The notes below the pieces were generated by a model. It worked only from the letters and a program-made list of their open reading frames with translations. It was not told the origin of the DNA and did no database searches. From Rhodothermaceae bacterium Tc-Br11_B2g6_7 (GTDB lineage: Bacteria; Bacteroidota; Rhodothermia; Rhodothermales; Salinibacteraceae): a stretch of DNA of 64,000 nucleotides. A program made the translations under genes and the position numbers. Positions 1 through 64,000 of the stretch are shown in pieces (within the stretch, counting starts at the first letter, position 1; each line of letters starts with the position of its first letter). The stretch covers positions 1 to 64,000 of the forward strand of contig LKNB01000008.1 of assembly GCA_001564055.1 (NCBI GenBank). The letters run 5' to 3'.

Positions 1-120
1 TGGATTGATGAGAAAACGGGCATTCAGCGGGCCTCGAAAGTGCGCTCCTACAGGGGCCTGCTCGTGCACGCCTTCGGACGGCTCGCCGCCGCGATGCTTC
101 TGCTCGCCCTCAACCCTTGA
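1..120 (+). CDS. C-terminal end of an unidentified protein (partial)
   Basis: Frame 1 is open from the first base to a TGA at 118-120 and encodes the last 39 residues of a protein that begins outside the window. The tail has a basic stretch (RASKVRSYRG) followed by a hydrophobic segment (LAAAMLLLALNP), so it may end in or near the membrane. Too little remains to name a family. The next gene starts 133 bases downstream on the same strand. Confidence 0.45.
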   Translation, partial: WIDEKTGIQRASKVRSYRGLLVHAFGRLAAAMLLLALNP

Positions 121-253
121 TCCGCATAGCTTATCTACTCCTTTACCATTATACCATTACGCAGTCTCTCGCAACAACCGGACACGCCGCAGGGAAATTA
201 TCTCCGGCCGTGGTATAGCCGCCGACAATCCTTTCATCTCCACCCTCCGATTT

Positions 254-814
254 ATGCCCTACATCGACATCATCGACGAAGCCGACGCTACCGGCGAATT
301 GAAAGAAGCGTACGCGGCCATTGCCCAAGCGCGTGGCAAAGTAGCCAACATCATGAAGATCCACAGCCTGAACCCTCAGGCGATGCTGCAGCACCTGGAG
401 CTGTACAAGACGCTGCTGTTCGGGCGGTCGGGGTTGAAACGGGCCGAGCGGGAGTTGATCGCGACCATCGTCTCCTCGATAAATGGCTGTGCCTACTGCA
501 CGAACCATCACGCGGAAGCGCTGCGCGCGTATTGGAAGGATGAGGAGCGCGTAGCAGCCGTCGTGGATCTGCTGCCGGAAAAGGCGGATCTGTCCGAGCG
601 CGAGCAGGCGATGGTCGACTACGCCCGGACGCTCACCGAAACGCCGACCCAGATGACGGAACGCCATGTGGAGCGCCTGCGGGAAGCGGGCCTCTCCGAT
701 CGTGACATTCTGGACGTCAACCTTATCACGAGCTACTTCAACTTCGTCAACCGCATTGCAGAGGGCCTGGGCGTGCCGTTCTCCGAAGAGGAGATGACAG
801 GGTACACGTACTAA
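254..814 (+). CDS. AhpD-like / carboxymuconolactone decarboxylase family peroxidase-related protein
   Basis: A 186-residue protein of the AhpD-like fold. The signature CxxCxxxH is visible as GCAYCTNHHAEAL near residue 75, preceded by a helix with RAERELIATIVSS, as in peroxidase-related enzymes of the alkylhydroperoxidase D family, where the two cysteines and the histidine reduce hydroperoxides. The reading frame is open upstream to position 5, but that part is low-complexity and Ser/Cys/Pro-rich, unlike the family, so the ATG at 254 (MPYIDIIDEAD) is chosen. The stop codon abuts the stop of the convergent transporter gene with no base between. The natural reductant and substrate cannot be told. 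Confidence 0.85.
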   Translation: MPYIDIIDEADATGELKEAYAAIAQARGKVANIMKIHSLNPQAMLQHLELYKTLLFGRSGLKRAERELIATIVSSINGCAYCTNHHAEALRAYWKDEERVAAVVDLLPEKADLSEREQAMVDYARTLTETPTQMTERHVERLREAGLSDRDILDVNLITSYFNFVNRIAEGLGVPFSEEEMTGYTY

Positions 815-2347
815 TCAGTCCGCGTCCAGCTGCTCCTCCACCTGCTGATCCAGCAGCACCGGGTTCTCGGTCTGCTCGTCCACCGGCTCCCGCACCAGCA
901 GCCAGGCCAGCGATGAAAAGGCCAGCGTCGCCGCGCAGATCACAAAGACGATCCCCTTGTTATCGGCTGCATCGACGACTTCGCCCACCCCAAAGCTCGC
1001 GACGAGTTGGGGCAGCACCACCGACAGGTTGAACAGGCCCATGTAAAGCCCCATTTTCTCCTGCGGAATCTTTTGTGACATGATGGCAAACGGCAGGCTG
1101 ATGGTAGACGCCCAGCCAATCCCCACCACGGCCATCCATAAGTAGATGGCCCAGGGGGTGATCCCCAGCAGCAGGATGCCGACGTACCCGGCTGCGCTGC
1201 AGGCGAGCGCTACGGCATGTACCTTCACCCGGCCAAACCGGTCGGCCAGGGGCTCAAGGGCCAGAACGGGCAGGATAGCAGCGACTACGCTAAGCGAGAA
1301 AAAGCTCCAGTTGATGACGTCGCCCAGCTGCGCGTCGGTAAGCTCGGGCAGCCGAAAGTCTACGTAGGCGAACAGGTAGATAAACATACTTTGCACGCCG
1401 ATCCAGGTGAAGGAATGTGCGGCCAGCACCTTCCGAAACCCGATCAGCCCGGCTTCCTCCTTCGGCTTGCCGGCCTCGCTTTTCAGCAAGGCTTCCGCAA
1501 TGAAGAAGAGCGTGAGGGCCAACAGCGCGCCCTCAAAGTAGTAACCGGCAAATTCAAACCCGGAGAGCCGCATGACGATGGCGTAGACCGCATACACCAG
1601 AAAGCCCCACAGCGGGCGGATGCTGTGGATGATCTCCATGAAGCTGAGATCGTCGAAGCTTTTGATGCTCCCCTCGGTCGCGGCCTCGCGCGCAGCGCGG
1701 TCGAGTGCGTCCTCGTCTTCGCCGTAATGCCCAAGGTACTTGGGCTCCTTCACGAACAGCGGCGGGATCACGGAGAAGAAAAACACCAGCCCCACGCCAA
1801 AGTAGAGCAGCACGAAGTTGTCGAACACCGCGCCGATGAGGTAGGCCAGCACGCCAAAGGTGCCCGAGACCGTCTGCATCCACGTGTACCCCTTCGTGCG
1901 CTCGCGGCCTTCCGGCGTCACATCCGCGATGATGGAGCGGGTCGGGTTGAAGGACAGGTTGATGGAGAGGTCAAGCGTCATCGAGACCAGGATGGCAATC
2001 CCCAGGACGCCATCCAGCCCCAGGCCTTCCTGAATGATGCCGATGTTGGGCAGTGCCAGAATCATGAGCGACGCCAGCACGCCCCCGATCAGGATGAAGG
2101 GCCGGCGGCGACCGTTCCAGAACCACACCTTGTCGCTGATAATGCCAATCACCACTTGCCCGATGATCCCCGCGATAGGGCCCGTCGCCCAGACGATGCC
2201 CACCTCGGAGATGTTGAGCCCGTACTGCGTGCTGAGGATCCAGCTTAGCGCCGCGATCTGCACGGTGAGGGCAAACCCCATGGCTGTGGCAGGCAAAGCC
2301 AGCAGCGCGTAAAACGAATTGGACAGACGCTTCTGAATATCGAGCAT
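815..2347 (-). CDS. MFS transporter, SLC45/GPH-like sugar-cation symporter type
   Basis: About 510 residues with roughly twelve hydrophobic segments. The N-terminal half shows the MFS loop between helices 2 and 3 as GIISDKVWFWNGRRRPFI, the pattern of the SLC45/sucrose-proton symporter and glycoside-pentoside-hexuronide carriers; the second-half counterpart is PLADRFGRVKV. A long acidic cytoplasmic loop (GEDEDALDRAAREAATEG) separates the two bundles. An upstream in-frame ATG at 2362 adds five residues; the internal ATG (MLDIQKRLSN) gives the usual N-terminus. Substrate is probably a di- or monosaccharide but this is inference. It stands alone with the cold-shock gene upstream. Confidence 0.8.
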   Translation of the reverse strand: MLDIQKRLSNSFYALLALPATAMGFALTVQIAALSWILSTQYGLNISEVGIVWATGPIAGIIGQVVIGIISDKVWFWNGRRRPFILIGGVLASLMILALPNIGIIQEGLGLDGVLGIAILVSMTLDLSINLSFNPTRSIIADVTPEGRERTKGYTWMQTVSGTFGVLAYLIGAVFDNFVLLYFGVGLVFFFSVIPPLFVKEPKYLGHYGEDEDALDRAAREAATEGSIKSFDDLSFMEIIHSIRPLWGFLVYAVYAIVMRLSGFEFAGYYFEGALLALTLFFIAEALLKSEAGKPKEEAGLIGFRKVLAAHSFTWIGVQSMFIYLFAYVDFRLPELTDAQLGDVINWSFFSLSVVAAILPVLALEPLADRFGRVKVHAVALACSAAGYVGILLLGITPWAIYLWMAVVGIGWASTISLPFAIMSQKIPQEKMGLYMGLFNLSVVLPQLVASFGVGEVVDAADNKGIVFVICAATLAFSSLAWLLVREPVDEQTENPVLLDQQVEEQLDAD

Positions 2348-2505
2348 GAGGGGTACGTACACCTAAACCAGGTCGGGAGGCAACGACTCCGCCACCACAA
2401 CACGCGATGCGGCGGACGGAGCCAACCTACAGAAAAGCGATGACTTGGTCACCCCCGGCGATACGGACACCCTTGAAAACCGAGAATAGCCAACACAAAG
2501 GCCCA

Positions 2506-2544
2506 TAAAAAAACGCCCTGCCTCCAAAAAAGGAAGCAGGGCGT
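2506..2544 (-). terminator. Rho-independent terminator of the cold-shock gene
   Basis: A 13-position stem with one mismatch (2513-2525 with 2532-2544, ACGCCCTGC core) closes a six-base A loop. On the minus strand it is followed by a run of seven T residues (A run at 2507-2513). It lies 47 bases past the cold-shock stop codon, on the correct strand. Confidence 0.85.
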
Positions 2545-2590
2545 CAATCGTGCTAACCGCAGCGCGCCATACGACGCGCCACAAAAGCTA

Positions 2591-2803
2591 TTACACGAGG
2601 TGTACGTCCTTGGCGTTGAGTCCCTTCGGACCCTCGGCAACTTCGTACTCTACGTGGTCGCCTTCTTCGAGGCTCTTAAAGCCGTCGGCGTTGATTTCAC
2701 TGAAGTGGACGAACAGGTCCTTACCGCCGTGGTCGGGGGTGATAAAGCCAAATCCTTTGTCGTCGCTGAACCACTTAACGGTTCCTTGTTCACGAGCTTC
2801 CAT
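2591..2803 (-). CDS. Cold-shock domain protein (CspA family)
   Basis: A complete 70-residue cold-shock domain, the usual length for the family. RNP1 is seen as KGFGFI and RNP2 as DLFVHF, the two aromatic RNA-binding strands of the OB fold. The protein is acidic in its second half ([17 protein letters not shown]), as expected in a halophile. Family members bind single-stranded RNA/DNA and melt secondary structure in mRNAs. A long non-coding leader lies upstream, which in this family often carries regulatory structure, although none was worked out here. A strong terminator follows. Confidence 0.95.
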
Positions 2804-3293
2804 AATTCCAACAGGTGTAAAGTGATACTGGTTACGCGGTAGTGAAGCGGGTCTTCATGTTCCTTGGTGGGCATCTACCGCAGGGCGCGGAATGATCCGG
2901 AGCCCCTCTGTCGCGTGCACGTCTGGAAGCCCGGTGTGTCGTCCGCCGGGCGTGTATAAAGCTGCTGTACTACCTTAATGAAAAGTCACAATACGCCATA
3001 ATAGAGGAAGAAGTCAATAGCCTCGGCCCGTAAAATGGCCAAAGCCGACTTTATCTGCAGAGTCTACTTGCGATGCGCACGGGACTTGCACATTCGAGCG
3101 AAAAAGCGTACGTCGGGGAGGTGATAACGGTGCTCAGTACCTGGAGGAACGGCTTATGGTTCGCTATTTTCATGCTCCAGCAGCAGCCTGCAACACCGCT
3201 GGTGTGGGATAGCTTCCCTTTCGCCCGATCGTGTGACGCTGTATCTTAGGGTGTGGTAATCCTCGTCAGCTACTCTACTCCCGGTCTCCCCCG
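2804..3293. other. Intergenic region between divergent csp and DUF697-like genes
   Basis: 490 bases between two divergently read genes. It must hold both promoters and the leader of the cold-shock gene. No ORF with protein-like composition, no tRNA and no convincing terminator were found. A TATCTTAG-like box at 3241-3248 could be the -7 element for the downstream plus-strand gene, but this is weak. Confidence 0.4.
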
Positions 3294-4346
3294 ATGTCCA
3301 CTCGTATTCTCCTGGCTGTCGGCCTGCTGCTGGCCGTTGGGTTTCTCGTCTTCGTGATCGCACAGGTGCTGGTGCTGGCCGACTTCGCCGCACGCATCCA
3401 CCCCACCTTGGGGCAGGGCGTAAGCATTGGGCTCGGCCTACTGTTCATCGGGCTGCTGGCCTACCCGGTGGTGGCGTTTCTACGGTTGCCTGCTCCGCTG
3501 CGCCCGCCCTCAGCGGCGGAGGGCCCGGCGTACGAGCAGCATCTTGCCGCCTTGCGCAAGCGCCTCCGCCACCACGACCTCCTGAAGGATCATGACCTCT
3601 CCACAGAGGATGGGCTTAAGGCCGGGCTGGCCACGCTGGATACGGCCGCCGACGGGGTCGTTCAGCAGGAAGCCACGCGCATCTTTCTGATGACCGCGAT
3701 CTCCCAGTTTGGCAAGTTGGATGCGCTGGTCGTCGCCGCCTTGCAACTGCGCCTCGTGTGGCGGGTGGCGCATACGTACTACCAGCGCACGGCCCCGCGG
3801 GAGATGATTCGGCTGTACACGAACGTGGCGTACGCTGCGGTCATTGCTTATGCCATTGAGGAGATCGATGTAGACGAGCAACTGGAGCCTGTGGTGGGGG
3901 CCGCCACCTCCAGCGTGATGGGCGCCGTGCCGGGGATGGCGGCGGCGTCCACGCTTCTTGCCAGCAGCCTGCTCTCTGGCACAGCCAACGCGCTCCTGAC
4001 CCTGCGCGTGGGGCTGATTGCCAAACGCTACACGCGGCTCCTCAGCCAGGAGCCGGCCGGTACGGTGCGCAAAAACGCCTCGCTGGAAGCCCTCGCCATG
4101 GTGCGCCCTATCGTCAAAGAAAACGCTCAGCACCTGGCCCGCCTCATCGGGAAGAAGGCAAAAGCCTCGATGCAGTCGAAAGCCTCAGACCTGCGCGAGC
4201 AGGCCTCCGACACCAGCGCGCGCGTCGTTCGGTCCCTGGCATTCTGGCGCTCAGCAGAGGCCAATCCGCAGGAGCCCCTCCGTGATGCGCGCCGGGAAGA
4301 CGCCCCGGACGCCGTAGACCCGAGGAATCCCCCGGGCGAGCGCTGA
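3294..4346 (+). CDS. YcjF-like (DUF697) membrane protein
   Basis: 350 residues. Two N-terminal transmembrane segments (about residues 4-30 and 43-66), then a charged region and a region starting near residue 125 (FLMTAISQFGKLDALVVAALQLRLV) that resembles DUF697/YcjF proteins, with Gly/Ala-rich hydrophobic segments around 195-230. The tail is basic then acidic and probably cytoplasmic. Family members are found with stress and GTPase genes, but their function is not settled. The next gene is convergent, so it is monocistronic. Confidence 0.6.
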   Translation: MSTRILLAVGLLLAVGFLVFVIAQVLVLADFAARIHPTLGQGVSIGLGLLFIGLLAYPVVAFLRLPAPLRPPSAAEGPAYEQHLAALRKRLRHHDLLKDHDLSTEDGLKAGLATLDTAADGVVQQEATRIFLMTAISQFGKLDALVVAALQLRLVWRVAHTYYQRTAPREMIRLYTNVAYAAVIAYAIEEIDVDEQLEPVVGAATSSVMGAVPGMAAASTLLASSLLSGTANALLTLRVGLIAKRYTRLLSQEPAGTVRKNASLEALAMVRPIVKENAQHLARLIGKKAKASMQSKASDLREQASDTSARVVRSLAFWRSAEANPQEPLRDARREDAPDAVDPRNPPGER

Positions 4347-4456
4347 TCCGCGATGCGATGGACCACTAACCACACAGCCCATGCGATGGTCACCATCCTG
4401 GCCCAGCGCCCCGACCGATGGCAACAGGCAACGCACAAAACTGGCCACGCGCACGG

Positions 4457-5560
4457 CTACACGCCGCGGGTGGGCTCCACATCCGGGTCGCCAAGCACAT
4501 CAGCTCGGTAGAAGCGGGCCAACACCAGCCCCACCGCTGCCAGGGGCGTCGCGAGGATGAACCCGAGAATTCCGACGACCGCCCCAAGCAACACCTGAAT
4601 AAAGATGGTCAGGGCTGGCGGGAGATAGACGGTTTGATGCTGAATGATGGGCATCAACACGTATCCCTCCAAAAGCTGTACGATGGTATAGGCCAGCATT
4701 ACATAAATCAGCGGCCACACGCCCTGCGTTAACGCAATGAGTGCGACAGGCACCGCGCCCAGTAAAGGCCCAAGGTATGGGATAAAGCCCAGCAGCCCAA
4801 CGATAAGCCCCAGCACCAGCGCGAGTGGGATATCAAAGAGCCAGAGGATGGCCATCACCGAGGCGCCAATCGTGACCATCGCCAGAAACTGCCCTATCAG
4901 AAACCAGCGCAGCGTATAGCCGATGGCGGCCAGCATCTCCCGCATGCGCGTCCGGTAGGCCCTCGGGGTGAGCCCTACCATGCCCTCAGTGTACAACTTC
5001 GGATTCGACGCGCCAAACAGCCCAATAAACAGCACGACGAGTGCGTACGAAAGCCACTCCACCGTTGTGGAGAAGGCCGCGCCCATACGCTGCGGAAGCG
5101 TTTCCACGACACGCTGGAACGGCGCAAGGGCCTGCTCGGCCCAGTCATAGGTCTGCAAACGCTCCTCAACAAACGTCAGGGCCGCCGGCAACTCCTGAAT
5201 GATCGCGTCGGCCTGTTCAGCGATCTGTGGAGCCAGCACCCACGCACTCCCCCCGATCACCACCAGGGTCAGCAGCAACACGATCGCAAAGGCACCGCGA
5301 TCGGGGAGCCCGGTAAGCGCCTCCACGCCATTGACGGCGGCCCGCAGCAGTACCGCCAGCAGCACGCCCCCGAAGGCTGACAGCACAATGTTGATACCCA
5401 CCAAAAAGAGGAGCAGCCCAAGCCCGGCAAGTACCGAAAGGGCGACCCCAGCGAGCAGGCGGCGTGGGTAGGCGGGCTTGCCCGACGCCCCATAGTGGGC
5501 CGTCCGGGCGGTGGACGCCGTGGCGGTGCCGGAATCGTCCTGACGGGTATCGTCTGGCAT
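4457..5560 (-). CDS. AI-2E family transporter (PerM/YdiK type permease)
   Basis: 367 residues with the typical arrangement of the AI-2E exporter superfamily: two N-terminal membrane helices, a periplasmic helical loop (EQADAIIQELPAALTFVEE), then a dense C-terminal bundle ending in LATPLAAVGLVLARFY. The frame stays open to 5689, but the upstream part is Arg/Ser-rich and unlike the family, so the ATG at 5560 (MPDDTRQDDSG) is preferred. Members have been linked to AI-2 export or Na+/H+ antiport; a substrate cannot be assigned here, though in a halophile an ion role is attractive (inference). Confidence 0.85.
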   Translation of the reverse strand: MPDDTRQDDSGTATASTARTAHYGASGKPAYPRRLLAGVALSVLAGLGLLLFLVGINIVLSAFGGVLLAVLLRAAVNGVEALTGLPDRGAFAIVLLLTLVVIGGSAWVLAPQIAEQADAIIQELPAALTFVEERLQTYDWAEQALAPFQRVVETLPQRMGAAFSTTVEWLSYALVVLFIGLFGASNPKLYTEGMVGLTPRAYRTRMREMLAAIGYTLRWFLIGQFLAMVTIGASVMAILWLFDIPLALVLGLIVGLLGFIPYLGPLLGAVPVALIALTQGVWPLIYVMLAYTIVQLLEGYVLMPIIQHQTVYLPPALTIFIQVLLGAVVGILGFILATPLAAVGLVLARFYRADVLGDPDVEPTRGV

Positions 5561-5726
5561 GCACAGGGAGAGAGGTGACGATCGTGAGGAACGTGCCAAA
5601 CGATCACGGCTAATCAGGGGTTCGCGGCACCGGGTGGAGATGATCTCAACAGGATGCTCCTGACGGGGTGCTCCTGACAGTGTACCCATCGCAGCATGCG
5701 ATACTACTGGGGCCTCCGCTGTAGCG

Positions 5727-6278
5727 TTAGATCCACTGCGTAGCTTTCAGCACGGCAAGGATTATCAGGAGCGCGCCGGCGGCAGCCGTCAGGTAATGGC
5801 GGTACGTCGCCCCGGCGGTGTGCCCCACCCGCAAACCGACCCAGGTGAACGTCACCGAGAATGCGCAGATGGTCGTGGCGACCACCAGGGCATTGACCGT
5901 CCCCAGCCCGAGGCTAAACCCGATCAGCAGGTTGTCCAGGCTCAGCCCCGCCGCCAGCACCGTAAGGCCGAGCCACGTGGTCACTCGGGAGGCCAGCGTA
6001 TCCTCTGGCGCTGCTTGTTGCCAGCTGGTAGCCAGCGTCCATAGCCCCAAGAGCGCCAGCAGCACCACCCCCACCCAGGCCACCTCCTGCTCGATCCAGC
6101 GCGCCGTGGTGCGACCCAGGAGGATGCCGATCAGAGGCACGCAGAACTCGAAGGCGCCAAATACCAGGACGATGCGCCATCGGCGTGCGTGCTGCCCCAG
6201 GGCCCCGAGCGCCAACGCGACCGCCATGTTATTCGCGGCAACAATGACGCCGAGGACAAGGAGCTCAACAAGGGGCAT
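5727..6278 (-). CDS. mntP: MntP-like manganese efflux pump (DUF204)
   Basis: 183 residues, close to the 188 of the Escherichia coli MntP, with six hydrophobic segments and an internal two-fold repeat. The repeat motifs appear as VIVAANNMAVALALG near residue 10 and AGLSLDNLLIGFSLG near residue 112. The second keeps the conserved acidic residue (SLDN), while the first has Asn-Asn where MntP has Asp, so metal specificity could differ. Family members export Mn2+ from the cytoplasm. No mnt riboswitch was recognised upstream. Confidence 0.75.
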   Translation of the reverse strand: MPLVELLVLGVIVAANNMAVALALGALGQHARRWRIVLVFGAFEFCVPLIGILLGRTTARWIEQEVAWVGVVLLALLGLWTLATSWQQAAPEDTLASRVTTWLGLTVLAAGLSLDNLLIGFSLGLGTVNALVVATTICAFSVTFTWVGLRVGHTAGATYRHYLTAAAGALLIILAVLKATQWI

Positions 6279-6320
6279 GAGCCATGTGGACGGACTGAAG
6301 GGAACGAGCGCACCGCGGGT

Positions 6321-6602
6321 TTACGCTGCTACCGTCACGCCCTTCCAAAACGCCACATGGTCCTTGATTTCTGCCGCCGCGTCTTTCGGGTTCGGGTAGG
6401 TCCAGGCCGCGTTCTTGTTGGTCTTGCCATCCACCGTCACGTCAAAGTAGTGCGCTTCCCCTTTCCACGGGCAGCGCGTGCGGTGGTCGCTTGGCTCAAA
6501 ATGGGCCTCGTGGATGGCGTCGGGTGGGAAGTAGTGGTTGCCTTCCACCACCACGGTGGCGTCGCTTTCCGCGATGACGGTGTCATTCCAGTGGGCTTTC
6601 AT
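6321..6602 (-). CDS. DUF427 domain protein
   Basis: A 93-residue single-domain protein. The family pattern is clear: AHWNDTVIAESDATVVVEGN at the start, the central TRCPWKGEAHYFDVTVDG and the C-terminal AWTYPNPKDAAAEIKDHVAF. DUF427 proteins form a small beta-rich fold and are common, often next to redox or cell-wall genes, without an established activity. It lies 42 bases upstream of the MntP-like gene in the same direction and may be co-transcribed. Confidence 0.9.
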   Translation of the reverse strand: MKAHWNDTVIAESDATVVVEGNHYFPPDAIHEAHFEPSDHRTRCPWKGEAHYFDVTVDGKTNKNAAWTYPNPKDAAAEIKDHVAFWKGVTVAA

Positions 6603-6698
6603 CGGGAGCAGGAGATAAATGGTGAGGAAAAAGAGTGGGGATCGAACGCCCGGACTATCCCATGGTCTCCACTCCCTCCTGTACGTTACGGGTTCCTG

Positions 6699-7715
6699 TT
6701 ACCGGTTGAAGGGCCATCGCTCCCGCACCCACCGGGTGAGATGCGCTTCGTAGCGCTGCCAGAGCACTCCCGCCCCGATAATGCCCAACCCGATGAGCGT
6801 GAGCACCAGCGGAAACCAGAAACTGTCTGCAAACACATCATGGGCAAGATGGAACAGGTAGCCCGTCACGCCGAGTGCACCCACAATGGTATAGAGGCGC
6901 CGCTGCAGCGCTACGCCCACAAACAACAGCACCGTATTGCTGGCCGCGTAACCGGCCGGCGGAAAGCCTGTTGCGAACACCACAGCGGTGAGGCTACCCC
7001 ATGCGGAGAGGATTCCCACGAGGTGGACCCAGAAGGCAAACGGATGGCCGTGCCGTTGCGCATCTATATACACCGCGCTGCCGATCAGCAGTAGACCGAT
7101 AGCTGCGGCGGCGGTGCGGTACGCCGCATCAGAAGGAACCCCCAGCACCACCACATACGGCACCAGGTTCATCGCAATGTACCACACAATCACCGCTACA
7201 GGCATGGCGATAAAGGGAAGGCGGTACCGGGTCAGCAGGAAGATGGCCGTGGCCAAGCCAGCCGCCTGCAGCGCGAGCCCACGCCCGTCAAAGCCCACCA
7301 GCCAGTGTTGGTACTCCGCGCCCTCGGGCCAGAAGCCAAGTTCGAGTTGGGCGCCGTACACGGCCAGCGGGGCCAGCACCACCACCAGTACAGCGGTGAG
7401 GCCAGCGGCCACCTTCAACTCCGCCCGCACAAGCCGCTCGGTGAGCAAGAGCCCCAGCGCACCATAGGCCAAGGCGATCAGCACCAGCGCCCGCCCGCCA
7501 AACTGCTCCCACCCGAGCGTCATCAGCACGCTCATGGCACCAACGGCAATCAGCCCCCCGAGGTAATACAGTAGATGAGACGCCTGAAAGGAGGAGGCCC
7601 CGGACGATGCATCTGTCTTCTCTTCCGCTGCCAGCGCCGCAAGCGCGTCGGCCTGGGCTTCGGTGATGATGCCTTGGTCCACAGCTTTGGGCAGCCACGA
7701 GGGACGGTCGGGCAC
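6699..7715 (-). CDS. DUF2157-type polytopic membrane protein
   Basis: 338 residues. A short soluble N-terminus (residues 1-45, with QGIITEAQADALAAL, the usual N-terminal helix pair of the DUF2157 group) precedes about ten hydrophobic segments and a basic C-terminus (RYEAHLTRWVRERWPFNR). The role is unknown. It is the first gene of a minus-strand run of DUF2157, DUF427, MntP-like and AI-2E genes separated by gaps of 42-166 bases. Confidence 0.7.
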   Translation of the reverse strand: MPDRPSWLPKAVDQGIITEAQADALAALAAEEKTDASSGASSFQASHLLYYLGGLIAVGAMSVLMTLGWEQFGGRALVLIALAYGALGLLLTERLVRAELKVAAGLTAVLVVVLAPLAVYGAQLELGFWPEGAEYQHWLVGFDGRGLALQAAGLATAIFLLTRYRLPFIAMPVAVIVWYIAMNLVPYVVVLGVPSDAAYRTAAAAIGLLLIGSAVYIDAQRHGHPFAFWVHLVGILSAWGSLTAVVFATGFPPAGYAASNTVLLFVGVALQRRLYTIVGALGVTGYLFHLAHDVFADSFWFPLVLTLIGLGIIGAGVLWQRYEAHLTRWVRERWPFNR

Positions 7716-7747
7716 GGGCGGCGCAATTTAGGCAAAAAGACAGGAGG

Positions 7748-7909
7748 ATGAGGCGCCTACGTGCGACCGATCGTGCAGTTGCTCCCCGCACGCTCCATGG
7801 CCCCCGGGAGCCTAAGCTGCTGATGGACGTGACGCCGCGCATCGTCGCCTGGTTTAATCACCACCTCGGGCGCGCATCGGCAGCCGACGCCGCGCCGGAC
7901 GATGAGTAA
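7748..7909 (+). CDS. Possible small protein, 53 residues
   Basis: An ATG at 7748 follows a strong AGGAGG directly upstream, unusual in this window where ribosome binding sites are nearly absent, and opens a 53-codon frame ending in TAA at 7907-7909. The product is basic at the start, has a helix-like centre (KLLMDVTPRIVAWFNHHLG) and an acidic tail (ADAAPDDE), a composition that fits the acidic proteome. It matches nothing I recognise. It sits between a divergent membrane gene and the next small gene. It may still be chance. Confidence 0.35.
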   Translation: MRRLRATDRAVAPRTLHGPREPKLLMDVTPRIVAWFNHHLGRASAADAAPDDE

Positions 7910-8030
7910 AGCAGGGATTGCCTGTGGAGAGCACGGCAGGCACTGGTTCGTTTTCCCGGGGAACGACTTCCTGCGATGCGCGCAAAAGCATGCGCTCTGT
8001 GTTTCCATCCATCCACGACGATGCGCTCTT

Positions 8031-8285
8031 ATGGACGCTACACACCATTACCACCGCTGGCGCTGGCTGGCGCCAGCCGGATTGCTGACCATAGGTGCCG
8101 GGCTTAGCGTGGTCGGGCAGGCCACCCTCCTCAAAACCCGGGATGCCCCCACGCGGCGCTGGGTGCTGTGGGGCACCGCCGGGCTTGCCCTCACCAACGC
8201 CGGCCTCTCCATGCTGGGCGACAGCATCAAGCACCGCACGCTTTATGAGTGGCAGCGGCAGTCCGACCATGTAAAGAACGTCTGA
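8031..8285 (+). CDS. Small two-helix membrane protein, unknown function
   Basis: 84 residues from the ATG at 8031 (MDATHHYHRWRW). Two hydrophobic stretches are visible (APAGLLTIGAGLSVVGQA and VLWGTAGLALTNAGLSMLGD) separated by a short charged loop (TRDAPTRR), with a charged C-terminus. The frame continues 43 codons upstream, but that part has Cys/His-rich, non-protein-like composition. No family recognised. The TonB receptor gene begins 90 bases downstream on the same strand. Confidence 0.55.
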   Translation: MDATHHYHRWRWLAPAGLLTIGAGLSVVGQATLLKTRDAPTRRWVLWGTAGLALTNAGLSMLGDSIKHRTLYEWQRQSDHVKNV

Positions 8286-8375
8286 TGATGTACCGTTCGG
8301 CGAATGTGGCTGTATCCCCGTCGGGCCTGATGGCGTAGACAGCAATTCATCACTTCTATTTTGTTCGGTTCCCGC

Positions 8376-10652
8376 ATGTCGTCTGTTTGCTATTGGAGGT
8401 GGATCGCTGCCGTATGGCTGGCCCTGTTGTGGATCGGCGGGCCTGATGCGCATGCTCAGGAGCGCGCGGCGCTTAACGGCTACGTGGAAGACGCCACCTC
8501 GGGCGAAACGCTGATCGGGGCCAACGTGCTGGTGGAGGAAGCCGAGCGCGGCGCGTCCACCAACACCTCGGGCTACTATACCCTGCCGCGGCTATCGCCC
8601 GGGACGTACACGGTGCGGTTCTCCTACGTAGGCTACCGGACGCAGCGCGTGGAGGTGACCCTGGAAGCTGGCGAAGAGCGGCGGCTGGATGTGGCACTGG
8701 TACCGGACGATGTGACGATTGACGAAGTGGTGGTAACGGCCGAGGAGCAGGAGGCCGAAGCTGCGCGCGACCTGGGCATCTCGCAGCTCCCGGCACGACT
8801 GGTGCGCGAACTGCCGTCGGTGCTGGAACCGGACGTCTTCCGCTCGCTGCAGCTGCTCCCCGGCATCGCCCAGGCCTCCGACTTCTCCAGTGGCCTCTAC
8901 ATCCGCGGCGGTAGCCCCGACCAGACGCTCATTTTGCTGGACCGCACCACCGTCTATAACCCCAGCCACTTCTTCGGCTTTTTCTCCACCTTCAACCCGG
9001 ACGCCATCAAAGACGTGCGCGTCTACAAAGGGGCGTTTCCGGCGAGCTACGGCGGGCGCCTGGGGTCGGTGGTCGACATTTACAACAAAGACGGCAACCG
9101 CCGCTCGACCCGCGGTTCGGCGAGCGTGGGGCTGCTGGCCTCGCGTGCCTTCCTCGAAGGGCCGCTGCCCGACGAACAGGGCTCGTACATGGTGGCGGTG
9201 CGCCGCTCCACGCTGGAGCCCCTCCTGGCGGTGCTTCAGGATGCTGACATTGATGGCATTCCCGACAGCTTCTACTTCTTCGACATCAACGCGAAGCTGA
9301 ACTGGGATGCCAACCAGCGCAACCGTTTCTCGCTCTCGGTTTACACCGGACAGGACAACCTCCTGCTACCTTTCCTGGACGATGCCGTCTTCGACATCGT
9401 CTACGGCAACCAGACGCTCAGCCTCAACTGGACGCACCTCTTTTCCAACCGCCTCTTCTCCAACTTCACCTTCACCGGCTCCCGGTACTTTAGCGAGCCG
9501 GTCGCCATCCTTTCTGGGACGGAGATCGAACAAGAAAACACGGTGGTGGACGTATCGGCCAAGGGCGACCTGGAGTTTGACGCCAGCGATGCGCATCGCC
9601 TCGAAGCCGGCTTCTGGACAGGCCTGCTCTCGTTTTCGATCGCGAACGCGTTTCAGGGCGACGAGACCTTTGAGGAGTCCACCAATACGGCCTACGTGGA
9701 AGGCTACGTGCAGGACCGCTGGCGCCCCACCGACCGCCTGGAGCTGAACCTGGGGCTGCGTGCCAACTATTTTGCCGAGGGCGACTACTTTCGCCTGGGG
9801 CCGCGCGCCTCCGCCGAGTACCGCCTCACGGACGCCATTCGCCTGCAGGCCGGCGCGGGACGCTACCACCAGTTCCTGACGCTGGAGACGAACGAGGCCA
9901 TCTCGGCGTTTGACCAGTGGCTCACCACCGGCGCGGGCGTCCCACCGTCCAGCGGCAACCAGTTTGTGCTGGGCGCTAAAACCCAGCTCTCCTCCAGCTT
10001 GCGGTTCGATGTAGAAGGCTACTACCGCTCGATGGATGACCTTTTCCAGCTCAACCCCCTACTCCCCGACCGGGCTGGACTCGACTATGCGGACGCCTTT
10101 GTGTTTGGTGATGGGTATGCGCTGGGCGCCGAGTTCTTCCTGGAGCGCACGGAAGGCGCCGTCACCGGGTTTGCCGCCTACACCCTCGGGCAGACGCGCC
10201 GTCGCTTCGACGAGATCAACGACGGCCGCCGGTTTGCCCCGCGCTACGACCGCACCCACGACTTGAACGTGGTCGCCAACTACGACCTCACGGCCAACTG
10301 GCGGCTTACAGGCGTCTTTGCCTACGCCACCGGGCAGGCCTACACACCGGCCGTGGGGCAGTACCGCCTGGGCAACGACCCCGTGCGTGGCGCTGGCACC
10401 AACGTGGTCCAGTCGCGCTTCAACGCCGCCCGCCTGCCGGCCTACCACCGCCTCGATGTGGGCCTCACGCGGCGCGGGCGCTTCTTCGGCTTTGCCGACT
10501 ATGAGCTCCAGTTTCAGGTTATCAACGCCTATGGGCGGAGCAACACCTGGTTCTTCTTCTTCGATTTTGAGGATGACGGCTCCGTCACCCAGAACGACAT
10601 CCCGCAGATCCCGATCCCGCTGCCCAACATCGCCGTTACCCTCCAGTTTTAG
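8376..10652 (+). CDS. TonB-dependent receptor with N-terminal carboxypeptidase-regulatory-like domain
   Basis: 758 residues. A signal peptide (cleavage near DAHAQ) is followed by a carboxypeptidase-regulatory-like beta-sandwich (about 30-115, with GYYTLPRLSPGTYTVRFSYV), a plug domain (about 130-245; FSSGLYIRGGSPDQTLILLD) and a 22-strand barrel ending in Phe. There is no long SusC-type N-terminus. The outer membrane protein imports a large or scarce ligand using TonB energy. It is followed after 53 bases by a DUF4249 lipoprotein, its usual partner in Bacteroidota, so the pair is probably one transport unit. Ligand unknown. The ATG at 8376 (MSSVCYWRW) is chosen over 8361. Confidence 0.9.
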   Translation: MSSVCYWRWIAAVWLALLWIGGPDAHAQERAALNGYVEDATSGETLIGANVLVEEAERGASTNTSGYYTLPRLSPGTYTVRFSYVGYRTQRVEVTLEAGEERRLDVALVPDDVTIDEVVVTAEEQEAEAARDLGISQLPARLVRELPSVLEPDVFRSLQLLPGIAQASDFSSGLYIRGGSPDQTLILLDRTTVYNPSHFFGFFSTFNPDAIKDVRVYKGAFPASYGGRLGSVVDIYNKDGNRRSTRGSASVGLLASRAFLEGPLPDEQGSYMVAVRRSTLEPLLAVLQDADIDGIPDSFYFFDINAKLNWDANQRNRFSLSVYTGQDNLLLPFLDDAVFDIVYGNQTLSLNWTHLFSNRLFSNFTFTGSRYFSEPVAILSGTEIEQENTVVDVSAKGDLEFDASDAHRLEAGFWTGLLSFSIANAFQGDETFEESTNTAYVEGYVQDRWRPTDRLELNLGLRANYFAEGDYFRLGPRASAEYRLTDAIRLQAGAGRYHQFLTLETNEAISAFDQWLTTGAGVPPSSGNQFVLGAKTQLSSSLRFDVEGYYRSMDDLFQLNPLLPDRAGLDYADAFVFGDGYALGAEFFLERTEGAVTGFAAYTLGQTRRRFDEINDGRRFAPRYDRTHDLNVVANYDLTANWRLTGVFAYATGQAYTPAVGQYRLGNDPVRGAGTNVVQSRFNAARLPAYHRLDVGLTRRGRFFGFADYELQFQVINAYGRSNTWFFFFDFEDDGSVTQNDIPQIPIPLPNIAVTLQF

Positions 10653-10705
10653 ACCGCGTGGCAGGTCACGCCTGGGCTCTGCTCCCTATTGAATCATCCG
10701 TTGTT

Positions 10706-11641
10706 ATGCTTCGATCTCTTTGCCATCGATTTCTCGTGTTGCTGCTGTTGTCCGCCGCGCTGCTCTGGGGCGGCTGTGAACTGCTGGAGGCGGAGCCGTT
10801 CGAATCTGAGATTGTGGTGGAGTCCTATCAGATCGAAGGGCAGCCCCTCGGGGACGTCCGCCTGAGCCGCTCTGTGGACATCGACACCCGTTTCGTGTTT
10901 GAGGAGCAAGCCGTGCGCGGGGCCGACGTGCGGGTGGCGCGCCTCGACGCCGACGACGCGGTGGTTGAGGAAGTGACGTACCTGGAGCATAGCCCCGGCG
11001 TGTACCGTCCGGCACCGGAGACCCCGCCCACCGTGGAGCCGCTCACCACCTATCGCCTGCGCGTGTCCGTCCCGGAAACCGGCGAGACGCTCTCCGCCCG
11101 CACGCTGGTGCCCGGCGCCTTTGAGCTCCGCAGCGTAAGCGCCGACACCATCACCTTTCGAGACGCACAGGCTCAGCTCACCCTCACCCAGAGCGCCTAC
11201 CCGGGCCGGCAGGCGGTATACCTCTTTAGCACCGAAGCGCTGGATGTGGAGGAGGCCAACCTGACGCCCTTCTACCGCAATATTTTTGAGAACAATGGCG
11301 ACCTGGACGACCTCCGCATTGCCAACTCCGGCCTGCTGAACGAGGCCAACTTTGACGTCGCAGACGATGGCCTCATTTCCATCGACCTGCCCTGGCTGGG
11401 GATTGCCTTCTACGGCCTCAACCGCATCTTCGTGAGTGCGGTAGACGACAACTACTTTGACTTCATCCGCTCTCAGGATGCACAGCAGGGCGGCCCCGGA
11501 TTCTCCCCCGGTGAAATCCCTAACGTGATTGACCGCGTAGAGGGCGGGACGGGCCTCTTCGCCAGCCTATCGCAGATTGAAGCCGACCTTGAGATTCGCT
11601 GCAATGACGCGGTAGATCCGCAGTGTCCGCCTACGCCATAG
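10706..11641 (+). CDS. DUF4249 family outer-membrane lipoprotein
   Basis: 311 residues. A lipoprotein signal with lipobox WGGC gives a mature N-terminal Cys near residue 22. The following FESEIVVESYQIEGQPLGDV and LTTYRLRVSVPETGETLSA pattern is that of DUF4249 proteins, which occur next to TonB-dependent receptors of the type encoded just upstream and are thought to work with them at the surface. The frame is open upstream to 10658, within the intergenic space, but the ATG at 10706 gives a perfect signal peptide. The otsA frame begins inside the last codons of this gene, but its likely start is after the stop. Confidence 0.85.
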   Translation: MLRSLCHRFLVLLLLSAALLWGGCELLEAEPFESEIVVESYQIEGQPLGDVRLSRSVDIDTRFVFEEQAVRGADVRVARLDADDAVVEEVTYLEHSPGVYRPAPETPPTVEPLTTYRLRVSVPETGETLSARTLVPGAFELRSVSADTITFRDAQAQLTLTQSAYPGRQAVYLFSTEALDVEEANLTPFYRNIFENNGDLDDLRIANSGLLNEANFDVADDGLISIDLPWLGIAFYGLNRIFVSAVDDNYFDFIRSQDAQQGGPGFSPGEIPNVIDRVEGGTGLFASLSQIEADLEIRCNDAVDPQCPPTP

Positions 11642-11673
11642 CGCTGCGGGGATCTGCTCTACACATCCCGCAT

Positions 11674-13110
11674 ATGTATCCCTGCCGGCTACCTGCTGTA
11701 CCGGCACCCCTTCGCTCTCCACCTACTGCCCCCTTGCCTGTGCGCCTACTCGTTGTAGCCAACCGCGCCCCCATTCGCAAGACTGACACCGGCTGGTCGC
11801 CCTCCATTGGCGGCCTGGCGACCGCTCTGCTCCCCGTCCTGGAAGAACAGGGCGGCGTATGGGTGTCGATGGGCGAAGAGCCCGACCTCCCCGAGCGCCA
11901 ACCCTACCCGGCGGAGGACCCCAACTTCCACGTCCGTCGTGTACCGCTCACTCAGGAAACACTCGACAACTATTATTATGGGATGAGCAACCGTGTGCTC
12001 TGGCCGCTCTCCCATTACATGATTGAGCACATGGAGCTCAACGATGATTTCTACGCGGACTACCGGGACGTCAACCGGCGGTTTGCCGAGGCGGTTGTCG
12101 AGGAGGCGCAGGAGGGCGACCAGGTATGGGTGCAGGACTATCACCTGATGCTGGCGCCGCACTTTATACGCGAACGCTGGCCCGAGGCTACCATTGGCCA
12201 CTTCTGGCACATCCCCTGGCCGGCCATGGAGGTGTTTCGCATCCTACCCCAAGCACGCGACCTGCTGCGGGGGATGCTGGGCTGCGACCTCATCGGATTC
12301 CACGTGGACGAATACGTCAACAACTTCATTGAGAGCGCTCGGGTGCTCCTTGGCGCGCATGTGGAGCGTAACATCATTCACTGGCAGGGCCGCGAGGTGC
12401 GCATCGAAACCCATCCGCTGGGTATCGACACTGGGCGCTTTCAACAGATGACCGAGGAGAAGGAAACCCAGGAGGCAGTGCAAAACCTGCGCGACGAAAC
12501 GGGCACCGAACACCTGGTCCTTGGCATCGACCGGATGGACTACACCAAAGGCATCCTCAGACGCCTCCTCGCTTTTGAGAAGTTTCTGGAGGATTACCCC
12601 GCCTACCATGAACGCGTGAGCTTCTACCAAATCGCCACACCCAGCCGCACCAAGCTGGAAACCTACCAGCAGATGAAGCGCGAGGTGGATGAAGCTGTGG
12701 GCCGAATCAATGGGCAGTTTGGCACGGACACCTGGGTGCCCGTGTACTACCGCTATCGCAAATATACACAGCGCAAGCTGTGTGCGTTTTATAATGCGGC
12801 CAGCGTGTGCTTCATTACACCGCTACGAGACGGGATGAACCTGGTAGCACAGGAATATGTCACCAGTAACGACGGGGGCGTACTGGTGCTTTCCGAGCTG
12901 ACCGGCGCGTCCTACGTGCTTGACCAAGCAGTAAAGGTGAACCCATACGATCATAAGGCGCTGGCAGAAGCCATCCGAGAGGCGCTTGAGATGCCTGAGG
13001 ATGAGCGCAAAGAACGCCTGCGCGAGCTGAAGGAAGCAACCGCTCGGCTGGACGTCCATCGGTGGGCTGACCGTTTCCTTAAAGCGATGGATCGCGTAGC
13101 CGTCGCTTAA
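11674..13110 (+). CDS. otsA: Trehalose-6-phosphate synthase (GT20)
   Basis: About 478 residues. Makes trehalose 6-phosphate from UDP-glucose and glucose 6-phosphate. GT20 features in order: GGLATALLPVLEE (N-terminal nucleotide loop), VWVQDYHLMLAPHFIRER, GHFWHIPWPAMEVFRILP, GCDLIGFHVDEYVNNF, the catalytic-core LGIDRMDYTKGILRRLLAF, and TPLRDGMNLVAQEYV with the UDP-binding acidic pair. The canonical N-terminus VRLLVVANRAP begins at a GTG at 11740, so the true start may be 11740 rather than the ATG at 11674. OtsB follows. Trehalose is a compatible solute, in keeping with a salt-stressed life (inference). Confidence 0.95.
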   Translation: MYPCRLPAVPAPLRSPPTAPLPVRLLVVANRAPIRKTDTGWSPSIGGLATALLPVLEEQGGVWVSMGEEPDLPERQPYPAEDPNFHVRRVPLTQETLDNYYYGMSNRVLWPLSHYMIEHMELNDDFYADYRDVNRRFAEAVVEEAQEGDQVWVQDYHLMLAPHFIRERWPEATIGHFWHIPWPAMEVFRILPQARDLLRGMLGCDLIGFHVDEYVNNFIESARVLLGAHVERNIIHWQGREVRIETHPLGIDTGRFQQMTEEKETQEAVQNLRDETGTEHLVLGIDRMDYTKGILRRLLAFEKFLEDYPAYHERVSFYQIATPSRTKLETYQQMKREVDEAVGRINGQFGTDTWVPVYYRYRKYTQRKLCAFYNAASVCFITPLRDGMNLVAQEYVTSNDGGVLVLSELTGASYVLDQAVKVNPYDHKALAEAIREALEMPEDERKERLRELKEATARLDVHRWADRFLKAMDRVAVA

Positions 13111-13113
13111 CGC

Positions 13114-13152
13114 GCTACCGTCGTGTGCTACCGTCGTGTGCTACCGTCGTGT
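13114..13152. repeat. Three perfect 13-bp tandem repeats between otsA and otsB
   Basis: The unit GCTACCGTCGTGT occurs three times head to tail at 13114-13126, 13127-13139 and 13140-13152, beginning three bases after the otsA stop codon and ending 26 bases before the otsB start. The unit length is not a multiple of three, fitting a non-coding spacer. Confidence 0.9.
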
Positions 13153-13178
13153 GCTCTTCTTCTGCTCCTAACGCTGCC

Positions 13179-13883
13179 ATGCCGACCGACCTCCCCCTAA
13201 CCGACGCCCCCCTCTTCTTTCTCGACTACGACGGCACCCTCGCGCCCATCGTGGATGACCCGAAGGCCGCCTTCCCGCATCCGGCAGTGCCCGATCTTCT
13301 GCGGCACCTAAGCGAACCCCATCCCGTCTACATCGTGACGGGCCGGCACCTACGCGACCTCGACGCCTTCCTCCCGGGCCTCGACTTGCCCGCCATCGGG
13401 CTGCACGGCGCGCAGGAGGGCACGCTTCACGGCGAGGTGCAGGACCGGCTGACCTCCGACGACCGCGAAAAGCTGGACGCCATGCGCACGGCGGTGCCGT
13501 CTATGGAGGGCGTCTGGGTTGAGGACAAGGAGCACACGTTTGCCGTTCACTACCGAGGCGCTGCAGACCCCGAGGCCGCCGCGGAGGCCGTTGCCACGTG
13601 GGCGGAGGCGACGCCCGACACCCTCGAGGTGATCTCAGGCAAGGACGTTGTAGAGTTACGGCCGGCCCACCTGCACAAGGGCACGGCCGTGCAAGAGATC
13701 GCCGCGCGGCATCCGGACCACACACCGATCTACCTGGGGGACGACGTCACCGACGAGGATGCCTTTGAAGCACTCCCGGATACGGCGATCACCGTGAAGG
13801 TAGGCGGAGGCGAGACAGCCGCACGGTTTCGCCTGCCGGATGTACCTACCGTGGTTGCTTACCTGCAGCGCTACCTGGACTGA
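13179..13883 (+). CDS. otsB: Trehalose-6-phosphate phosphatase (HAD superfamily)
   Basis: 234 residues. Removes the phosphate from trehalose 6-phosphate to release trehalose. HAD motif I is FFLDYDGTLAPIVDDP near residue 12 with the nucleophile Asp in DYDGT; motif II is YIVTGRHLRDL; motif III includes the Lys of LRPAHLHKGTAV; motif IV is YLGDDVTDEDAFEAL. The frame opens earlier (13125) in the tandem repeat, but the ATG at 13179 gives the usual start. It is the second gene of the otsA-otsB operon. Confidence 0.95.
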   Translation: MPTDLPLTDAPLFFLDYDGTLAPIVDDPKAAFPHPAVPDLLRHLSEPHPVYIVTGRHLRDLDAFLPGLDLPAIGLHGAQEGTLHGEVQDRLTSDDREKLDAMRTAVPSMEGVWVEDKEHTFAVHYRGAADPEAAAEAVATWAEATPDTLEVISGKDVVELRPAHLHKGTAVQEIAARHPDHTPIYLGDDVTDEDAFEALPDTAITVKVGGGETAARFRLPDVPTVVAYLQRYLD

Positions 13884-13923
13884 CGACGGGGCGCTCCGTG
13901 GGCGGCCCCCTGCCTCGGGCGCG

Positions 13924-14490
13924 CTACAACACCTCTTCCGGTGCATCAACGTCGCCGCTCATAGCCGCCATTAGCTCTCGAAACCGGGCCAACTGATTAA
14001 AGGAGAGGCCTACGTCCATGGAGCCGATTTGAATGGTGAGGCTGCGCGTTTTGAGCATCTCGCGGTAGTCGTCCAGCGACATGTTAAAGCGCATGAACTC
14101 CCCGACACCCACCAGCTCGGGATCCTCCCGCTTGGAGACATTGCGCCACGTGTGGCTCCAGTTATCACTCACAATGGAGACGTTGTCGTAGTCGAGCCAG
14201 GTCACATTCCGCGTGCCACTGGCCACCAGCAGGCGCACCTCCTCGGGCGTGCACTCGGCTCCTTCACATACGGCTTGCGCTTTCACGTACAGCACCTGCT
14301 GCCCCGACGTCCCAAGTCCACTACCCCGGCGGGTGATGCGTACGGGGCGCGTCTCGTACGTTGACCGGTCGCTGGAAGCCTCGTAGGTAGTGGAGATGGC
14401 CTCTCCACTCATCCCGCAACCCTGGAGGCTGATGAGTCCTACCAGTAGCAAGACGGTGGCGAGCGCCGCGATTGCACTGCTCCTGAGCAT
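13924..14490 (-). CDS. Putative lipoprotein of unknown function
   Basis: 188 residues with a lipoprotein signal peptide (MLRSSAIAALATVLLL...) and lipobox LQGC, so exported and probably membrane-anchored. The mature part looks like an all-beta domain (QQVLYVKAQAVCEGAECTPEEVRLLVASG has a possible disulfide pair), with a Trp-rich centre (NWSHTWRNVS). No family recognised. Convergent with otsB. The ATG at 14490 is preferred to 14502 because it gives the clean signal. Confidence 0.6.
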   Translation of the reverse strand: MLRSSAIAALATVLLLVGLISLQGCGMSGEAISTTYEASSDRSTYETRPVRITRRGSGLGTSGQQVLYVKAQAVCEGAECTPEEVRLLVASGTRNVTWLDYDNVSIVSDNWSHTWRNVSKREDPELVGVGEFMRFNMSLDDYREMLKTRSLTIQIGSMDVGLSFNQLARFRELMAAMSGDVDAPEEVL

Positions 14491-14537
14491 ATCTGTGCAC
14501 ATAGCATTGGTGAGTCCGGTGCGAAAGCCATTCTATC

Positions 14538-14578
14538 AAAAAAACCAGCGGGCGCCAGAACGATACGGGCGCCCGCTG
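14538..14578 (-). terminator. Rho-independent terminator after the Met-rich exported protein
   Basis: A perfect 11-bp stem (14546-14556 with 14568-14578, CAGCGGGCGCC) with an 11-base loop, followed on the minus strand by a run of seven T residues (A run at 14538-14544). It lies 51 bases after the stop of the gene at 14630 and just before the next minus-strand lipoprotein gene, so the two are separate transcripts. Confidence 0.9.
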
Positions 14579-14629
14579 CAATATAACAATTATAGAGATC
14601 AGATTAAACCGCGCTCAAAAGCCGGCGCA

Positions 14630-15526
14630 CTACATGCCCTCGGGCGGCCCTTCGTTAACGCGCATCTCCGTGGCGGTGCTCTCAAAGGTGATAGTGCCGG
14701 ACAGCATGCCTTCCATACCGCCCATCATATCCTCAATCTGCTCGCGCTGCGCCGGCGGCATCTGGTCCAACTGGGCCCGCATCTGCTCCATCTGCTGCCG
14801 CATCTGGGCGATCTCTTCATCAGACATCACCCCGGACAGTTCCATCCGCATGGTGAAGGGATAGCGGATGCCATCTACGTCCTGAAAGTCCGTGAGGCTG
14901 AAGGTCATGTCTGCCGTTCGGATCTCCGACTGCCCACCCGGCATGCCCTGGCCAAAGTCGCTGGTCATTTTCGACTCGATCTTCCGTACAACCTGGGCGG
15001 CAGTATCGATGTAAAAGCGCACGTCCGTCACCTCGGTGCTTTCATCGAAGGTTTCGCCCTGCTCCTCAGCCAGTGCACGGGCCAGCGGGGTCATGTCTTC
15101 GACGTACACGATCTCGACCGCGTGGCCGTCTACCGTGTCGGATCCCTCATGCGCCGCGCTGTCCGCAAAGTAGTCGGCCAGCATCGTGTTGATCAGAAAG
15201 GGATCATTCTGCATGGGCGAGGGCACATCGTCCTGCATCATGTCGGCCATACCGCCTTCCATGCGGGTGCGGGCGGCAAACGTACCGTCCTCCGCACGCG
15301 TGTAGTACGTGGTCATCTGGTCGAACATCGCCATTGACCCATCCACTGTGCTGATGATGGTGATGTTGTCGACGCCCGAGACGCGCTCGGCGTGGGCATC
15401 GGAGAGATCCCGCAGGAGGTCACCTGCCGACTGGGCCTGCACGGCGGGAATCAGCAGCAGGGTGCAAACGAGTACGGCGAGAAGGCCAGCCGTCGTGCGG
15501 CGAGCGTGCAAAAGGCGTTGAATCAT
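14630..15526 (-). CDS. Exported Met-rich protein, LolA/outer-membrane lipoprotein-sorting-like
   Basis: About 298 residues with a Sec signal peptide ending near AVQAQS. The body alternates beta strands of the LolA-like half-barrel type (EVTDVRFYIDTAAQVVRKIE, ADMTFSLTDFQDVDGIRYPF), which is how such proteins describe outer-membrane lipoprotein-sorting domains. The C-terminal third is strikingly Met/Gln-rich and helical (IAQMRQQMEQMRAQLDQMPP). Function unknown. A strong terminator follows. The start at 15526 (MIQRLLHARR) is preferred over 15547. Confidence 0.6.
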   Translation of the reverse strand: MIQRLLHARRTTAGLLAVLVCTLLLIPAVQAQSAGDLLRDLSDAHAERVSGVDNITIISTVDGSMAMFDQMTTYYTRAEDGTFAARTRMEGGMADMMQDDVPSPMQNDPFLINTMLADYFADSAAHEGSDTVDGHAVEIVYVEDMTPLARALAEEQGETFDESTEVTDVRFYIDTAAQVVRKIESKMTSDFGQGMPGGQSEIRTADMTFSLTDFQDVDGIRYPFTMRMELSGVMSDEEIAQMRQQMEQMRAQLDQMPPAQREQIEDMMGGMEGMLSGTITFESTATEMRVNEGPPEGM

Positions 15527-15656
15527 AACATCGAGCACGTGGTGCATGGAAGGGATTGACGGAGCGTTTTTATTCGGATACCTTACCTGGGATGGGCGTT
15601 ACGACAACGGCCTGCGCTCTTGTTCCTGATTGTTACCGCTGACCACCTCTGTACGC

Positions 15657-16148
15657 ATGACGCTCCATCGCCTGTATACCGTGCAGCGCCTGCCCATCGC
15701 CCGTGATACCGCATGGGACTTCTTCTCAGACCCCAAGCAGCTTCCGGTGATTACGCCCGACTGGCTTGACTTCCAGATGACGACGCCCCCGCCTGAGGTG
15801 ATGACGACCGGCACAATCCTTGGCTACACGATTCGCCCCATCGCCGGGATTCCCGTGCAATGGGTGACGGAGATTACGCATGTGGACGCGCCTCACGTGT
15901 TTGTCGACGAGCAGCGGTTTGGGCCCTATCGGTTCTGGCATCACACGCATCGCTTCCGCCCCGTTACCGGCGGGGTGGAGGTGGAGGACCTGGTACACTA
16001 TGCGCTCCCGCTGGGGCCGCTTGGGGCGCTGGCCCACCGGCTGACGGTAAAGCGCCGGCTTAGCGACATCTTTGCGTACCGGCGCAAGGCGCTGGAGGAG
16101 CGGTTCGGGCGGTATAGCCCCAGCACCGCCCAGCCGTCGTCGGCCTAA
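15657..16148 (+). CDS. SRPBCC family protein (START-like fold)
   Basis: 163 residues with the helix-grip fold pattern: YTVQRLPIARDTAWDFFSDP at the start, central strands (VQWVTEITHVDAPHVFVDEQ, RFWHHTHRFRPVTGGVEVED) and a long C-terminal helix (RRLSDIFAYRRKALEERFG). It resembles the cyclase-like domain found alone or fused to YfcH-type epimerases. Such proteins bind small hydrophobic ligands; no ligand can be named. The ATG at 15657 follows a non-coding lead-in. Confidence 0.8.
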   Translation: MTLHRLYTVQRLPIARDTAWDFFSDPKQLPVITPDWLDFQMTTPPPEVMTTGTILGYTIRPIAGIPVQWVTEITHVDAPHVFVDEQRFGPYRFWHHTHRFRPVTGGVEVEDLVHYALPLGPLGALAHRLTVKRRLSDIFAYRRKALEERFGRYSPSTAQPSSA

Positions 16149-16200
16149 CCGCGCTGCACCCTCACCTTATCCCAAGCCGCTCACTTTGCCGCCTGCTGTC

Positions 16201-16605
16201 ATGGCTGCCGTTCCGTTTTCGATCAAGCACCTGTACGCCGGACTGGCCGAGGCCGAGGGCCTCACCTGGATGGAGCAGGAGACCCTTGTGCTGGAGTACT
16301 GCGTGAAGGATTTCACGAAGAGCCTCTGCTCCTCGGTGAAGGAGGTGCGGCTGGACCTGCGCGAGGTAGAAGCGGTGGAGCTGCAGGAGCCGCTCTGGCG
16401 CCCGCCGCGGCTGTCGGTCCGGATGCAGTCGCTTTCGGCCGTACGCCGGCTGCCGCACACGCAGGGGGCGGTGCAGCTGTGCGTACCCCGCGAGGCCCGC
16501 GCCCGCGCCCGTACGCTTGCCAACCGCCTTACGCTTGCGCTGTCTGAGTATAAGCTCGAATGGCTGGAGCATGAGCACCGGCGCCTGCAGCGGGAAGGGC
16601 GGTGA
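16201..16605 (+). CDS. Hypothetical protein, 134 residues
   Basis: Starts at the ATG 16201 (MAAVPFSIKHLYAGLAEAEG). Predicted mixed alpha/beta, with EVRLDLREVEAVELQEPLW suggesting a PH- or GRAM-like beta stretch and a long C-terminal helix (ARARTLANRLTLALSEYKLEWLEHEHRRLQ). No family recognised. It lies 52 bases after the SRPBCC gene on the same strand and may share its transcript. Confidence 0.6.
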   Translation: MAAVPFSIKHLYAGLAEAEGLTWMEQETLVLEYCVKDFTKSLCSSVKEVRLDLREVEAVELQEPLWRPPRLSVRMQSLSAVRRLPHTQGAVQLCVPREARARARTLANRLTLALSEYKLEWLEHEHRRLQREGR

Positions 16606-16615
16606 GCACCCCGGT

Positions 16616-17011
16616 TCACGCCGTCTGCTTCTCCCGGATCTGGTCCCGCACCCAGGCCTCCGCCTCGTCGATAGACTCCATGACGGTGTAGGGCGCGGGC
16701 ATGGCACGGATGGCAAAGATGGCGCGGATGACGGACCGGATAAAGGCGGAGCTGATGACGAATGCCGTGCCGGCCAGTTGCGCTTCAATCATTTCCGCGT
16801 TTGCATCCATCCATTCGGCCTGGCGCTTACGCAGGCTACGGGGCAGGTTCAGGGCCTCGCGCGCGTCGAACACGATGCCGAAGACCTCCCCGCGGTCGTA
16901 GAGTGCCTCAAGCGTCTGCAGGTACTCTTCAAAGGTCTCCTCCGTTGGCTTTCCAGTAAAACGAATTGTGACCAGGGGGAAGTGCTGGTCATCCATTTCA
17001 AAGTAGGACAT
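16616..17011 (-). CDS. STAS/SpoIIAA-like domain protein
   Basis: 131 residues. The alternating pattern of strand and helix (FPLVTIRFTGKPTEETFEEY, VFGIVFDAREALNLP, then GTAFVISSAFIRSVIRAIFA) is that of SpoIIAA-like/STAS proteins. There is no obvious phosphorylatable Ser in the antagonist position, so signalling through a switch kinase is not supported. The ATG at 17011 (MSYFEMDDQHFP) is chosen; the upstream extension to 17086 looks non-coding. Convergent with the gene ending at 16605. Confidence 0.55.
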   Translation of the reverse strand: MSYFEMDDQHFPLVTIRFTGKPTEETFEEYLQTLEALYDRGEVFGIVFDAREALNLPRSLRKRQAEWMDANAEMIEAQLAGTAFVISSAFIRSVIRAIFAIRAMPAPYTVMESIDEAEAWVRDQIREKQTA

Positions 17012-17096
17012 CACGCAGGGGGCTGGTAATGACGGGCAAGTGGTAGGTGCAACAGTGTGCACACCTGTAACTGGCGCGGGCCTCAAAGGGTCGCCG

Positions 17097-18284
17097 TCAA
17101 TCCTCGTTCAGGTAGAGGTAGCCCTCGTTGGCCAGGTCGGCCAGTAGCAACAGCAGTTGCCCATCGTCCAGGAACGGGGCGAGGGCGGCCGCATCAAGGC
17201 GCGGGCTGCTGGTGAGGGTGACGGCCAGCTGCGCGGCGGCACCGCTGACGGTGTATGCCCGGCCACACACGAACAGCGTCACTTGATCCTCGCCGTGGGT
17301 GAGATGCGCAAAATGAGCAATCGCACTGCGGCGCAGGCGACCGCCCTCCTGAATGGTCCGCCGGATGTCGGACGGTTTGATGCGCTCCTCTGGCAGCGGC
17401 GGGCGGGATCCACGGGTCGGCTGCGTGAGGTAGCGACCCAGCCAGTGGTCCAGCGTGGCGTCGTCGCGGAGGGCCCCGCGGAGAAGCGTGCGCAGGGCGT
17501 CGCGTTCGTCAGCGGTGATTTCGCCGGTGTGCGTACGGGCCGGCGGCGCTGGGTCAGCATAGCGGACATCCTCGGCCACGAGGGCGTCGGCGGCTCCACC
17601 CGCAGCCTGCAGCAGCTCCGCGCGCGACGGCGCTCGGAATCCGATGGAGTAGGTCATGCAGTCGTCCAGCGCCACCCCGTAGTGCGGCACGCGAGGCGGC
17701 AGGTACAGCAGGTCGCCCGGCTCCACCACCCACGTGGCTTCTGGCGAAAACTCCTGCAGGATCCGTACGTCGGCGTCTGGGACGAACGCTTCCTCCGCTT
17801 CAGGAATGGGATCGTAGCTGATCTGCCAGCGCCGTCGCCCTTGCGCCTGCAACAGAAACACGTCGTAGCTATCCACGTGTGCCCCGACGTTCCCGTGCGG
17901 TGGCGCGTAGCTGATCTGGACGTCGTCGATGCGCCAGTTGGGGATGAACCGAAACGGCTGCAACACATCCGCCACCGCGGGCACCAGCCGATCTACCTCT
18001 TGCACCAGCAGCGACCAGTGCGTGGGCGGCAGCGACGTAAACTCTTCCACCGCAAAGGGCCCGAAGCGCATCTCCCACGGATACGCGCCCCCCTCCTCCA
18101 GCACCAGGCGCGCCGTGCTCCCGTCTTCACACGCCAGCCCGGCGAGCTCCTCCGGCGAGAGCGGCGAGGTAAAGTCGGGCCACGCGTTGCGGATCAGCAG
18201 CGGTTGTTGCTGCCAGTAGTCGCGCAGGAAGACCTCAGGCGTGAGATCATCGCCCAGGAGCACATCGGGAGTGGGAGGGGTCAT
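17097..18284 (-). CDS. JmjC/cupin ribosomal oxygenase, RoxA (YcfD)-like
   Basis: 395 residues, close to E. coli YcfD (373), the Fe(II)/2-oxoglutarate enzyme that hydroxylates an arginine of ribosomal protein uL16. The N-terminal PLLIRNAWPDF and the JmjC core are plain: the iron ligands are His136 and Asp138 in NVGAHVDSYDVF and His201 in YLPPRVPHYGV. A C-terminal winged-helix-like dimerisation region follows (DERDALRTLLRGALRDD). The start at 18284 (MTPPTPDVLLGD) is supported because the 18301-18477 gene occupies the region upstream. The exact substrate is inferred from the family. Confidence 0.85.
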   Translation of the reverse strand: MTPPTPDVLLGDDLTPEVFLRDYWQQQPLLIRNAWPDFTSPLSPEELAGLACEDGSTARLVLEEGGAYPWEMRFGPFAVEEFTSLPPTHWSLLVQEVDRLVPAVADVLQPFRFIPNWRIDDVQISYAPPHGNVGAHVDSYDVFLLQAQGRRRWQISYDPIPEAEEAFVPDADVRILQEFSPEATWVVEPGDLLYLPPRVPHYGVALDDCMTYSIGFRAPSRAELLQAAGGAADALVAEDVRYADPAPPARTHTGEITADERDALRTLLRGALRDDATLDHWLGRYLTQPTRGSRPPLPEERIKPSDIRRTIQEGGRLRRSAIAHFAHLTHGEDQVTLFVCGRAYTVSGAAAQLAVTLTSSPRLDAAALAPFLDDGQLLLLLADLANEGYLYLNED

Positions 18285-18300
18285 GCCGTAGCGGAAGGAA

Positions 18301-18477
18301 TTAACAGGCCGAGTAAAAGACAAAAAGCAACATCAATACCACGAACAGGGCCGCTGTAGCCTTCGTCGTGGGCTTCTCCTTGGGGTACTCGTAGCCGCAG
18401 TACGGACACACGTCGGGATGCTCGTCGCGGTCCACGTCGAGCGCGCACGAAGGGCATTCCTTGATGCCGTGAGCCAT
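18301..18477 (-). CDS. Tiny zinc-ribbon protein with C-terminal membrane helix
   Basis: A 58-residue gene, start ATG at 18475-18477, stop TAA at 18301-18303. Four cysteines in two CxxC knuckles (KECPSCALDVD and DVCPYCGYEYP) form a rubredoxin/zinc-ribbon knuckle, followed by KEKPTTKATAA and a single membrane-spanning segment (LFVVLMLLFVFYSAC). The stop of the preceding gene (18479-18481) is one base away, so the two are translationally linked, and RoxA starts 16 bases downstream. Function unknown. Confidence 0.8.
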   Translation of the reverse strand: MAHGIKECPSCALDVDRDEHPDVCPYCGYEYPKEKPTTKATAALFVVLMLLFVFYSAC

Positions 18478-18478
18478 C

Positions 18479-18664
18479 TTACAACTGCTGGCTCAATTCG
18501 CGAAGTAGCGCTTCTTCTTGCTGCTTCGTAAGGTCGTCGACCCCATTGGAGGGTTGATGGGCCTCAACCGGGGGATGCTGTTTGGGCCGCAGGAGTTCTC
18601 TCAGCCCATAGAAGAGGGCGCCGCCCAGAAGGACGGCCACCAGTGCAGTGATAAGCTTTTGCAT
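18479..18664 (-). CDS. Small single-pass membrane protein
   Basis: 61 residues: an N-terminal membrane helix (KLITALVAVLLGGALFYGL) then a basic stretch (RELLRPKQH) and an acidic helix (LTKQQEEALLRELSQQL). No family recognised. First of three packed minus-strand genes (this one, the zinc-ribbon protein, RoxA-like), with a one-base spacing to the next. Confidence 0.65.
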   Translation of the reverse strand: MQKLITALVAVLLGGALFYGLRELLRPKQHPPVEAHQPSNGVDDLTKQQEEALLRELSQQL

Positions 18665-18716
18665 GACGCGTACGATGGATTAGTTACGGCAAACGGTTAT
18701 GACGTGTATCGGCGCG

Positions 18717-22088
<3,372 letters not shown>

Positions 22089-22293
22089 AAACACGGGCGG
22101 GGAAGATTGGCAGAAGCGGTAGCGAGCAAAAACCGTGTTACTTGACGAGCCCACCTCCGCACGGTTTCCTTGGTTGTACAGGCCAGCCGGACGATCCGCC
22201 CTCAGACTCGCAACTTTACCTGCTCTATGGGTATCCTTAAGGGTCCGAATACGTCTACCCCTCGCTTTTTCTTGACGCTTTCCCTGCTCTCAT

Positions 22294-23244
22294 ATGCACG
22301 ATTGTATTGTATTTGCTACTGACTTCTCGCCAGCCTCCACGCGGGCGCTCTCCTTCGGTGTGGACCTTGCTTATCGCACCGACGCCTCCCTGCACGTCTT
22401 GCACGTCGTTCCGGGTGAAGGGGGCTACACCACTGCGCCGGAGCTCCCCATGCATGATGCGGAACAGCTGCGGCATGACCTTTCCGATCAGCTCAAGGAG
22501 GTCCGCGCCAACCAGGGGCCCAACGACGAGGGCGCCTTGGAAACCACCAAGGCACTGGTGGAGGGCCCCGACGTGGCCGATGCGGTGGAGCGGTATGCTA
22601 CAGAAGTAGCGGCCGGGCTGCTCGTCATAGGCACACACGGGCGGGGCGGTGTCCGGCGCTTGCTGCTGGGGAGCGTTGCCGAGCGCATCATCCGCCACAC
22701 GACGCGCGATGTGCTGGCTGTGCGGAAGCGCGCACGCACCGGGCCCATCAAGCACATCCTCGTGCCGGTGGACTTCTCGGTGCACAGCCAGCAGGCCGTG
22801 CGCCGGGGCAAGGAGCTGGCCGCGTTGTACGACGCCCATGTATCGCTCCTGTTTGTGGCGGAACGGCGCACCGTGCCGGTCTTTTCCGATACCGGGCTGC
22901 CCTCTTTTACCGTCCGCGAGATGGACGATGCGATAGTAGACAACGCCCCGCGCGCGCTCGCTGCGCTGGACGCCGAGGTGTCTTTAGCCTCTGATAGTGA
23001 ACATCCCGACGCCAGCGCCCCCGAAGACGCCGCTGTGGAAACTGCGCACTATGTGCGACGGGGCGGGGTAGATGAGACGATCGTCACATTTGTTGAGGAG
23101 GAGACCGTTGACCTCATTGTGATGGGCTCCCATGGCGTCACCGGCACCGACCGGAAGCTCCTCGGCGACACCACTGCGCAGGTACTCCGGAGCGCCCACA
23201 GCCCCGTGTACGTCGTCGCACCTGCTCCCACGAATGACCGCTGA
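22294..23244 (+). CDS. Tandem universal stress protein (two UspA domains)
   Basis: 316 residues made of two Usp domains (about 1-150 and 151-316). Each starts with a beta strand plus Asp (CIVFATDFSPASTRALSF; HILVPVDFSVHSQQAVRRG). The ATP-binding motif is intact in domain 1 (GTHGRGGVRRLLLGSVAE) and in a variant form in domain 2 (GSHGVTGTDRKLLGDTTAQ, where Asp replaces the usual Ser). Cytoplasmic stress-response protein. The DUF389 gene starts 35 bases downstream on the same strand. Confidence 0.92.
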   Translation: MHDCIVFATDFSPASTRALSFGVDLAYRTDASLHVLHVVPGEGGYTTAPELPMHDAEQLRHDLSDQLKEVRANQGPNDEGALETTKALVEGPDVADAVERYATEVAAGLLVIGTHGRGGVRRLLLGSVAERIIRHTTRDVLAVRKRARTGPIKHILVPVDFSVHSQQAVRRGKELAALYDAHVSLLFVAERRTVPVFSDTGLPSFTVREMDDAIVDNAPRALAALDAEVSLASDSEHPDASAPEDAAVETAHYVRRGGVDETIVTFVEEETVDLIVMGSHGVTGTDRKLLGDTTAQVLRSAHSPVYVVAPAPTNDR

Positions 23245-23279
23245 CCTGTTCTTTCTTCACCACCTGATTGCCTGCGTAC

Positions 23280-24332
23280 ATGTCCCTCCGTCTTGCTGAA
23301 ATCTATTTGCCTGCTGATTATGACGGCGAGCTAACACTGGACGAAGACCACCCGGCGCTGGGCCGTTGGGAATTCCTCTCGTCGGATGATGAGCGCCTCA
23401 TTCGCGTGTTGTTAGAGACCGGCGACACAGAGGCCTTTCTGGATGGGCTGGATCAGACCATCGGGGCAACAACGGATTACCGGATGGTGCTAACGGCGGT
23501 GGAGGCGACTACCCCCCGGCCAAAAATTGAGGAAGAGGAAGAGGAGGAGAACGAGGAGCAGGACGAGGAAGAAGCCAATGATGAACCGTCAGACATAACA
23601 TTCTCTGACCAGTATCGCATTAGCCGAGAGGAGCTATATCAGGATGCCATGGAGGAGGTTACCGTGACGTCCACCTACTACACGTTGGTGATCCTCTCCA
23701 CGATTGTTGCGGCCGGCGGCATGATCCGCGACAACGTGGCAGTGGTAATCGGAGCTATGGTGATCGCTCCTCTCATCGGGCCCAGTATCTCCCTGGCGCT
23801 GGCCACCACGCTGGGCGACGCCAAGTTGCTCCGGCGCAGCGCGAGGGTGGCGGTTGGCGGTTTGGCGCTGAGTCTTGCACTTTCTGTTCTGATGGGCCTG
23901 TTGCTACCGTTCGACCCCTCGGTTGGCGAAATTGCCATCCGTACGGAGGTGCACCTCGGCGACGTAGTCTTGGCCTTAGCCGCTGGCGTCGCCGGGGCGC
24001 TCTCCTTTACGCGGGGGGTCTCGGCTGCGCTCATTGGGGTGATGGTAGCGGTAGCCCTCCTCCCGCCTACCGTAGCCGTGGGTCTGTTGGGCGGCGCTGG
24101 CGAGTGGGCCCTGACGGCCCGGGCGGCGCTGCTCCTCATGACGAACGTTGCAGCGGTTAACCTGGCGGGAATCATCACCTTTGTTGTGCAAGGCATCCGG
24201 CCCAGCCGCTGGTACGAGGCCGCTCAGGCGCGCGATGCTTCGCGTAAGGCCATCGCTGGCTGGGTGCTCGCCCTTGTGCTGCTGGCCATCGCCATTGCCA
24301 TTGCATCGGGCTGGCCTATTGAGGTGCTGTAG
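23280..24332 (+). CDS. DUF389 / TIGR00341 family membrane protein
   Basis: 350 residues. A soluble N-terminal domain (about 1-110) ends in a glutamate-rich linker (PKIEEEEEEENEEQDEEEAN). The membrane part begins near ELYQDAMEEVTVTSTYYTLV and contains the family signature AVVIGAMVIAPLIGPS. Several Gly/Ala-rich helices follow. Function is not known; the conserved Gly-Pro helices suggest a channel or transporter. It is paired with the tandem universal stress protein. The start at 23280 (MSLRLAEIYL) is preferred to 23268. Confidence 0.85.
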   Translation: MSLRLAEIYLPADYDGELTLDEDHPALGRWEFLSSDDERLIRVLLETGDTEAFLDGLDQTIGATTDYRMVLTAVEATTPRPKIEEEEEEENEEQDEEEANDEPSDITFSDQYRISREELYQDAMEEVTVTSTYYTLVILSTIVAAGGMIRDNVAVVIGAMVIAPLIGPSISLALATTLGDAKLLRRSARVAVGGLALSLALSVLMGLLLPFDPSVGEIAIRTEVHLGDVVLALAAGVAGALSFTRGVSAALIGVMVAVALLPPTVAVGLLGGAGEWALTARAALLLMTNVAAVNLAGIITFVVQGIRPSRWYEAAQARDASRKAIAGWVLALVLLAIAIAIASGWPIEVL

Positions 24333-24424
24333 GGCACCGCTCGATGAACCCTCCGCAAACCCGGCCGCACCACGGAGTACGGAGGAAACCATTGCCATAG
24401 GCCGTCGTGATAACAAAATACAAT

Positions 24425-24495
24425 GGTGGCGTGGCCGAGCGGTTAGGCAGAGGCCTGCAAAGCCTCGTACGGCGGTTCGAATCCGCCCGCCACCT
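24425..24495 (+). tRNA. tRNA-Cys (GCA)
   Basis: A full cloverleaf: acceptor GGTGGCG pairs with CGCCACC (24488-24494), D arm around GCCGAGCGGTTAGGC, anticodon stem GAGGC/GCCTC around loop CTGCAAA giving anticodon GCA, and T arm GGCGG-TTCGAAT-CCGCC. The discriminator base is U, the identity element of bacterial cysteine tRNA. The CCA end is not encoded. Confidence 0.97.
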
Positions 24496-24499
24496 CTTC

Positions 24500-24535
24500 A
24501 CCCTTTCGGCCCACCAGCCGAAAGGGTTTTGTTTT
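24500..24535 (+). terminator. Rho-independent terminator of the tRNA-Cys gene
   Basis: An 11-bp stem (ACCCTTTCGGC with GCCGAAAGGGT) and a six-base loop, followed by TTTGTTTTA. It starts five bases after the tRNA and lies just before the tspO start, so tspO probably needs its own promoter or depends on read-through. Confidence 0.85.
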
Positions 24536-24552
24536 ATCTGGCCTTCACGAAC

Positions 24553-25020
24553 ATGAACACACGCACCGTGCTGGGCCTGGTGGGGTGGCTTGCGCTCTGT
24601 TTTGCGGTAGCGGCCCTCGGCGGCATCGCCACCGATACAGGCACGTGGTATCAGGAGCTCACGCGCCCGGCGTGGAATCCGCCCGGCTGGGTCTTTGGCC
24701 CCGTCTGGACCCTCCTGTACACACTCATGGGCATCGCAGCCTGGGGCGTATGGAAGGAAGTCGGTTTCGACGCGGGCGCTGTGCCCCTCGCCTTATTTGG
24801 CGTACAACTGGCGCTGAATGGCCTCTGGTCGTGGCTCTTCTTCGCCTGGCAGGCGCCGGGCTGGGCCTTTGCCGAAATCCTTGTGCTGTGGGTGGCCATA
24901 GCTGCCACGCTGCTGGCCTTCTACCGCGTCAAGGCATGGACCGGCTACCTGCTTGTCCCGTACCTGCTATGGGTTAGCTACGCCGCGGCCCTCAACGGGT
25001 GGATCTGGTGGATGAATTAG
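24553..25020 (+). CDS. tspO: TspO/MBR family tryptophan-rich sensory protein
   Basis: 155 residues with five membrane helices and many tryptophans. Family marks are present: WYQELTRPAWNPPGWVFGPVWT (the Pro-Pro-Trp helix 1-2 loop), QLALNGLWSWLFFAWQAPGWA, and the end ALNGWIWWMN. TspO binds tetrapyrroles and acts in stress or photo-oxidative control in bacteria. The frame continues far upstream across the tRNA, but the ATG at 24553 gives the normal start. Confidence 0.93.
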   Translation: MNTRTVLGLVGWLALCFAVAALGGIATDTGTWYQELTRPAWNPPGWVFGPVWTLLYTLMGIAAWGVWKEVGFDAGAVPLALFGVQLALNGLWSWLFFAWQAPGWAFAEILVLWVAIAATLLAFYRVKAWTGYLLVPYLLWVSYAAALNGWIWWMN

Positions 25021-25057
25021 CGCACGTGGTAGCGGCATGGAGGCGGTCTCCTCATCC

Positions 25058-25348
25058 CTAAAAATGAAAGGCCCCGCCAATGGATGGGACCACACTCGAC
25101 TGCAAGCCCTGATCCAGTAGTGAAAACAGCGCGCTACCATACAGCTGGATCCCCGGCGTGACCGCCACTTTCAGGCCAAGCCCTGCGTTAAGCGTGTGGT
25201 CGTAGGCCGCCAATGGAATCGTGCTGCTGGCAAGCGGCTGAGGGAGTTGCTTCATGAGGGGCCACGCCTCAGGGCACGGCATGCCCCCCTCTGTTAAAGT
25301 GGCCTTCCAGACGCGGGCATGAGGTAGGATAGCCTCCTCACGACTCAC
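25058..25348 (-). pseudogene. Possible fragment of an outer-membrane beta-barrel protein
   Basis: A 96-codon frame whose second half looks like the last strands of a small barrel (HTLNAGLGLKVAVTPGIQLY, ...SSVVPSIGGAFHF with a C-terminal Phe), but with no signal peptide and a first half (SREEAILPHARVW...) that does not look like barrel sequence. The full barrel would need about 100 more residues, and the upstream 160 bases hold none in any frame. It is most likely a decayed remnant; a genuine short gene cannot be excluded. Confidence 0.35.
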
Positions 25349-25508
25349 GATCCACCGCGCCAGGCAGCATCCACCCGGGTCGGGTCATAACTGCCACTGC
25401 TTTGCGTCGGAGCTACCACAGCCCTCTGCGCTTCTGGAGGGCCGCCGGTTTGAGACGTAGGGCTCCCCCTGAAGGAGGGCTGCTCCCCAGGCATACGGTG
25501 CGGCGATG

Positions 25509-26450
25509 CTACTTCGGAAAGGTCTCCCGGCGCTCCAGCGCCTCCCGATCCCAATGCGCGTGGGTAGCGGCGGCCTCGTAGGTGTGCTGTAGGAAGCGCA
25601 GAAGGACCGCGTCCGGATCAGCCGCGGTGCGCACGGCCTCATACGGCAACACGTACTCTCCCATCGCTTCGTGAAAGTAAGCCTCAGCAGGCTCGACAGG
25701 GGCGTCGCGGTAGCCCTCCGGCTCCGGATAAGCATACGCGTAGAACGCAGCCTCCCCGAGCCCCGTCCCGGGCCAGAAGCCCGCGCTGGCCAGCTCGTGC
25801 GAATAGGCCTCCTCCATTACCCAGTCGGCGCAGTTGGGAACGCCGCCGGGATGCACAGGCGCCTCGCGCCCCGAAAACCGCGTCACAGCCAGGTCAAACG
25901 CGCCCCAGAAAAAATGCACCGGACTACACTTACCTATAAACCGCGCACGAAACACAGAGAACACGCGGTCCGCCTGCACGAGGGCCCGCCAGAATTGACG
26001 CATGGCCACCGGGTCGTAGCTGTTGTCTTGCGTGTTCTCTTTGAACGGAATCGCCTCCGGGACCTCCACCGGGCGCGCAAGGATATCCACGTGGATATCC
26101 AGTACCGCAAGGGCTTCGAATGCCTTGTCGTAGAAGGCAGCCACGCTCATGGGCTCCAGCCCAAACGAGAGTTCGCGACCCTTGGAGGTGATGATGATAA
26201 GCTTGTGGTCGAGGAAATCGAAGTCAATGGTAAACGTGCGGTCCTTGTACGGTATGGGCGAGGTCGTCAAGCCATGAGCCGTCACGTAAAGTGCCGAGCC
26301 CCACGAGTGATTGATCCACGGGGCAAGCATTAGGCGCACCTTGCCCACAACCTGCGTCCACATGTGGACCGTGGTGCAGGTATCCTGCCAGTCCTGTAAG
26401 GCCGGCAGTTTCGGCCAGGGGGTAGCAACGTCACGCGTTTGTTGGGCCAT
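25509..26450 (-). CDS. DUF5996 family protein
   Basis: 313 residues with the strongly conserved features of DUF5996 proteins: a start with WPKLPALQDWQDTCTTVHMW, then VTAHGLTTSPIPY, FDFLDHKLIIITSKGR, and a Trp/Phe-rich core (SPVHFFWGAFDLAVTRFSGR, NCADWVMEEAYSHELASAGFWPG). The His, Glu and Trp residues in these motifs could form an active site, but no reaction is known. Lies 155 bases after pncB on the same strand. Confidence 0.85.
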   Translation of the reverse strand: MAQQTRDVATPWPKLPALQDWQDTCTTVHMWTQVVGKVRLMLAPWINHSWGSALYVTAHGLTTSPIPYKDRTFTIDFDFLDHKLIIITSKGRELSFGLEPMSVAAFYDKAFEALAVLDIHVDILARPVEVPEAIPFKENTQDNSYDPVAMRQFWRALVQADRVFSVFRARFIGKCSPVHFFWGAFDLAVTRFSGREAPVHPGGVPNCADWVMEEAYSHELASAGFWPGTGLGEAAFYAYAYPEPEGYRDAPVEPAEAYFHEAMGEYVLPYEAVRTAADPDAVLLRFLQHTYEAAATHAHWDREALERRETFPK

Positions 26451-26562
26451 GGTGCTCGTCTTGGGGGTTGATGCATAATTCCAACGACCAGGAAGTACCG
26501 TTCCAACAGGTGAATGCCGTTAACAAAGCATACAAAAGCACTGATGCACCCGCAACGCGCGC

Positions 26563-26605
26563 GCCCCCTCGCCCCCTCGCCCTCCCGCCCACACGCCCTC
26601 TCCCC
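26563..26605. repeat. C-rich tract (G-rich on minus strand) next to the pncB stop
   Basis: The 43 bases immediately past the pncB stop codon are almost pure C/T with short C runs on the plus strand. On the minus strand, which is the pncB transcript strand, they give repeated runs of three to five G separated by short spacers, the pattern of a potential G-quadruplex. Confidence 0.55.
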
Positions 26606-28012
26606 TCATCCCCCCCGATGCGCCCGCATGAGCCGATCTCGCTCCTCAAGAAGCGCTTGTGACAGCCCGATCTTGTAGAGGTGCGGGTTTTCGAATCGTT
26701 TGAATTCATCGGGCAGGTGGCGGAGTTGCGCCTGACTGAACGCCGCAAGCTCCTGTACGGGCTGTGGCTCGGTCGTCCGCTCGCCCTCTACCATCACCGG
26801 GTGGAGCAGCGGTTGTAGCTCAAACCGCTCCAGATCCAGCACCTTTTCGGGCTCTGTGGGGTGGTACATCACGTCGATCGCCGGCTCGTCGGTCAGCCCC
26901 ACCACCTCGCCCCCATAGAACGACCCATCCGGGTATACCAGCCGGAATACCTGCTTGCGGCCGGGCAGGTTGACCTTCTCAATATTCTCGGAGAGTTTCA
27001 GGCGGGGCTCGTTGTTGGCAAACGCCAGCTTGTACACCCCGTCCAGCGCCGCATCCGGCCGGCCCGTCACGAGGCTCGTGCCGACCCCAAACAGGTCGAT
27101 GGGCGCCTCCTGATCCAGTAAGCTCTTGATCACGTGCTCGTCCAGCTGGTTGGAGACTGCAATTTTTACCTCTTCCAGCCCGGCCTCATCGAGCATTGCA
27201 CGGGACTGCTTGGCCAGCCAGGCGAGGTCTCCGCTGTCCAGCCGAATGCCCTTGAGCTGCTCGCCCCGGGCCGCCATTTCTTGGCCTACCTGAATGGCAT
27301 GCGGCATCCCGCTCTCCAGCGTGTCGTATGTGTCCACCAGCAGCACACAGTCGTGCGGCCGGATCTCGGCAAAAGCACGAAAGGCTTCCAGCTCATCGTC
27401 GTAGCGTTGCACGAAGGAGTGCGCCATAGTCCCCGAGATGGGGATGTGGTAGTCCCGCCCGGCGCGCACGTTACTCGTGGCCTCGAACCCGCCAATCACA
27501 GCGGCCCGGCTGGCGGCATACCCCCCCGTACCAGGCGCCCGGCGCAGCCCGAAGTCGACCAGCGTCCGGCCGTTGGCGGATAGCCACATCCGGCTCGCTT
27601 TGGTAGCAATCAGGGACTGGTAATTCAGGGTGTTCAGCAGCAGCGTCTCCAACAGTTGCGCCTCAATGATGGAGCCTTCTACCGAAACGACCGGCCGGTT
27701 GGGAAAGATCAGGTCCCCTTCCCGCGCGGCTCGGATGGTGCCCGTGAAGCGAAAGTCCTCGAGGTAATCCAGAAATGCCGCGTCCATGCCTTCTTTTTTG
27801 AGAAGCGCCAGGTCGTTGGCATCAAAACGCAAGTTCGTTGCTGCCTGCAGAAGGTCCTCAAGCCCCGCGAAAATGGCGTAGCCTCCACCAAAAGGCAGGT
27901 CGCGAAAGAAGTAGTCAAAGACGGCGGTTTCGTCTTGCAGCCCCTTGTGGAAGTACACCTGGGACATGGTGATCTGGTACTGATCGGTGTACGTCGCGGT
28001 GAAGTCGAACAT
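26606..28012 (-). CDS. pncB: Nicotinate phosphoribosyltransferase
   Basis: 468 residues. Joins nicotinate and PRPP to nicotinate mononucleotide in the NAD salvage pathway. It begins with the typical LLTD-like substrate loop (DFTATYTDQYQITMSQVYF) and keeps VDFGLRRAPGTGGYAASRAA, the phosphohistidine region ISGTMAHSFVQ, GIRLDSGDLAWLA and FGVGTSLVTGRPD. The C-terminal part (residues 410-468) is a short extension ending in a basic helix. A probable terminator lies in the leader, and the isolated tail-tube gene precedes it on the same strand. Confidence 0.95.
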   Translation of the reverse strand: MFDFTATYTDQYQITMSQVYFHKGLQDETAVFDYFFRDLPFGGGYAIFAGLEDLLQAATNLRFDANDLALLKKEGMDAAFLDYLEDFRFTGTIRAAREGDLIFPNRPVVSVEGSIIEAQLLETLLLNTLNYQSLIATKASRMWLSANGRTLVDFGLRRAPGTGGYAASRAAVIGGFEATSNVRAGRDYHIPISGTMAHSFVQRYDDELEAFRAFAEIRPHDCVLLVDTYDTLESGMPHAIQVGQEMAARGEQLKGIRLDSGDLAWLAKQSRAMLDEAGLEEVKIAVSNQLDEHVIKSLLDQEAPIDLFGVGTSLVTGRPDAALDGVYKLAFANNEPRLKLSENIEKVNLPGRKQVFRLVYPDGSFYGGEVVGLTDEPAIDVMYHPTEPEKVLDLERFELQPLLHPVMVEGERTTEPQPVQELAAFSQAQLRHLPDEFKRFENPHLYKIGLSQALLEERDRLMRAHRGG

Positions 28013-28085
28013 AAGGAGCCGTTAAGTGAGCGGAGGTGCAAGGCGAAAGGCCGGGAAGCCCGCCTGCAACCTACACCGCGCAGAG

Positions 28086-28115
28086 GAAAAAGGCTACCGC
28101 AGCAGAGAGGTAACC
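28086..28115 (-). terminator. Probable terminator between the tail-tube gene and pncB
   Basis: On the minus strand GGTTACC pairs with GGTAGCC (seven pairs, one G-U) around a 10-base loop and is followed by five T residues (A run at 28087-28091). It could end the tail-tube transcript or act as an attenuator in the pncB leader. Confidence 0.5.
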
Positions 28116-28151
28116 GAAGGGCATGGGGCGTCCGGCTTGCTCCCACCCGGC

Positions 28152-28652
28152 TCAGGTCTCTGCTGGCTCGCTCACCTCCCGGTCGCGCAACCAGCCCTCA
28201 TGCTGCAGCACAATGCGCTCGGTCGCCACCGCTGCATTGGTGGCATCCAGCGCGGGAAGCGCTTCGTAGGAGGACACCCAGCAGCGATACACCTGAAACG
28301 CCATCACCACCGTGCCCTGCAGGTTGTGCAGGCGGATCAGGATGTCCTTGCGGTAGTCCTTCAGCGACATTGCGGCATCGCCCTGTGGGTTGAACGTGAG
28401 GTTGGCCCAGTCCTCAAACGTCGGGTCGTGCGTGAGGCCGCGCTCAATAGTGATCGGCGCAAACGACGACGGACCTGGCGACACCCGAAACTGGCTGGGA
28501 TCACCGCTGGAGCGACTGGCTATGGCTTCCGTCGTGCGCTTCAGCGGACTCACCCGGATGATGTCGGGCACCAGTCGGCCATCCACCATTACGCTGAATT
28601 TGAAGTTGCGGTAGGGATCATGGCGGTGGGTGTTCACAACAAAGCTGGACAT
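28152..28652 (-). CDS. Phage T4 gp19-like tail tube protein (orphan)
   Basis: 166 residues. The whole length follows the phage_T4_gp19/TIGR02241 pattern of tail-tube proteins: DPYRNFKFSVMVDGRLVPDI at the start, GDPSQFRVSPGPSSFAPITI, ERGLTHDPTFEDWANL, DILIRLHNLQGTVVMAFQVY, and the end ATERIVLQHEGWLRD. Such proteins polymerise into the inner tube of contractile phage tails and of extracellular contractile injection systems. No sheath, baseplate, spike or ATPase gene is nearby. The ATG at 28652 (MSSFVVNTHRHD) is used; the frame extends to 28760 without similarity. Confidence 0.75.
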   Translation of the reverse strand: MSSFVVNTHRHDPYRNFKFSVMVDGRLVPDIIRVSPLKRTTEAIASRSSGDPSQFRVSPGPSSFAPITIERGLTHDPTFEDWANLTFNPQGDAAMSLKDYRKDILIRLHNLQGTVVMAFQVYRCWVSSYEALPALDATNAAVATERIVLQHEGWLRDREVSEPAET

Positions 28653-28913
28653 GAGGGACCTCCCCAGGTGATTGATTCGAACGAAAATAGCGCGGAGTGC
28701 AGAACGAGCCATCAGGGCGTCTTTCTTGTTGTCGTGGAATGTCTCATCGAGCCGGCGCACGAGGCGCTACATGATGCTGAAGCCTTCACCTCACAACGCG
28801 CAAGAGACGCACGCGGAAGGCCACAGCGATCAGCCATGGCATCTATTCCCCGCATTCGCTATCTTACGTGCAGTGAAAAACCGTATACCTAACAATCGCT
28901 GGCCACGCACGCT

Positions 28914-29525
28914 ATGCCCTTATTCAAACGCGAATCCGTTTCCTGGGGCGTGCTGGCCATTGAGATGGTCGCGATTATGCTGAGCGTCGTGCTGGGCTTT
29001 GCGCTGAACGAGTAGCGCACGGATCGAGCAGAAGCCCGTGCGGTGGAGACCGCCCAAGAGAGCATGGCGCGGGAACTGGAGCAGAATCTGGCGCAAACTA
29101 CGCGCCAGCGCGAGCGCTTTCAGACCATTGACGATTCGCTTGCCGTGCTGCAGGAGCAGCGCGGGCCGGATGCCCCACTGGATCCTTTCTTTGGGGCACC
29201 GGGGTACCTGTTCAATCAGGGCGCCTACGAAGCCGCCCGGGCTTCGGGCGCCCTCTCGAACATGGATTTTGACGTCCTTGAGCTGGTCACGACAACGTAC
29301 TATGCCCAGGAGTACATGCGGGAACTGACCACCCTGTTTATCAACCAGCGCATGAATGCCGGGCCTTACTTGCAGACCATAGGCGACTACCGCGAGGTAA
29401 TACAAGAAATGCGCGGTCCCGAACTACCAGCCTACCAAGAGGCAACCCTGAGAGTGTTGAGAGGCGAACCAATTGACGACGTGACGCCTGAGGTAGAGGC
29501 GAAGTATTTTGGGGACAACGAGTAG
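28914..29525 (+). pseudogene. Small membrane-anchored protein interrupted by an in-frame amber codon
   Basis: The frame from the ATG at 28914 reads MPLFKRESVSWGVLAIEMVA then a membrane helix and GFALNE, meets TAG at 29013-29015, and continues in the same frame with RTDRAEARAVETAQESMARE up to a TAA at 29525. Relatives of this kind carry an EWR motif after the first helix, so the TAG most simply replaces TGG (Trp). The downstream part (about 170 residues) is helical with a conserved-looking tail. It may be a recent nonsense mutation, a read-through codon, or a sequencing error; restart at the GTG at 29043 is possible. Confidence 0.75.
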
Positions 29526-29656
29526 CCGGTGCTGAGGCAAGGCAAGCGCGATAGATAGCGGTGGGAAACCGAGGTTGAGCCGTATAGTGTTAAGGGACTC
29601 CGCACGGCTTGCCCTGTGCTGCTATCGCGCTCTGCCCTGACCCTGTATTTCACCCT

Positions 29657-30652
29657 ATGGCTGTTACCATCCGCGACGTTGCGAAAGTCGCCGGCGTCTC
29701 GGCTACGACGGTCTCCCGCGTGTACAACCACGGCGAGCTGGTTACGGAAGAGACGCGCGAGCGGGTGCGCGCGGTGGCCAAGCGCATGGGGTACCGGCCC
29801 AACGTGACGGCGCAGAGCCTCAGTCACGGCCGCACGCAGACGATTGGCCTTATCGTGCCGGCGCCCCACGGCGAGTTCTTTTCGGAGATCATCCGCGGCA
29901 TCGATGAAGTGACGCGCGCGGCGGACCACTTCCTGCTCATCTCCAGCGCGCATTATAGCCTGAGCGAAAACGAAGCGGCGGTAGACGCCCTGCGCGGCCG
30001 CGTGGATGGCCTCCTGGTGATGACCACCCACGTCGAAGCGCAGCAGGCCTTGCTTGACGGTCCATCGCTTGAGATCCCCGTCGTGTTCATGAATAGCCCC
30101 GTCACAGACCCTGCTGTTCATGCGTTTCAAATCGAAAATCGGCGCGGCGCCTACGAAGCCACAACCCATCTCATCGACCGGGGCCATGCCCATATCGGGA
30201 TCATCCTCGGCCCCCCCGATAGCCAAGACGTGCGGGAGCGGGTGGCCGGCTATGAGACCGCCCTTCGCGAGGCCGGCCTCGACCCTGCGTCCCAGGTGGT
30301 CATTCCCGGAGACTTTACGCAAGCCAGTGGCTTTGCGGCCGGCCAGAAAATCCGGGCGCTCGATGTGGTCCCCGACGCGTTCTTCTGCTGCAATGACTAC
30401 ATGGCGATTGGGGCTATGGCCGCGCTGCAACAGGCCGGCTTTCGAATTCCAGAAGACGTGGCCCTGGCCGGGTTTGACGACATCCCCAGCGCGCGCTACA
30501 GCACCCCACCCCTGACGACGGTGCGCGTACCTGTGTACGACCTCGGACGGCAGGCCGCCGAACGCTTGCTGACGTTGTTAAAGGCCGAGGCGTCTACTGC
30601 GCCCCGCTCCCAAATCCTGTCTTCGGAGTTAATCGTACGATCCAGCAGTTAA
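29657..30652 (+). CDS. LacI family transcriptional regulator of the beta-glucan locus
   Basis: 331 residues. The DNA-binding helix-turn-helix with hinge is clear at the start (VTIRDVAKVAGVSATTVSRV ... GYRPNVTAQSLSHGRTQTIG), followed by a periplasmic-binding-protein-like sensor domain (GLIVPAPHGEFFSEIIRGID, DAFFCCNDYMAIGAMAALQQ, ALAGFDDIPSARYSTPPLTT). Two palindromes of the LacI-operator type lie in the 396-base gap before susC, so it most likely represses the downstream operon and is released by a sugar. The ATG at 29657 (MAVTIRDV) is taken rather than 29609. Confidence 0.93.
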   Translation: MAVTIRDVAKVAGVSATTVSRVYNHGELVTEETRERVRAVAKRMGYRPNVTAQSLSHGRTQTIGLIVPAPHGEFFSEIIRGIDEVTRAADHFLLISSAHYSLSENEAAVDALRGRVDGLLVMTTHVEAQQALLDGPSLEIPVVFMNSPVTDPAVHAFQIENRRGAYEATTHLIDRGHAHIGIILGPPDSQDVRERVAGYETALREAGLDPASQVVIPGDFTQASGFAAGQKIRALDVVPDAFFCCNDYMAIGAMAALQQAGFRIPEDVALAGFDDIPSARYSTPPLTTVRVPVYDLGRQAAERLLTLLKAEASTAPRSQILSSELIVRSSS

Positions 30653-30870
30653 GCCGGAAGCTGCATCCCACCCCCCGGAAGTGGCAACCGGTGGCTTCGG
30701 CACCTGGAGACAGTGAACCCTTCCTCCCTCCGCACTGCGCGTGTGTTTGTCGTCTGAGGGATACGAATCTGCCCCGCCATTCTGCGATTCTGCCCAGTAG
30801 AGGGCCATTTTGGGAGAAATTGGAGTGCACGTTTGCAATTCTGCCAGTGGAAGCGCTATCATACAGGGCA

Positions 30871-30888
30871 AATGAAACCCGTTTCATT
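30871..30888. promoter_or_regulatory. LacI-type operator, upstream copy
   Basis: AATGAAACCCGTTTCATT, symmetrical except at the two central bases. Together with the second site it repeats the core TGAAAC-N2-GTTTCA. Centres of the two sites are 34 bases apart, about three helical turns, which suits cooperative or looping binding by the upstream LacI protein. Confidence 0.7.
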
Positions 30889-30906
30889 ATTTTTTTCGCT
30901 GCAGCC

Positions 30907-30920
30907 TGAAACCGGTTTCA
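30907..30920. promoter_or_regulatory. LacI-type operator, downstream copy
   Basis: TGAAACCGGTTTCA, a perfect 14-base palindrome 129 bases before the susC start. The central CG is the typical LacI-family half-site junction. It probably overlaps or follows the susC promoter. Confidence 0.75.
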
Positions 30921-31048
30921 CTCTGTAGATCTCGTTTTCATGTGTGATCGTTTCCCTGAGCATGCCCGCAGCCGGATCGTACCGGAAGCGCTTTGCCCGG
31001 CGTTGATTACAAGCCCCGACATTCTTTTCGTTAGCGTCCCCTACCGTT

Positions 31049-34000
31049 ATGACCTGGAACAGGCTACTACTGGTTGCTTCTTTTCTTATCATCGGCTATA
31101 GCCTGCACGGGCCCATAGCCTCTGCCCAAACCGGCACGATCTCGGGTACCGTTACTGAGGCTGATACCGGCTTTGAGTTGCCGGGGGCGAACCTCCTCAT
31201 CGTGGGTACGGAGCGAGGAACGGTAGCTGATGTAAACGGACGGTATACGCTTGACAATGTAGAGCCGGGCACGTATGCCGTGCGAGCCTCCTTTGTGGGC
31301 TACCGTCCGGAAATCCGGGAGGACATTGTCGTGGCCGCCGGGCAGACGACGGAGGTCGACTTCAGCCTGGCGCCGGATGCCCTGCTCGACGAGCTGGTGG
31401 TGATCGGGTACGGCGAGCGGCGACGCAACGAGCTTACGACGTCCATCTCGTCGATTTCGACACAGGATATCGCTGACCGCCCGCTGGTGAGCCCCGAAGA
31501 GGCGCTGCAGGGTACGGTGCCGGGGATCGTGGTGACGCAGAACTCGGGGAGTCCGGGCCAGGGCTTCAGCGTGCGCATTCGCGGCGTGGGGTCACCGGGT
31601 AATAACGAGCCGCTCTATGTGGTGGACGGCCTGCCCCTCCCCGACCGGCCCAACTACCTTAACCCCAGCGACATCGCTTCTATCGATGTCATTAAAGATG
31701 CTGCGGGGGCCGCGATCTACGGCACCCAGGGGAGCAACGGCGTCATTCTCATCACCACCAAGCGAGGAGACGCGGGTGGTCAGACGCAGGTCGACTTCTC
31801 TGCGCAGGTTGGCACAGCCGAACCCATTCGGCAGCTAAATATGCTTGGCGGCGCCGAGTATGCCACGCTCCGTAATGAGGCCGCCATCAACGCCGGGCAA
31901 GCACCGGTCTATGACAACCCAGCGGCGTTCCGGGGGCAAACCACCAACTGGCAAGATGAGATCTTTCAAACGGGGACCTTTCAGAAGTACTCGATGGGCG
32001 TCTCTGGCGGGAGCAGCCAGTTTCGCTTTCGTGTCAGCGGCGACTTTACCGATGAGCAGGGCATTGTCCAAACCTCGGACTTCCGGCAGATCAACTTCCG
32101 CATCAACTCCGAATATACCGCGCCATCGGATCTCTTCACCGTTGGTGAAAATCTCTCCATCGGGCGTGAATTCCGCAACACCGTGCCGGAGGGCGACGAT
32201 GTGCGTAACTTCATGATCCAGACGCTTCAGTTTCAGCCCACCGAGCCTGTTCGCGATCCGTCCCTCAACACCACCGACAACTACACCTTCAGCCGCTTTG
32301 GCAACAACGCCTTCAACCCGGTGGCGGTGCTTGACTTCAACAACTCGGAGGACCGGGCGACCCGGCTGGCGGGCAATGTCTTTGGGGTGCTCCGGCCTAT
32401 TGAGGGCTTGAGTATACGGTCCGACTTCGGGCTCGATTTGCGCTACGGCGACAACTATGGGTTTACCCCCACCTACGCCGTCAGCCCGGAGTTTACGAAC
32501 GCCATCAACAGCGTCTCCCGCTTCACCGACCGGCGCTCGTCGCTTATCTGGACCAACACAGCCACCTATAACCGCGTGTTGGCGGACGCGCACGATGTCG
32601 AAGTGCTGGGCGGGACGTCGGCCGAGTGGAACGAGTTTGAGTTTATCAGTGCCAACCGCACAGGGCTTCCCAACAACGATCCCTCGCTGCGCTACCTACA
32701 GCAGGGCACCGAAAGCCAGGGCGCCACAGGCTCCCTTACGCAATCCCGCGTGCTGTCGTACTTCGGCCGTGTTAATTACGGATACGAGGGGCGCTACTTT
32801 GCCACGTTGGTCGCCCGGTACGATGGGTCCTCCCGCTTTGGGCAGAATAACCGCTACGGCTTCTTCCCCTCGTTCTCCGTGGCCTGGCGCCTTTCGGAAG
32901 AGGCCTTTATGACTGATGTCGACTTCGTGAATGAGTTGAAAGTTCGGGGCGGCTACGGCATCAATGGCAACGACGGGATTGGCGATTTCCTCTTCCTGAC
33001 GGGCATCGAAGGGTTTCGGAATTATAGCCTTGGCCCGGAAAACAATGTCTTCCCGGGTGCCACCGTGGCCGGTGCCGGAAACCCAGACCTGAAGTGGGAG
33101 GAGTCGCGCCAGACCAGCCTCGGGGTGGATGCCAGCCTTTTCGGGGATCGCCTCGATATTACGGCCGACTACTTTGTCAAAAACACCGTCGACTTGCTCC
33201 TGGGCGTGCCGCAGCTTTCAACGAGCGGCGCGCAGCGGTTCGGGCAGGTGCAAAATGCGGGGGACATCAGAAACAGCGGGTTTGAGCTGTCCCTGGGTTG
33301 GGGGGATGAGGCGCTCGGGGGCGACCTCACCTACCAGCTGACGGGCAACATCGCCACCGTAAGCAACGAGGTGCTAAGCCTTGGCAGCAGCGATGCCATC
33401 ACGGGCGGAGGGTACCGACAGGGACCGATCACGCGCACCGTCGTGGGGCAACCCATCGGGTCCTTCTTCGGCTTCGTTACGGACGGCATCTTCCAGACCC
33501 AGGAGGAAGTGGACGCGCACGCCTTCCAGTCCAGCGGCACCGCCCCCGGCGATATTCGCTTCCGCGACCTCAACGGCGACGGGGTGATTGATGACCAGGA
33601 CCGGACCTTTATTGGCAACCCCTTCCCGGACGTTACCTATGGTATCCAGGGGCGCGTGGGCTACAGGGGCGTGGATTTCAGCTTCCTGCTGCAGGGCGTA
33701 GCAGGCAATGATGTCTTCGCAGCCTATGAGTTCTACACGCGGGGCTCCGGCATCTTCAACCTGGACGACACCATGCGCAACCGCTGGACCGGGCCGGGGA
33801 CCAGCAACGACACCCCCCGCCTGACGGTCAACGACCCCAACCAGAATACCCGTCTGTCCGATCGCTATGTGCGTGACGGCTCCTACCTGCGCCTCAAAAA
33901 CGTAACGCTGGGCTACTCGCTGCCGAACCGCCTGTTCGATGCGATGGGCACCTCGGTGCGCAGAGCCCGCATCTACGTGGGGGCGCAGAATCTGCTTACC

Positions 34001-34126
34001 CTCACCGGCTATGACGGCCTGGATCCCGAAATCGGCGAGCGCAATGGCGTGCTCGACCGCGGCATCGACCGCGGCAACTTCCCCCAGGCGCGCACCATCA
34101 CCGTGGGTGTCGACTTTCAGTTTTAA
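31049..34126 (+). CDS. susC: SusC/RagA family TonB-linked outer membrane protein
   Basis: 1025 residues. A signal peptide (cleaved near SAQT) is followed by a carboxypeptidase-regulatory-like domain (about 28-105, GRYTLDNVEPGTYAVRASFV), the SusC plug signature (LYVVDGLPLPDRPN, DVIKDAAGAAIYGTQGSNGV) and a large beta barrel ending in GVDFQF. It imports oligosaccharides captured at the surface with its SusD partner, encoded next. It is the first gene of the LacI-controlled beta-glucan operon. Confidence 0.95.
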   Translation: MTWNRLLLVASFLIIGYSLHGPIASAQTGTISGTVTEADTGFELPGANLLIVGTERGTVADVNGRYTLDNVEPGTYAVRASFVGYRPEIREDIVVAAGQTTEVDFSLAPDALLDELVVIGYGERRRNELTTSISSISTQDIADRPLVSPEEALQGTVPGIVVTQNSGSPGQGFSVRIRGVGSPGNNEPLYVVDGLPLPDRPNYLNPSDIASIDVIKDAAGAAIYGTQGSNGVILITTKRGDAGGQTQVDFSAQVGTAEPIRQLNMLGGAEYATLRNEAAINAGQAPVYDNPAAFRGQTTNWQDEIFQTGTFQKYSMGVSGGSSQFRFRVSGDFTDEQGIVQTSDFRQINFRINSEYTAPSDLFTVGENLSIGREFRNTVPEGDDVRNFMIQTLQFQPTEPVRDPSLNTTDNYTFSRFGNNAFNPVAVLDFNNSEDRATRLAGNVFGVLRPIEGLSIRSDFGLDLRYGDNYGFTPTYAVSPEFTNAINSVSRFTDRRSSLIWTNTATYNRVLADAHDVEVLGGTSAEWNEFEFISANRTGLPNNDPSLRYLQQGTESQGATGSLTQSRVLSYFGRVNYGYEGRYFATLVARYDGSSRFGQNNRYGFFPSFSVAWRLSEEAFMTDVDFVNELKVRGGYGINGNDGIGDFLFLTGIEGFRNYSLGPENNVFPGATVAGAGNPDLKWEESRQTSLGVDASLFGDRLDITADYFVKNTVDLLLGVPQLSTSGAQRFGQVQNAGDIRNSGFELSLGWGDEALGGDLTYQLTGNIATVSNEVLSLGSSDAITGGGYRQGPITRTVVGQPIGSFFGFVTDGIFQTQEEVDAHAFQSSGTAPGDIRFRDLNGDGVIDDQDRTFIGNPFPDVTYGIQGRVGYRGVDFSFLLQGVAGNDVFAAYEFYTRGSGIFNLDDTMRNRWTGPGTSNDTPRLTVNDPNQNTRLSDRYVRDGSYLRLKNVTLGYSLPNRLFDAMGTSVRRARIYVGAQNLLTLTGYDGLDPEIGERNGVLDRGIDRGNFPQARTITVGVDFQF

Positions 34127-34221
34127 CCCCTCCACTGCCGGAGGCCAGCCGTCACGGCTCGCGCTTCGGCCTTCTCTTGCAAGGCCCTGCTTCTGACCCT
34201 TTCCGATCTCGCTCTGTGCTC

Positions 34222-35799
34222 ATGATCTTTTCGATACGCTCCCTTCGTCGCTCGCTCCCGTTCCGAACCGTTGTCCCCGGTGCGGCTGTCCTCCTCTTGG
34301 CTCTGCTCATCGTCGTCAGCGGCTGCGACAACATGCTCGATATCGAACCGCAGGGCGAGCAAACGTCGGCAAACTTTTTTCTGACCGCTGATGATGCAAA
34401 CCGGGCCCTCGCCGGCGCCTATGATGCGATCCAGCAACAAAAGCGAGCCTCCTATCAGGGCGCGCCTGAGTTCCTGGCCGGCTACGATATGGTGTTCGGC
34501 GATGTAGCGTCGGATGACGCCTTCAAGGGTGGCGAAAGCCAGAACGACCAGCCCGACATCGACGAGGTGCAGAACTTTACCGTCAATCCGAGCAACCTCT
34601 ACGTCGCGAAGATGTGGAGCAGCCTGTACGAGGCCGTGACGCGGTCGAACCGCATCCTGAACCGTGTGCCGGACATCGAGATGGATGAAAACGAGAAAGC
34701 GGAAATCCTCGCCGAGACCCGCTTCGTCCGCGCCTACGCCTATTTTTACCTGCTCCAGGCGTTCGGGATGGAGCCCGGGACGAACACCGGCCCCGGCATT
34801 GTGCTGCTGGACGGCCCGGTAACCATCGGCAGTGCTAACCAGGCCCGCTCTCCCGAGCCGGAGGTATGGGAGCAGATTGAATCGGACCTTCAGGCAGCCA
34901 TCGAGGTGCTGCCGACCAAGAGCGAACGCCCCTCGTCGCAATATGGACGCGCCACCCGAGGCGCCGCCCAGGCCCTCCTCGTAAAGGCGTACATCTTCCA
35001 GAACGACTTTGGCCCGGCGGAGACCCTCGCGTTTGAGATCATTACCTCGGGCGAATACATGCTGGCCGCCGACTTCGGGGGCATCTTCCGGACGAGCGGC
35101 GAGCATGGCCCCGGCTCCATTTTCGAGATCAACTACGGCACGCTCGCCAACCAGCTCGAAGGCTACTTTGGCAACGTGTATCAGGCCAGCCGCTCCACCT
35201 GGGGCTTTGGCTTTAAAAACCCCACGCAAGGCCTGGTTGACGCTTTCGATAGCAATGACCCGCGCCTCGACGCCACCGTCATCTTTGACGGCCAGGTCAT
35301 GCCCGACGGCACGGTGGTTGATGGCGGTGCCAGTCCGTCGGGCTATCACAACCAGAAAATCTGGATTCCGCAAGCCGAGTATCCACAGAACAACGGGCAG
35401 GGGGTGTTTGAAGGCCCCAGCAACGTGCGGTACCTCCGCCTCGCCAATGTGCTGCTGTGGCACGCCGAGGCAGCCAATGAAAACGGCAACACTACCGCGG
35501 CACTCGCATCACTGAACGCCGTGCGGGAGCGCGCACGCAACAATGCCAGCGACCCGTCAGGCGTGCTGCCCGACATCACCACCACCGACCAGGACGAACT
35601 CCGCGAGGCCATCTACCGGGAGCGCCGCCTGGAGCTGGCGATGGAAGACCTGCGCTTCTTCGATCTGGTGCGGCAAGGCCGTGCACCCGAGGTGCTTGGT
35701 AGCGCCGGGTTTGTTGCAGGTGTGCACGAGCGAATGCCCATTCCTCAGCGCGAAATTGACCTCAGCAATGGAGTGCTGGAGCAAAACGTGGGCTACTAA
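34222..35799 (+). CDS. susD: SusD/RagB family nutrient-binding lipoprotein
   Basis: 525 residues. Lipoprotein signal with lipobox VSGC, so anchored at the outer membrane. The SusD fold shows its TPR-like helices (ANRALAGAYDAIQQ, AKMWSSLYEAVTRSNRILNR, EILAETRFVRAYAYFYLLQA) and the conserved tail LREAIYRERRLELAMEDLRFFDLVR. It binds glycan and closes over the SusC barrel. The ATG at 34222 (MIFSIRSLRRS) is favoured, 95 bases after susC; the frame opens further upstream without a signal. Confidence 0.95.
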   Translation: MIFSIRSLRRSLPFRTVVPGAAVLLLALLIVVSGCDNMLDIEPQGEQTSANFFLTADDANRALAGAYDAIQQQKRASYQGAPEFLAGYDMVFGDVASDDAFKGGESQNDQPDIDEVQNFTVNPSNLYVAKMWSSLYEAVTRSNRILNRVPDIEMDENEKAEILAETRFVRAYAYFYLLQAFGMEPGTNTGPGIVLLDGPVTIGSANQARSPEPEVWEQIESDLQAAIEVLPTKSERPSSQYGRATRGAAQALLVKAYIFQNDFGPAETLAFEIITSGEYMLAADFGGIFRTSGEHGPGSIFEINYGTLANQLEGYFGNVYQASRSTWGFGFKNPTQGLVDAFDSNDPRLDATVIFDGQVMPDGTVVDGGASPSGYHNQKIWIPQAEYPQNNGQGVFEGPSNVRYLRLANVLLWHAEAANENGNTTAALASLNAVRERARNNASDPSGVLPDITTTDQDELREAIYRERRLELAMEDLRFFDLVRQGRAPEVLGSAGFVAGVHERMPIPQREIDLSNGVLEQNVGY

Positions 35800-35913
35800 G
35801 CGCCCAAGCGCCAGCCTATGGCGACGGGTCCCGCGCTGCTGCAGCGCGCACGTGCCTGGTCTGCCCCCTCCGCTTAGCTGCACCCTTCCTCTACTTTTGA
35901 TCGCCCTGCCGTT

Positions 35914-38484
35914 ATGACCCTATCGACCGCCCCCCTGCCTTCCACTCCCCGCACCTTGTTACTTAGCTTGCTGGTCGGGGCCTTCTTGCTGCTCTCTGGA
36001 AGCCTGCTCAGCGGGTGTGACCAGGGCGTGGTGAACAGCGATGGCGATAACATCATCGCGCCGAATACGTCCCGCATCAGCTTCGAGGTGACGCCCGGCA
36101 CGCCGGACACCACGCAGCAGCTGACGCTTTCCTACAGTGCCCTATCGTCCCCACCCCGTCCCGACGAAGTACCGGAACCCTTCAGCATCGCGGTTGCGGA
36201 GGAAGAGGGCTCGGCCTCGGATGGCAGCAGCACCTTTGACGTCACGTTCTCCCCACCCGAGGAAATCAGCAGCTTCACCGAGCGGGTCGTCTTCCGCTCG
36301 GGCAGCGAAGCCGTGACGATTCAGTTGGTCGGGTCTGTAGGCTTCGATGATGAACTGATTATCGACTACGCGGGCGGTGGCGTAGTTGACGACTTCTTCG
36401 GCTTTAACGGCATTGGGGCCCGCGGCGAAGGTGGACGGCTTGTGCTGGATGCTGACGGTGCAGGCGGTCCAGGGGTATTCCCAGGCGTAGTACACATACT
36501 AAGTGAAACCGTCGACTTCACCGATACCCAGGTGGTAGTTGCACGCATGCAGGTAACGGAAGAGAGCGCCGGGCCAGCCATCGTGCGCATGGCACTCAAC
36601 ACCGGTGGGCCGGATGCCAACGCCAGCATCGCGCCACTTATCAAAGAGGTCCCTGCCGACGGCACGTTCCGCGAGTACTACTTTGACTTCCGCAACAACT
36701 TTGCGCAGTTCGACGGCCAGCCAGCGGATCCAACCGACGTCCAGGAATTGGTGCTCCTTGTCAATGATGGGGGCTCCCTCGATGCCCTTGGGCAGTCGGA
36801 TACCTTTACCGGGACCGTCCTTGTCGACCGGTTAGCACGCCGCGCGGATATCCCTGGCGAGGAGGACGATGGCGGCCCCGCTCCGCCCACAGCACAGTTC
36901 TCTTTTAGCCCCAGTGATCCGCTCGTCGGCGAGACGGTCACCTTCACCGACGAGTCCACCGGCGACCGCATGATTACCTCCCGCGAATGGGACTTCGGGG
37001 ATGGCACCACCGACACCGGAGCGGCTCCCACACATGCGTACGACGCGGCAGGCGACTTCAGCGTCACCCTCACCGTTGAGGACGAGGAAGGCGCAACGGC
37101 TTCGACGACGCAAACGATAACGGTAGGAGACGACGCCGATGACGACGATGATAACGGCGACGTGACCGAGTTCCGGGGCGACGAAAACGGCGACGGCCGG
37201 ATCATCTTCGACGACTTTGAAAATGGTATCGACGATGTCTTCGACTTCGCGGGGGCCGGTGGGGGCATCAGCCTCGCGGAAACCAGCGATGTACCTGCGG
37301 AAAGCGATGGCTCCACAGCACTGGAGGTCACGGTCGACGGCGGAGCCGGAGGCGGATTTGCAGGCTTCGGAAAATCAGATGGCGTGGACGTCAGCGACCT
37401 GGGCGAGGACCCCTACTTCACCATGTTCTTCAAGTCGGACGCCACGCAACCCTTCCAACTGGAGATCAACCTGCAGGAAGACCAGAGTGGGTCCGGCACG
37501 TTTGACGGCGACGGCCCCGTTGACGATGAATTCCGCTTCGACCTGTTCGTGGAGCCCGGCTCCAATGAATACACGCGCGTCAGCGTGCCCTTTAGTGCCT
37601 TCGAAGTTGACAACAGCGTCAACCCGGGCGGCGATGGGGTACTGTCCTCACGGATTCTCAACGTGGTGTTTGCGATCGGCAACCTTCCGGATGAGACGTT
37701 CACCATCACGATTGACGACATCATCTACTCAAGCGACGACCTTGGGCCCGGCGAACCCGCAGTGCAGAGCGCCTGCAGCCCAGACGAGTACCAGCTGTTC
37801 TTCGAAGACAACTTCGAGGCGCCCAACGATGACTTCTGGGACCGCGGCAATGCCACCTTCAATGGGAACCTGGCGACGTTCCGTCCGGAAAACATCACCT
37901 ACGAGGACGGCAAGATGATACTGAACCTGAAGAAGGAGCAGTTCGGTGGGAAGCCGTACACCGGCGCGGAGCTACGTACGGACAACACTGATGGGTTCTA
38001 CAGCTACGGCTGCTACGAGGTACGCATGAAGTCGGCCGGGCCCAGCGGCACGGTGTCGTCCTTCTTCGCCTTTCGGTTCAACCCCTGGCAGGAGATCGAT
38101 ATTGAGATCCTCGGCCGAAATAACCGGTCCATGCTTACCAACATCTTCTACAACGACGGGCCGGAGGGCGCAGCCAACAACGATCCGTTCGAACCCCCGC
38201 CCTTCCCGGAAAGTGTGGGCCTCACCTACGATGCTTCAGAGGAGTTCCACAACTACGCTTTTGAGTGGCTGCCCGGCGAGATCAAGTGGTACCGCGACGG
38301 CCAGCTGGTGAAGCAGGCGTCGGTCTCTGGCGTAGGTCCCGACCAGATTCCCGACCTGGAGATGCAGATTATGATGAACCTCTGGGTGTCCGATTCCCCT
38401 GGCTTCGCCGGCGAAGTTGACGATAGCAATTTCCCGGTCCGGTCGGAGTACGAGTGGGTGCGCTTTTACGAGCCCATTAATTGA
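35914..38484 (+). CDS. Surface GH16 beta-glucanase with PKD and carbohydrate-binding-like modules
   Basis: 856 residues. Lipoprotein (lipobox LSGC). Order: an N-terminal beta-rich region, a jelly-roll-like region (about 150-310), a PKD domain (about 325-405, TAQFSFSPSDPLVGETVTF and SREWDFGDGTTDTG), an Asp-rich linker (DDADDDDDNGD), a second jelly-roll-like module (about 430-615), then a GH16 catalytic domain (620-856). The active site is EIDIE with Glu727, Asp729 and Glu731, the ExDxE form of lichenase-like GH16 enzymes. It likely cuts mixed-linkage or 1,3-beta-glucan outside the cell. Lies between susD and the GH3 gene. Confidence 0.85.
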   Translation: MTLSTAPLPSTPRTLLLSLLVGAFLLLSGSLLSGCDQGVVNSDGDNIIAPNTSRISFEVTPGTPDTTQQLTLSYSALSSPPRPDEVPEPFSIAVAEEEGSASDGSSTFDVTFSPPEEISSFTERVVFRSGSEAVTIQLVGSVGFDDELIIDYAGGGVVDDFFGFNGIGARGEGGRLVLDADGAGGPGVFPGVVHILSETVDFTDTQVVVARMQVTEESAGPAIVRMALNTGGPDANASIAPLIKEVPADGTFREYYFDFRNNFAQFDGQPADPTDVQELVLLVNDGGSLDALGQSDTFTGTVLVDRLARRADIPGEEDDGGPAPPTAQFSFSPSDPLVGETVTFTDESTGDRMITSREWDFGDGTTDTGAAPTHAYDAAGDFSVTLTVEDEEGATASTTQTITVGDDADDDDDNGDVTEFRGDENGDGRIIFDDFENGIDDVFDFAGAGGGISLAETSDVPAESDGSTALEVTVDGGAGGGFAGFGKSDGVDVSDLGEDPYFTMFFKSDATQPFQLEINLQEDQSGSGTFDGDGPVDDEFRFDLFVEPGSNEYTRVSVPFSAFEVDNSVNPGGDGVLSSRILNVVFAIGNLPDETFTITIDDIIYSSDDLGPGEPAVQSACSPDEYQLFFEDNFEAPNDDFWDRGNATFNGNLATFRPENITYEDGKMILNLKKEQFGGKPYTGAELRTDNTDGFYSYGCYEVRMKSAGPSGTVSSFFAFRFNPWQEIDIEILGRNNRSMLTNIFYNDGPEGAANNDPFEPPPFPESVGLTYDASEEFHNYAFEWLPGEIKWYRDGQLVKQASVSGVGPDQIPDLEMQIMMNLWVSDSPGFAGEVDDSNFPVRSEYEWVRFYEPIN

Positions 38485-38538
38485 CCCCCGCTGCGTCTCT
38501 ACCCCCGTGCTCTTTCCATCTTTACGGCTTTTGCTTTG

Positions 38539-41184
38539 ATGATGCTTACACTGCCACGCCCTGCTCGGGTGGTCCTCCTCGGGTCCGCACTGCTCTTGCT
38601 AACCGTCGGCCTGCTGGTCGGCTGTTCGCAAACACAGCCCGCCACCGAACCATCCGGCGGTCCCGCTGCTGAGGACACCGACGCTCCCCCGCCCTCCTCC
38701 AATGAGCTGAGCCAGATGGGTGCCCTGGCCGCTGCTGATGGCGAGCCCATGCCGTTGGACCGAGCGGTGGAGCTGCTTGACATCGGTACGCCGCCTGTGG
38801 CGTTGTCCTCCACAACGAGCCAGTCATACATCAACCGGGTGGTGTCGGAGGGCACCGGGAGCCGCGCCCGTGATATCGATGCGCGGGTGGACTCCCTCCT
38901 GGCCCTGATGACGCTGGAAGAGAAGGTAGGACAGATGACACAGTTGGAGCTCGGGATGGTCACAACCGACGACACCTTTCCCCAGCCGATTGACCCCGAG
39001 CAGTTGCGCCGCATCATCCACGACTATCATGTGGGCTCATTGCTCAATGTGGTGGATACCGCCTTTCCGCTTGACCACTGGCACGAGGTGATCGGCGCGG
39101 TGCAGGAGGCTGCCAGCGAAACGCGCCTGGGCATTCCGGTGCTCTACGGCATCGACGCCAAGCACGGCGCGAATTACACGCAGGAGGCGATCCTCTTCCC
39201 GCAGGCCCAGGGCATGGCGGCTACGTGGAATACGGATCTTGTGGAAGCCATTGCCGAGATTACCGCACGCGATGTGCGCGCCAGCGGTATCCCGTGGAAT
39301 TTTGCCCCGGTGCTGGACGTGGGCCGCGACCTGCGCTGGCCGCGGCTGTACGAGACGTTTGGTGAGGATCAGCATCTGGTCACCGCGATGGGACTGGCGC
39401 TGCAGCGGGGCTTTCAGGGGGATGATCTGGCGGATGCGCGACGGGTTGCCGTGGCCCTGAAGCACTATGTGGGCTACTCCGCCTCCGACAGCGGACGCGA
39501 CCGCACCCCGGCCACGATCTCGGATATCGAACTGTACGAGCATCACCTGCCGCCCTTCCAGGCCGCGATAGACGCCGGGGCGGCCTCGGTGATGGTCAAC
39601 TCTGGCGAAGTTAACGGCGTGCCGGTGCATGCCAGCCATCACCTCCTGACCGACGTGCTCCGGGGCGAGCTCGGGTTCGACGGCCTCATTCTCACCGACT
39701 GGCTCGACATCAAAAAGCTGGTCTCGCTGCACCGCGTGGCTGCCGATGAGCGCGAAGCTACGCGGATGGCCATCGAGGCGGGCATCGACATGAGCATGGT
39801 GCCGTCGGATGTGTCCTTCATCGAGCACCTGATCTCGCTGGTGGAGGATGGCGAGATTTCCGAATCGCGCATCGACGAATCCGTGCAGCGCATCCTGCGC
39901 GTCAAGTTCGACCTCGGACTGTTTGAGAATCCGATGGCCGGCATTGAGCATGCAGACGAGGTCGGTAGCGATGAGGACCGGCGTGTGGCGTTGCAGGCTG
40001 CCCACGAGTCCATCACGCTGCTACGCAACACGGAGGACGTGCTGCCGCTCTCGGAAGATCAGCGCGTGCTGGTGACGGGCCCCACGGCGCAGTCGATGCA
40101 GTCCCTCAACAGCGGATGGACCTACACGTGGCAGGGCGGTGGCGCCGCGCAGGACCTCTTTCACGAAGGACGGCCCACGCTCATGGAAGCCATCCGAGAG
40201 CGCATTGGTGCCGATCAGATGACGTACGTGCCGGGCAGCACCCTCACCCGGATGGATGCACTGGAGGACGCGGTAGCTGCTGCACGCGAAGCAGACGTAG
40301 CTGTCGTGGCGCTGGGCGAAGGGGCCTACACGGAGACGGCCGGCAACCTGGAGCACTCCCTCATGCTACCCGATGCACAACTCCTCCTCTTGCAAGAGAT
40401 AGCGGCTACCGGAACGCCTGTGGTGCTGGTGCTGATACAGGGCCGCCCGCGCACCCTCGGCCCCGTGCATGAAGCTGCGGAGGCGATCGTGTCTGCTTAC
40501 AATCCCGGCACGGAAGGCGGACAGGCGATCGCCGATATCCTCTACGGCGACGTAAACCCGTCCGGCCGCCTGCCTCACACCTACCCGAGCCGCCCGACCG
40601 GCTATGCGCTGTACGACCATAAAAACAGCGAACGCCTGGCGGCTGACTTCGGCACCGGCGGCGCGGAGCCGCTCTTCCCCTTCGGCCATGGCCTCTCCTA
40701 CACCACGTTCGACTACAGCGACCTTGCCGTCCAGGACTCGACCCTCGCGACGGAAGACTTGGCGAACGGCGCCACGGTGGAGGTACAGGTAACCGTCACC
40801 AACACGGGCGACCGGTCGGGGCAGGAAGTAGTGCAGCTCTACCTGAGCCAGGCGTTTGCCTCCGTCACCCCTGCCAACCGCAGGCTGAAACGCTTTGCGA
40901 AGGTCGACCTGCCCCCCGGCGCCTCCGAAACGCTGACCTTCACCCTCACCCGTGAGGACTTTAGTTTCATCGGGCGGGACCTTGCTCCCACCGTAGAACC
41001 CGGCAGCTTCCAGGTACAGGTCGATGCGCTCGAGGCAGGTGTTGAGCTTACGGGCGCTCCGCTGTTTGGCGCAGCGGCACCACCACCTCCTGAGCCTGTG
41101 CTTGAGCGATCCGCTCTACGTCTGGTCCCGGCGGCGTATGCGGGACGCGTACTGCGCCGCAAAGCACCGACGGAGGGGTTGTAA
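38539..41184 (+). CDS. GH3 beta-glucosidase (BglX-like), lipoprotein
   Basis: 881 residues with a lipoprotein signal (LLVGC). The GH3 N-terminal barrel is clear: YGIDAKHGANYTQEAILFPQ, NFAPVLDVGRDLRWPRLYET, and the nucleophile Asp387 in GLILTDWLDIKKL. The second alpha/beta domain (RVLVTGPTAQSMQSLNSGWT ... VVLVLIQGRPRTLGP, NPGTEGGQAIADILYG) and the fibronectin-like C-terminal domain (GQEVVQLYLSQAF, KRFAKVDLPPGASETLTFTL) are both present. It releases glucose from the oligosaccharides made by the GH16 enzyme. A TTG at 38536 directly before the double ATG could also be used. Confidence 0.93.
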   Translation: MMLTLPRPARVVLLGSALLLLTVGLLVGCSQTQPATEPSGGPAAEDTDAPPPSSNELSQMGALAAADGEPMPLDRAVELLDIGTPPVALSSTTSQSYINRVVSEGTGSRARDIDARVDSLLALMTLEEKVGQMTQLELGMVTTDDTFPQPIDPEQLRRIIHDYHVGSLLNVVDTAFPLDHWHEVIGAVQEAASETRLGIPVLYGIDAKHGANYTQEAILFPQAQGMAATWNTDLVEAIAEITARDVRASGIPWNFAPVLDVGRDLRWPRLYETFGEDQHLVTAMGLALQRGFQGDDLADARRVAVALKHYVGYSASDSGRDRTPATISDIELYEHHLPPFQAAIDAGAASVMVNSGEVNGVPVHASHHLLTDVLRGELGFDGLILTDWLDIKKLVSLHRVAADEREATRMAIEAGIDMSMVPSDVSFIEHLISLVEDGEISESRIDESVQRILRVKFDLGLFENPMAGIEHADEVGSDEDRRVALQAAHESITLLRNTEDVLPLSEDQRVLVTGPTAQSMQSLNSGWTYTWQGGGAAQDLFHEGRPTLMEAIRERIGADQMTYVPGSTLTRMDALEDAVAAAREADVAVVALGEGAYTETAGNLEHSLMLPDAQLLLLQEIAATGTPVVLVLIQGRPRTLGPVHEAAEAIVSAYNPGTEGGQAIADILYGDVNPSGRLPHTYPSRPTGYALYDHKNSERLAADFGTGGAEPLFPFGHGLSYTTFDYSDLAVQDSTLATEDLANGATVEVQVTVTNTGDRSGQEVVQLYLSQAFASVTPANRRLKRFAKVDLPPGASETLTFTLTREDFSFIGRDLAPTVEPGSFQVQVDALEAGVELTGAPLFGAAAPPPPEPVLERSALRLVPAAYAGRVLRRKAPTEGL

Positions 41185-41342
41185 CTGGCAACAGTGCGAC
41201 CCGCCAAGGCTTTGTGCGGAACGCCACCCACCGAACCGCCGGCACCGAGCAGGCAGGAAGCGCCTCGCTGATTGGCTAAAGTCGTAGCGCTTCCGTAGTC
41301 TACCCCTCCCCGTTCACGCCATCTACATCACCCCTTGACACC

Positions 41343-42818
41343 ATGCACGGCCAAGACGTAGACATCCCCTCCCCCGAGCAGGGGCAAGGCAACACGATGT
41401 TCGTGCTGCTCATCTCCCTGACCGCGGCTCTGGGGGGATTCCTGTTTGGCTTCGACAGCGGCGTGATCAACGGTACCGTCGGGGCGTTGCAAGACGCCTT
41501 CGACTCCGACGCGGTAGGCGTGGGCTTCAGTGTCTCCTCGATGCTGCTGGGCAGTGCTGCCGGAGCCTTCTTCGCCGGCACTGTGGCTGACAAGTTCGGC
41601 CGCCGCCTCGTGATGATCGCCACGGCGTGCCTCTTCATCTTCAGCGCGTGGGGCTCGGGCATAGCCGGTGGCACCACGACGTTTGTCTTCTTTCGGATCG
41701 TGGGGGGCGTGGCGGTGGGGGCCGCCAGCGTGCTGGCGCCGGCGTACATCAGCGAGGTCTCCCCCGCCCACATCCGGGGCCGGATGGCCACGCTGCAGCA
41801 GCTCATGATCGTGGTGGGGCTGTTTGTCGCTTTTCTTAGCAACTACCTCATCGCTGGGGCTGCGGGTGGGGCGTCGGCGACCTTCCTATGGGACTTCCAG
41901 GCGTGGCGCTGGATGTACTGGATGGAGATCATCCCGGGCTCCATCTTCCTGATCAGCCTCCTCTTCATCCCGGAGTCGCCCCGCTACCTGGTGGCCGCCG
42001 GGCGTGCCGACGAGGCGCAGCATGTGCTACAACGGCTGCTTGACGCGAAGGACAAGGCCGCGCAAACCGTGGCCGATATCAAAAGCACGGTCTTGGAGTC
42101 ACGCAAGCCGCGCATCTCCGATATTATCAGCGCACACACGGGCCGCGTGCACCCCATCGTGTGGGTCGGCCTGGGGCTGGCGGCGCTGCAGCAGTTCACC
42201 GGCATCAATGTCATTTTTTACTACGGCGCCACCCTCTGGCAGGCCGCCGGCTTCGACGAGTCCAGCGCGCTGATGCAGAACGTCATCACAGGCTCGGTGA
42301 ACGTCTTCTTTACCTTCGTGGCCATTGCCCTGATCGACAAAGTGGGTCGCCGTCCGCTGCTGCTGATTGGCGCCCTCGGGCAGGCGGCGATGCTGGCCGT
42401 GATGGCGTTTATCTTCGGGACCGCCGCCGCGGGCGACGCGGATACGCTGATGCTGAGCGACGGCGCGGGCCTTACGGCGCTGCTGGCGGCTAACGCCTAT
42501 GTCGCGTTCTTCGCCTTCTCCTGGGGCCCGGTGATGTGGGTGCTGCTGGGCGAGATGTTTCCGAATCGCTTCCGTGGCGCGGCGCTGGCACTGGCCGGGC
42601 TGACGCAGTGGCTGTCCAACTTCCTCATCACCATGACCTTCCCGATTATGCTGGCCGGTCTTGGGTTGGGCGTATCGTACGGTATCTACGCAGCCTTCGG
42701 CGTGCTGGCCTTCATCTTCGTGAAGCGTTACCTCAACGAGACGATGGGCAAGACGCTGGAGGATATGTCGCGCGAGCACGAGGCGGCTGACGTAGCTGCG
42801 GGGCAAGCGGCGCCGTAA
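41343..42818 (+). CDS. Sugar porter family MFS transporter
   Basis: 491 residues, twelve membrane helices. Sugar-porter signatures are plain: FGFDSGVINGTVGALQ in helix 1, GTVADKFGRRLVM between helices 2 and 3, PESPRYLVAAGRADEAQHVL at the end of helix 6, QQFTGINVIFYYGATLW in helix 7, DKVGRRPLLLIGAL and the final PETKG-like region replaced by NETMGKTLEDM. Imports glucose or a similar hexose with protons or sodium. It ends the polysaccharide locus, 158 bases after the GH3 gene. Confidence 0.93.
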   Translation: MHGQDVDIPSPEQGQGNTMFVLLISLTAALGGFLFGFDSGVINGTVGALQDAFDSDAVGVGFSVSSMLLGSAAGAFFAGTVADKFGRRLVMIATACLFIFSAWGSGIAGGTTTFVFFRIVGGVAVGAASVLAPAYISEVSPAHIRGRMATLQQLMIVVGLFVAFLSNYLIAGAAGGASATFLWDFQAWRWMYWMEIIPGSIFLISLLFIPESPRYLVAAGRADEAQHVLQRLLDAKDKAAQTVADIKSTVLESRKPRISDIISAHTGRVHPIVWVGLGLAALQQFTGINVIFYYGATLWQAAGFDESSALMQNVITGSVNVFFTFVAIALIDKVGRRPLLLIGALGQAAMLAVMAFIFGTAAAGDADTLMLSDGAGLTALLAANAYVAFFAFSWGPVMWVLLGEMFPNRFRGAALALAGLTQWLSNFLITMTFPIMLAGLGLGVSYGIYAAFGVLAFIFVKRYLNETMGKTLEDMSREHEAADVAAGQAAP

Positions 42819-42860
42819 TGCCGAGGTACAGGTCTCCCACTGTAGCGGCTCACAATCCGT

Positions 42861-43079
42861 TCAAGCGCCGGCTGTGCTGGAACCCTGCTTGGTAGACCAG
42901 CCAAAGGGGGCGTACAAGGGGCAGAACCCGGCCGTGCTTGTCAGCACGAACGCGACAGCAATTACGCCAAGAATGATGGCGGCAAGGCCTGAAAGCTGGC
43001 CTGTGAAGTACAATACCCCCACCGTGATGGCAAGCAGGAGGCGGATGGTGCGATCGATAGATCCCATATTCACGTTCAT
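42861..43079 (-). CDS. DUF2892 family inner-membrane protein
   Basis: 72 residues with two membrane helices. The DUF2892 pattern is complete: NMGSIDRTIRLLLAITVGVL, then TGQLSGLAAIILGVIAVAF and the conserved TSTAGFCPLYAPFGWST near the end. These proteins often accompany rhodanese or sulfur genes, but here it is alone and convergent with the sugar porter. A longer frame in another register starting at 43155 is not believable. Confidence 0.85.
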   Translation of the reverse strand: MNVNMGSIDRTIRLLLAITVGVLYFTGQLSGLAAIILGVIAVAFVLTSTAGFCPLYAPFGWSTKQGSSTAGA

Positions 43080-43635
43080 AGTGGCACCTCAGCGCTTGTC
43101 TGTTAATAAATACAGGGAGCAGGTACACATATGCTTTATCTTCCACGTGGTGCACACAGTATAGGGCGGTTTGCGGCCGCTTGTTCGTGACGAATATCTC
43201 ACAGCGCCCTTTTCCTACAGGTAGAAGCGGTACATGGTGGCGTTAGTGCCCCCACGATCGGGCCTCGTTCCGACCCCACAAGCTCTTGGTAGTTGAGGGG
43301 CGTCAGTTGCCGACTGATCATGGCCCGGTTGCTGCTAACGCGTTGCTCACGCGCGTGTATTCCATCGCCGCCAGCAACTCTCGGAGACGCCCCTACGCCG
43401 CCGCCGCAGCGTCTCTGTTGCCGCGACGGTCCAGTATACCCATCTTGGCCTCAGGCAGGGCCGGGTGTAAAAGGCCTGTCTTTTATCAGGTTATGGCTGA
43501 ACCATGCGCCCTGTTGAAATTACCGTGGAGGTGTATAGTAGCGCTTCCAAGACGCAGCCCTGCCCCCTCACGGCTACGTCTGCACCGCGCGTGACTGCAG
43601 GTTTGCCGGATTTCTCATTTCATGAAGCAGGGATT
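43080..43635. other. Intergenic region upstream of the GlpA-like gene
   Basis: 556 bases. Contains the upstream regions of the divergent DUF2892 and dehydrogenase genes. I see no ORF with protein-like composition, no tRNA and no recognised riboswitch. The frame of the dehydrogenase extends 132 bases into this region but without family similarity. Confidence 0.4.
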
Positions 43636-44874
43636 ATGACATACACGACCACGGTACTGGTGATAGGGGGCGGCGCCACAGGGACGGGCATTGCCCGGGA
43701 TCTTGCCCTGCGGGGCATCGACGTGACGCTGGCCGAGCGCAATGGACTCTCCAGCGGGGCCACCAGCCGCTCACATGGCCTCCTGCACAGCGGCGCGCGC
43801 TACGCCGAAGCTGACCGTATCGGCGCTGAGGAGTGCATCGCGGAGAATCAGGTGCTCCGGTCCATCGCCGGGCACTGCATACGCGATACCGGCGGGCTGT
43901 TCGTGCAGCTTCCCGGAGACGACGCGGATTACTTCGACGAAAAGCGTGCGGCCTGCGCAGAGATCGGAATTGAGACCCGCTTGCTCACGGCAGCCGAGGC
44001 TCAAGATCAGGTGCCTGGGCTCTCCGACCGCGTGGAGCGCGCGATGTGGGTGCCGGATGGGGTCGTCTATCCCTCCCGGCTGAGCGCTGCCAACGCGGCC
44101 GATGCGGAAGCACACGGGGGTACCATCTACCCGCATGCCCCGCTTGAAGATCTCGTTGTTGAGAATGGCCGCGTGGTGAAGGCTATCCTTGGAGGCGAGG
44201 TCAACGATACCGTGGTACCCCGCATTGTGGTGAATGCCACCGGCGCCTGGGCCGAAACCGTCGCGGCCATGGCGGGCGTGAAGGTAGAGATGGCCCCGTC
44301 GCGCGGCGTGATGATCTCGGTTGAATACGACGGCCTCGGCCCAGCGCTCAACCGCTGCCGCGACCCCGAGGATGGCGACATCGTCGTGCCGCACGCCGGC
44401 GAGGTGGTGCTGGGTACTACCAGCGTTCCGGTAACGGACCCCGACAACTACGAGAAAGCCGACTGGGAGATTGAAAAATCCATTCGGGAGTGTGCGCAGA
44501 TGCTACCTGCCGTTGCCGATGCCCCCGTCGTACGCACGTGGTGGGGGGTCCGGCCGCTCTATGCGCCTGATGAGGCGAAGGGCGACCGGCGGGGCATCTC
44601 TCGCGGCTTCTTCGTGCTCAACCATGCCAACGACGGCGTTGATAACTTCTTCAGCATCGTGGGCGGCAAGCTCACCACGTATCGCCAGATGGCAGAAGCC
44701 GTGGCCGATCAGGTGAGCGCGCAGCTTGGCATAGACGCCGCTTGCACCACCGCTACACGCCCCTTGCCCGGCGCCGATGACCCCGACCAGTTGGATGCCT
44801 TCGTGGCGCGTTACGACGCCCAGGGCCCAACGGATGCGGATGTGGTGCGCGCCAGCACTCCCGTGAAGGCGTAG
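43636..44874 (+). CDS. FAD-dependent glycerol-3-phosphate dehydrogenase, GlpA-like
   Basis: 412 residues. An FAD-binding Rossmann motif opens the protein (VLVIGGGATGTGIARDLALR), followed by LSSGATSRSHGLLHSGARYA, typical of GlpA/GlpD. Further family marks are GDIVVPHAGEVVLGTTSVPV, WWGVRPLYAPDE and the C-terminal FSIVGGKLTTYRQMAEAVAD. It oxidises sn-glycerol 3-phosphate to dihydroxyacetone phosphate, passing electrons to quinone. It lacks the C-terminal [2Fe-2S] BFD-like domain of anaerobic GlpA and has no GlpB or GlpC neighbour, so it stands as a free enzyme. Start at the ATG 43636. Confidence 0.85.
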   Translation: MTYTTTVLVIGGGATGTGIARDLALRGIDVTLAERNGLSSGATSRSHGLLHSGARYAEADRIGAEECIAENQVLRSIAGHCIRDTGGLFVQLPGDDADYFDEKRAACAEIGIETRLLTAAEAQDQVPGLSDRVERAMWVPDGVVYPSRLSAANAADAEAHGGTIYPHAPLEDLVVENGRVVKAILGGEVNDTVVPRIVVNATGAWAETVAAMAGVKVEMAPSRGVMISVEYDGLGPALNRCRDPEDGDIVVPHAGEVVLGTTSVPVTDPDNYEKADWEIEKSIRECAQMLPAVADAPVVRTWWGVRPLYAPDEAKGDRRGISRGFFVLNHANDGVDNFFSIVGGKLTTYRQMAEAVADQVSAQLGIDAACTTATRPLPGADDPDQLDAFVARYDAQGPTDADVVRASTPVKA

Positions 44875-44957
44875 CGTAGCACGTACAGGCATTGGATGAT
44901 GCGGTACCAGACGCCAGGGTGCGGCTCGAATTCGGCTACACCTGCTGCCGCACATCT

Positions 44958-45731
44958 TTACCGCTCCGCCGCGAGGATCTCTGCCATCTCGCCGCCGATC
45001 TCACGGATGGCCCAGTCGACGTACCCGGGATCGCGGTCGATGACGTCGCCCACTGGCGTGCCCTTGTACTTACCGAAGGCAAACACCACGGTATTGCCCT
45101 CCTGCTTTAGCTTGCGGTCAGCGTCCAGGTATGGGTGGCGCACGGCCTGCACCACCGCGGGCAACGAGCCCTCGAGCTTGTGCTCACGCACCTGTCCGCT
45201 CAGCACCCGCAGCGTGGCATCCACGTCGGACAGGGCCCGGTGCTCCTGATGAAACAGCATGCCGCTGTAGTGCTGCACCGCACGCTCCAGCGAATGCGGG
45301 ACGTACTTGCGGAAGATGTGGTACGCGTCGAGCACCTGCCGGCCGGGGGGGCCCGGGAGCGTTTGCCCGATGCGCTGATACGCGCTCTCCAGCATGGGCA
45401 GATCGAAGCTTTGCGCGTTATAGCCTGCGAGATCGCTATTTTTGAAGAACGGCTTCAACTCGTCTACCAGCGCAGCGAACGAAGGGGCGTCCGTTAGCAT
45501 GTCGGCCGAAATACCCGTTAGCTCGGTGATCTCCTCAGAGACCGTGCGCTGCGTGGGCTTCACCAGGCTCTGAAACGAGCGCACCTGCCCCTTGGGCGAG
45601 ACGTGCATCAACCCGATGTCGATGATCTCGTCCGTGTCCGTATCGACCCCCGTGGTCTCCAGGTCGAAGACGGTGAGCGGGCGGGTAAGCTCCAGGTGAC
45701 GAAGCAGGTGTTGGATGTGCGGCGCTGGCAT
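44958..45731 (-). CDS. DEDDh 3'-5' exonuclease with DUF3820-like tail
   Basis: 257 residues. The DnaQ-like exonuclease has Asp23 and Glu25 in TVFDLETTGVDTDTDEII, the second Asp in GYNAQSFDLPMLESAY, and the His/Asp of HRALSDVDATLRVL near residue 165. The C-terminal region (FAFGKYKGTPVGDVIDRDPG) matches the small DUF3820/quorum-sensing-regulated virulence-factor-like module that often follows such exonucleases. Probably proofreading or repair. Lies 44 bases downstream of the DUF4236 gene on the same strand. Confidence 0.88.
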   Translation of the reverse strand: MPAPHIQHLLRHLELTRPLTVFDLETTGVDTDTDEIIDIGLMHVSPKGQVRSFQSLVKPTQRTVSEEITELTGISADMLTDAPSFAALVDELKPFFKNSDLAGYNAQSFDLPMLESAYQRIGQTLPGPPGRQVLDAYHIFRKYVPHSLERAVQHYSGMLFHQEHRALSDVDATLRVLSGQVREHKLEGSLPAVVQAVRHPYLDADRKLKQEGNTVVFAFGKYKGTPVGDVIDRDPGYVDWAIREIGGEMAEILAAER

Positions 45732-45775
45732 ACAGGGGCGTAAAGCGTGATGATAGATAGAGCGAGGCGATCGGG

Positions 45776-47047
45776 TTACGCTGCTTCCGCTAAGAGCTTC
45801 TGCAAGCGTGCGGCAAAAACGGGGGCGTTGGGAAGCGTAAGGATGACCGGGTTTTTACGGTTTTCGAGAGTCAGGCGGACGGTGTTGTCTTCCAGCGAAA
45901 GCTCCTCATCCAGCACCCGCCCGATGCGGTAGCTGCGGGAGCCCTCGCCAACCAACAGGATGCGGCGGTCGGTGAGGTAGATCTGCCCATCAATATCGGT
46001 TTCGTAGCCGATTTCCTTGTACTGGATATTGTTGCGCTGAAACTGCTGCTGAATGCGGGCGACGAGTTGCCGTCCGCGACCGGCGAAATAGCACGTCTCC
46101 CCTTGTTTGAGCCGAACGTCGGCGTCTACAGCCTCAAGGGGCCGCTCCAGCTCGCGGCGCAGCAGAGCCAGGACCTCCAGCGTCTGCAGCTCTTCATCGA
46201 TGAGGTCCTCGTCGAGGTCCAGGCGATCCGCCAGGCTACGCAGGGCTTGCTCTTCCTCCTCCGTCAACTGGTGGTCGGCAACAAGTGCATCGAAGAGCGT
46301 GGTAAAGGCGTCCGCCTTGATGGCCTCTTGCAGATCGTCCGGCAGATCCCCGTCCGCTTCAAACGTACGCAGGTCCTCGGCCACAACCACGTCGTCGTCC
46401 TCCGCCGCACGCTTCACCAGCGCGTCGTACACCTGATACGCCAGCCACACGCGCTGGGCTGTACCGATGCCGTCAAGGTAGGGGACCTCAAGGGCCGGAT
46501 CGGGATCGTCGTGATGGTCCAGGGCTTCAAGAGCCCGCTGCGCCTCAGAGCGCGCTTTTTTGTTGCGGTAGTTCGCGATACCGCCGTAGATGAGCGCCAC
46601 AAACGGTAGCGCCAGCGCGATGGCCAGCGCCAGCGGGCCAAGGTACCCGGCCACCACCATCCCGATGAGCGAGACGCCCAGCCCAATGGCGGTCACGTTC
46701 CAAGCCGAAGGCAGGTCGGGCGCCTCAAGGGGCGGGCGCTCGACGGGTTGCACGGGCGGGTCGAAGGTGAGCCCCGTATCCACAAAATACTCGACCGCGC
46801 CCCCGCCCTCCTGCTCTTCCACCGAAAGCACCGGCACCCCGGCGTCTGTTTGCTGCTGCCGTTTCCGCTGCTTCTGCCCGAGCTGCTCGCGGAAGTAGAG
46901 GCCGTGGCGGCCGCCGTGGACGTACGCGCCGTTCTTGTTGATGCCCAAACGCGCACCCGTCACCCCAGCCGACACCCCAAGCCCACTCTTCGACAGGTTC
47001 AGCCGGATGGGACCGGCGCTGAAGGACTTGCGGAGAAAGAAACCCAT
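45776..47047 (-). CDS. DUF4236 protein with TerB-like and PH/GRAM-like regions
   Basis: 423 residues. The first 55 residues are the DUF4236 domain (MGFFLRKSFSAGPIRLNLSK followed by GLGVSAGVTGARLGINKNG). Two membrane helices follow (about 118-165), then an acidic TerB-like helical region (FDALVADHQLTEEEEQALRS) and a C-terminal beta region (YLTDRRILLVGEGSRSYRIG) like a GRAM/PH domain. The protein looks like a membrane-tethered sensor of unknown role. The ATG at 47047 gives the DUF4236 start; the frame opens to 47104. It follows the five-gene cluster by 95 bases. Confidence 0.75.
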   Translation of the reverse strand: MGFFLRKSFSAGPIRLNLSKSGLGVSAGVTGARLGINKNGAYVHGGRHGLYFREQLGQKQRKRQQQTDAGVPVLSVEEQEGGGAVEYFVDTGLTFDPPVQPVERPPLEAPDLPSAWNVTAIGLGVSLIGMVVAGYLGPLALAIALALPFVALIYGGIANYRNKKARSEAQRALEALDHHDDPDPALEVPYLDGIGTAQRVWLAYQVYDALVKRAAEDDDVVVAEDLRTFEADGDLPDDLQEAIKADAFTTLFDALVADHQLTEEEEQALRSLADRLDLDEDLIDEELQTLEVLALLRRELERPLEAVDADVRLKQGETCYFAGRGRQLVARIQQQFQRNNIQYKEIGYETDIDGQIYLTDRRILLVGEGSRSYRIGRVLDEELSLEDNTVRLTLENRKNPVILTLPNAPVFAARLQKLLAEAA

Positions 47048-47142
47048 AGGGCGCACAACCTGAACAGTAAAGACGGAAGCACTCCAATGCCGAGCGCCGG
47101 TCACGGTTCGACGCCGCAGCAGCTGCGGAGGTACAGCACCGG

Positions 47143-48144
47143 CTATGACTGCTTCCCTTCCTGCGTGGCAACGTCCTCGGCACTGGTCGGCCGCTGGCGC
47201 AGCGCGCGCTGCAGGAACGTGACTACAAACCGGTCTGCCCAGTGCCAGGTATGAGCCGCCGCCGGATGGAAGATGGGATCGTCGTCGCCAAAGCCCAGCG
47301 GTAGGTTATGCGCCTGCAACTGCTCCACCACAAACCGGGCGCGGTCCAGGTTGCCCTTGCGACCATCGCTGGAAGCGCAGGCTACCCAGTAGGTGGTGGT
47401 GCGGAGCTTCGCCAGGGCATCCGGCGAAGCCGCCATCAGCATGTCGGTAGGGTTCCACTGCTGCATAGCGGCGGGCTTTCGGGGACTTCCGAGGGCGGCG
47501 TCGAAAATCTCAGCGCCGCCCCAGATACGGTCGGTGTAGCGGCCCCGGCGGTCGGTGCGGGGGTCCTGGTGCCCGGGCCACATAAAGGTGCCGTCGTACA
47601 TGGCGGCGTGCGTAAACAGCCCGGGGCGTTTGAGCGCCAGCAGATGCACCGTGTACCCGCCCAGCGAGAAGCCTGCCATGAGGCGTGGGCCCTGCTCCGT
47701 TTGCGGATAATCGTCAGCTACCGCCGGCAACAGCTCGTCTGTCAGGTACGTCCAGAACCGCCCCCGGCCCAGCCCGTCCAGCGTGGTCGACCACGACCCC
47801 GCCATATCAATCCCCAGCGAGGGCACATGATTGTTCGCGCTGTTGAGGCCCGGCATCACCACCAGCATCGGGGGCAGCAGGCCTTCTCGAATCCGCACGT
47901 CGATGTCCTGAATGGCCGTGGAGCGATTGCGTGAGCCATCCTCTTCCATGTTAACCCACTCGCGCTCATGCCCGCGAAACAGATACACCACGGGCGCTGC
48001 CGTAGCCTGCGATAGGCCGGGCGCTTCGTACACATAGTAGGGCTTCTCGATACCCAGCGCGCGCGACCGGAAGTGTTGGGCCCGGAGCCGGCCGTATAGC
48101 CGGTCGCGGTGCCAGGCAAGGATGCGGGAGGTGGAATCAGACAT
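47143..48144 (-). CDS. Alpha/beta-hydrolase esterase, last gene of the ATP-grasp cluster
   Basis: 333 residues, esterase-D/Fes-like fold. The nucleophile elbow is GFSLGG with Ser160; a C-terminal His lies in AAHTWHWADRFVVTF. The strand-turn VYLFRGHEREWVNMEE forms the oxyanion region. A basic N-terminal arm (YGRLRAQHFRSRALG) precedes the fold. Its job in the unit could be to release or acylate a product, or to hydrolyse a peptide or ester intermediate; this is inference. It begins 70 bases after the amidotransferase gene. Confidence 0.8.
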   Translation of the reverse strand: MSDSTSRILAWHRDRLYGRLRAQHFRSRALGIEKPYYVYEAPGLSQATAAPVVYLFRGHEREWVNMEEDGSRNRSTAIQDIDVRIREGLLPPMLVVMPGLNSANNHVPSLGIDMAGSWSTTLDGLGRGRFWTYLTDELLPAVADDYPQTEQGPRLMAGFSLGGYTVHLLALKRPGLFTHAAMYDGTFMWPGHQDPRTDRRGRYTDRIWGGAEIFDAALGSPRKPAAMQQWNPTDMLMAASPDALAKLRTTTYWVACASSDGRKGNLDRARFVVEQLQAHNLPLGFGDDDPIFHPAAAHTWHWADRFVVTFLQRALRQRPTSAEDVATQEGKQS

Positions 48145-48214
48145 GCAGGGATACGCTCAGTGAAGTACCACCGATGCACGACCGCGCACCGGCAAGCCAG
48201 CAGCGGCAGCGGGG

Positions 48215-49066
48215 TCAGGCCGCAGGTGCCAGGGTATGGTGGGTGGCCCGCAAGGCCCGCCGCAGGAACGTGGGGATAACCGTCTGGTGCGTCGGTGTCA
48301 GGTACTGCTTCTCTTTCAGGCGCGCAATCAGGCGCTGGTAGCGGGCCTCGCAGAACGAGCCAATGACGGCTTTGCGCTGTGCTGGCCGCCGAAAGTGCGC
48401 CAGCATGCCCTCAGGATCGGCCTCGGGGTGAAACTGCACGCCCACCAGTTCCGGCGAGAGGCGGATGCCCATCAGCGCGCGCTCGTACGGGTACTCCTCG
48501 TAGGGCTGCTCACGGGCCAGCAACGAGGCGCCGAGCGCTGCGACGCGGTCGTGGTCCGGCTGCACCACCTGCCAGCGCCGAAAGTCAGCCGCCCAAAAGG
48601 GGTCCGGCAGCGCGTCGAACAGCGGCTCGTCGTGGCCGCCCGGCAGGCGGTGCACCTCGAAGATACCGAACGACTGCGCTGGCCGCTTGGTGACCTGCCC
48701 CACCTCAAAGTACCGGCACAGCAGTTGGAACGAGTGGCAGATAAACAGCGCGTGCTTCTTGGGGTACCTGGCGCGGTTGTGCTGCCAGAGCGCCTCCAGC
48801 CAGTCAAAGTACGCTGCTTCCCAGGGCTGATCCAGTCCGTCCCACGGGCTGCCCGGCCCACCGGTGGAAATGTACGCGTCGTAGCTCAGGTCAGGCACCG
48901 CAGCCTCGCCCCGTACCTCAAAGACGTCATAGGTGATGTCAGCCTTAAGGGGCGGTCCAGACTGCCCCTTCAGAAAGGCCTCGATGCAGCGCATGCCCTG
49001 GTTGGGCTGGCCGTCGTAAAGATCAAGCACGGCCACCCGAAGGGCCGGCGCGTCAGGATGAGGCAT
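48215..49066 (-). CDS. Class-I glutamine amidotransferase-like protein
   Basis: 283 residues. Cys110 sits in the nucleophile elbow (HALFICHSFQLLCRYF) and the His-Glu pair in VGVQFHPEADPEGML, so the triad is complete. The start (RVAVLDLYDGQPNQGMRCIE) and AYISTGGPGSPWDGLDQP match amidotransferases of small-molecule ligase clusters. It would hydrolyse glutamine and hand ammonia to a ligase. The C-terminal 60 residues are an extension that could be a partner-binding helix. Its start overlaps the end of the circularly permuted ATP-grasp gene by 14 bases, implying coupled translation. Confidence 0.88.
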   Translation of the reverse strand: MPHPDAPALRVAVLDLYDGQPNQGMRCIEAFLKGQSGPPLKADITYDVFEVRGEAAVPDLSYDAYISTGGPGSPWDGLDQPWEAAYFDWLEALWQHNRARYPKKHALFICHSFQLLCRYFEVGQVTKRPAQSFGIFEVHRLPGGHDEPLFDALPDPFWAADFRRWQVVQPDHDRVAALGASLLAREQPYEEYPYERALMGIRLSPELVGVQFHPEADPEGMLAHFRRPAQRKAVIGSFCEARYQRLIARLKEKQYLTPTHQTVIPTFLRRALRATHHTLAPAA

Positions 49067-50429
49067 AGTAGGTGTTGCGTAAAATGAACATCGGCAGGGT
49101 GCCCCCGCCGGCGGTTACGTTGGCCAGGTCAGAGCCCGAGATTCGCGTCAGGCAGCCTCCCATGAGCGGGCCGTTCAGGTACGGATCCAGGTCAATGATT
49201 GACGGCACCATCTCCCAGCCGCTGGATGTTTTCATGAGAAACGGCTCGCGGTGGATATCCACCGTTTCCTGAATCACGTGCCCGGCCTTGAGGCCTTCTT
49301 CGATGGCGTCGTCCCATGCGGCCGGCGTGGCGGCAAAGCCCAGCGTGACTCCCGAGCCACCATACGCATCGTTCGGTTTGATGACAAAGTGCCGCTGGTT
49401 CGACCGCACGAAGTCCACGAGGTCAATCGTAAGCCCCCGGAACTCCGTCGTCTGTGGGCGCAAGCGGCGCGTCCAGGGGATGTGCCGCTGGATGGCCAGG
49501 CGCTGCGGCGCGTCGAGCACTTGCGTGTATTTTTCGTCCGTGAGGAAGGAAAAAATAGCCTTCTTGTGCACAAGCTTCGCCCGGAAGGTGTTCAGGTAAC
49601 ACGTTTTCTGTGCCCGGTAGCCTTCCTCGTACGAGCGGCACTCCTCCCGGATCTCATAAAACTCGTTCATCAGGAGCCGCCGGTACAGGATATCAATTTT
49701 CTTGCCATTGGCGACGATCCAGCCGTCGTGGCATTCCAATGCGCGCGGATCCACCACTTCACAGCCATACCCCAGCGACTCCAGGTAGGCTTTAATCAGG
49801 TCGAACTCGTGCGTGGTGGGCACATCCGCCAGCCGGTCCACAATCGCAAAGGTCGGGTGGAGCTTCTGCCCCCCAAACTCATCATGGTAGGTACGAATGA
49901 AGGCCTGGATGGCATGCTCCAGCGGCGACACAAAGCGGACGGGGTACCGCTCCGTAAACGTCTGAAAGAGCGACAGCTCCTGGTACATCTGCGCCAGCTC
50001 GTCCGCATACGCCATGCCGGCCGGGCTCTCGCCGTTGAACTCCACGAACTTGAACGACCGTTCCGTGAGGAAGGCATCCAGCCGGGCGTTGGCGGCGAAG
50101 TGCATAACGGGGGTGGGAATGGCGGCCAGCTCAATCTCCCACGGCTCCATCCCCAGCTCTTCGCGGAGGAGCGCCTCGTCGTTGAAAAAGGTAGATGCAA
50201 TACGCAGGATGGCCTGGCGGATGAGGTACACCGTGTCCTGCACATCGGCGTACATGGCCTCCGTCACAAACGTGGGCCGCAGGCTGTTGGCCATGGGGCG
50301 CCCACCGAAGAGGGCGCGGCGCTCGTGCTGTAGCGTCTGCAACTGTGCAAACTGATCCTCCGCCGCCGTGAGGTCGCGTTCAATCAGCGCATGATAATGG
50401 TCGATGGCGGGCTGCAGGTGCTGCCGCAT
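49053..50429 (-). CDS. Circularly permuted ATP-grasp ligase-like protein
   Basis: 458 residues. Near the C-terminus is an ATP-grasp substrate/nucleotide region in permuted order (RHFVIKPNDAYGGSGVTLGF, then AGHVIQETVDIHREPFL), and the N-terminal half carries FVEFNGESPAGMAYADEL, the acidic metal-binding motif usually at the end of ordinary ATP-grasps. This matches circularly permuted ATP-grasp proteins of peptide/metabolite ligase clusters. Predicted to activate a carboxylate as an acyl-phosphate and join it to an amine. Third of five genes; 39 bases after the preceding one and overlapping the next. Confidence 0.82.
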   Translation of the reverse strand: MRQHLQPAIDHYHALIERDLTAAEDQFAQLQTLQHERRALFGGRPMANSLRPTFVTEAMYADVQDTVYLIRQAILRIASTFFNDEALLREELGMEPWEIELAAIPTPVMHFAANARLDAFLTERSFKFVEFNGESPAGMAYADELAQMYQELSLFQTFTERYPVRFVSPLEHAIQAFIRTYHDEFGGQKLHPTFAIVDRLADVPTTHEFDLIKAYLESLGYGCEVVDPRALECHDGWIVANGKKIDILYRRLLMNEFYEIREECRSYEEGYRAQKTCYLNTFRAKLVHKKAIFSFLTDEKYTQVLDAPQRLAIQRHIPWTRRLRPQTTEFRGLTIDLVDFVRSNQRHFVIKPNDAYGGSGVTLGFAATPAAWDDAIEEGLKAGHVIQETVDIHREPFLMKTSSGWEMVPSIIDLDPYLNGPLMGGCLTRISGSDLANVTAGGGTLPMFILRNTYYASS

Positions 50430-50468
50430 AGCGTGTGGTAGGTCTGGTGGGAAGGCAGCAACATATGC

Positions 50469-51425
50469 TCAGCCCCGGGGGGCGGGATGCAAGGCTCCCT
50501 GCGCATTGAAGGGCGGCGGCGTGCGATCTTCAAGGGCTTTCTCCACCGCGAATTCAGCCATCGCCTGGACGATCCACTCGAAGTTCTCGTGCCCGACTGA
50601 GTGATAATCCGCGTCCGGCGCCGGATTCATAAAGTCGATGGCATAGGGCACCCCATCGCGCACCGCAAACTCAACGGTGTTCATGTCATACCCCAGCACT
50701 CGGCACAGGGCCAGCACGTCCCGCTCCAGCTTCTGCTTAAAGTCAGGGTCGATGGGCTCTGGCGATACTGCTGAATACCGCTCGTGCATGGGCACGGATG
50801 GATTATAACGCATGATGTGGGCCTTTTTTTGCCCGATGCCATAACAGCGGTAATAATCCTCAAACTCGATGCCCTCTTGAAGCATCATACAGTCGATGCC
50901 CGACTGGTTGTAGGCTGCGAAGAACTCACCGGGCGTGGTGACCTTCGAGACATCGCGCCACCCGCCCCCATCGAACGGCTTCAGGAACGCCGGAAAGCCG
51001 ATATAGGCGAAGACGTCATCCCAGTCCACGGGATACTTCATATTGCGAAACGTCTTATCCGACGTGTTCGGGGGATGCTGCTTGTGCGGCAGAATCACGC
51101 TGCGGGGTACAGCCACGTCCACCGATTCGGCAATGATGTTGTCGATGAACTTGTCGTCGGCACTCCACCAAAACGGGTTGTTGATGATGTACGTGCCCTT
51201 GATGGCGGCCCACTTCAGGTACGAGCGGTAAAAGGGCACCTCGTGCGAGATGCGGTCGATGATGACGTCATAGGCCGGATCCGCGTCCATCCGCACAGCG
51301 CCAACCTCAACGAACGCGGCTTCTACTCCTTGCTCACCATACGTGTCATTGATGTAGGGGATGAGGGCATCTGGAAACGTGGTTTCGACGCCTCGAAGAA
51401 TCCCGATGCGGCGTGGTGTGCTCAT
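50469..51425 (-). CDS. ATP-grasp (RimK-like) carboxylate-amine ligase-like protein
   Basis: 318 residues. Begins with RRIGILRGVETTFPDALIPY and a pre-ATP-grasp domain, then the nucleotide loop and lysine (IGFPAFLKPFDGGGWRDVSK) and the metal-ligand segment near the C-terminus (GVPYAIDFMNPAPDADYHSV). It is a conventional order of domains, unlike the permuted neighbour. Probably ligates an amino acid or peptide to another amine. Start chosen at 51425 (MSTPRRIG), since the frame to 51491 runs into the upstream gene. 35 bases separate it from the first esterase gene. Confidence 0.82.
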   Translation of the reverse strand: MSTPRRIGILRGVETTFPDALIPYINDTYGEQGVEAAFVEVGAVRMDADPAYDVIIDRISHEVPFYRSYLKWAAIKGTYIINNPFWWSADDKFIDNIIAESVDVAVPRSVILPHKQHPPNTSDKTFRNMKYPVDWDDVFAYIGFPAFLKPFDGGGWRDVSKVTTPGEFFAAYNQSGIDCMMLQEGIEFEDYYRCYGIGQKKAHIMRYNPSVPMHERYSAVSPEPIDPDFKQKLERDVLALCRVLGYDMNTVEFAVRDGVPYAIDFMNPAPDADYHSVGHENFEWIVQAMAEFAVEKALEDRTPPPFNAQGALHPAPRG

Positions 51426-51460
51426 GGTGTCGGTGAGTGTTGATGAAGTAGGGGGCAAAA

Positions 51461-52168
51461 CTACAGGTGACGGCAGATCTGGTCCTGCCACCAGGGCCAG
51501 TCGTGGCCGAAGCCATCGACGCGTTCGTAGTGGTGGCCGACGCCTTTGCTATGAAGCACGTGGCTCATATGGTCGTTTGCGCCACGGCAGGGGTCGTGCT
51601 CACCGGCGGTCAGGATCAAGTGCGTGTGGCGGAGGGCTTCCAGGGTGCCGTGGTCGTGCATGTTGGGCATATAGTCCACCGGGTTGCTGAAGTACACGTT
51701 CTCATCGTAGAACCCGTCCATAAACGAGCGGATGTCGTAGGCACCACTCATCGAAATCAGCTTGCCAAAGGACCACGGCTGCTTGCACACCAGATTGAGG
51801 GCATGATAGGCGCCAAAGCTCGCCCCGGTGGCGATGATGAAGTCTGAAGTCGCGCGGTCATAGATGAACGGCAGCACTTCAGCCAGCACATACTGCTCGT
51901 ACTGCTGATGGCGCTTGATGCGCACGTACGGCGGCACGCTACGGTTGTAAAAACTCTCCCCGTCGACGGCGTCGATACAGAACAGCTGGTTCTGGCCGTG
52001 CGTCAGCTGGTGGTGCAACGCCCCTACCATCCCGAAGTCGCGCCACTCATAAAAGCGGCCCTGGCTCGACGGAAACGCCAGGATGGGCGTGCCGGCGTGG
52101 CCGTACACGAGGATCTCCATGGGACGACCGAGCCGGGGGCTCCACCACTTGACGTAGTCGGTGTGCAT
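51461..52168 (-). CDS. Alpha/beta-hydrolase esterase, first gene of the ATP-grasp cluster
   Basis: 235 residues, esterase family. Nucleophile elbow IATGASFGAYHA with Ser117; a final His in RVDGFGHDWPWWQDQ. The early PILAFPSSQGRFYEWRDFG is typical of the esterase-D-like proteins that stand beside ATP-grasp ligases. It is the promoter-proximal gene of the five. It is distinct in sequence from the cluster's second esterase, so the unit has two hydrolases with probably different substrates. Confidence 0.82.
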   Translation of the reverse strand: MHTDYVKWWSPRLGRPMEILVYGHAGTPILAFPSSQGRFYEWRDFGMVGALHHQLTHGQNQLFCIDAVDGESFYNRSVPPYVRIKRHQQYEQYVLAEVLPFIYDRATSDFIIATGASFGAYHALNLVCKQPWSFGKLISMSGAYDIRSFMDGFYDENVYFSNPVDYMPNMHDHGTLEALRHTHLILTAGEHDPCRGANDHMSHVLHSKGVGHHYERVDGFGHDWPWWQDQICRHL

Positions 52169-52191
52169 ACTGTGATTTTGAGGCGGTATAA

Positions 52192-52227
52192 ATGAAAAAA
52201 GCCGTTCAGCGCACAGCGCGGGACGGC
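52192..52227 (-). terminator. Probable terminator before the ATP-grasp cluster
   Basis: GCCGT at 52201-52205 pairs with ACGGC at 52223-52227 and is extended by two pairs inward, one of them G-U, with a GCGC-rich loop. On the minus strand it is followed by six T residues (A run at 52195-52200). It would end the transcript of the M20 peptidase/propeller lipoprotein pair and thus isolate the downstream five-gene cluster. The rest of the 304-base gap (52169-52472) holds no gene that I can see. Confidence 0.5.
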
Positions 52228-52472
52228 GTTCCAGACCAAAGCGGCTCCAGCAGGAAATTCACCGTCCCATTTTTGGGCAGCCGGTTCATGTCCTTTCAGC
52301 TTCTAAACATACGTATGCGCAGCCTGCAAAGCCAATCAGCCCTGCACATGACCGGTTCGCTCGACTGCACCGCCGCTCGTGCGCGCATGCCCGTGGGATA
52401 GCGCCTCCCCCTGCACTGACAGTGCAACTTGCTCCACTCCCATACTCACACACTCTCACACCGAACCCGGCC

Positions 52473-53366
52473 TCATTTCTCCCCCACAAGCGCAACCCGC
52501 GCGCCATCGGGGCTAACGGCAATGCGCGACAGCTCCAGCGGTGATAGGTCAACCACCTCCGACCACGACCCATCCTCTACCGATGGATCAAAGCTATACA
52601 GCACGGAGCCGGCCGTCATCAACAGCAGACCCTCTGGCGTCCATGCGTGGTCCTGCCCCCCTTCGACAACCTCGACGATCCCCTCAAGCGTGTCGGTGGC
52701 GGGATCGAACCGCATCAGTTCAGCCAGGCCGTTAGCGCGCTGCTGCACGAACGTCACCGCCTCGGCGTCCGGCACCGGCTGCAGCGAGCGGCCGATGTCT
52801 TCCGCAACCACCGCTGCCGCGCCCGATCCCAACGCGGCAAGCTGCAGCGTCGACGGCTCGCCCAGCACAAACAGCGCCAGTCGGTCGTCGTCGATCCACG
52901 CGTGATAGCCGACGGGCTCAACGTCAGGCAGGAGCAACGCGGGCTCCCCTCCTTCCGTCGCAAAGCGCCACAGCCGCTGCGTACCATCTTCCTCTACGCG
53001 CACCACACTGAATCCTCCATCCGCCATCGGCGTCGGCGAATACTCGCTTGTGGCCTCCGTCCGCGTCAACGGCTCGTGGCGATCATCCGCGATGGTGTAG
53101 CGGAAGATGTCCGTTTGCTCGCCCTGCATCGACGTATACAGCAGGCCCTCACCATCCGGCAGAAAGAACGGTTGGTTGTCATAGGCGTCGCGAGCCGTGA
53201 TATTCTGTGGCTCGCCGATCGAAAGCGTACCGTTGATGCCATCCAGCGAGGCAAGGTAAATATCCGTCGACGGTACCTCAAGCCCGTCGGCTGCCGGATC
53301 GTCACAGGCCGAAAGAAAGAGAGCGAAGCCGACAAGTGTAGCGATCCAGCGCACGTGAAATAGCAT
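52473..53366 (-). CDS. TolB-like beta-propeller lipoprotein
   Basis: 297 residues. Lipoprotein signal with lipobox LSAC. Propeller repeats are visible as DNQPFFLPDGEGLLYTSM, EYSPTPMADGGFSVVRVE, and VSPDGARVALVGEK at the end, with short and degenerate blades. A binding or scaffold role at the envelope is likely. It starts three bases after the M20 peptidase stop, so it is the second gene of a two-gene operon. Confidence 0.8.
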   Translation of the reverse strand: MLFHVRWIATLVGFALFLSACDDPAADGLEVPSTDIYLASLDGINGTLSIGEPQNITARDAYDNQPFFLPDGEGLLYTSMQGEQTDIFRYTIADDRHEPLTRTEATSEYSPTPMADGGFSVVRVEEDGTQRLWRFATEGGEPALLLPDVEPVGYHAWIDDDRLALFVLGEPSTLQLAALGSGAAAVVAEDIGRSLQPVPDAEAVTFVQQRANGLAELMRFDPATDTLEGIVEVVEGGQDHAWTPEGLLLMTAGSVLYSFDPSVEDGSWSEVVDLSPLELSRIAVSPDGARVALVGEK

Positions 53367-53369
53367 GGG

Positions 53370-54833
53370 CTATGAGGTGCTGTTTATGATAAACCGGATC
53401 TGAAACTGCACCATTTCGAGATAATTATCCACCCCGATCCGTTCATCCGTCCCGTGGATGCGGGTTTGGTCACCTGGACGGGCCCGGATAGGCCGGAAGC
53501 GGTAGATGTTGCGGGTGAGCTCCCGGAAATGGCGCGAGTCGCTGGCCGCGATAAAGATAGAGGGCGTCACCGGCGTGTTGGGGAACACCTCCTTGACGGA
53601 TTGCCGAAGCTGCTGGTACGCAGGGGCCTCGTGATCCGACACGACGGAGGGATTTCGCGCCCGTGGCATCGTACGGATCATAATCTCATCGTTTTCGATG
53701 GTATCCCGCACGTACTGAATCACCCCGTCCACATCGTCGCGCGGATGGATCCGGAAATTAAGGATCGCCGAGGCACGCGCGGGCAATACATTTTCCTTGA
53801 TGCCCCCCTGAATGATGGTCGGCGCCACCGTCGTGCGGATGGCGGCGTTGGTATGCGGGATGTTCGTCAGCTCGCGCTCAATGATCGGCCGAAAGAGCCA
53901 CAGGTTGGCCAGCCCCATGCGGTAGACAAACGGCAAGTCCGGGGCCATGGGCTCGAAGGTGTTCTTCACGAGGTCGTCGAAGCGGCCGGGCATCGGGTTG
54001 TTTTTCAAGTGATGAATCGCGGAGGAAAGGTCACCAATGCTCGTTTGTCGAGGCGGCATAGACGCGTGCCCGCCTTCTCGGTTGACAGACAGCTCCAGGT
54101 TCAGAAAGCCCTTCTCGGCCACCCCGATCATCGCCAGCGGCGTGTCGATGCCCTCCATAATTTGCTCTGCTACGGGCAACCCTTCATCCACCAGAAACTC
54201 AAGCTCCACGCCGCGCTCTTTCAGCAGCGCCGCCACCTGCGCGGCACCATTAAGTCCGCCGACCTCTTCGTCGTGATGCGCTGCCACGTAGAGTGTACGT
54301 TCAGGCTGATACCCGGTCTGTAGCAGGTACTCCACCGCCTCCATCGAAGAGAGCACCCCCGCCTTGTCATCCAGCGCCCCGCGGCCCCAGACGAAGCCCT
54401 CAGCAATTTCGCCGCCGAACGGAGCGTATGACCACTGATCCTCCGTTCCTGGCTCTACCGGCACGACGTCGTAATGCCCCATCAGTATGCCCGGGTTTAG
54501 CTCCGGATTGGTCCCCGGCCACCGGTAGAGCTTCGTGTAGTCGCCCACACGCTCCACCTCCAGCTCTTCGTGCATGCGGGGGAAGGATGCCTCAAGGAAG
54601 TCGAGGAAGCCCTCAAATGCCGCGGTGTCGAATGCCGCTGGTTGTTGATGGGAGATGGTCGGGTACGTGAGCGCAGTGGATAACCGTTCGATGGCGCCCT
54701 CGTCGTCGAAGTTGTGGCGCTCGACTATTTCGACCTCCATGAGGTCGTACGAAAGCAACAGCGTCCGGACCAGTACCACGGCCGCGAGTGCGATGAGGAC
54801 CAGTGCGATGCCGCCAATAATACGCTTGGCCAT
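53370..54833 (-). CDS. M20 family metallopeptidase, PM20D1-like
   Basis: 487 residues. An N-terminal membrane anchor (IGGIALVLIALAAVVLVRTLL) precedes an M20 catalytic fold. Metal-binding motifs: ILMGHYDVVPVEPGTEDQW, GRGALDDKAGVLSSMEAVEY and AAHHDEEVGGLNGAAQVAAL, with the final metal ligand probably the histidine in RIHGTDERIGVDNY. The whole layout is that of carboxypeptidase S/PM20D1, the enzyme that joins or splits N-fatty-acyl amino acids. Faces the periplasm. Co-transcribed with the propeller lipoprotein. Confidence 0.88.
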   Translation of the reverse strand: MAKRIIGGIALVLIALAAVVLVRTLLLSYDLMEVEIVERHNFDDEGAIERLSTALTYPTISHQQPAAFDTAAFEGFLDFLEASFPRMHEELEVERVGDYTKLYRWPGTNPELNPGILMGHYDVVPVEPGTEDQWSYAPFGGEIAEGFVWGRGALDDKAGVLSSMEAVEYLLQTGYQPERTLYVAAHHDEEVGGLNGAAQVAALLKERGVELEFLVDEGLPVAEQIMEGIDTPLAMIGVAEKGFLNLELSVNREGGHASMPPRQTSIGDLSSAIHHLKNNPMPGRFDDLVKNTFEPMAPDLPFVYRMGLANLWLFRPIIERELTNIPHTNAAIRTTVAPTIIQGGIKENVLPARASAILNFRIHPRDDVDGVIQYVRDTIENDEIMIRTMPRARNPSVVSDHEAPAYQQLRQSVKEVFPNTPVTPSIFIAASDSRHFRELTRNIYRFRPIRARPGDQTRIHGTDERIGVDNYLEMVQFQIRFIINSTS

Positions 54834-54952
54834 ACTCAGGTAGCAGATGATAACATTGGCAATCTGTTACCCAATCGCCGAGCGGATGAAATGATGCACC
54901 CGCGACGTATCATGGCCTTTTTCTCCTCACCCGGAATGCGTTTACCCATTAC

Positions 54953-55010
54953 TCGTCCCCTCCGCCTCGGTGGGGACGCACATTCGGGGACCGTCTCGGT
55001 CCCACGTCGC
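54953..55010 (+). repeat. Palindrome-rich repeat, partial copy A
   Basis: The right half of the repeat seen in full at 55123-55248 and 56022-56144: a CGTCCCC/GGGGACG hairpin and the GGACCG-TCT-CGGTCC hairpin. The loop of the first hairpin differs by one base (CCGCCTCGG for CCGTCTCGG). It lies 69 bases after the first copy of the non-coding stretch before the M20 gene. Confidence 0.85.
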
Positions 55011-55122
55011 GGCCGAAGCTTACCTGTCGGCAAGAATTCCTGCGCGTTCGTACGCAAGAAGCCGTAATGAGATGATTCGAATGGCGCGGATGAAATTGAC
55101 CGGCATTGGCACCGCGCACACG

Positions 55123-55248
55123 GAGCCGAGACGGCTCCAAACGGGCGTCGCGCCCGGGACGGACGCGACGAGCAGCATTTTTTCTTTTCCTCGTCCCCTC
55201 CGTCTCGGTGGGGACGCACATTCGGGGACCGTCTCGGTCCCACGTCGC
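55123..55248 (+). repeat. REP/BIME-like palindromic repeat, full copy B
   Basis: 126 bases holding four hairpins in order: GAGCCG-AGA-CGGCTC, CGTCGCG/CGCGACG with an 11-base loop, a T-rich spacer, CGTCCCC/GGGGACG with an 11-base loop, and GGACCG-TCT-CGGTCC. The nonamer CCGAGACGG or its complement appears three times. It lies 213 bases upstream of the transposase gene. Confidence 0.9.
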
Positions 55249-55460
55249 CGCATCCCTCGAACAAGCGACCAACCCAATCTAAAGTGTGATCGCCGATGGT
55301 TGCCCCCTTCCAGTTATCTCGGTCCTGAGGAAGACCGCCAATACAACCAATTCACCCACCGTCATTGAGGCAAAGTAGTCGACCAACTTTAGCCATGGGA
55401 TATACCCCGCATCCATCATGTGCTGCAGTTTTATGTTTCTTGCGACCAAATCCTCCGGTT

Positions 55461-55994
55461 ATGGGAGACACACGCTATCGTATTTTGGAGCAGCAGGAAC
55501 CGTATTTTCTAACCTGTACCATATCCAGATGGCTACCCATTTTTGCGTACAGCGATGTCGCGCGAATTGTGCTCGACTCGTTGGTCTTTCTGCAAGATGC
55601 TGACCGGCTCACGTTATATGGCTACGTGCTCATGGAAAACCACCTTCACCTCATAGCATCAGCTGAGGATCTCTCGCATGAACTGATGACGTTCAAATCG
55701 TACACAAGCCACGCAGTTATCAACCTACTAAAGGATACTCGACGGACCACACTCCTCCGCATGCTCCCGAGGCCTGCGCGCCCAGATCGAGGCGAACGTG
55801 TCTACCAACTCTGGCAACGGGGAAGTCATCCGAAGCAGATTCTGCAGAAAGATATGTTCTTGCAAAAACTGGAGTACATTCACCTGAATCCTGTAAAGCG
55901 CGGGTACATTGATGAGCCGGTGCACTGGCGCTACTCCAGCGCTCGAAATTATTCCGGACAGCGAGGGCTTATCCCGGTTACTGTAGCGCTGTAG
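55461..55994 (+). CDS. REP-associated tyrosine transposase (Y1/HUH family)
   Basis: 177 residues. The HUH motif is His61 and His63 in VLMENHLHLIASAED and the catalytic tyrosine is Tyr139 in FLQKLEYIHLNPVKRGYI. The start RYRILEQQEPYFLTCTISRW is typical of TnpA_REP/RAYT proteins. These enzymes cut single-stranded REP hairpins and are domesticated in many genomes. The flanking copies B and C of a palindrome-rich repeat match this. The ATG at 55461 (MGDTRYRI) is taken; the longer frame starts at 55365. Confidence 0.92.
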   Translation: MGDTRYRILEQQEPYFLTCTISRWLPIFAYSDVARIVLDSLVFLQDADRLTLYGYVLMENHLHLIASAEDLSHELMTFKSYTSHAVINLLKDTRRTTLLRMLPRPARPDRGERVYQLWQRGSHPKQILQKDMFLQKLEYIHLNPVKRGYIDEPVHWRYSSARNYSGQRGLIPVTVAL

Positions 55995-56021
55995 GTGAAT
56001 CGACGTGGTTTGGTACAGCAT

Positions 56022-56144
56022 GAGCCGAGACGGCTCCAATCATGCGTCGCGCCCGGGACGGACGCGACGAGTAGCACTTTTTCTTTTCCTCGTCCCCTCC
56101 GTCTCGGTGGGGACGCACACCCGGGACCGTCTCGGTCCCACGTC
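56022..56144 (+). repeat. REP/BIME-like palindromic repeat, full copy C
   Basis: 123 bases nearly identical to copy B and in the same orientation, starting 27 bases after the transposase stop. All four hairpins are kept; differences are a few bases and a short deletion near the last hairpin (ACACCCGGGACC for ACATTCGGGGACC). Together with copy B it brackets the transposase as a direct repeat. Confidence 0.9.
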
Positions 56145-56181
56145 AAGGCACAACGCCATCGTGAAACGACGTGCCATCAAT

Positions 56182-56204
56182 TGGAGCCGAGGCGGACGCG
56201 ACGA
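56182..56204 (+). repeat. Truncated copy D of the palindromic repeat
   Basis: GGAGCCGAGGCGGACGCGAC and the next few bases match the left hairpin and the end of the second hairpin of the repeat after internal deletion. It sits just before the end of the APC permease gene and may act in its termination. Confidence 0.5.
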
Positions 56205-56216
56205 GCAGCGCTGTGT

Positions 56217-57533
56217 CTACGCTGACCGAGTAGCCAACCGCTGCGCCACCACATGCCACACCAGCCCAATCGCGATCAGGGCAAGGCCTGTCCCCCAAAT
56301 GACCGGCTCCACCCAGAAGGCAAGGAAGAGGCACCCAATGAGCCCGCCGATCGGGAAGATGGGATGGTAGAGGCGTTCCTCAGCCGAGAGCTGCAACGCC
56401 GAAAGGTTCGTCAGCGCATAGTAGATGAGCACGGTAAAGGCGCTAAACGACCAGGTGGTGCGTACATCACCAATGAGGGTCAGGCCCAGGATAAGGCCTC
56501 CGGTAACGATCACCGCTACCACCGGTGTGGTGCGCGCGGCGTTGAGCGTTGCGGTGGCCCCCGGCATATCGCCCTGTCGGCCCATGGCCAGCATCACGCG
56601 CGAGAGCCCCAGGATAAGATTGAGCAATACACCCAGCATCGCCGTGATCGCGGCCACACTAACGACGAATCCGATACCGGGCGCGGTGAGCGCCTGCGCG
56701 GCTACCTGCAGGGGTGCGGCGTCACCTTCGGCCGCCGCGCCAAGGCCATCCGCGCCGATCGCACCTACCGCAACGACGCTCACCGCCATGTACAGCCCCG
56801 AAACCACGATAACCGTGAGCACGATCGCGCGCGGAATGGTGACCGCCGGATCTTGCACCTCTTCCCCGAGCGTGGCAATGCGCCCGTACCCGGTATACGC
56901 CACAAACATGAGCGCCGTGGCGTGGAAAACGGTCGACCATGGGCTCGCATCAGGCGACTCCGGTGAGGCGAAGAATGGGGCAAGGTTGTCCGCGCCCGTG
57001 GCGAAGAGGTTGGGCAGGCCGCCGACCACAAAGTAGGCCAGCCCCGCCAGCGTAATGGATACGATGGCAATGTTCGTCCAGTTGGAGCGTCGGATACCGC
57101 TCAGCACTACGGCCGTCAGCACCACCACGCCAAGCACCGCCAGCGGCACGAGCCAGGTGGCATCGCCGCCTACCAGCAGCAACAGGTAGCCAGCAAACCC
57201 CAGCGCTGCCGTAGCCGCCGATGCGCTCTTGGCACAGAGAAACATCCAGCCGGCGGTAAAGCCCAGCGACGGACGCAGATACTTGTAGCCGTACGCGTAC
57301 GTGCCCCCGCTCACCGGATGATTGGCGGCCAGCTGCGCGCTGCTAAACGCATTGCACGTGGCCACCATCGCTGCCAGCGCAATCGCCAGAATCACCGCGG
57401 GTCCGGCGATACCCGCAGCAATACCCACGCTCACGAATACGCCCGTACCCACGATTGAGCCCAGGCCCATCATGGTCGCTCCGCCGACGCCAAGAGCCCG
57501 CGTCAGTCGCGGGCCAGAAGACTCATCGCGCAT
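56217..57533 (-). CDS. APC superfamily amino acid permease
   Basis: 438 residues, about twelve membrane helices. The family start is clear (RLTRALGVGGATMMGLGSIVGTGVFVSVG), with the unwound helix 1 GSIVGTGVF, a conserved helix 6 region (VFHATALMFVAYTGYGRIAT LGEEV pattern) and SGGTYAYGYKYLRPSLGF. It imports amino acids, exact kind unknown. The ATG at 57533 (MRDESSGPRL) is used; the upstream extension to 57710 has no family match. Transcribed away from the S9 peptidase gene, with which it shares a 230-base divergent promoter region. Confidence 0.9.
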   Translation of the reverse strand: MRDESSGPRLTRALGVGGATMMGLGSIVGTGVFVSVGIAAGIAGPAVILAIALAAMVATCNAFSSAQLAANHPVSGGTYAYGYKYLRPSLGFTAGWMFLCAKSASAATAALGFAGYLLLLVGGDATWLVPLAVLGVVVLTAVVLSGIRRSNWTNIAIVSITLAGLAYFVVGGLPNLFATGADNLAPFFASPESPDASPWSTVFHATALMFVAYTGYGRIATLGEEVQDPAVTIPRAIVLTVIVVSGLYMAVSVVAVGAIGADGLGAAAEGDAAPLQVAAQALTAPGIGFVVSVAAITAMLGVLLNLILGLSRVMLAMGRQGDMPGATATLNAARTTPVVAVIVTGGLILGLTLIGDVRTTWSFSAFTVLIYYALTNLSALQLSAEERLYHPIFPIGGLIGCLFLAFWVEPVIWGTGLALIAIGLVWHVVAQRLATRSA

Positions 57534-57763
57534 AATCAAGTTGGGCGTAGAGGGGAATCCGAGGCGCTCGTAGTGTAGCCACACAAGCTGCCAATATCTA
57601 CCAACCCCGGAATCCAGTACCCATCTTTTGCGCGTGGAGAGGTTTTGGTGCGATGGACCCTTTCGGACCGCTGTGCTTTCTCTTTGTACTTCGTTACAGC
57701 CGTTGGGCATCTACGCCAGGCGGCCCTTCGCACGTCACGATCTGCAACCCGACCGATCTTCCT

Positions 57764-59812
57764 ATGCTTTCATCTTACTCTTCGCGCCTACGCGCAGCAA
57801 CCGGAGCGCTGGCGCTGCTCTGTGCGCTGCTCTTCCTTCCCACGGCCCTTGCGCAGGGGCTTTCACCAATGGATGTGGCCGAGATTAAAACCGTCACCTC
57901 TGCGACGATTGCGGCAGACGGCCAGCATGTGGCCTACACCGTCTCGGAGCCAGCAGACCCCACCGAAGATAACGTGCCGGCCAGCACGCACCTCTACGTG
58001 ATGGACACCGAAACAGGCGAGGTCACCGCCTCCTACACCGAAAGTGGAGTGGGCAGCGTCGCTTTTCGTCCGGCGCACGGCACCGTGACCTTCCTGACCA
58101 GCGGTGAAGACGACGACGGCCGCGTGCTCTACGAGCTTGCCGTCGACGGGGAGGAGCCGACACGGCTGCTCGGCCACGCCACTTCCATCGCTGCCTACAC
58201 CTGGGCGCCCGATGGCGAGCGCGTTGCCTTTAGCGCAAACGAGGAGCTCGATATTCCCGAAGCCCCGCTCCCCTACCAGCCGGATCTGTTTGAGGAAAAT
58301 CAACCACAACGCCGCGCTTTCATTGCGGACCTCTCAGCCGACACCCCGGAGCCGCACCGCTTTAACGTTGACGGCACCGTCCACCTGATGCGCTGGAGCC
58401 CAGATGGCACCCAACTGGCCATCACCGAAACTCCGACGCCCGGGGTAGATGACTCCTTCATGGCGCAGTCCGTGCAGGTCGTTGATGCCGACTCCCGCGA
58501 CGTCGTAGCCAACATTGCCAACGCCGGAAAGATTGCGCAGATCAAATGGAGCCCCGATGGAGAGCACCTGGCCCTGCGGGCGGGTGACAACATCCACGAT
58601 CCCATTGACGGCCGCATCATGCGGGTTGCCGTAGAAGATGGCGCCATCCCGGAGAACATCCTGCCCGAGTTTGAGGGTAAGTTCGAGCAGATCCTGTGGA
58701 CGGACGATGACACCATCCATTTCCTCGCCAGCGAAAGCACGGCGCGCTCCTTCGGCACCATCGCGCCGGATGGCAGCGACTTCACCCGTATCCTGACAAA
58801 GGACGCTACCGCGTTGGCCAGCTTTACCCCGTCAGGTGCGGGCCACATCGTGTTCACCGCCTCCACACCCGAACACCCGCAAGAGGTGTACCTGCTACGT
58901 GACGGCACTGACAGCCCCGATCGCGTAACGCACCACAACGAGTGGCTCGCCGACCGGCAGCTTGGTACGCAAGAAGTCGTTCGCTACACGGCGCGCGATG
59001 GGCTGTTTGACATCGAAGGGCTGCTCATCTACCCGCTCGACTATGAGGAGGGCACCGCGGTCCCGCTCATCGTGATGGTGCACGGCGGCCCGGAAGCGCA
59101 TTACAGCAACGGCTGGCTGACCAACTACAGCATGCCCGGGCAGGTCGGGGCGGCCGAAGGCTACGCTGTCTTCTACCCGAACTACCGCGGCAGTACCGGA
59201 CGCGGGCTCGACTTTATCCTCAGCAGCCAGGGCGACCTCGCCGGGAAGGAGTTTGACGACATCGTGGATGGTGTCGACTACCTGATCAACCGGGGTATTG
59301 CGGATGAAGACCGCGTCGGCGTCACGGGCGGTTCGTACGGCGGCTACGCCAGCGCCTGGATGAGCACCTACTACTCCCCGCGCTTCGCCGCGGCGGTGAT
59401 GAACGTGGGCATCTCCAACAACATCTCCAAGTGGGGCACAAGCGACATCCCCGAGGAGCTCTACCTCGTCCACTCGCGCACCCGCATCTGGGACTCATGG
59501 GTCGACAACCTCAAGCGCAGCCCCATCTACCACGTGGACAACGCGCAGACGCCGATCCTCATCGCCCATGGCGCCGAGGATACGCGCGTGCACCCCGCGC
59601 AGTCGCTGGAGCTATACCGCCACCTGAAGGTGCGCAAACCTGAGGTGCCCGTGCGCCTGGCCCTGTACCCAGATGAAGGCCACGGCTATATCCGCGCCAG
59701 CGCCCGCCTGGATTATAACCTGCGTATGATGCGCTGGTTTGACACGTATCTGAAGGGGGACGACCCCGAAGCGACGCTGCCAGCCGGTAACGTGGAGGTA
59801 TCTGCCCAGTAA
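57764..59812 (+). CDS. S9 family prolyl oligopeptidase-type peptidase
   Basis: 682 residues. A signal peptide (ALALLCALLFLPTALAQG) precedes a TolB/DPP-type beta-propeller (HVAYTVSEPADPTEDNVPAS, WSPDGTQLAITET, WSPDGEHLALRAG) and a C-terminal alpha/beta hydrolase. The nucleophile is Ser524 in VTGGSYGGYASAW, the acid Asp in HGAEDTRVHP and the His in DEGHGYIRAS. It cleaves dipeptides or short peptides in the periplasm. The start at 57764 gives the signal peptide; the frame opens to 57653. A terminator follows. Confidence 0.92.
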   Translation: MLSSYSSRLRAATGALALLCALLFLPTALAQGLSPMDVAEIKTVTSATIAADGQHVAYTVSEPADPTEDNVPASTHLYVMDTETGEVTASYTESGVGSVAFRPAHGTVTFLTSGEDDDGRVLYELAVDGEEPTRLLGHATSIAAYTWAPDGERVAFSANEELDIPEAPLPYQPDLFEENQPQRRAFIADLSADTPEPHRFNVDGTVHLMRWSPDGTQLAITETPTPGVDDSFMAQSVQVVDADSRDVVANIANAGKIAQIKWSPDGEHLALRAGDNIHDPIDGRIMRVAVEDGAIPENILPEFEGKFEQILWTDDDTIHFLASESTARSFGTIAPDGSDFTRILTKDATALASFTPSGAGHIVFTASTPEHPQEVYLLRDGTDSPDRVTHHNEWLADRQLGTQEVVRYTARDGLFDIEGLLIYPLDYEEGTAVPLIVMVHGGPEAHYSNGWLTNYSMPGQVGAAEGYAVFYPNYRGSTGRGLDFILSSQGDLAGKEFDDIVDGVDYLINRGIADEDRVGVTGGSYGGYASAWMSTYYSPRFAAAVMNVGISNNISKWGTSDIPEELYLVHSRTRIWDSWVDNLKRSPIYHVDNAQTPILIAHGAEDTRVHPAQSLELYRHLKVRKPEVPVRLALYPDEGHGYIRASARLDYNLRMMRWFDTYLKGDDPEATLPAGNVEVSAQ

Positions 59813-59851
59813 TCTGGTGCCTCGTCGCGCTCATCACGAAGCAAGACCAAG

Positions 59852-59880
59852 CCCCCGGCCCGTGCGGTCGGGGGTTTTCT
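59852..59880 (+). terminator. Rho-independent terminator of the S9 peptidase gene
   Basis: CCCCCGGCC pairs with GGTCGGGGG with one G-U pair, around a CGTGC loop, and is followed by TTTTCTATTT. It lies 39 bases after the stop codon. Confidence 0.8.
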
Positions 59881-59962
59881 ATTTCCCGTAGATTAATGCG
59901 CCTTTGACATTTACCCACAACCCCCATATAATTAGAGATATGCGATTTTATTGTTGATGCTA

Positions 59963-60079
59963 CATTCATCCAGAAGGACTGAGGGAGCAGACCCTGTGAC
60001 GTCCTGGCAACCGCCGCCTGCTATGCAGATGCGGAAAGGTGCTACGTTCTGCCTTGCCTTGCGTGAGGGAAGATGAGTG
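59963..60079 (+). promoter_or_regulatory. SAM-I (S-box) riboswitch aptamer
   Basis: P1 is formed by CATTCATC at 59963-59970 and GATGAGTG at 60072-60079 (eight pairs, one G-U). P2 has AGGAC/GTCCT with the kink-turn bases TGA and TGTGAC around GAGGGAGCAGACCCT. The family core GGCAACC and AAGGTGCTA are present, and P3 is CCGC/GCGG. This is the Bacteroidota form of the S-box aptamer. With the terminator at 60112-60151 it forms a transcriptional OFF switch for the TonB receptor gene when SAM is high. Confidence 0.88.
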
Positions 60080-60111
60080 GAGGCTATAGCTTTCGTCTAT
60101 CAGGCGTTTTA

Positions 60112-60151
60112 AGAGCCCCCATTTATCTGTGGATGGGGGCTCTACATTTTT
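60112..60151 (+). terminator. Expression-platform terminator of the SAM riboswitch
   Basis: A perfect 11-bp stem (AGAGCCCCCAT with ATGGGGGCTCT) and 10-base loop, followed by ACATTTTT. It lies 32 bases after P1 of the aptamer and 174 bases before the receptor start, so it can control read-through into that gene. Confidence 0.85.
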
Positions 60152-60324
60152 GCCCCCTTCCGGCCCTCTCTGTAAGATGCGGCAGTGATCCCAAGTTCTT
60201 CGTGGTGAATGTGGTCCAGGCCAGACGCTTCTCGCGTTTGGCAGGCTGGAGCCCTGTAGCTCTCACGGCTGCTGGCTTCGGTCGCAATGCTGCGACTTTT
60301 CCTCACAAGACCGGGCACCTTAGC

Positions 60325-63030
60325 ATGAAACCTTACGCTACGACACTGCTGACCCTACTCCTTTCTGTCTTTTTCACCACCCTGGCCCTCGGCCAAGACC
60401 CCGCAACGCTTACCGGCACGGTAGCAGACGCCCGCGGCGAACCCCTGCCAGGTGCCAACATCGTCGTGGAGGGCGCCGATCGGGGCGCGGCGGTAGGTGC
60501 TGACGGCACGTACCGCATTGACGACATCGCCCCGGGCACGTACACCGTGCGGGTCACCTTTGTCGGGTTTCGGCCAGCGAGCCGCGAGGTTACGCTCGCA
60601 TCGGGCGCCGAGCAAACGGAAAACTTCACACTGCAAGAACGCGCCCTCCGGGGGGAAGAGATCACCGTGACGGTCGGTTCGCGAGCGGCACGCCGGGCAG
60701 CCGGCGAACTGGCGGTGCCGGTGGATGCTTTCTCCGCAGCTGAACTCCAGCGTACGGGCTCCACGGAAGTTGGGATTGTGCTGCAGCAGCTCTCGCCCTC
60801 CATCAACTTCCCCCGGCAGACCGTGGCCGACGGCATGGACGCCCTGCGCCCCTTCACCCTGCGCGGGCTAAGCCCCGATCATACGCTGGTCCTCATTGAC
60901 GGCAAGCGCCGGCATCGCACGGCCCTCGTCAATCGCCTGGGCTCAGGCGTGCAGAAGGGGTCCAGCACCGTGGACCTCAACGCCATTCCGTCCAGCCTGC
61001 TGGGGGGCGTCGAGATCCTGCGGGATGGCGCGGCTGCGCAGTACGGCTCTGATGCCATCGCCGGCGTGGTCAACCTGCGCCTGCGCGAAGGCGCTGTACC
61101 GCTGCGCATCAGCGGGGAAGTGGGCGGCCACGTGACGGATGACTTCGCCAATGACGGCACCACCTACAATCTGGCCGGGTCCTATGGTATTCCGCTGGGC
61201 AACGAGGGCTACTTCAACCTGTTTGGCGAGCTCCGCTTTCGGGACCCCACGAACCGATCGGGAGCGGATCCGCGCGATCAAATTGAGGAAGGCGACGCCG
61301 ACGTCGTATCCGACCAGAGTGGGAATGGCGTGCAGGAAGTCGCCGAGAAAAACAACCCCGTGGCTCAGCCGAACCACGCTTGGGGGAATGGCCAATCCGA
61401 CAACTACTACCTCTGGGGCAACGGGGCTTATCCGGTGGCTGAAAACGCCGAAGTCTACGCCTTCGGCGGCTACAGCTTCCGGGATGGGTTCGGACAGGGC
61501 TTCTACCGACGCGCGCTCGACGGGCGCAACTGGCCATCAATCTACCCGCAGGGCTTTTTGCCTAACTTCGACATCAAAACGACCGATTACTCCGCCGTGG
61601 GTGGTCTGCGCGGCTCGCTCGGCGCATGGGGATACGACCTCAGCGCCCAGACGGGAAGCAACAACTTTGAATACAATATCACCAACTCCCTGAACGTGAC
61701 GCTCGGTCCCGAGTCCACGCAAACGGACTTCTTCGCTGGCACCGTGTCACTGCAGGAATCGGTGGCGCAGCTTGACTTGACGCGTGAGGTGGACGCTGGA
61801 CTGGCGGGCCCATTGAACGTGGCCTTCGGTGGCCTCTTACGGCACGATCGGTACGAGATTGAGGCCGGCGAAGAGGCCTCCTGGATCGACGGACCCGTTA
61901 AGGAGAACCAGAACGGCGGCCGGGCAGCCCCGGGATCGCAGGTCTTCCCCGGCTTCCCACCCAGCACGGAGGTTGACGAGACCCGCACCAACGTGGGCGT
62001 CTACGCCGATCTGGAAGCCGACGTGCTTGAGAACGTGCTGGTGAATGTGGCCGGACGCTTCGAGAACTACAGCGACTTTGGCTCTACAGTAACCGGCAAA
62101 ATTGCGACGCGCTATCAGCCACAGGAATCGCTCGTCTTCCGCGGCGCCGCCAGCACGGGCTTTCGCGCCCCGAACCTGGCCCAGCGCCACTTCTCCCGCG
62201 TTTCCACCACCTTCATCGATGGTGAACCCTTCGAAGTCGGCCTCTTTCGCAATGGCGGCGACGTAGCCAATGCGCTTGGGGTGCCCGAGCTGACGGAGGA
62301 AAAATCCACCAGCGTCAGCGGCGGGCTTACGCTGAGCCCCAACAGTAATCTGTCGATTTCAGTAGACGGCTTCTTCACCGAAATCCGCGACCGTGTTATC
62401 CTGTCCGGTAACCTCTCCGGCGATGAGATCATCGATCTCCTCGAGGAGCAGGGCATCGAGACGGTGCAGCGGGTGCAGGTCTTCTCCAACGCCATCGACA
62501 GCCAGACCTGGGGCCTCGACGTGGCTGCAGACTACAGCACGCTGATCGGCGATGACGCAGTGCTCTACCTCCGGGGCGCTTTCAACTTCACGCGCAACGA
62601 GGTAACGAGCGGCCCGCGCACACCATCGGAGCTTGATCAGGCGTTCGACGAGAGCATCTTCGACCGCGGCGCCCGACTGGAGCTGGAGCGTGAACGCCCA
62701 AAAAGTACAGGCAAATTTACGGTTGAGTACGAACGCGATCCGTTTAGCGCGCTGGTCCGCGCCACCCGGCACGGCGAAACGCTGGTGCCGAGCAGCAACC
62801 CGGATAACGACTTCACGCTCTCGGCCAAAACGCTCTTCGATGCGGAGGTCAGCTACGCCTTCGCCGCCGAGCGTCTGACGCTATCGCTTGGCGTGCGCAA
62901 CCTGATGGACATCTACCCCGACCGCACACCAGACGGGCAGAACTTCAACGGCATCTTTCCCTACTCCACCGCCTCGCCGTTCGGCTTTAACGGCCGGTAC
63001 GTGTACAGCAAGATGGCGTTTACGCTGTAG
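60325..63030 (+). CDS. SAM-riboswitch-controlled TonB-dependent receptor
   Basis: 901 residues. A signal peptide (TTLLTLLLSVFFTTLALGQ) is followed by a carboxypeptidase-regulatory-like domain (about 25-105; DGTYRIDDIAPGTYTVRVTFV), a plug (VDAFSAAELQRTGSTEVG, TLRGLSPDHTLVLIDGKRRH, SLLGGVEILRDGAAAQYGSD) and a long barrel ending in SKMAFTL. The upstream frame opens at 60073 inside the riboswitch and is rejected. As SAM-I controls methionine and sulfur genes, this receptor probably imports a methionine or sulfur compound across the outer membrane (inference). No partner gene follows; a terminator does. Confidence 0.9.
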   Translation: MKPYATTLLTLLLSVFFTTLALGQDPATLTGTVADARGEPLPGANIVVEGADRGAAVGADGTYRIDDIAPGTYTVRVTFVGFRPASREVTLASGAEQTENFTLQERALRGEEITVTVGSRAARRAAGELAVPVDAFSAAELQRTGSTEVGIVLQQLSPSINFPRQTVADGMDALRPFTLRGLSPDHTLVLIDGKRRHRTALVNRLGSGVQKGSSTVDLNAIPSSLLGGVEILRDGAAAQYGSDAIAGVVNLRLREGAVPLRISGEVGGHVTDDFANDGTTYNLAGSYGIPLGNEGYFNLFGELRFRDPTNRSGADPRDQIEEGDADVVSDQSGNGVQEVAEKNNPVAQPNHAWGNGQSDNYYLWGNGAYPVAENAEVYAFGGYSFRDGFGQGFYRRALDGRNWPSIYPQGFLPNFDIKTTDYSAVGGLRGSLGAWGYDLSAQTGSNNFEYNITNSLNVTLGPESTQTDFFAGTVSLQESVAQLDLTREVDAGLAGPLNVAFGGLLRHDRYEIEAGEEASWIDGPVKENQNGGRAAPGSQVFPGFPPSTEVDETRTNVGVYADLEADVLENVLVNVAGRFENYSDFGSTVTGKIATRYQPQESLVFRGAASTGFRAPNLAQRHFSRVSTTFIDGEPFEVGLFRNGGDVANALGVPELTEEKSTSVSGGLTLSPNSNLSISVDGFFTEIRDRVILSGNLSGDEIIDLLEEQGIETVQRVQVFSNAIDSQTWGLDVAADYSTLIGDDAVLYLRGAFNFTRNEVTSGPRTPSELDQAFDESIFDRGARLELERERPKSTGKFTVEYERDPFSALVRATRHGETLVPSSNPDNDFTLSAKTLFDAEVSYAFAAERLTLSLGVRNLMDIYPDRTPDGQNFNGIFPYSTASPFGFNGRYVYSKMAFTL

Positions 63031-63063
63031 GCTTGTACCACAGGTCGATCAGCCACGCAGCGC

Positions 63064-63098
63064 ACCTCGCCCCGGCTTTGGCTGGGGCGAGGTTTTTT
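63064..63098 (+). terminator. Rho-independent terminator of the TonB receptor
   Basis: A 10-bp stem (ACCTCGCCCC with GGGGCGAGGT) and a ten-base loop, followed by six T residues. It lies 33 bases after the stop and three bases before the end of the convergent hydrolase gene. Confidence 0.9.
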
Positions 63099-63100
63099 AT

Positions 63101-63670
63101 TTATGACGGCACCGCGGTGTCAATGCCTGCCCGCAACATCGGCTGCACCGCCCGGAAGGCGTCGGTGCCAGCCCGCTCCAGCCACTCAAACGCGACCATC
63201 TCGCGCGTGACGATGGTGAGGCCCGCCTGCCGCATCCGCTCCAGCCCGCGTTGCTTATCTGACGGCCGCCGCGACCCTACGGCCTCATCCACCACAAACA
63301 CGTCGTAGCCAGCATCCGCAAGGTCGAGCGCCGTCTGCAGGACGCAGACGTGCGCTTCAGTGCCCGCGAGCATCACCTGCTCACGCGTGAGCACGTCCGC
63401 CACCCCACCCTCCCGCCACCAGGAGAAGTGGGTCTTCTCGTGGATCCTAATGTCCTCAACGCGCGAGCGCAGAGAAGCAACCGTAGGGCCGAGGCCTTTC
63501 GGGTACTGCTCGGTCAGGTGCGTGGGAATCTGGAGCTTTGCCGCCACATCCATGAGCCACCCGGTCGCCGCCACCACGTGGTCGCAGGCGTGAATGGCCG
63601 GCGCGAGACGTTCCTGAATGTCGATGACTACGAGGGTGCTTTCGGCGGCAGAGCAAAGCATGGCGTCCAT
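63101..63670 (-). CDS. Isochorismatase/nicotinamidase-like cysteine hydrolase
   Basis: 189 residues. Catalytic residues are Asp17 in STLVVIDIQERLAPAI, Lys79 in IRIHEKTHFSWWREGG and Cys109 in LAGTEAHVCVLQTALDL, the isochorismatase-superfamily triad, with the cis peptide before the Cys in AGTEAHVC. The tail (REMVAFEWLERAGTDAFR) is typical of the YcaC/hydrolase subgroup. Substrate is unknown; nicotinamide or another amide is possible. Convergent with the TonB receptor. Confidence 0.9.
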   Translation of the reverse strand: MDAMLCSAAESTLVVIDIQERLAPAIHACDHVVAATGWLMDVAAKLQIPTHLTEQYPKGLGPTVASLRSRVEDIRIHEKTHFSWWREGGVADVLTREQVMLAGTEAHVCVLQTALDLADAGYDVFVVDEAVGSRRPSDKQRGLERMRQAGLTIVTREMVAFEWLERAGTDAFRAVQPMLRAGIDTAVPS

Positions 63671-63694
63671 CGGTTTTATGAGCGGGCCTACACC

Positions 63695-64000
63695 TCAGTT
63701 ACGCGCGCGCTGCAGGTTTCGCTCCAACCGCATCCGGCGGCGGGTGTAGTTGCAGATCTCGCAGTCCGCGCCTGCACCGGGTGGATCCGGCGTGGCCAGT
63801 AGCGTAAGCGCTGCAGCTAAAAACTCAGTAAAGGCCGCATCATCGCGCGGGATCTCCACCCAGGTGGGGGTGAGTTGGACCATCGCCCGCTCGCCGCTAC
63901 AGAAGTCCACCAACTCCCCCGGGTTGAGACACAGCAGCCCCATCCGGGTGATGGGTGCCCGCTGCAACGCATCCGGGGCCGCCTGCTCAAGCGCCCACGC
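63695..64000 (-). CDS. Probable PD-(D/E)XK nuclease superfamily protein, C-terminal part (partial)
   Basis: Open on the minus strand from the window edge to a TAA at 63695; about 101 C-terminal residues are visible. The pattern ITRMGLLCLNPGELVDFCSG, WVEIPRDDAAFTEFLAAALT and the Cys pair near the end (GADCEICNYTRRRMR) resembles PD-(D/E)XK nucleases related to AddB/Cas4 that use a Cys cluster. The catalytic part lies outside the window, so the name rests on the C-terminus alone. 24 bases upstream of the isochorismatase gene on the same strand. Confidence 0.5.
   Translation of the reverse strand, partial: AWALEQAAPDALQRAPITRMGLLCLNPGELVDFCSGERAMVQLTPTWVEIPRDDAAFTEFLAAALTLLATPDPPGAGADCEICNYTRRRMRLERNLQRARN

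Follow-up and report, generated by a model that had tools for sequence, protein, structure and literature searches.

A conserved five-gene locus with two ATP-grasp ligases in Rhodothermota, possibly one form of an undescribed peptide pathway family

Introduction

Clusters that combine ATP-grasp, amidotransferase and hydrolase genes are an already known sort of predicted pathway. In the NAGGN compatible-solute pathway, a class-II AsnO-type amidotransferase is found together with a fusion of an acetyltransferase and an ATP-grasp. NRPS-independent pathways built on ATP-grasp enzymes include those of E-64 (Cp1), dapdiamide, cystargolide and tabtoxin (PMC12568646), while the Anbu operon comprises ATP-grasp, alpha-E, transglutaminase and Anbu genes (PMC6376114).

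The locus described here lies in a window of 64,000 nucleotides (the whole stretch of DNA analysed) from contig LKNB01000008.1 of Rhodothermaceae bacterium Tc-Br11_B2g6_7. Its features are as follows:

Hairpin followed by T6, 52201..52226, minus strand: perhaps a terminator or part of a leader; estB starts ~33 nt downstream of it
estB, 51461..52168, minus strand: first gene of the unit, 235 aa, alpha/beta serine hydrolase in the PF00756 (esterase) family
AG, 50469..51425, minus strand: 318 aa, predicted conventional ATP-grasp ligase of RimK/LysX/Ddl type
cpAG, 49053..50429, minus strand: 458 aa, predicted circularly permuted ATP-grasp of glutathione-synthetase/glutathionylspermidine-synthetase type
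gat, 48215..49066, minus strand: 283 aa, divergent class-I glutamine-amidotransferase-fold enzyme
estA, 47143..48144, minus strand: 333 aa, PF00756 serine esterase, akin to feruloyl/enterochelin esterases

Like the Anbu operon, the locus holds a glutathione-synthetase-like ATP-grasp within a conserved, probably co-transcribed unit (PMC6376114), but Anbu, alpha-E and transglutaminase genes are absent from the five genes and their neighbours. It resembles the E-64 Cp1, dapdiamide, cystargolide and tabtoxin pathways in its stand-alone amide ligases, predicted to work in series (PMC12568646), but it lacks an oxygenase, an adenylating amide synthetase and a warhead enzyme. The domains of the NAGGN pathway are absent from all five window proteins. 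In the open literature searched, this gene combination was undescribed, a GCS2-type locus being possibly mentioned in the amidoligase review of Iyer et al. (2009).

Results

Gene layout and upstream hairpin

All five open reading frames were found where the preliminary description had placed them, on the minus strand and separated by gaps of 35, 39, -14 and 70 nucleotides. These gaps were computed with the AG start set at the ATG at 51425, which fits the starts of its relatives; the longest AG reading frame (50469-51491) encodes 340 aa from a GTG. The catalytic motifs listed at the outset were likewise present, namely Ser117 (GASFG), FLKPFDGGG, VIKPNDAYGGSG, Cys110 and Ser160 (GFSLGG). The genes flanking the unit in the window encode DUF4236, PD40, M20 and exonuclease proteins. 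The upstream hairpin had been described as a terminator-like element isolating the unit. A hairpin and T6 are indeed present on the minus strand (~52226-52201), but isolation was not borne out: the region upstream of estB folds little better than shuffled sequence (z -0.87), and the hairpin, looked for in the nearest relative, is not conserved. Terminator-like sites in the region numbered 8, for 4.2 +/- 2.1 expected. The hairpin may end transcription of the gene before it, or belong to a leader.

Conservation of the unit in related genomes

The cpAG and AG proteins were searched against 60 related genomes, plus 396 genomes of the phylum, and 25 related loci were compared, 18 belonging to the same order and 7 to other families within the class, two of the 25 (L026, L030) being cut by contig ends. 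In all 25 loci cpAG came immediately after AG in the same orientation, gat came next after cpAG in 23, estB lay upstream of AG in 20, and estA downstream of gat in 15; the complete set, in the same order, occurred in 12 loci besides the window. The five genes are thus neighbours in related genomes, the check on gene order proposed in the preliminary description. In Longimonas halophila, the nearest genome with a name, where the order is the same, identities were 85% for estB, 82% for AG, 85% for cpAG, 76% for gat and 67% for estA, the last being the most variable of the five members, and dN/dS values of 0.07-0.23 against it indicated purifying selection. Co-occurrence of cpAG and AG among the 60 relatives had as exceptions a contig-edge AG fragment (G031) and a marginal AG match (G009). 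The unit is patchily distributed within the window's own family, and either esterase can be lacking, estA from some loci and estB from some.

An all-against-all comparison of the flanking open reading frames revealed no other gene common to many loci. The DUF4236, exonuclease, PD40 and M20 genes of the window were rejected as members, being absent beside the clusters of relatives. PbpC, adjoining gat in L027 and L029, was judged a local neighbour, as were the ABC ATPases near L058 and L061 and the DUF937 gene near L028. Because gene order is conserved while flanking genes are not shared, the unit is considered real and co-selected: with order and strand kept without shared flanks, the linkage of the five genes is far beyond chance. 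A single-protein scan of genome contigs matched only Longimonas halophila, and a scan of viral contigs gave no matches. Nothing was found for AG and gat in plasmids. For cpAG, plasmids held only distant relatives (22-28% identity) in rhizobia, Streptomyces and others, and these were rejected as the same system after three neighbourhoods were examined and found dissimilar.

Assignment of the two ligases

The enzyme classes proposed in the preliminary description were borne out for all five genes by motifs, predicted folds and invariant residues. A Pfam search with AG gave no match, and a profile search returned biotin carboxylase and Ddl chains. The AlphaFold model of AG (pLDDT 79) had RimK, Ddl and ArgX/LysX as its top Foldseek matches (E ~1e-13), pointing to an ATP-grasp fold. 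K171 is invariant or nearly so across the homologue alignment, and the predicted metal ligands E274, D286 and N289 (numbered from the long reading frame start at 51491) are kept in 53-54 of 56 homologues. The site, located through a pyruvate carboxylase alignment, reads E274 ... D286-x-x-N289, so that the metal triad of an acid and acid-x-Asn is present in a D-x-x-N variant of the acid ... E-x-N form. The window AG matched none of the NCBIfam models, the RimK / LysX family cutoff included, and Bacteroidota AGs reached 24-32 bits for NCBIfam cutoffs of 143-276. AG resembles RimK, LysX-ArgX and D-Ala-D-Ala ligase in fold (TM ~0.6-0.7), ATP-grasp core and the acid and Asn of the metal site, but differs from them in its identity of 13-18%, in the replacement of E-x-N by D-x-x-N, and in being reached by no Pfam or NCBIfam model. 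Motifs, predicted fold and invariant residues support AG as a putative RimK/LysX/Ddl-type ATP-grasp.

The best profile match of cpAG was 3n6x (E 2.5e-10). Its model (pLDDT 85) retrieved 3n6x, plant and human glutathione synthetases, fungal Cp1B, E. coli GspS and YgiC at the top of the fold search. The protein carries R116-x-D118 ... E130-x-N132, which resembles the active-site spacing of GspS, and K351, invariant or nearly so across the homologue alignment; E130-x-N132 aligns with E-D-N of 3n6x. A permuted fold with an N-terminal E-x-N metal motif is therefore predicted, and the metal-binding residues that the preliminary description had called for are present in both ligases (E274, D286 and N289 in AG, E130 and N132 in cpAG). 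The score against Pfam CP_ATPgrasp_2 (PF14403) was 22.4 bits, below the cutoff of 32. Compared with glutathione synthetase, GspS, YgiC and Cp1B, cpAG shares the fold, the R-x-D ... E-x-N motif and the 3n6x profile match, but it is only 10-21% identical, has no amidase domain and has other gene neighbours. Motifs, predicted fold and invariant residues here support a putative circularly permuted ATP-grasp of glutathione-synthetase/GspS type.

Amidotransferase-fold enzyme and esterases

The gat protein scored 22.0 bits against PF00117, just under the cutoff of 22.8, and its Cys110, His213 and Glu215 are invariant and form the class-I Cys-His-Glu triad. The canonical nucleophile elbow of class-I glutamine amidotransferases is G-x-C-x-G-x-Q. 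In gat it is F-I-C-H-S-F-Q, near-identical between Rhodothermota and Bacteroidota, and both glycines are missing. Profile matches in the PDB were weak, to an uncharacterised protein, homoserine O-succinyltransferase and GMP synthase; homoserine O-succinyltransferase is an acyltransferase sharing the fold of gat. Motifs, predicted fold and invariant residues support gat as a divergent class-I GATase-fold enzyme. The supply of ammonia by gat, proposed earlier, was not upheld: the nucleophile motif is non-canonical, and in one related locus (L039) gat gives way to a Peptidase C26 gene.

Both esterases matched Pfam Esterase (PF00756; cutoff 22), estA with 54.5 and estB with 41.8 bits, and both have the Ser-Asp-His triad of this family. 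Ser117, Asp192 and His222 of estB are invariant or nearly so, Asp192 being absent only from a few divergent rows, as are Ser160 and His298 of estA, whose PDB matches were feruloyl esterases (E 2e-19). The task given to the esterases in the preliminary description, to trim or release the product, is conjectural.

A wider module in Bacteroidota

Clear AG homologues were found in ~134 of the 396 sampled genomes of the phylum and gat in 86, 84 of which also have AG. GCS2 was present in 128 genomes, 113 of them with AG, so that a GCS2/YbdK ligase accompanies AG in 113 of 134 genomes. Adjacency was frequent, with AG-GCS2 pairs lying within 2.5 kb in 70 of 113 cases and AG-gat pairs within 5 kb in 54 of 84. 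Co-occurrence of AG, GCS2 and gat gave Fisher p values of 1e-29 to 1e-59 over the 396 genomes, a calculation that ignores kinship among samples related by descent. Among the surroundings of 32 Bacteroidota AG loci, GCS2 was nearby in 14, a protein named here C2 in 11, estB in 8, gat in 6 and another PF00756 esterase in 6; many Bacteroidota have AG without these partners. The GCS2 of these loci is of PRK13515/YbdK type. The fullest loci read estB-AG-GCS2-gat-C2, with another PF00756 esterase divergent beside estB, and GCS2-gat-C2 stay together in L151 and L156 though AG sits elsewhere. AG (50-57% identity), gat (~40%) and estB (32-40%) look orthologous to those of the window, whereas GCS2 and C2 stand in the place of cpAG, and another PF00756 protein occupies the position of second esterase. 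The window cluster is the Rhodothermota form of a module, spread across Bacteroidota, to which AG and gat belong.

Proposed exchange of the second ligase

None of the 26 cpAG genomes tested had C2, and all 6 GCS2-type comparison genomes did. C2 had no match in a Pfam search and a weak PDB match to YgiC, and hhalign paired it with cpAG at E 2.4e-4, with a probability of only 44%. The motifs of the two match (VLKPLFSFAGSGV against VIKPNDEYGGKGV), and on sequence grounds C2 is probably a remote member of the circularly permuted ATP-grasps. Neither GCS2 nor C2 was found in the window's genome, absences that are provisional because this genome is 89% complete. In the window's order, most genomes with cpAG likewise have no GCS2. 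All 7 class-level relatives carry a GCS2 unlinked to the unit; its neighbours there are a glycosyltransferase or reductase, and it was rejected as a linked gene. Leaving aside the divergent L039 copy, the AGs of Rhodothermota group in a single clade (24 rows, support 100/99), which is consistent with a single change of ligase partner. L039 itself (genome G047) is a divergent composite (cpAG 34%, AG 44%), in which an M19 dipeptidase and an esterase on the other strand are followed by estB-AG-cpAG-GCS2-Peptidase C26.

Discussion

The observed gene order, homology, residue conservation and co-occurrence, with GCS2 and C2 both missing in the window's genome, are the basis on which an NRPS-independent pathway to a small peptide-like or amide compound, with cpAG standing in for GCS2 and C2, is regarded as the probable function of the unit. 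The five genes would be co-selected and probably co-transcribed. AG and cpAG would each activate a carboxylate with ATP to an acyl phosphate and then join it to an amine, and the two ligases in series would make two successive amide bonds, a catalysis and step order that we infer. The targets of gat and of both serine esterases may be glutamine, gamma-glutamyl, ester or thioester groups that the intermediates carry; these three enzymes would process donor or protecting groups. As for cpAG, it would replace the GCS2 and C2 of the Bacteroidota module, the presumed substrates, product and direction of the swap being part of the same proposal. Stand-alone ligases in series are plausible because E-64 biosynthesis, in which Cp1B makes the first amide bond without an NRPS, is a precedent (PMC12568646); in its fold, Cp1B is close to cpAG. 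The unit does not obviously serve a dedicated secondary metabolite, since genes for a transporter, regulator, tailoring enzyme or precursor are not conserved with it.

Different readings mainly concern gat. Were it a true glutaminase giving ammonia to one ATP-grasp, a primary amide would result, as in NAGGN-like peptide amides. The invariant class-I Cys-His-Glu agrees with this role, as does a ligase gene adjoining gat in 23 of the 25 Rhodothermota loci, but an elbow without both glycines, and weak best PDB matches that include an acyltransferase, homoserine O-succinyltransferase, make it rather unlikely. That gat is a hydrolase or acyltransferase for which a gamma-glutamyl intermediate is the substrate, with a gamma-glutamyl or polyamine conjugate as scaffold, is a tentative but serious possibility. 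Indeed, the sister module has a GCS2/YbdK family ligase, cpAG is structurally close to GspS and YgiC, and in L039 a Peptidase C26 gene after GCS2 replaces gat, with an M19 dipeptidase nearby. However, L039 is divergent and composite, its C26 protein belongs to another Pfam family, and the window's genome is without GCS2. A gamma-glutamyl role is slightly preferred over ammonia supply, given that the sister module has GCS2 and L039 a C26 peptidase.

Two further explanations abandon a shared small molecule. RimK-like tagging of a protein or other macromolecule by the ligases would suit the presence of RimK and LysW-dependent ArgX/LysX among the closest folds of AG, and the ability of AG to occur alone. 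It is improbable, since no conserved carrier or target protein gene adjoins the unit and two esterases suit small molecules better. That the genes are adjacent by chance and unrelated in function might be argued from the dispensable esterases and from AG standing alone elsewhere, but an order conserved in many genera without conserved flanks, together with the co-occurrence statistics, leaves this explanation a negligible likelihood.

The preferred reading, a small-molecule pathway, may extend to a widespread undescribed family of NRPS-independent peptide pathways across Bacteroidota and Rhodothermota, with AG as a new ATP-grasp ligase family of D-x-x-N type, a GATase-fold enzyme with a new elbow, and a second ligase exchanged between two folds without kinship, GCS2 and circularly permuted ATP-grasp; we consider this broader claim plausible, at somewhat less than even chances. 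Curated databases are without good models for the AG and gat families. The exchange of GCS2 for a circularly permuted ATP-grasp, if true, would be a natural experiment on the chemistry required of the second ligase, and an uncharacterised small-molecule pathway would be present in about one-fifth to one-third of the genomes sampled from the phylum (gat in 86 and AG in 134 of 396).

Other features of the window

Outside the cluster, the window contains the following features:
54949-55251 and 55123-56100, direct repeats (lengths 65 and 79 nt, 94-95% identity) flanking the ORF
55365-55994, + strand, 209-aa ORF between the direct repeats
59963-60079, + strand, SAM riboswitch (S-box), 74.8 bits

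By eye, the ORF looks like a REP-associated tyrosine transposase; a Pfam search with its product returned zero matches.

Related loci and ATP-grasp contexts

C2, the protein encoded in Bacteroidota loci combining a conventional ATP-grasp, a GCS2/YbdK ligase (GCS2) and an amidotransferase, is represented, for example, in locus L115 by:
4138-5334, C2 protein

Members of this family (alignment A6) are about 396 aa long and gave zero matches in Pfam and NCBIfam comparisons. The family is probably a divergent circularly permuted ATP-grasp in which E-x-Q replaces E-x-N. Among the loci seen, a homologue of the cluster's circularly permuted ATP-grasp adjoins GCS2 solely in the divergent composite locus L039:
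5047-12546, M19 dipeptidase, esterases, conventional and circularly permuted ATP-grasps, GCS2 and Peptidase C26

In two other loci, L104 and L108 (neighbor domains scanned with Pfam in L104 only), the conventional ATP-grasp homologue has two enzymes as neighbors, an AMP-binding one resembling acyl-CoA synthetases and an alpha/beta hydrolase, and this arrangement is a further genomic context of that family.

Follow-up and report, generated by a model that had tools for sequence, protein, structure and literature searches.

SAM-I (S-box) riboswitches (RF00162), TonB-dependent receptors and the control of transporters by SAM are already known. SAM-I usually stands before genes of methionine biosynthesis or of inner-membrane transport, and the uptake genes described for the methionine regulon, such as those of MetT and MetNIQ under SAM or MetJ control, also encode inner-membrane systems. 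In Bacteroidota a cobalamin riboswitch upstream of BtuB is usual, and many TonB-dependent receptors of Bacteroidota-type bacteria are without a known ligand. According to two papers (PMC3228920, PMC4239095), the gene of this cofactor receptor, btuB, is also controlled in gammaproteobacteria by MetJ, the SAM-sensing methionine repressor.

The locus described here lies in a stretch of 64,000 nucleotides of genome G000 (3.2 Mb, 89% complete), which was analysed as a whole and is called the window below. It shares with the known SAM-I class a full-length aptamer above the gathering score and the logic of P1, antiterminator and terminator, but its target is an outer-membrane receptor and not a gene of methionine biosynthesis or inner-membrane transport. 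As with MetT and MetNIQ, an uptake gene is placed in the methionine regulon, here at the outer and not the inner membrane. As with btuB, a TonB-dependent receptor is linked by its regulator to methionine metabolism, and BtuB is the nearest solved fold, tied with Cir; unlike BtuB, the window receptor scores far below the BtuB cut-offs, and a separate receptor of the genome stands behind a cobalamin riboswitch. In four genomes of other Bacteroidota (G407, G098, G233, G288), SAM-I likewise stands upstream of a TonB-dependent receptor, but these receptors are of the SusC type, which is another family, and come with SusD (and an M14 carboxypeptidase in G407 and G098), whereas no SusD lies beside the window receptor. 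The riboswitch is the ordinary part of the locus, and its target and the receptor family that it marks are the new part. In the open-access literature searched, no paper was found on SAM-I before a TonB-dependent receptor, nor on a family of outer-membrane receptors that SAM-I repeatedly marks, although either may still be published. The locus is best read as a SAM-I attenuator acting on a one-gene receptor transcript, with a methionine or sulfur source as the most likely cargo, a reading to which we give a probability of roughly 0.8.

The preliminary description of this DNA had reported a complete S-box aptamer and had proposed a covariance-model search as the check. The cmscan search of the whole window gave a significant SAM match over the full length of the model (positions 1-108), above the gathering score of 44.4 bits, and the score of 74.8 bits was repeated in the whole-genome search. 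The alignment shows GGCAACC, AAGGTGC and the kink-turn region; beside this conserved core, the pseudoknot between the loop and J3/4 was placed by eye from the alignment (GCAG 59987-59990 with CTGC 60049-60052), and a platform that excludes P1 was found in silico. The only other Rfam match above threshold in the window was its single tRNA gene, a tRNA-Cys (GCA) at 24425-24496. The promoter (Table 1) is the sole site in the 64 kb with at most one mismatch at its spacing of 17 (0.04 expected), and no second promoter-like site was found within 59700-60400. The transcript is predicted to start near 59939, about 24 nt 5' of the aptamer; a start downstream of the aptamer, which had been named as a possible refutation, is not indicated.

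The intrinsic terminator noted earlier was recovered as well, with a folding energy of -23.2 kcal/mol (z -5.6), and the antiterminator stretch 60070-60131 reached -24.2 kcal/mol (z -4.7); in both cases none of 200 shuffled sequences was equally stable. The antiterminator draws a strand from each of the other two structures, the 3' strand from P1 and the 5' arm from the terminator, and so excludes both. At low SAM, this P1 strand would pair downstream and the receptor would be made; when SAM is bound, P1 would close and the terminator would form, turning the receptor off, as the anatomy of the leader suggests. By prediction this is a SAM-OFF transcription switch of textbook type acting on one gene. 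The SAM-repressed expression of the receptor proposed earlier, for which aptamer, promoter, antiterminator and terminator argue well in silico, is very likely right.

As described before, neither a methionine gene nor any other plausible gene lies between the aptamer and the receptor. The gene on the 5' side of the aptamer (57653-59812) encodes an S9-type peptidase, to judge from a weak Dpp5 match and from inspection by eye, and is closed by a terminator-like site at 59849-59877, while the gene 3' of the receptor encodes an isochorismatase-like hydrolase on the opposite strand. Because the preceding gene has its own terminator-like site and the next one runs on the opposite strand, the aptamer seems to serve the receptor gene alone, as a one-gene unit whose transcript probably ends at the hairpin that follows the receptor. 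Elsewhere in the window (54949-56218), repeats 65 and 104 nt long occur two or three times, with parts of them inverted, and flank a 209-aa ORF (55365-55994) that resembles by eye a REP-associated transposase; this may be a RAYT/REP element.

Table 1 Features of the receptor locus with predicted SAM-I control (window positions)
Feature	Position	Strand	Basis
Sigma-70-type promoter, TTGACA-17-TATAAT	59904..59932	+	12/12 consensus letters
SAM-I (S-box) riboswitch aptamer	59963..60079	+	RF00162, 74.8 bits, E 1e-15, full length
Predicted antiterminator, 14 pairs and one mismatch	60071..60128 (60071-60085 with 60114-60128)	+	ViennaRNA
Intrinsic terminator stem-loop, 14-pair stem, then ACATTTTTGC	60112..60143	+	Terminator scan, folding
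Remaining leader, no known RNA family	60144..60324	+	No above-threshold Rfam match
TonB-dependent receptor, 901 aa, signal-peptide-like N-terminus	60325..63030	+	Pfam domains, AlphaFold2 model, structural matches
CarboxypepD_reg-like domain, N-terminal, residues 28-104	60406..60636	+	PF13620, E 3.6e-20
Plug domain, residues 128-248	60706..61068	+	PF07715, E 3.3e-17
Beta-barrel, residues 378-860 in Pfam	61456..62904	+	PF00593, E 1.7e-35
Hairpin 3' of receptor, CCTCGCCCC...GGGGCGAGG, then T run	63065..63098	+	By eye

The ORF of the 901-residue receptor, also present in the preliminary description, was read from the ATG at 60325 to the stop at 63030. The mechanical ORF call begins at the ATG at 60073, and the later start was favoured because the N-terminus from there looks by eye like a signal peptide. 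All three domains passed the Pfam cut-offs, and with its plug (PF07715), barrel (PF00593) and receptor fold (BtuB, Cir and others, Z 38) the protein is a TonB-dependent receptor; EITVTV at residues 112-117, before the plug, is a possible TonB box, picked out by eye. The AlphaFold2 model has the plug-and-barrel form (pLDDT 83.5, pTM 0.80), with barrel strands reaching residue 900. Its top structural matches were tied, BtuB (2guf) with Z 38.2, rmsd 2.6 and 544 aligned residues and Cir (2hdi) with Z 38.1, rmsd 2.6 and 571 aligned residues, and BtuB, Cir and heme receptors stood within about 2 Z of one another (VIA-align). As modelled, the fold picks out no ligand and gives nothing for an amino-acid ligand. 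By sequence the receptor falls short of BtuB (TIGR01779, 62.4 bits where the cut-off is 599.7) and of SusC/RagA (TIGR04056, 79.4 bits against 368.25, with no SusD partner).

SAM-I was found in all 27 genomes of the bacterial family to which the window belongs, at 40 sites, and a TonB receptor is the next gene behind three of these (the window, G013 and G014), with a few contigs of this survey ending before the downstream gene could be read. The three receptors form one receptor family; when G013 and G014 were compared with the window receptor, the receptor concerned ranked second among 26 matches. Across 395 sampled genomes of the phylum, SAM-I occurred somewhere in 314 and the receptor family, at E 1e-90, in 68; among the best 30 SAM-I sites of the phylum search, 25 were classed as methionine genes, at four no forward ORF could be read and the remaining one could not be given an orientation. 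The loci searched for upstream aptamers comprised the matches from the phylum sample, family members from the bacterial family of the window, and 29 loci of a named collection (133 family ORFs, or 129 with identical proteins counted once), and a SAM-I model built from 37 aptamers was used. Among the 125 receptors whose upstream DNA could be read over 600 nt or more, SAM-I lay directly upstream in six (the window, G013, G014, G233, G288 and G352, the last reached via its SAM-I site and not via the receptor search) and was absent in 119. No SAM-I was found upstream of the four nearest relatives (62-64% identical; L131, L102, L104, L151) or in the 29 homologue loci of the named collection, and R1 gave one weak match, in L140 (12 bits, E 0.68), which was taken as chance. 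The aptamers of the five other members all pass the Rfam gathering score, with receptors about 40% (G013/G014) and 34% (G233/G288) identical to that of the window. Terminator-like hairpins follow the aptamer in G013, G014 and G352; none was found after it in G233 and G288.

On a FastTree tree of 107 rows, from which duplicate loci and ORFs below 650 aa were excluded, the SAM-I label required five changes and fell at four separate places, on a tree whose method joins long branches readily, with some flagged and G352 (L290) on a long one. For the G013/G014 branch, a single gain with losses explained the label as well as two gains did. The label clustered no more strongly than shuffled labels (54 of 500 shuffles were as low).

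A gamma-glutamyltransferase adjoins the receptor on the same strand in 15 of the 129 members, six upstream and nine downstream, in several bacterial families, and the two tested both passed the TIGR00066 cut-off. The window receptor belongs to a supported set of 19 tree rows that holds seven members paired in this way, and the same set includes the three distinct loci (L151, L152, L153; 3/129) where mtnA, encoding S-methyl-5-thioribose-1-phosphate isomerase, is the third gene (the single copy tested, in the identical locus L102, scored above cut-off). In a second branch, an L-type amino-acid permease lies downstream in 10/129, on the same strand in four and convergent in six; this branch includes both SAM-I lineages G013/G014 and G233/G288, and the order SAM-I, receptor, permease was read in G233 and G288. 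The amino-acid permease of the window itself (56217-57710, minus strand) was rejected as the family's partner permease, being 21-29% identical where the partners are about 35-95% identical among themselves. A search for MetJ boxes upstream of proteobacterial homologues (eight loci, six gammaproteobacterial and two alphaproteobacterial) gave no convincing tandem box; the best candidate, which overlies the start codon in L117, agrees in 11 of 16 letters.

The recurrence of SAM-I together with gamma-glutamyltransferase, permease and mtnA neighbours points to a sulfur or methionine source as the ligand, which is probably one of the sulfur amino acids or a small peptide that includes one. The receptor would thus import a methionine or sulfur source that otherwise passes slowly through the outer membrane, as the context suggests; candidate cargoes would be amino acids and small peptides or conjugates, gamma-glutamyl ones among them. 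Against a sulfur ligand stand the absence of SAM-I from the 119 relatives, the nearest included, the position of the genome's own gamma-glutamyltransferase elsewhere, the lack of a close copy of the partner permease in G000 and the lack of MetJ boxes in the proteobacterial loci. Of the earlier proposal, a methionine-related or sulfur-containing ligand is thus retained on the strength of the four tree places and the neighbours, with the 119 unpreceded members speaking against it. The accompanying idea that the ligand can be read from regulation alone had to be given up, since methionine regulators also control cofactor receptors, as PMC3228920 states for btuB and MetJ, and since most of the readable family members are without SAM-I.

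In G000 only two SAM-I sites were found, that of the window and C1:16445-16577, which precedes metY, metX, aspartate kinase and asd (gene names by eye); metH is present above cut-off, and the cell seems to make methionine itself as well. This metH bears on the proposal that the receptor carries vitamin B12 (cobamide) and was placed under SAM control because methionine synthase MetH needs B12. The place of BtuB at the head of the structural matches, tied with Cir, and the MetJ control of btuB also fit this proposal. The sole cobalamin riboswitch found in the genome, on contig C39, stands before another TonB receptor, which was read as a fragment of 448 residues and has TonB-B12 as its best NCBIfam model, far below cut-off; none lies upstream of the window receptor, where BtuB of Bacteroidota would usually have one. 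A scan with all of Rfam detected no cobalamin riboswitch in 28 homologous loci, the conserved neighbours included no recognisable B12 gene, and the TIGR01779 score is about a tenth of the cut-off. A B12 transporter is therefore considered unlikely. Slightly less probable still is that the aptamer is a bystander copy, landed before an unrelated receptor and regulating it without physiological sense. The closest homologues are without SAM-I, identity of the window aptamer is 67.5% with the other SAM-I of G000 but 78.9% with those of G005/G006, which belong to another genus, and the two other genomes of the genus hold no close receptor copy (best E 4.5e-22 and 4.5e-30). From this last result a gain of the receptor by transfer, or its loss in the congeners, is possible. 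A chance landing does not readily account for a complete platform and promoter, nor for the same receptor family standing behind SAM-I at four tree places.

A narrower form of the sulfur-source reading takes the cargo to be glutathione or some other gamma-glutamyl compound, which would be cut by a periplasmic gamma-glutamyltransferase. The same-strand adjacency in both gene orders and the place of the window receptor among the paired members favour this form, and G000 does encode one such enzyme, on contig C31, distant from any SAM-I and from the window receptor. The enzyme is not adjacent in the window, however, other family members have the permease as partner instead, and the enzyme may serve the glutamate and not the sulfur moiety, so that we hold this form possible but doubtful. 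A plausible order of ligands is a sulfur amino acid or small peptide, gamma-glutamyl ones included, then cobalamin, then no physiological link. With somewhat more confidence than for glutathione import, though still tentatively, it is proposed that this widespread and so far unnamed receptor family takes up small peptides, gamma-glutamyl ones or others, as a supply of sulfur amino acids and thereby feeds gamma-glutamyltransferase, the L-type permease and methionine salvage, and that SAM-I control was gained about four times separately.

Other outer-membrane receptors were also found behind SAM-I. In 20 genomes, picked for multiple SAM-I sites or known matches so that the shares are not rates, a TonB receptor was the first gene at 8 of 68 SAM-I sites, three being of the window receptor family (L263, L264, L290) and five SusC-like (L253, L286, L299, L306, L308). 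In G407 (L331 2301-9399) and G098 (L317 1598-8700), SAM-I heads an operon of SusC, SusD and an M14 zinc carboxypeptidase, with the order read in both and Pfam assignments made on the G407 copy. This operon is a candidate SAM-controlled system for peptide scavenging, and within 16 kb of its SAM-I G098 also carries a receptor of the window family and a gamma-glutamyltransferase. At L306 (G233) and L308 (G288), a further SAM-I of each genome has behind it a SusC-like receptor and then a SusD-like lipoprotein (by eye). These first-gene receptors and the G407 and G098 operons indicate that SAM-I reaches outer-membrane uptake in several lineages; among those seen, the partners are peptide and amino-acid genes. 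Different targets were noted elsewhere: in G024 (L059 2073-6938), SAM-I stands before an NhaC-like permease, possibly MetT-like by a weak NCBIfam match, and two amidohydrolase-like genes, and at L242, L247, L257 and L262, and at L243, L261 and L281, before peroxiredoxin-like and cysteine-desulfurase-like genes, all in one bacterial family, f20 (gene names by eye).

For the receptor family, regulation that recurs at four places of the tree, together with conserved enzyme and permease neighbours, points to a role in sulfur amino-acid nutrition. SAM-I control, usually placed before biosynthesis genes, extends in several lineages to the outer membrane, SusC-SusD-carboxypeptidase operons included. 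If the receptor family has this role, TonB energy would be spent on the supply of methionine or sulfur, gated by SAM.
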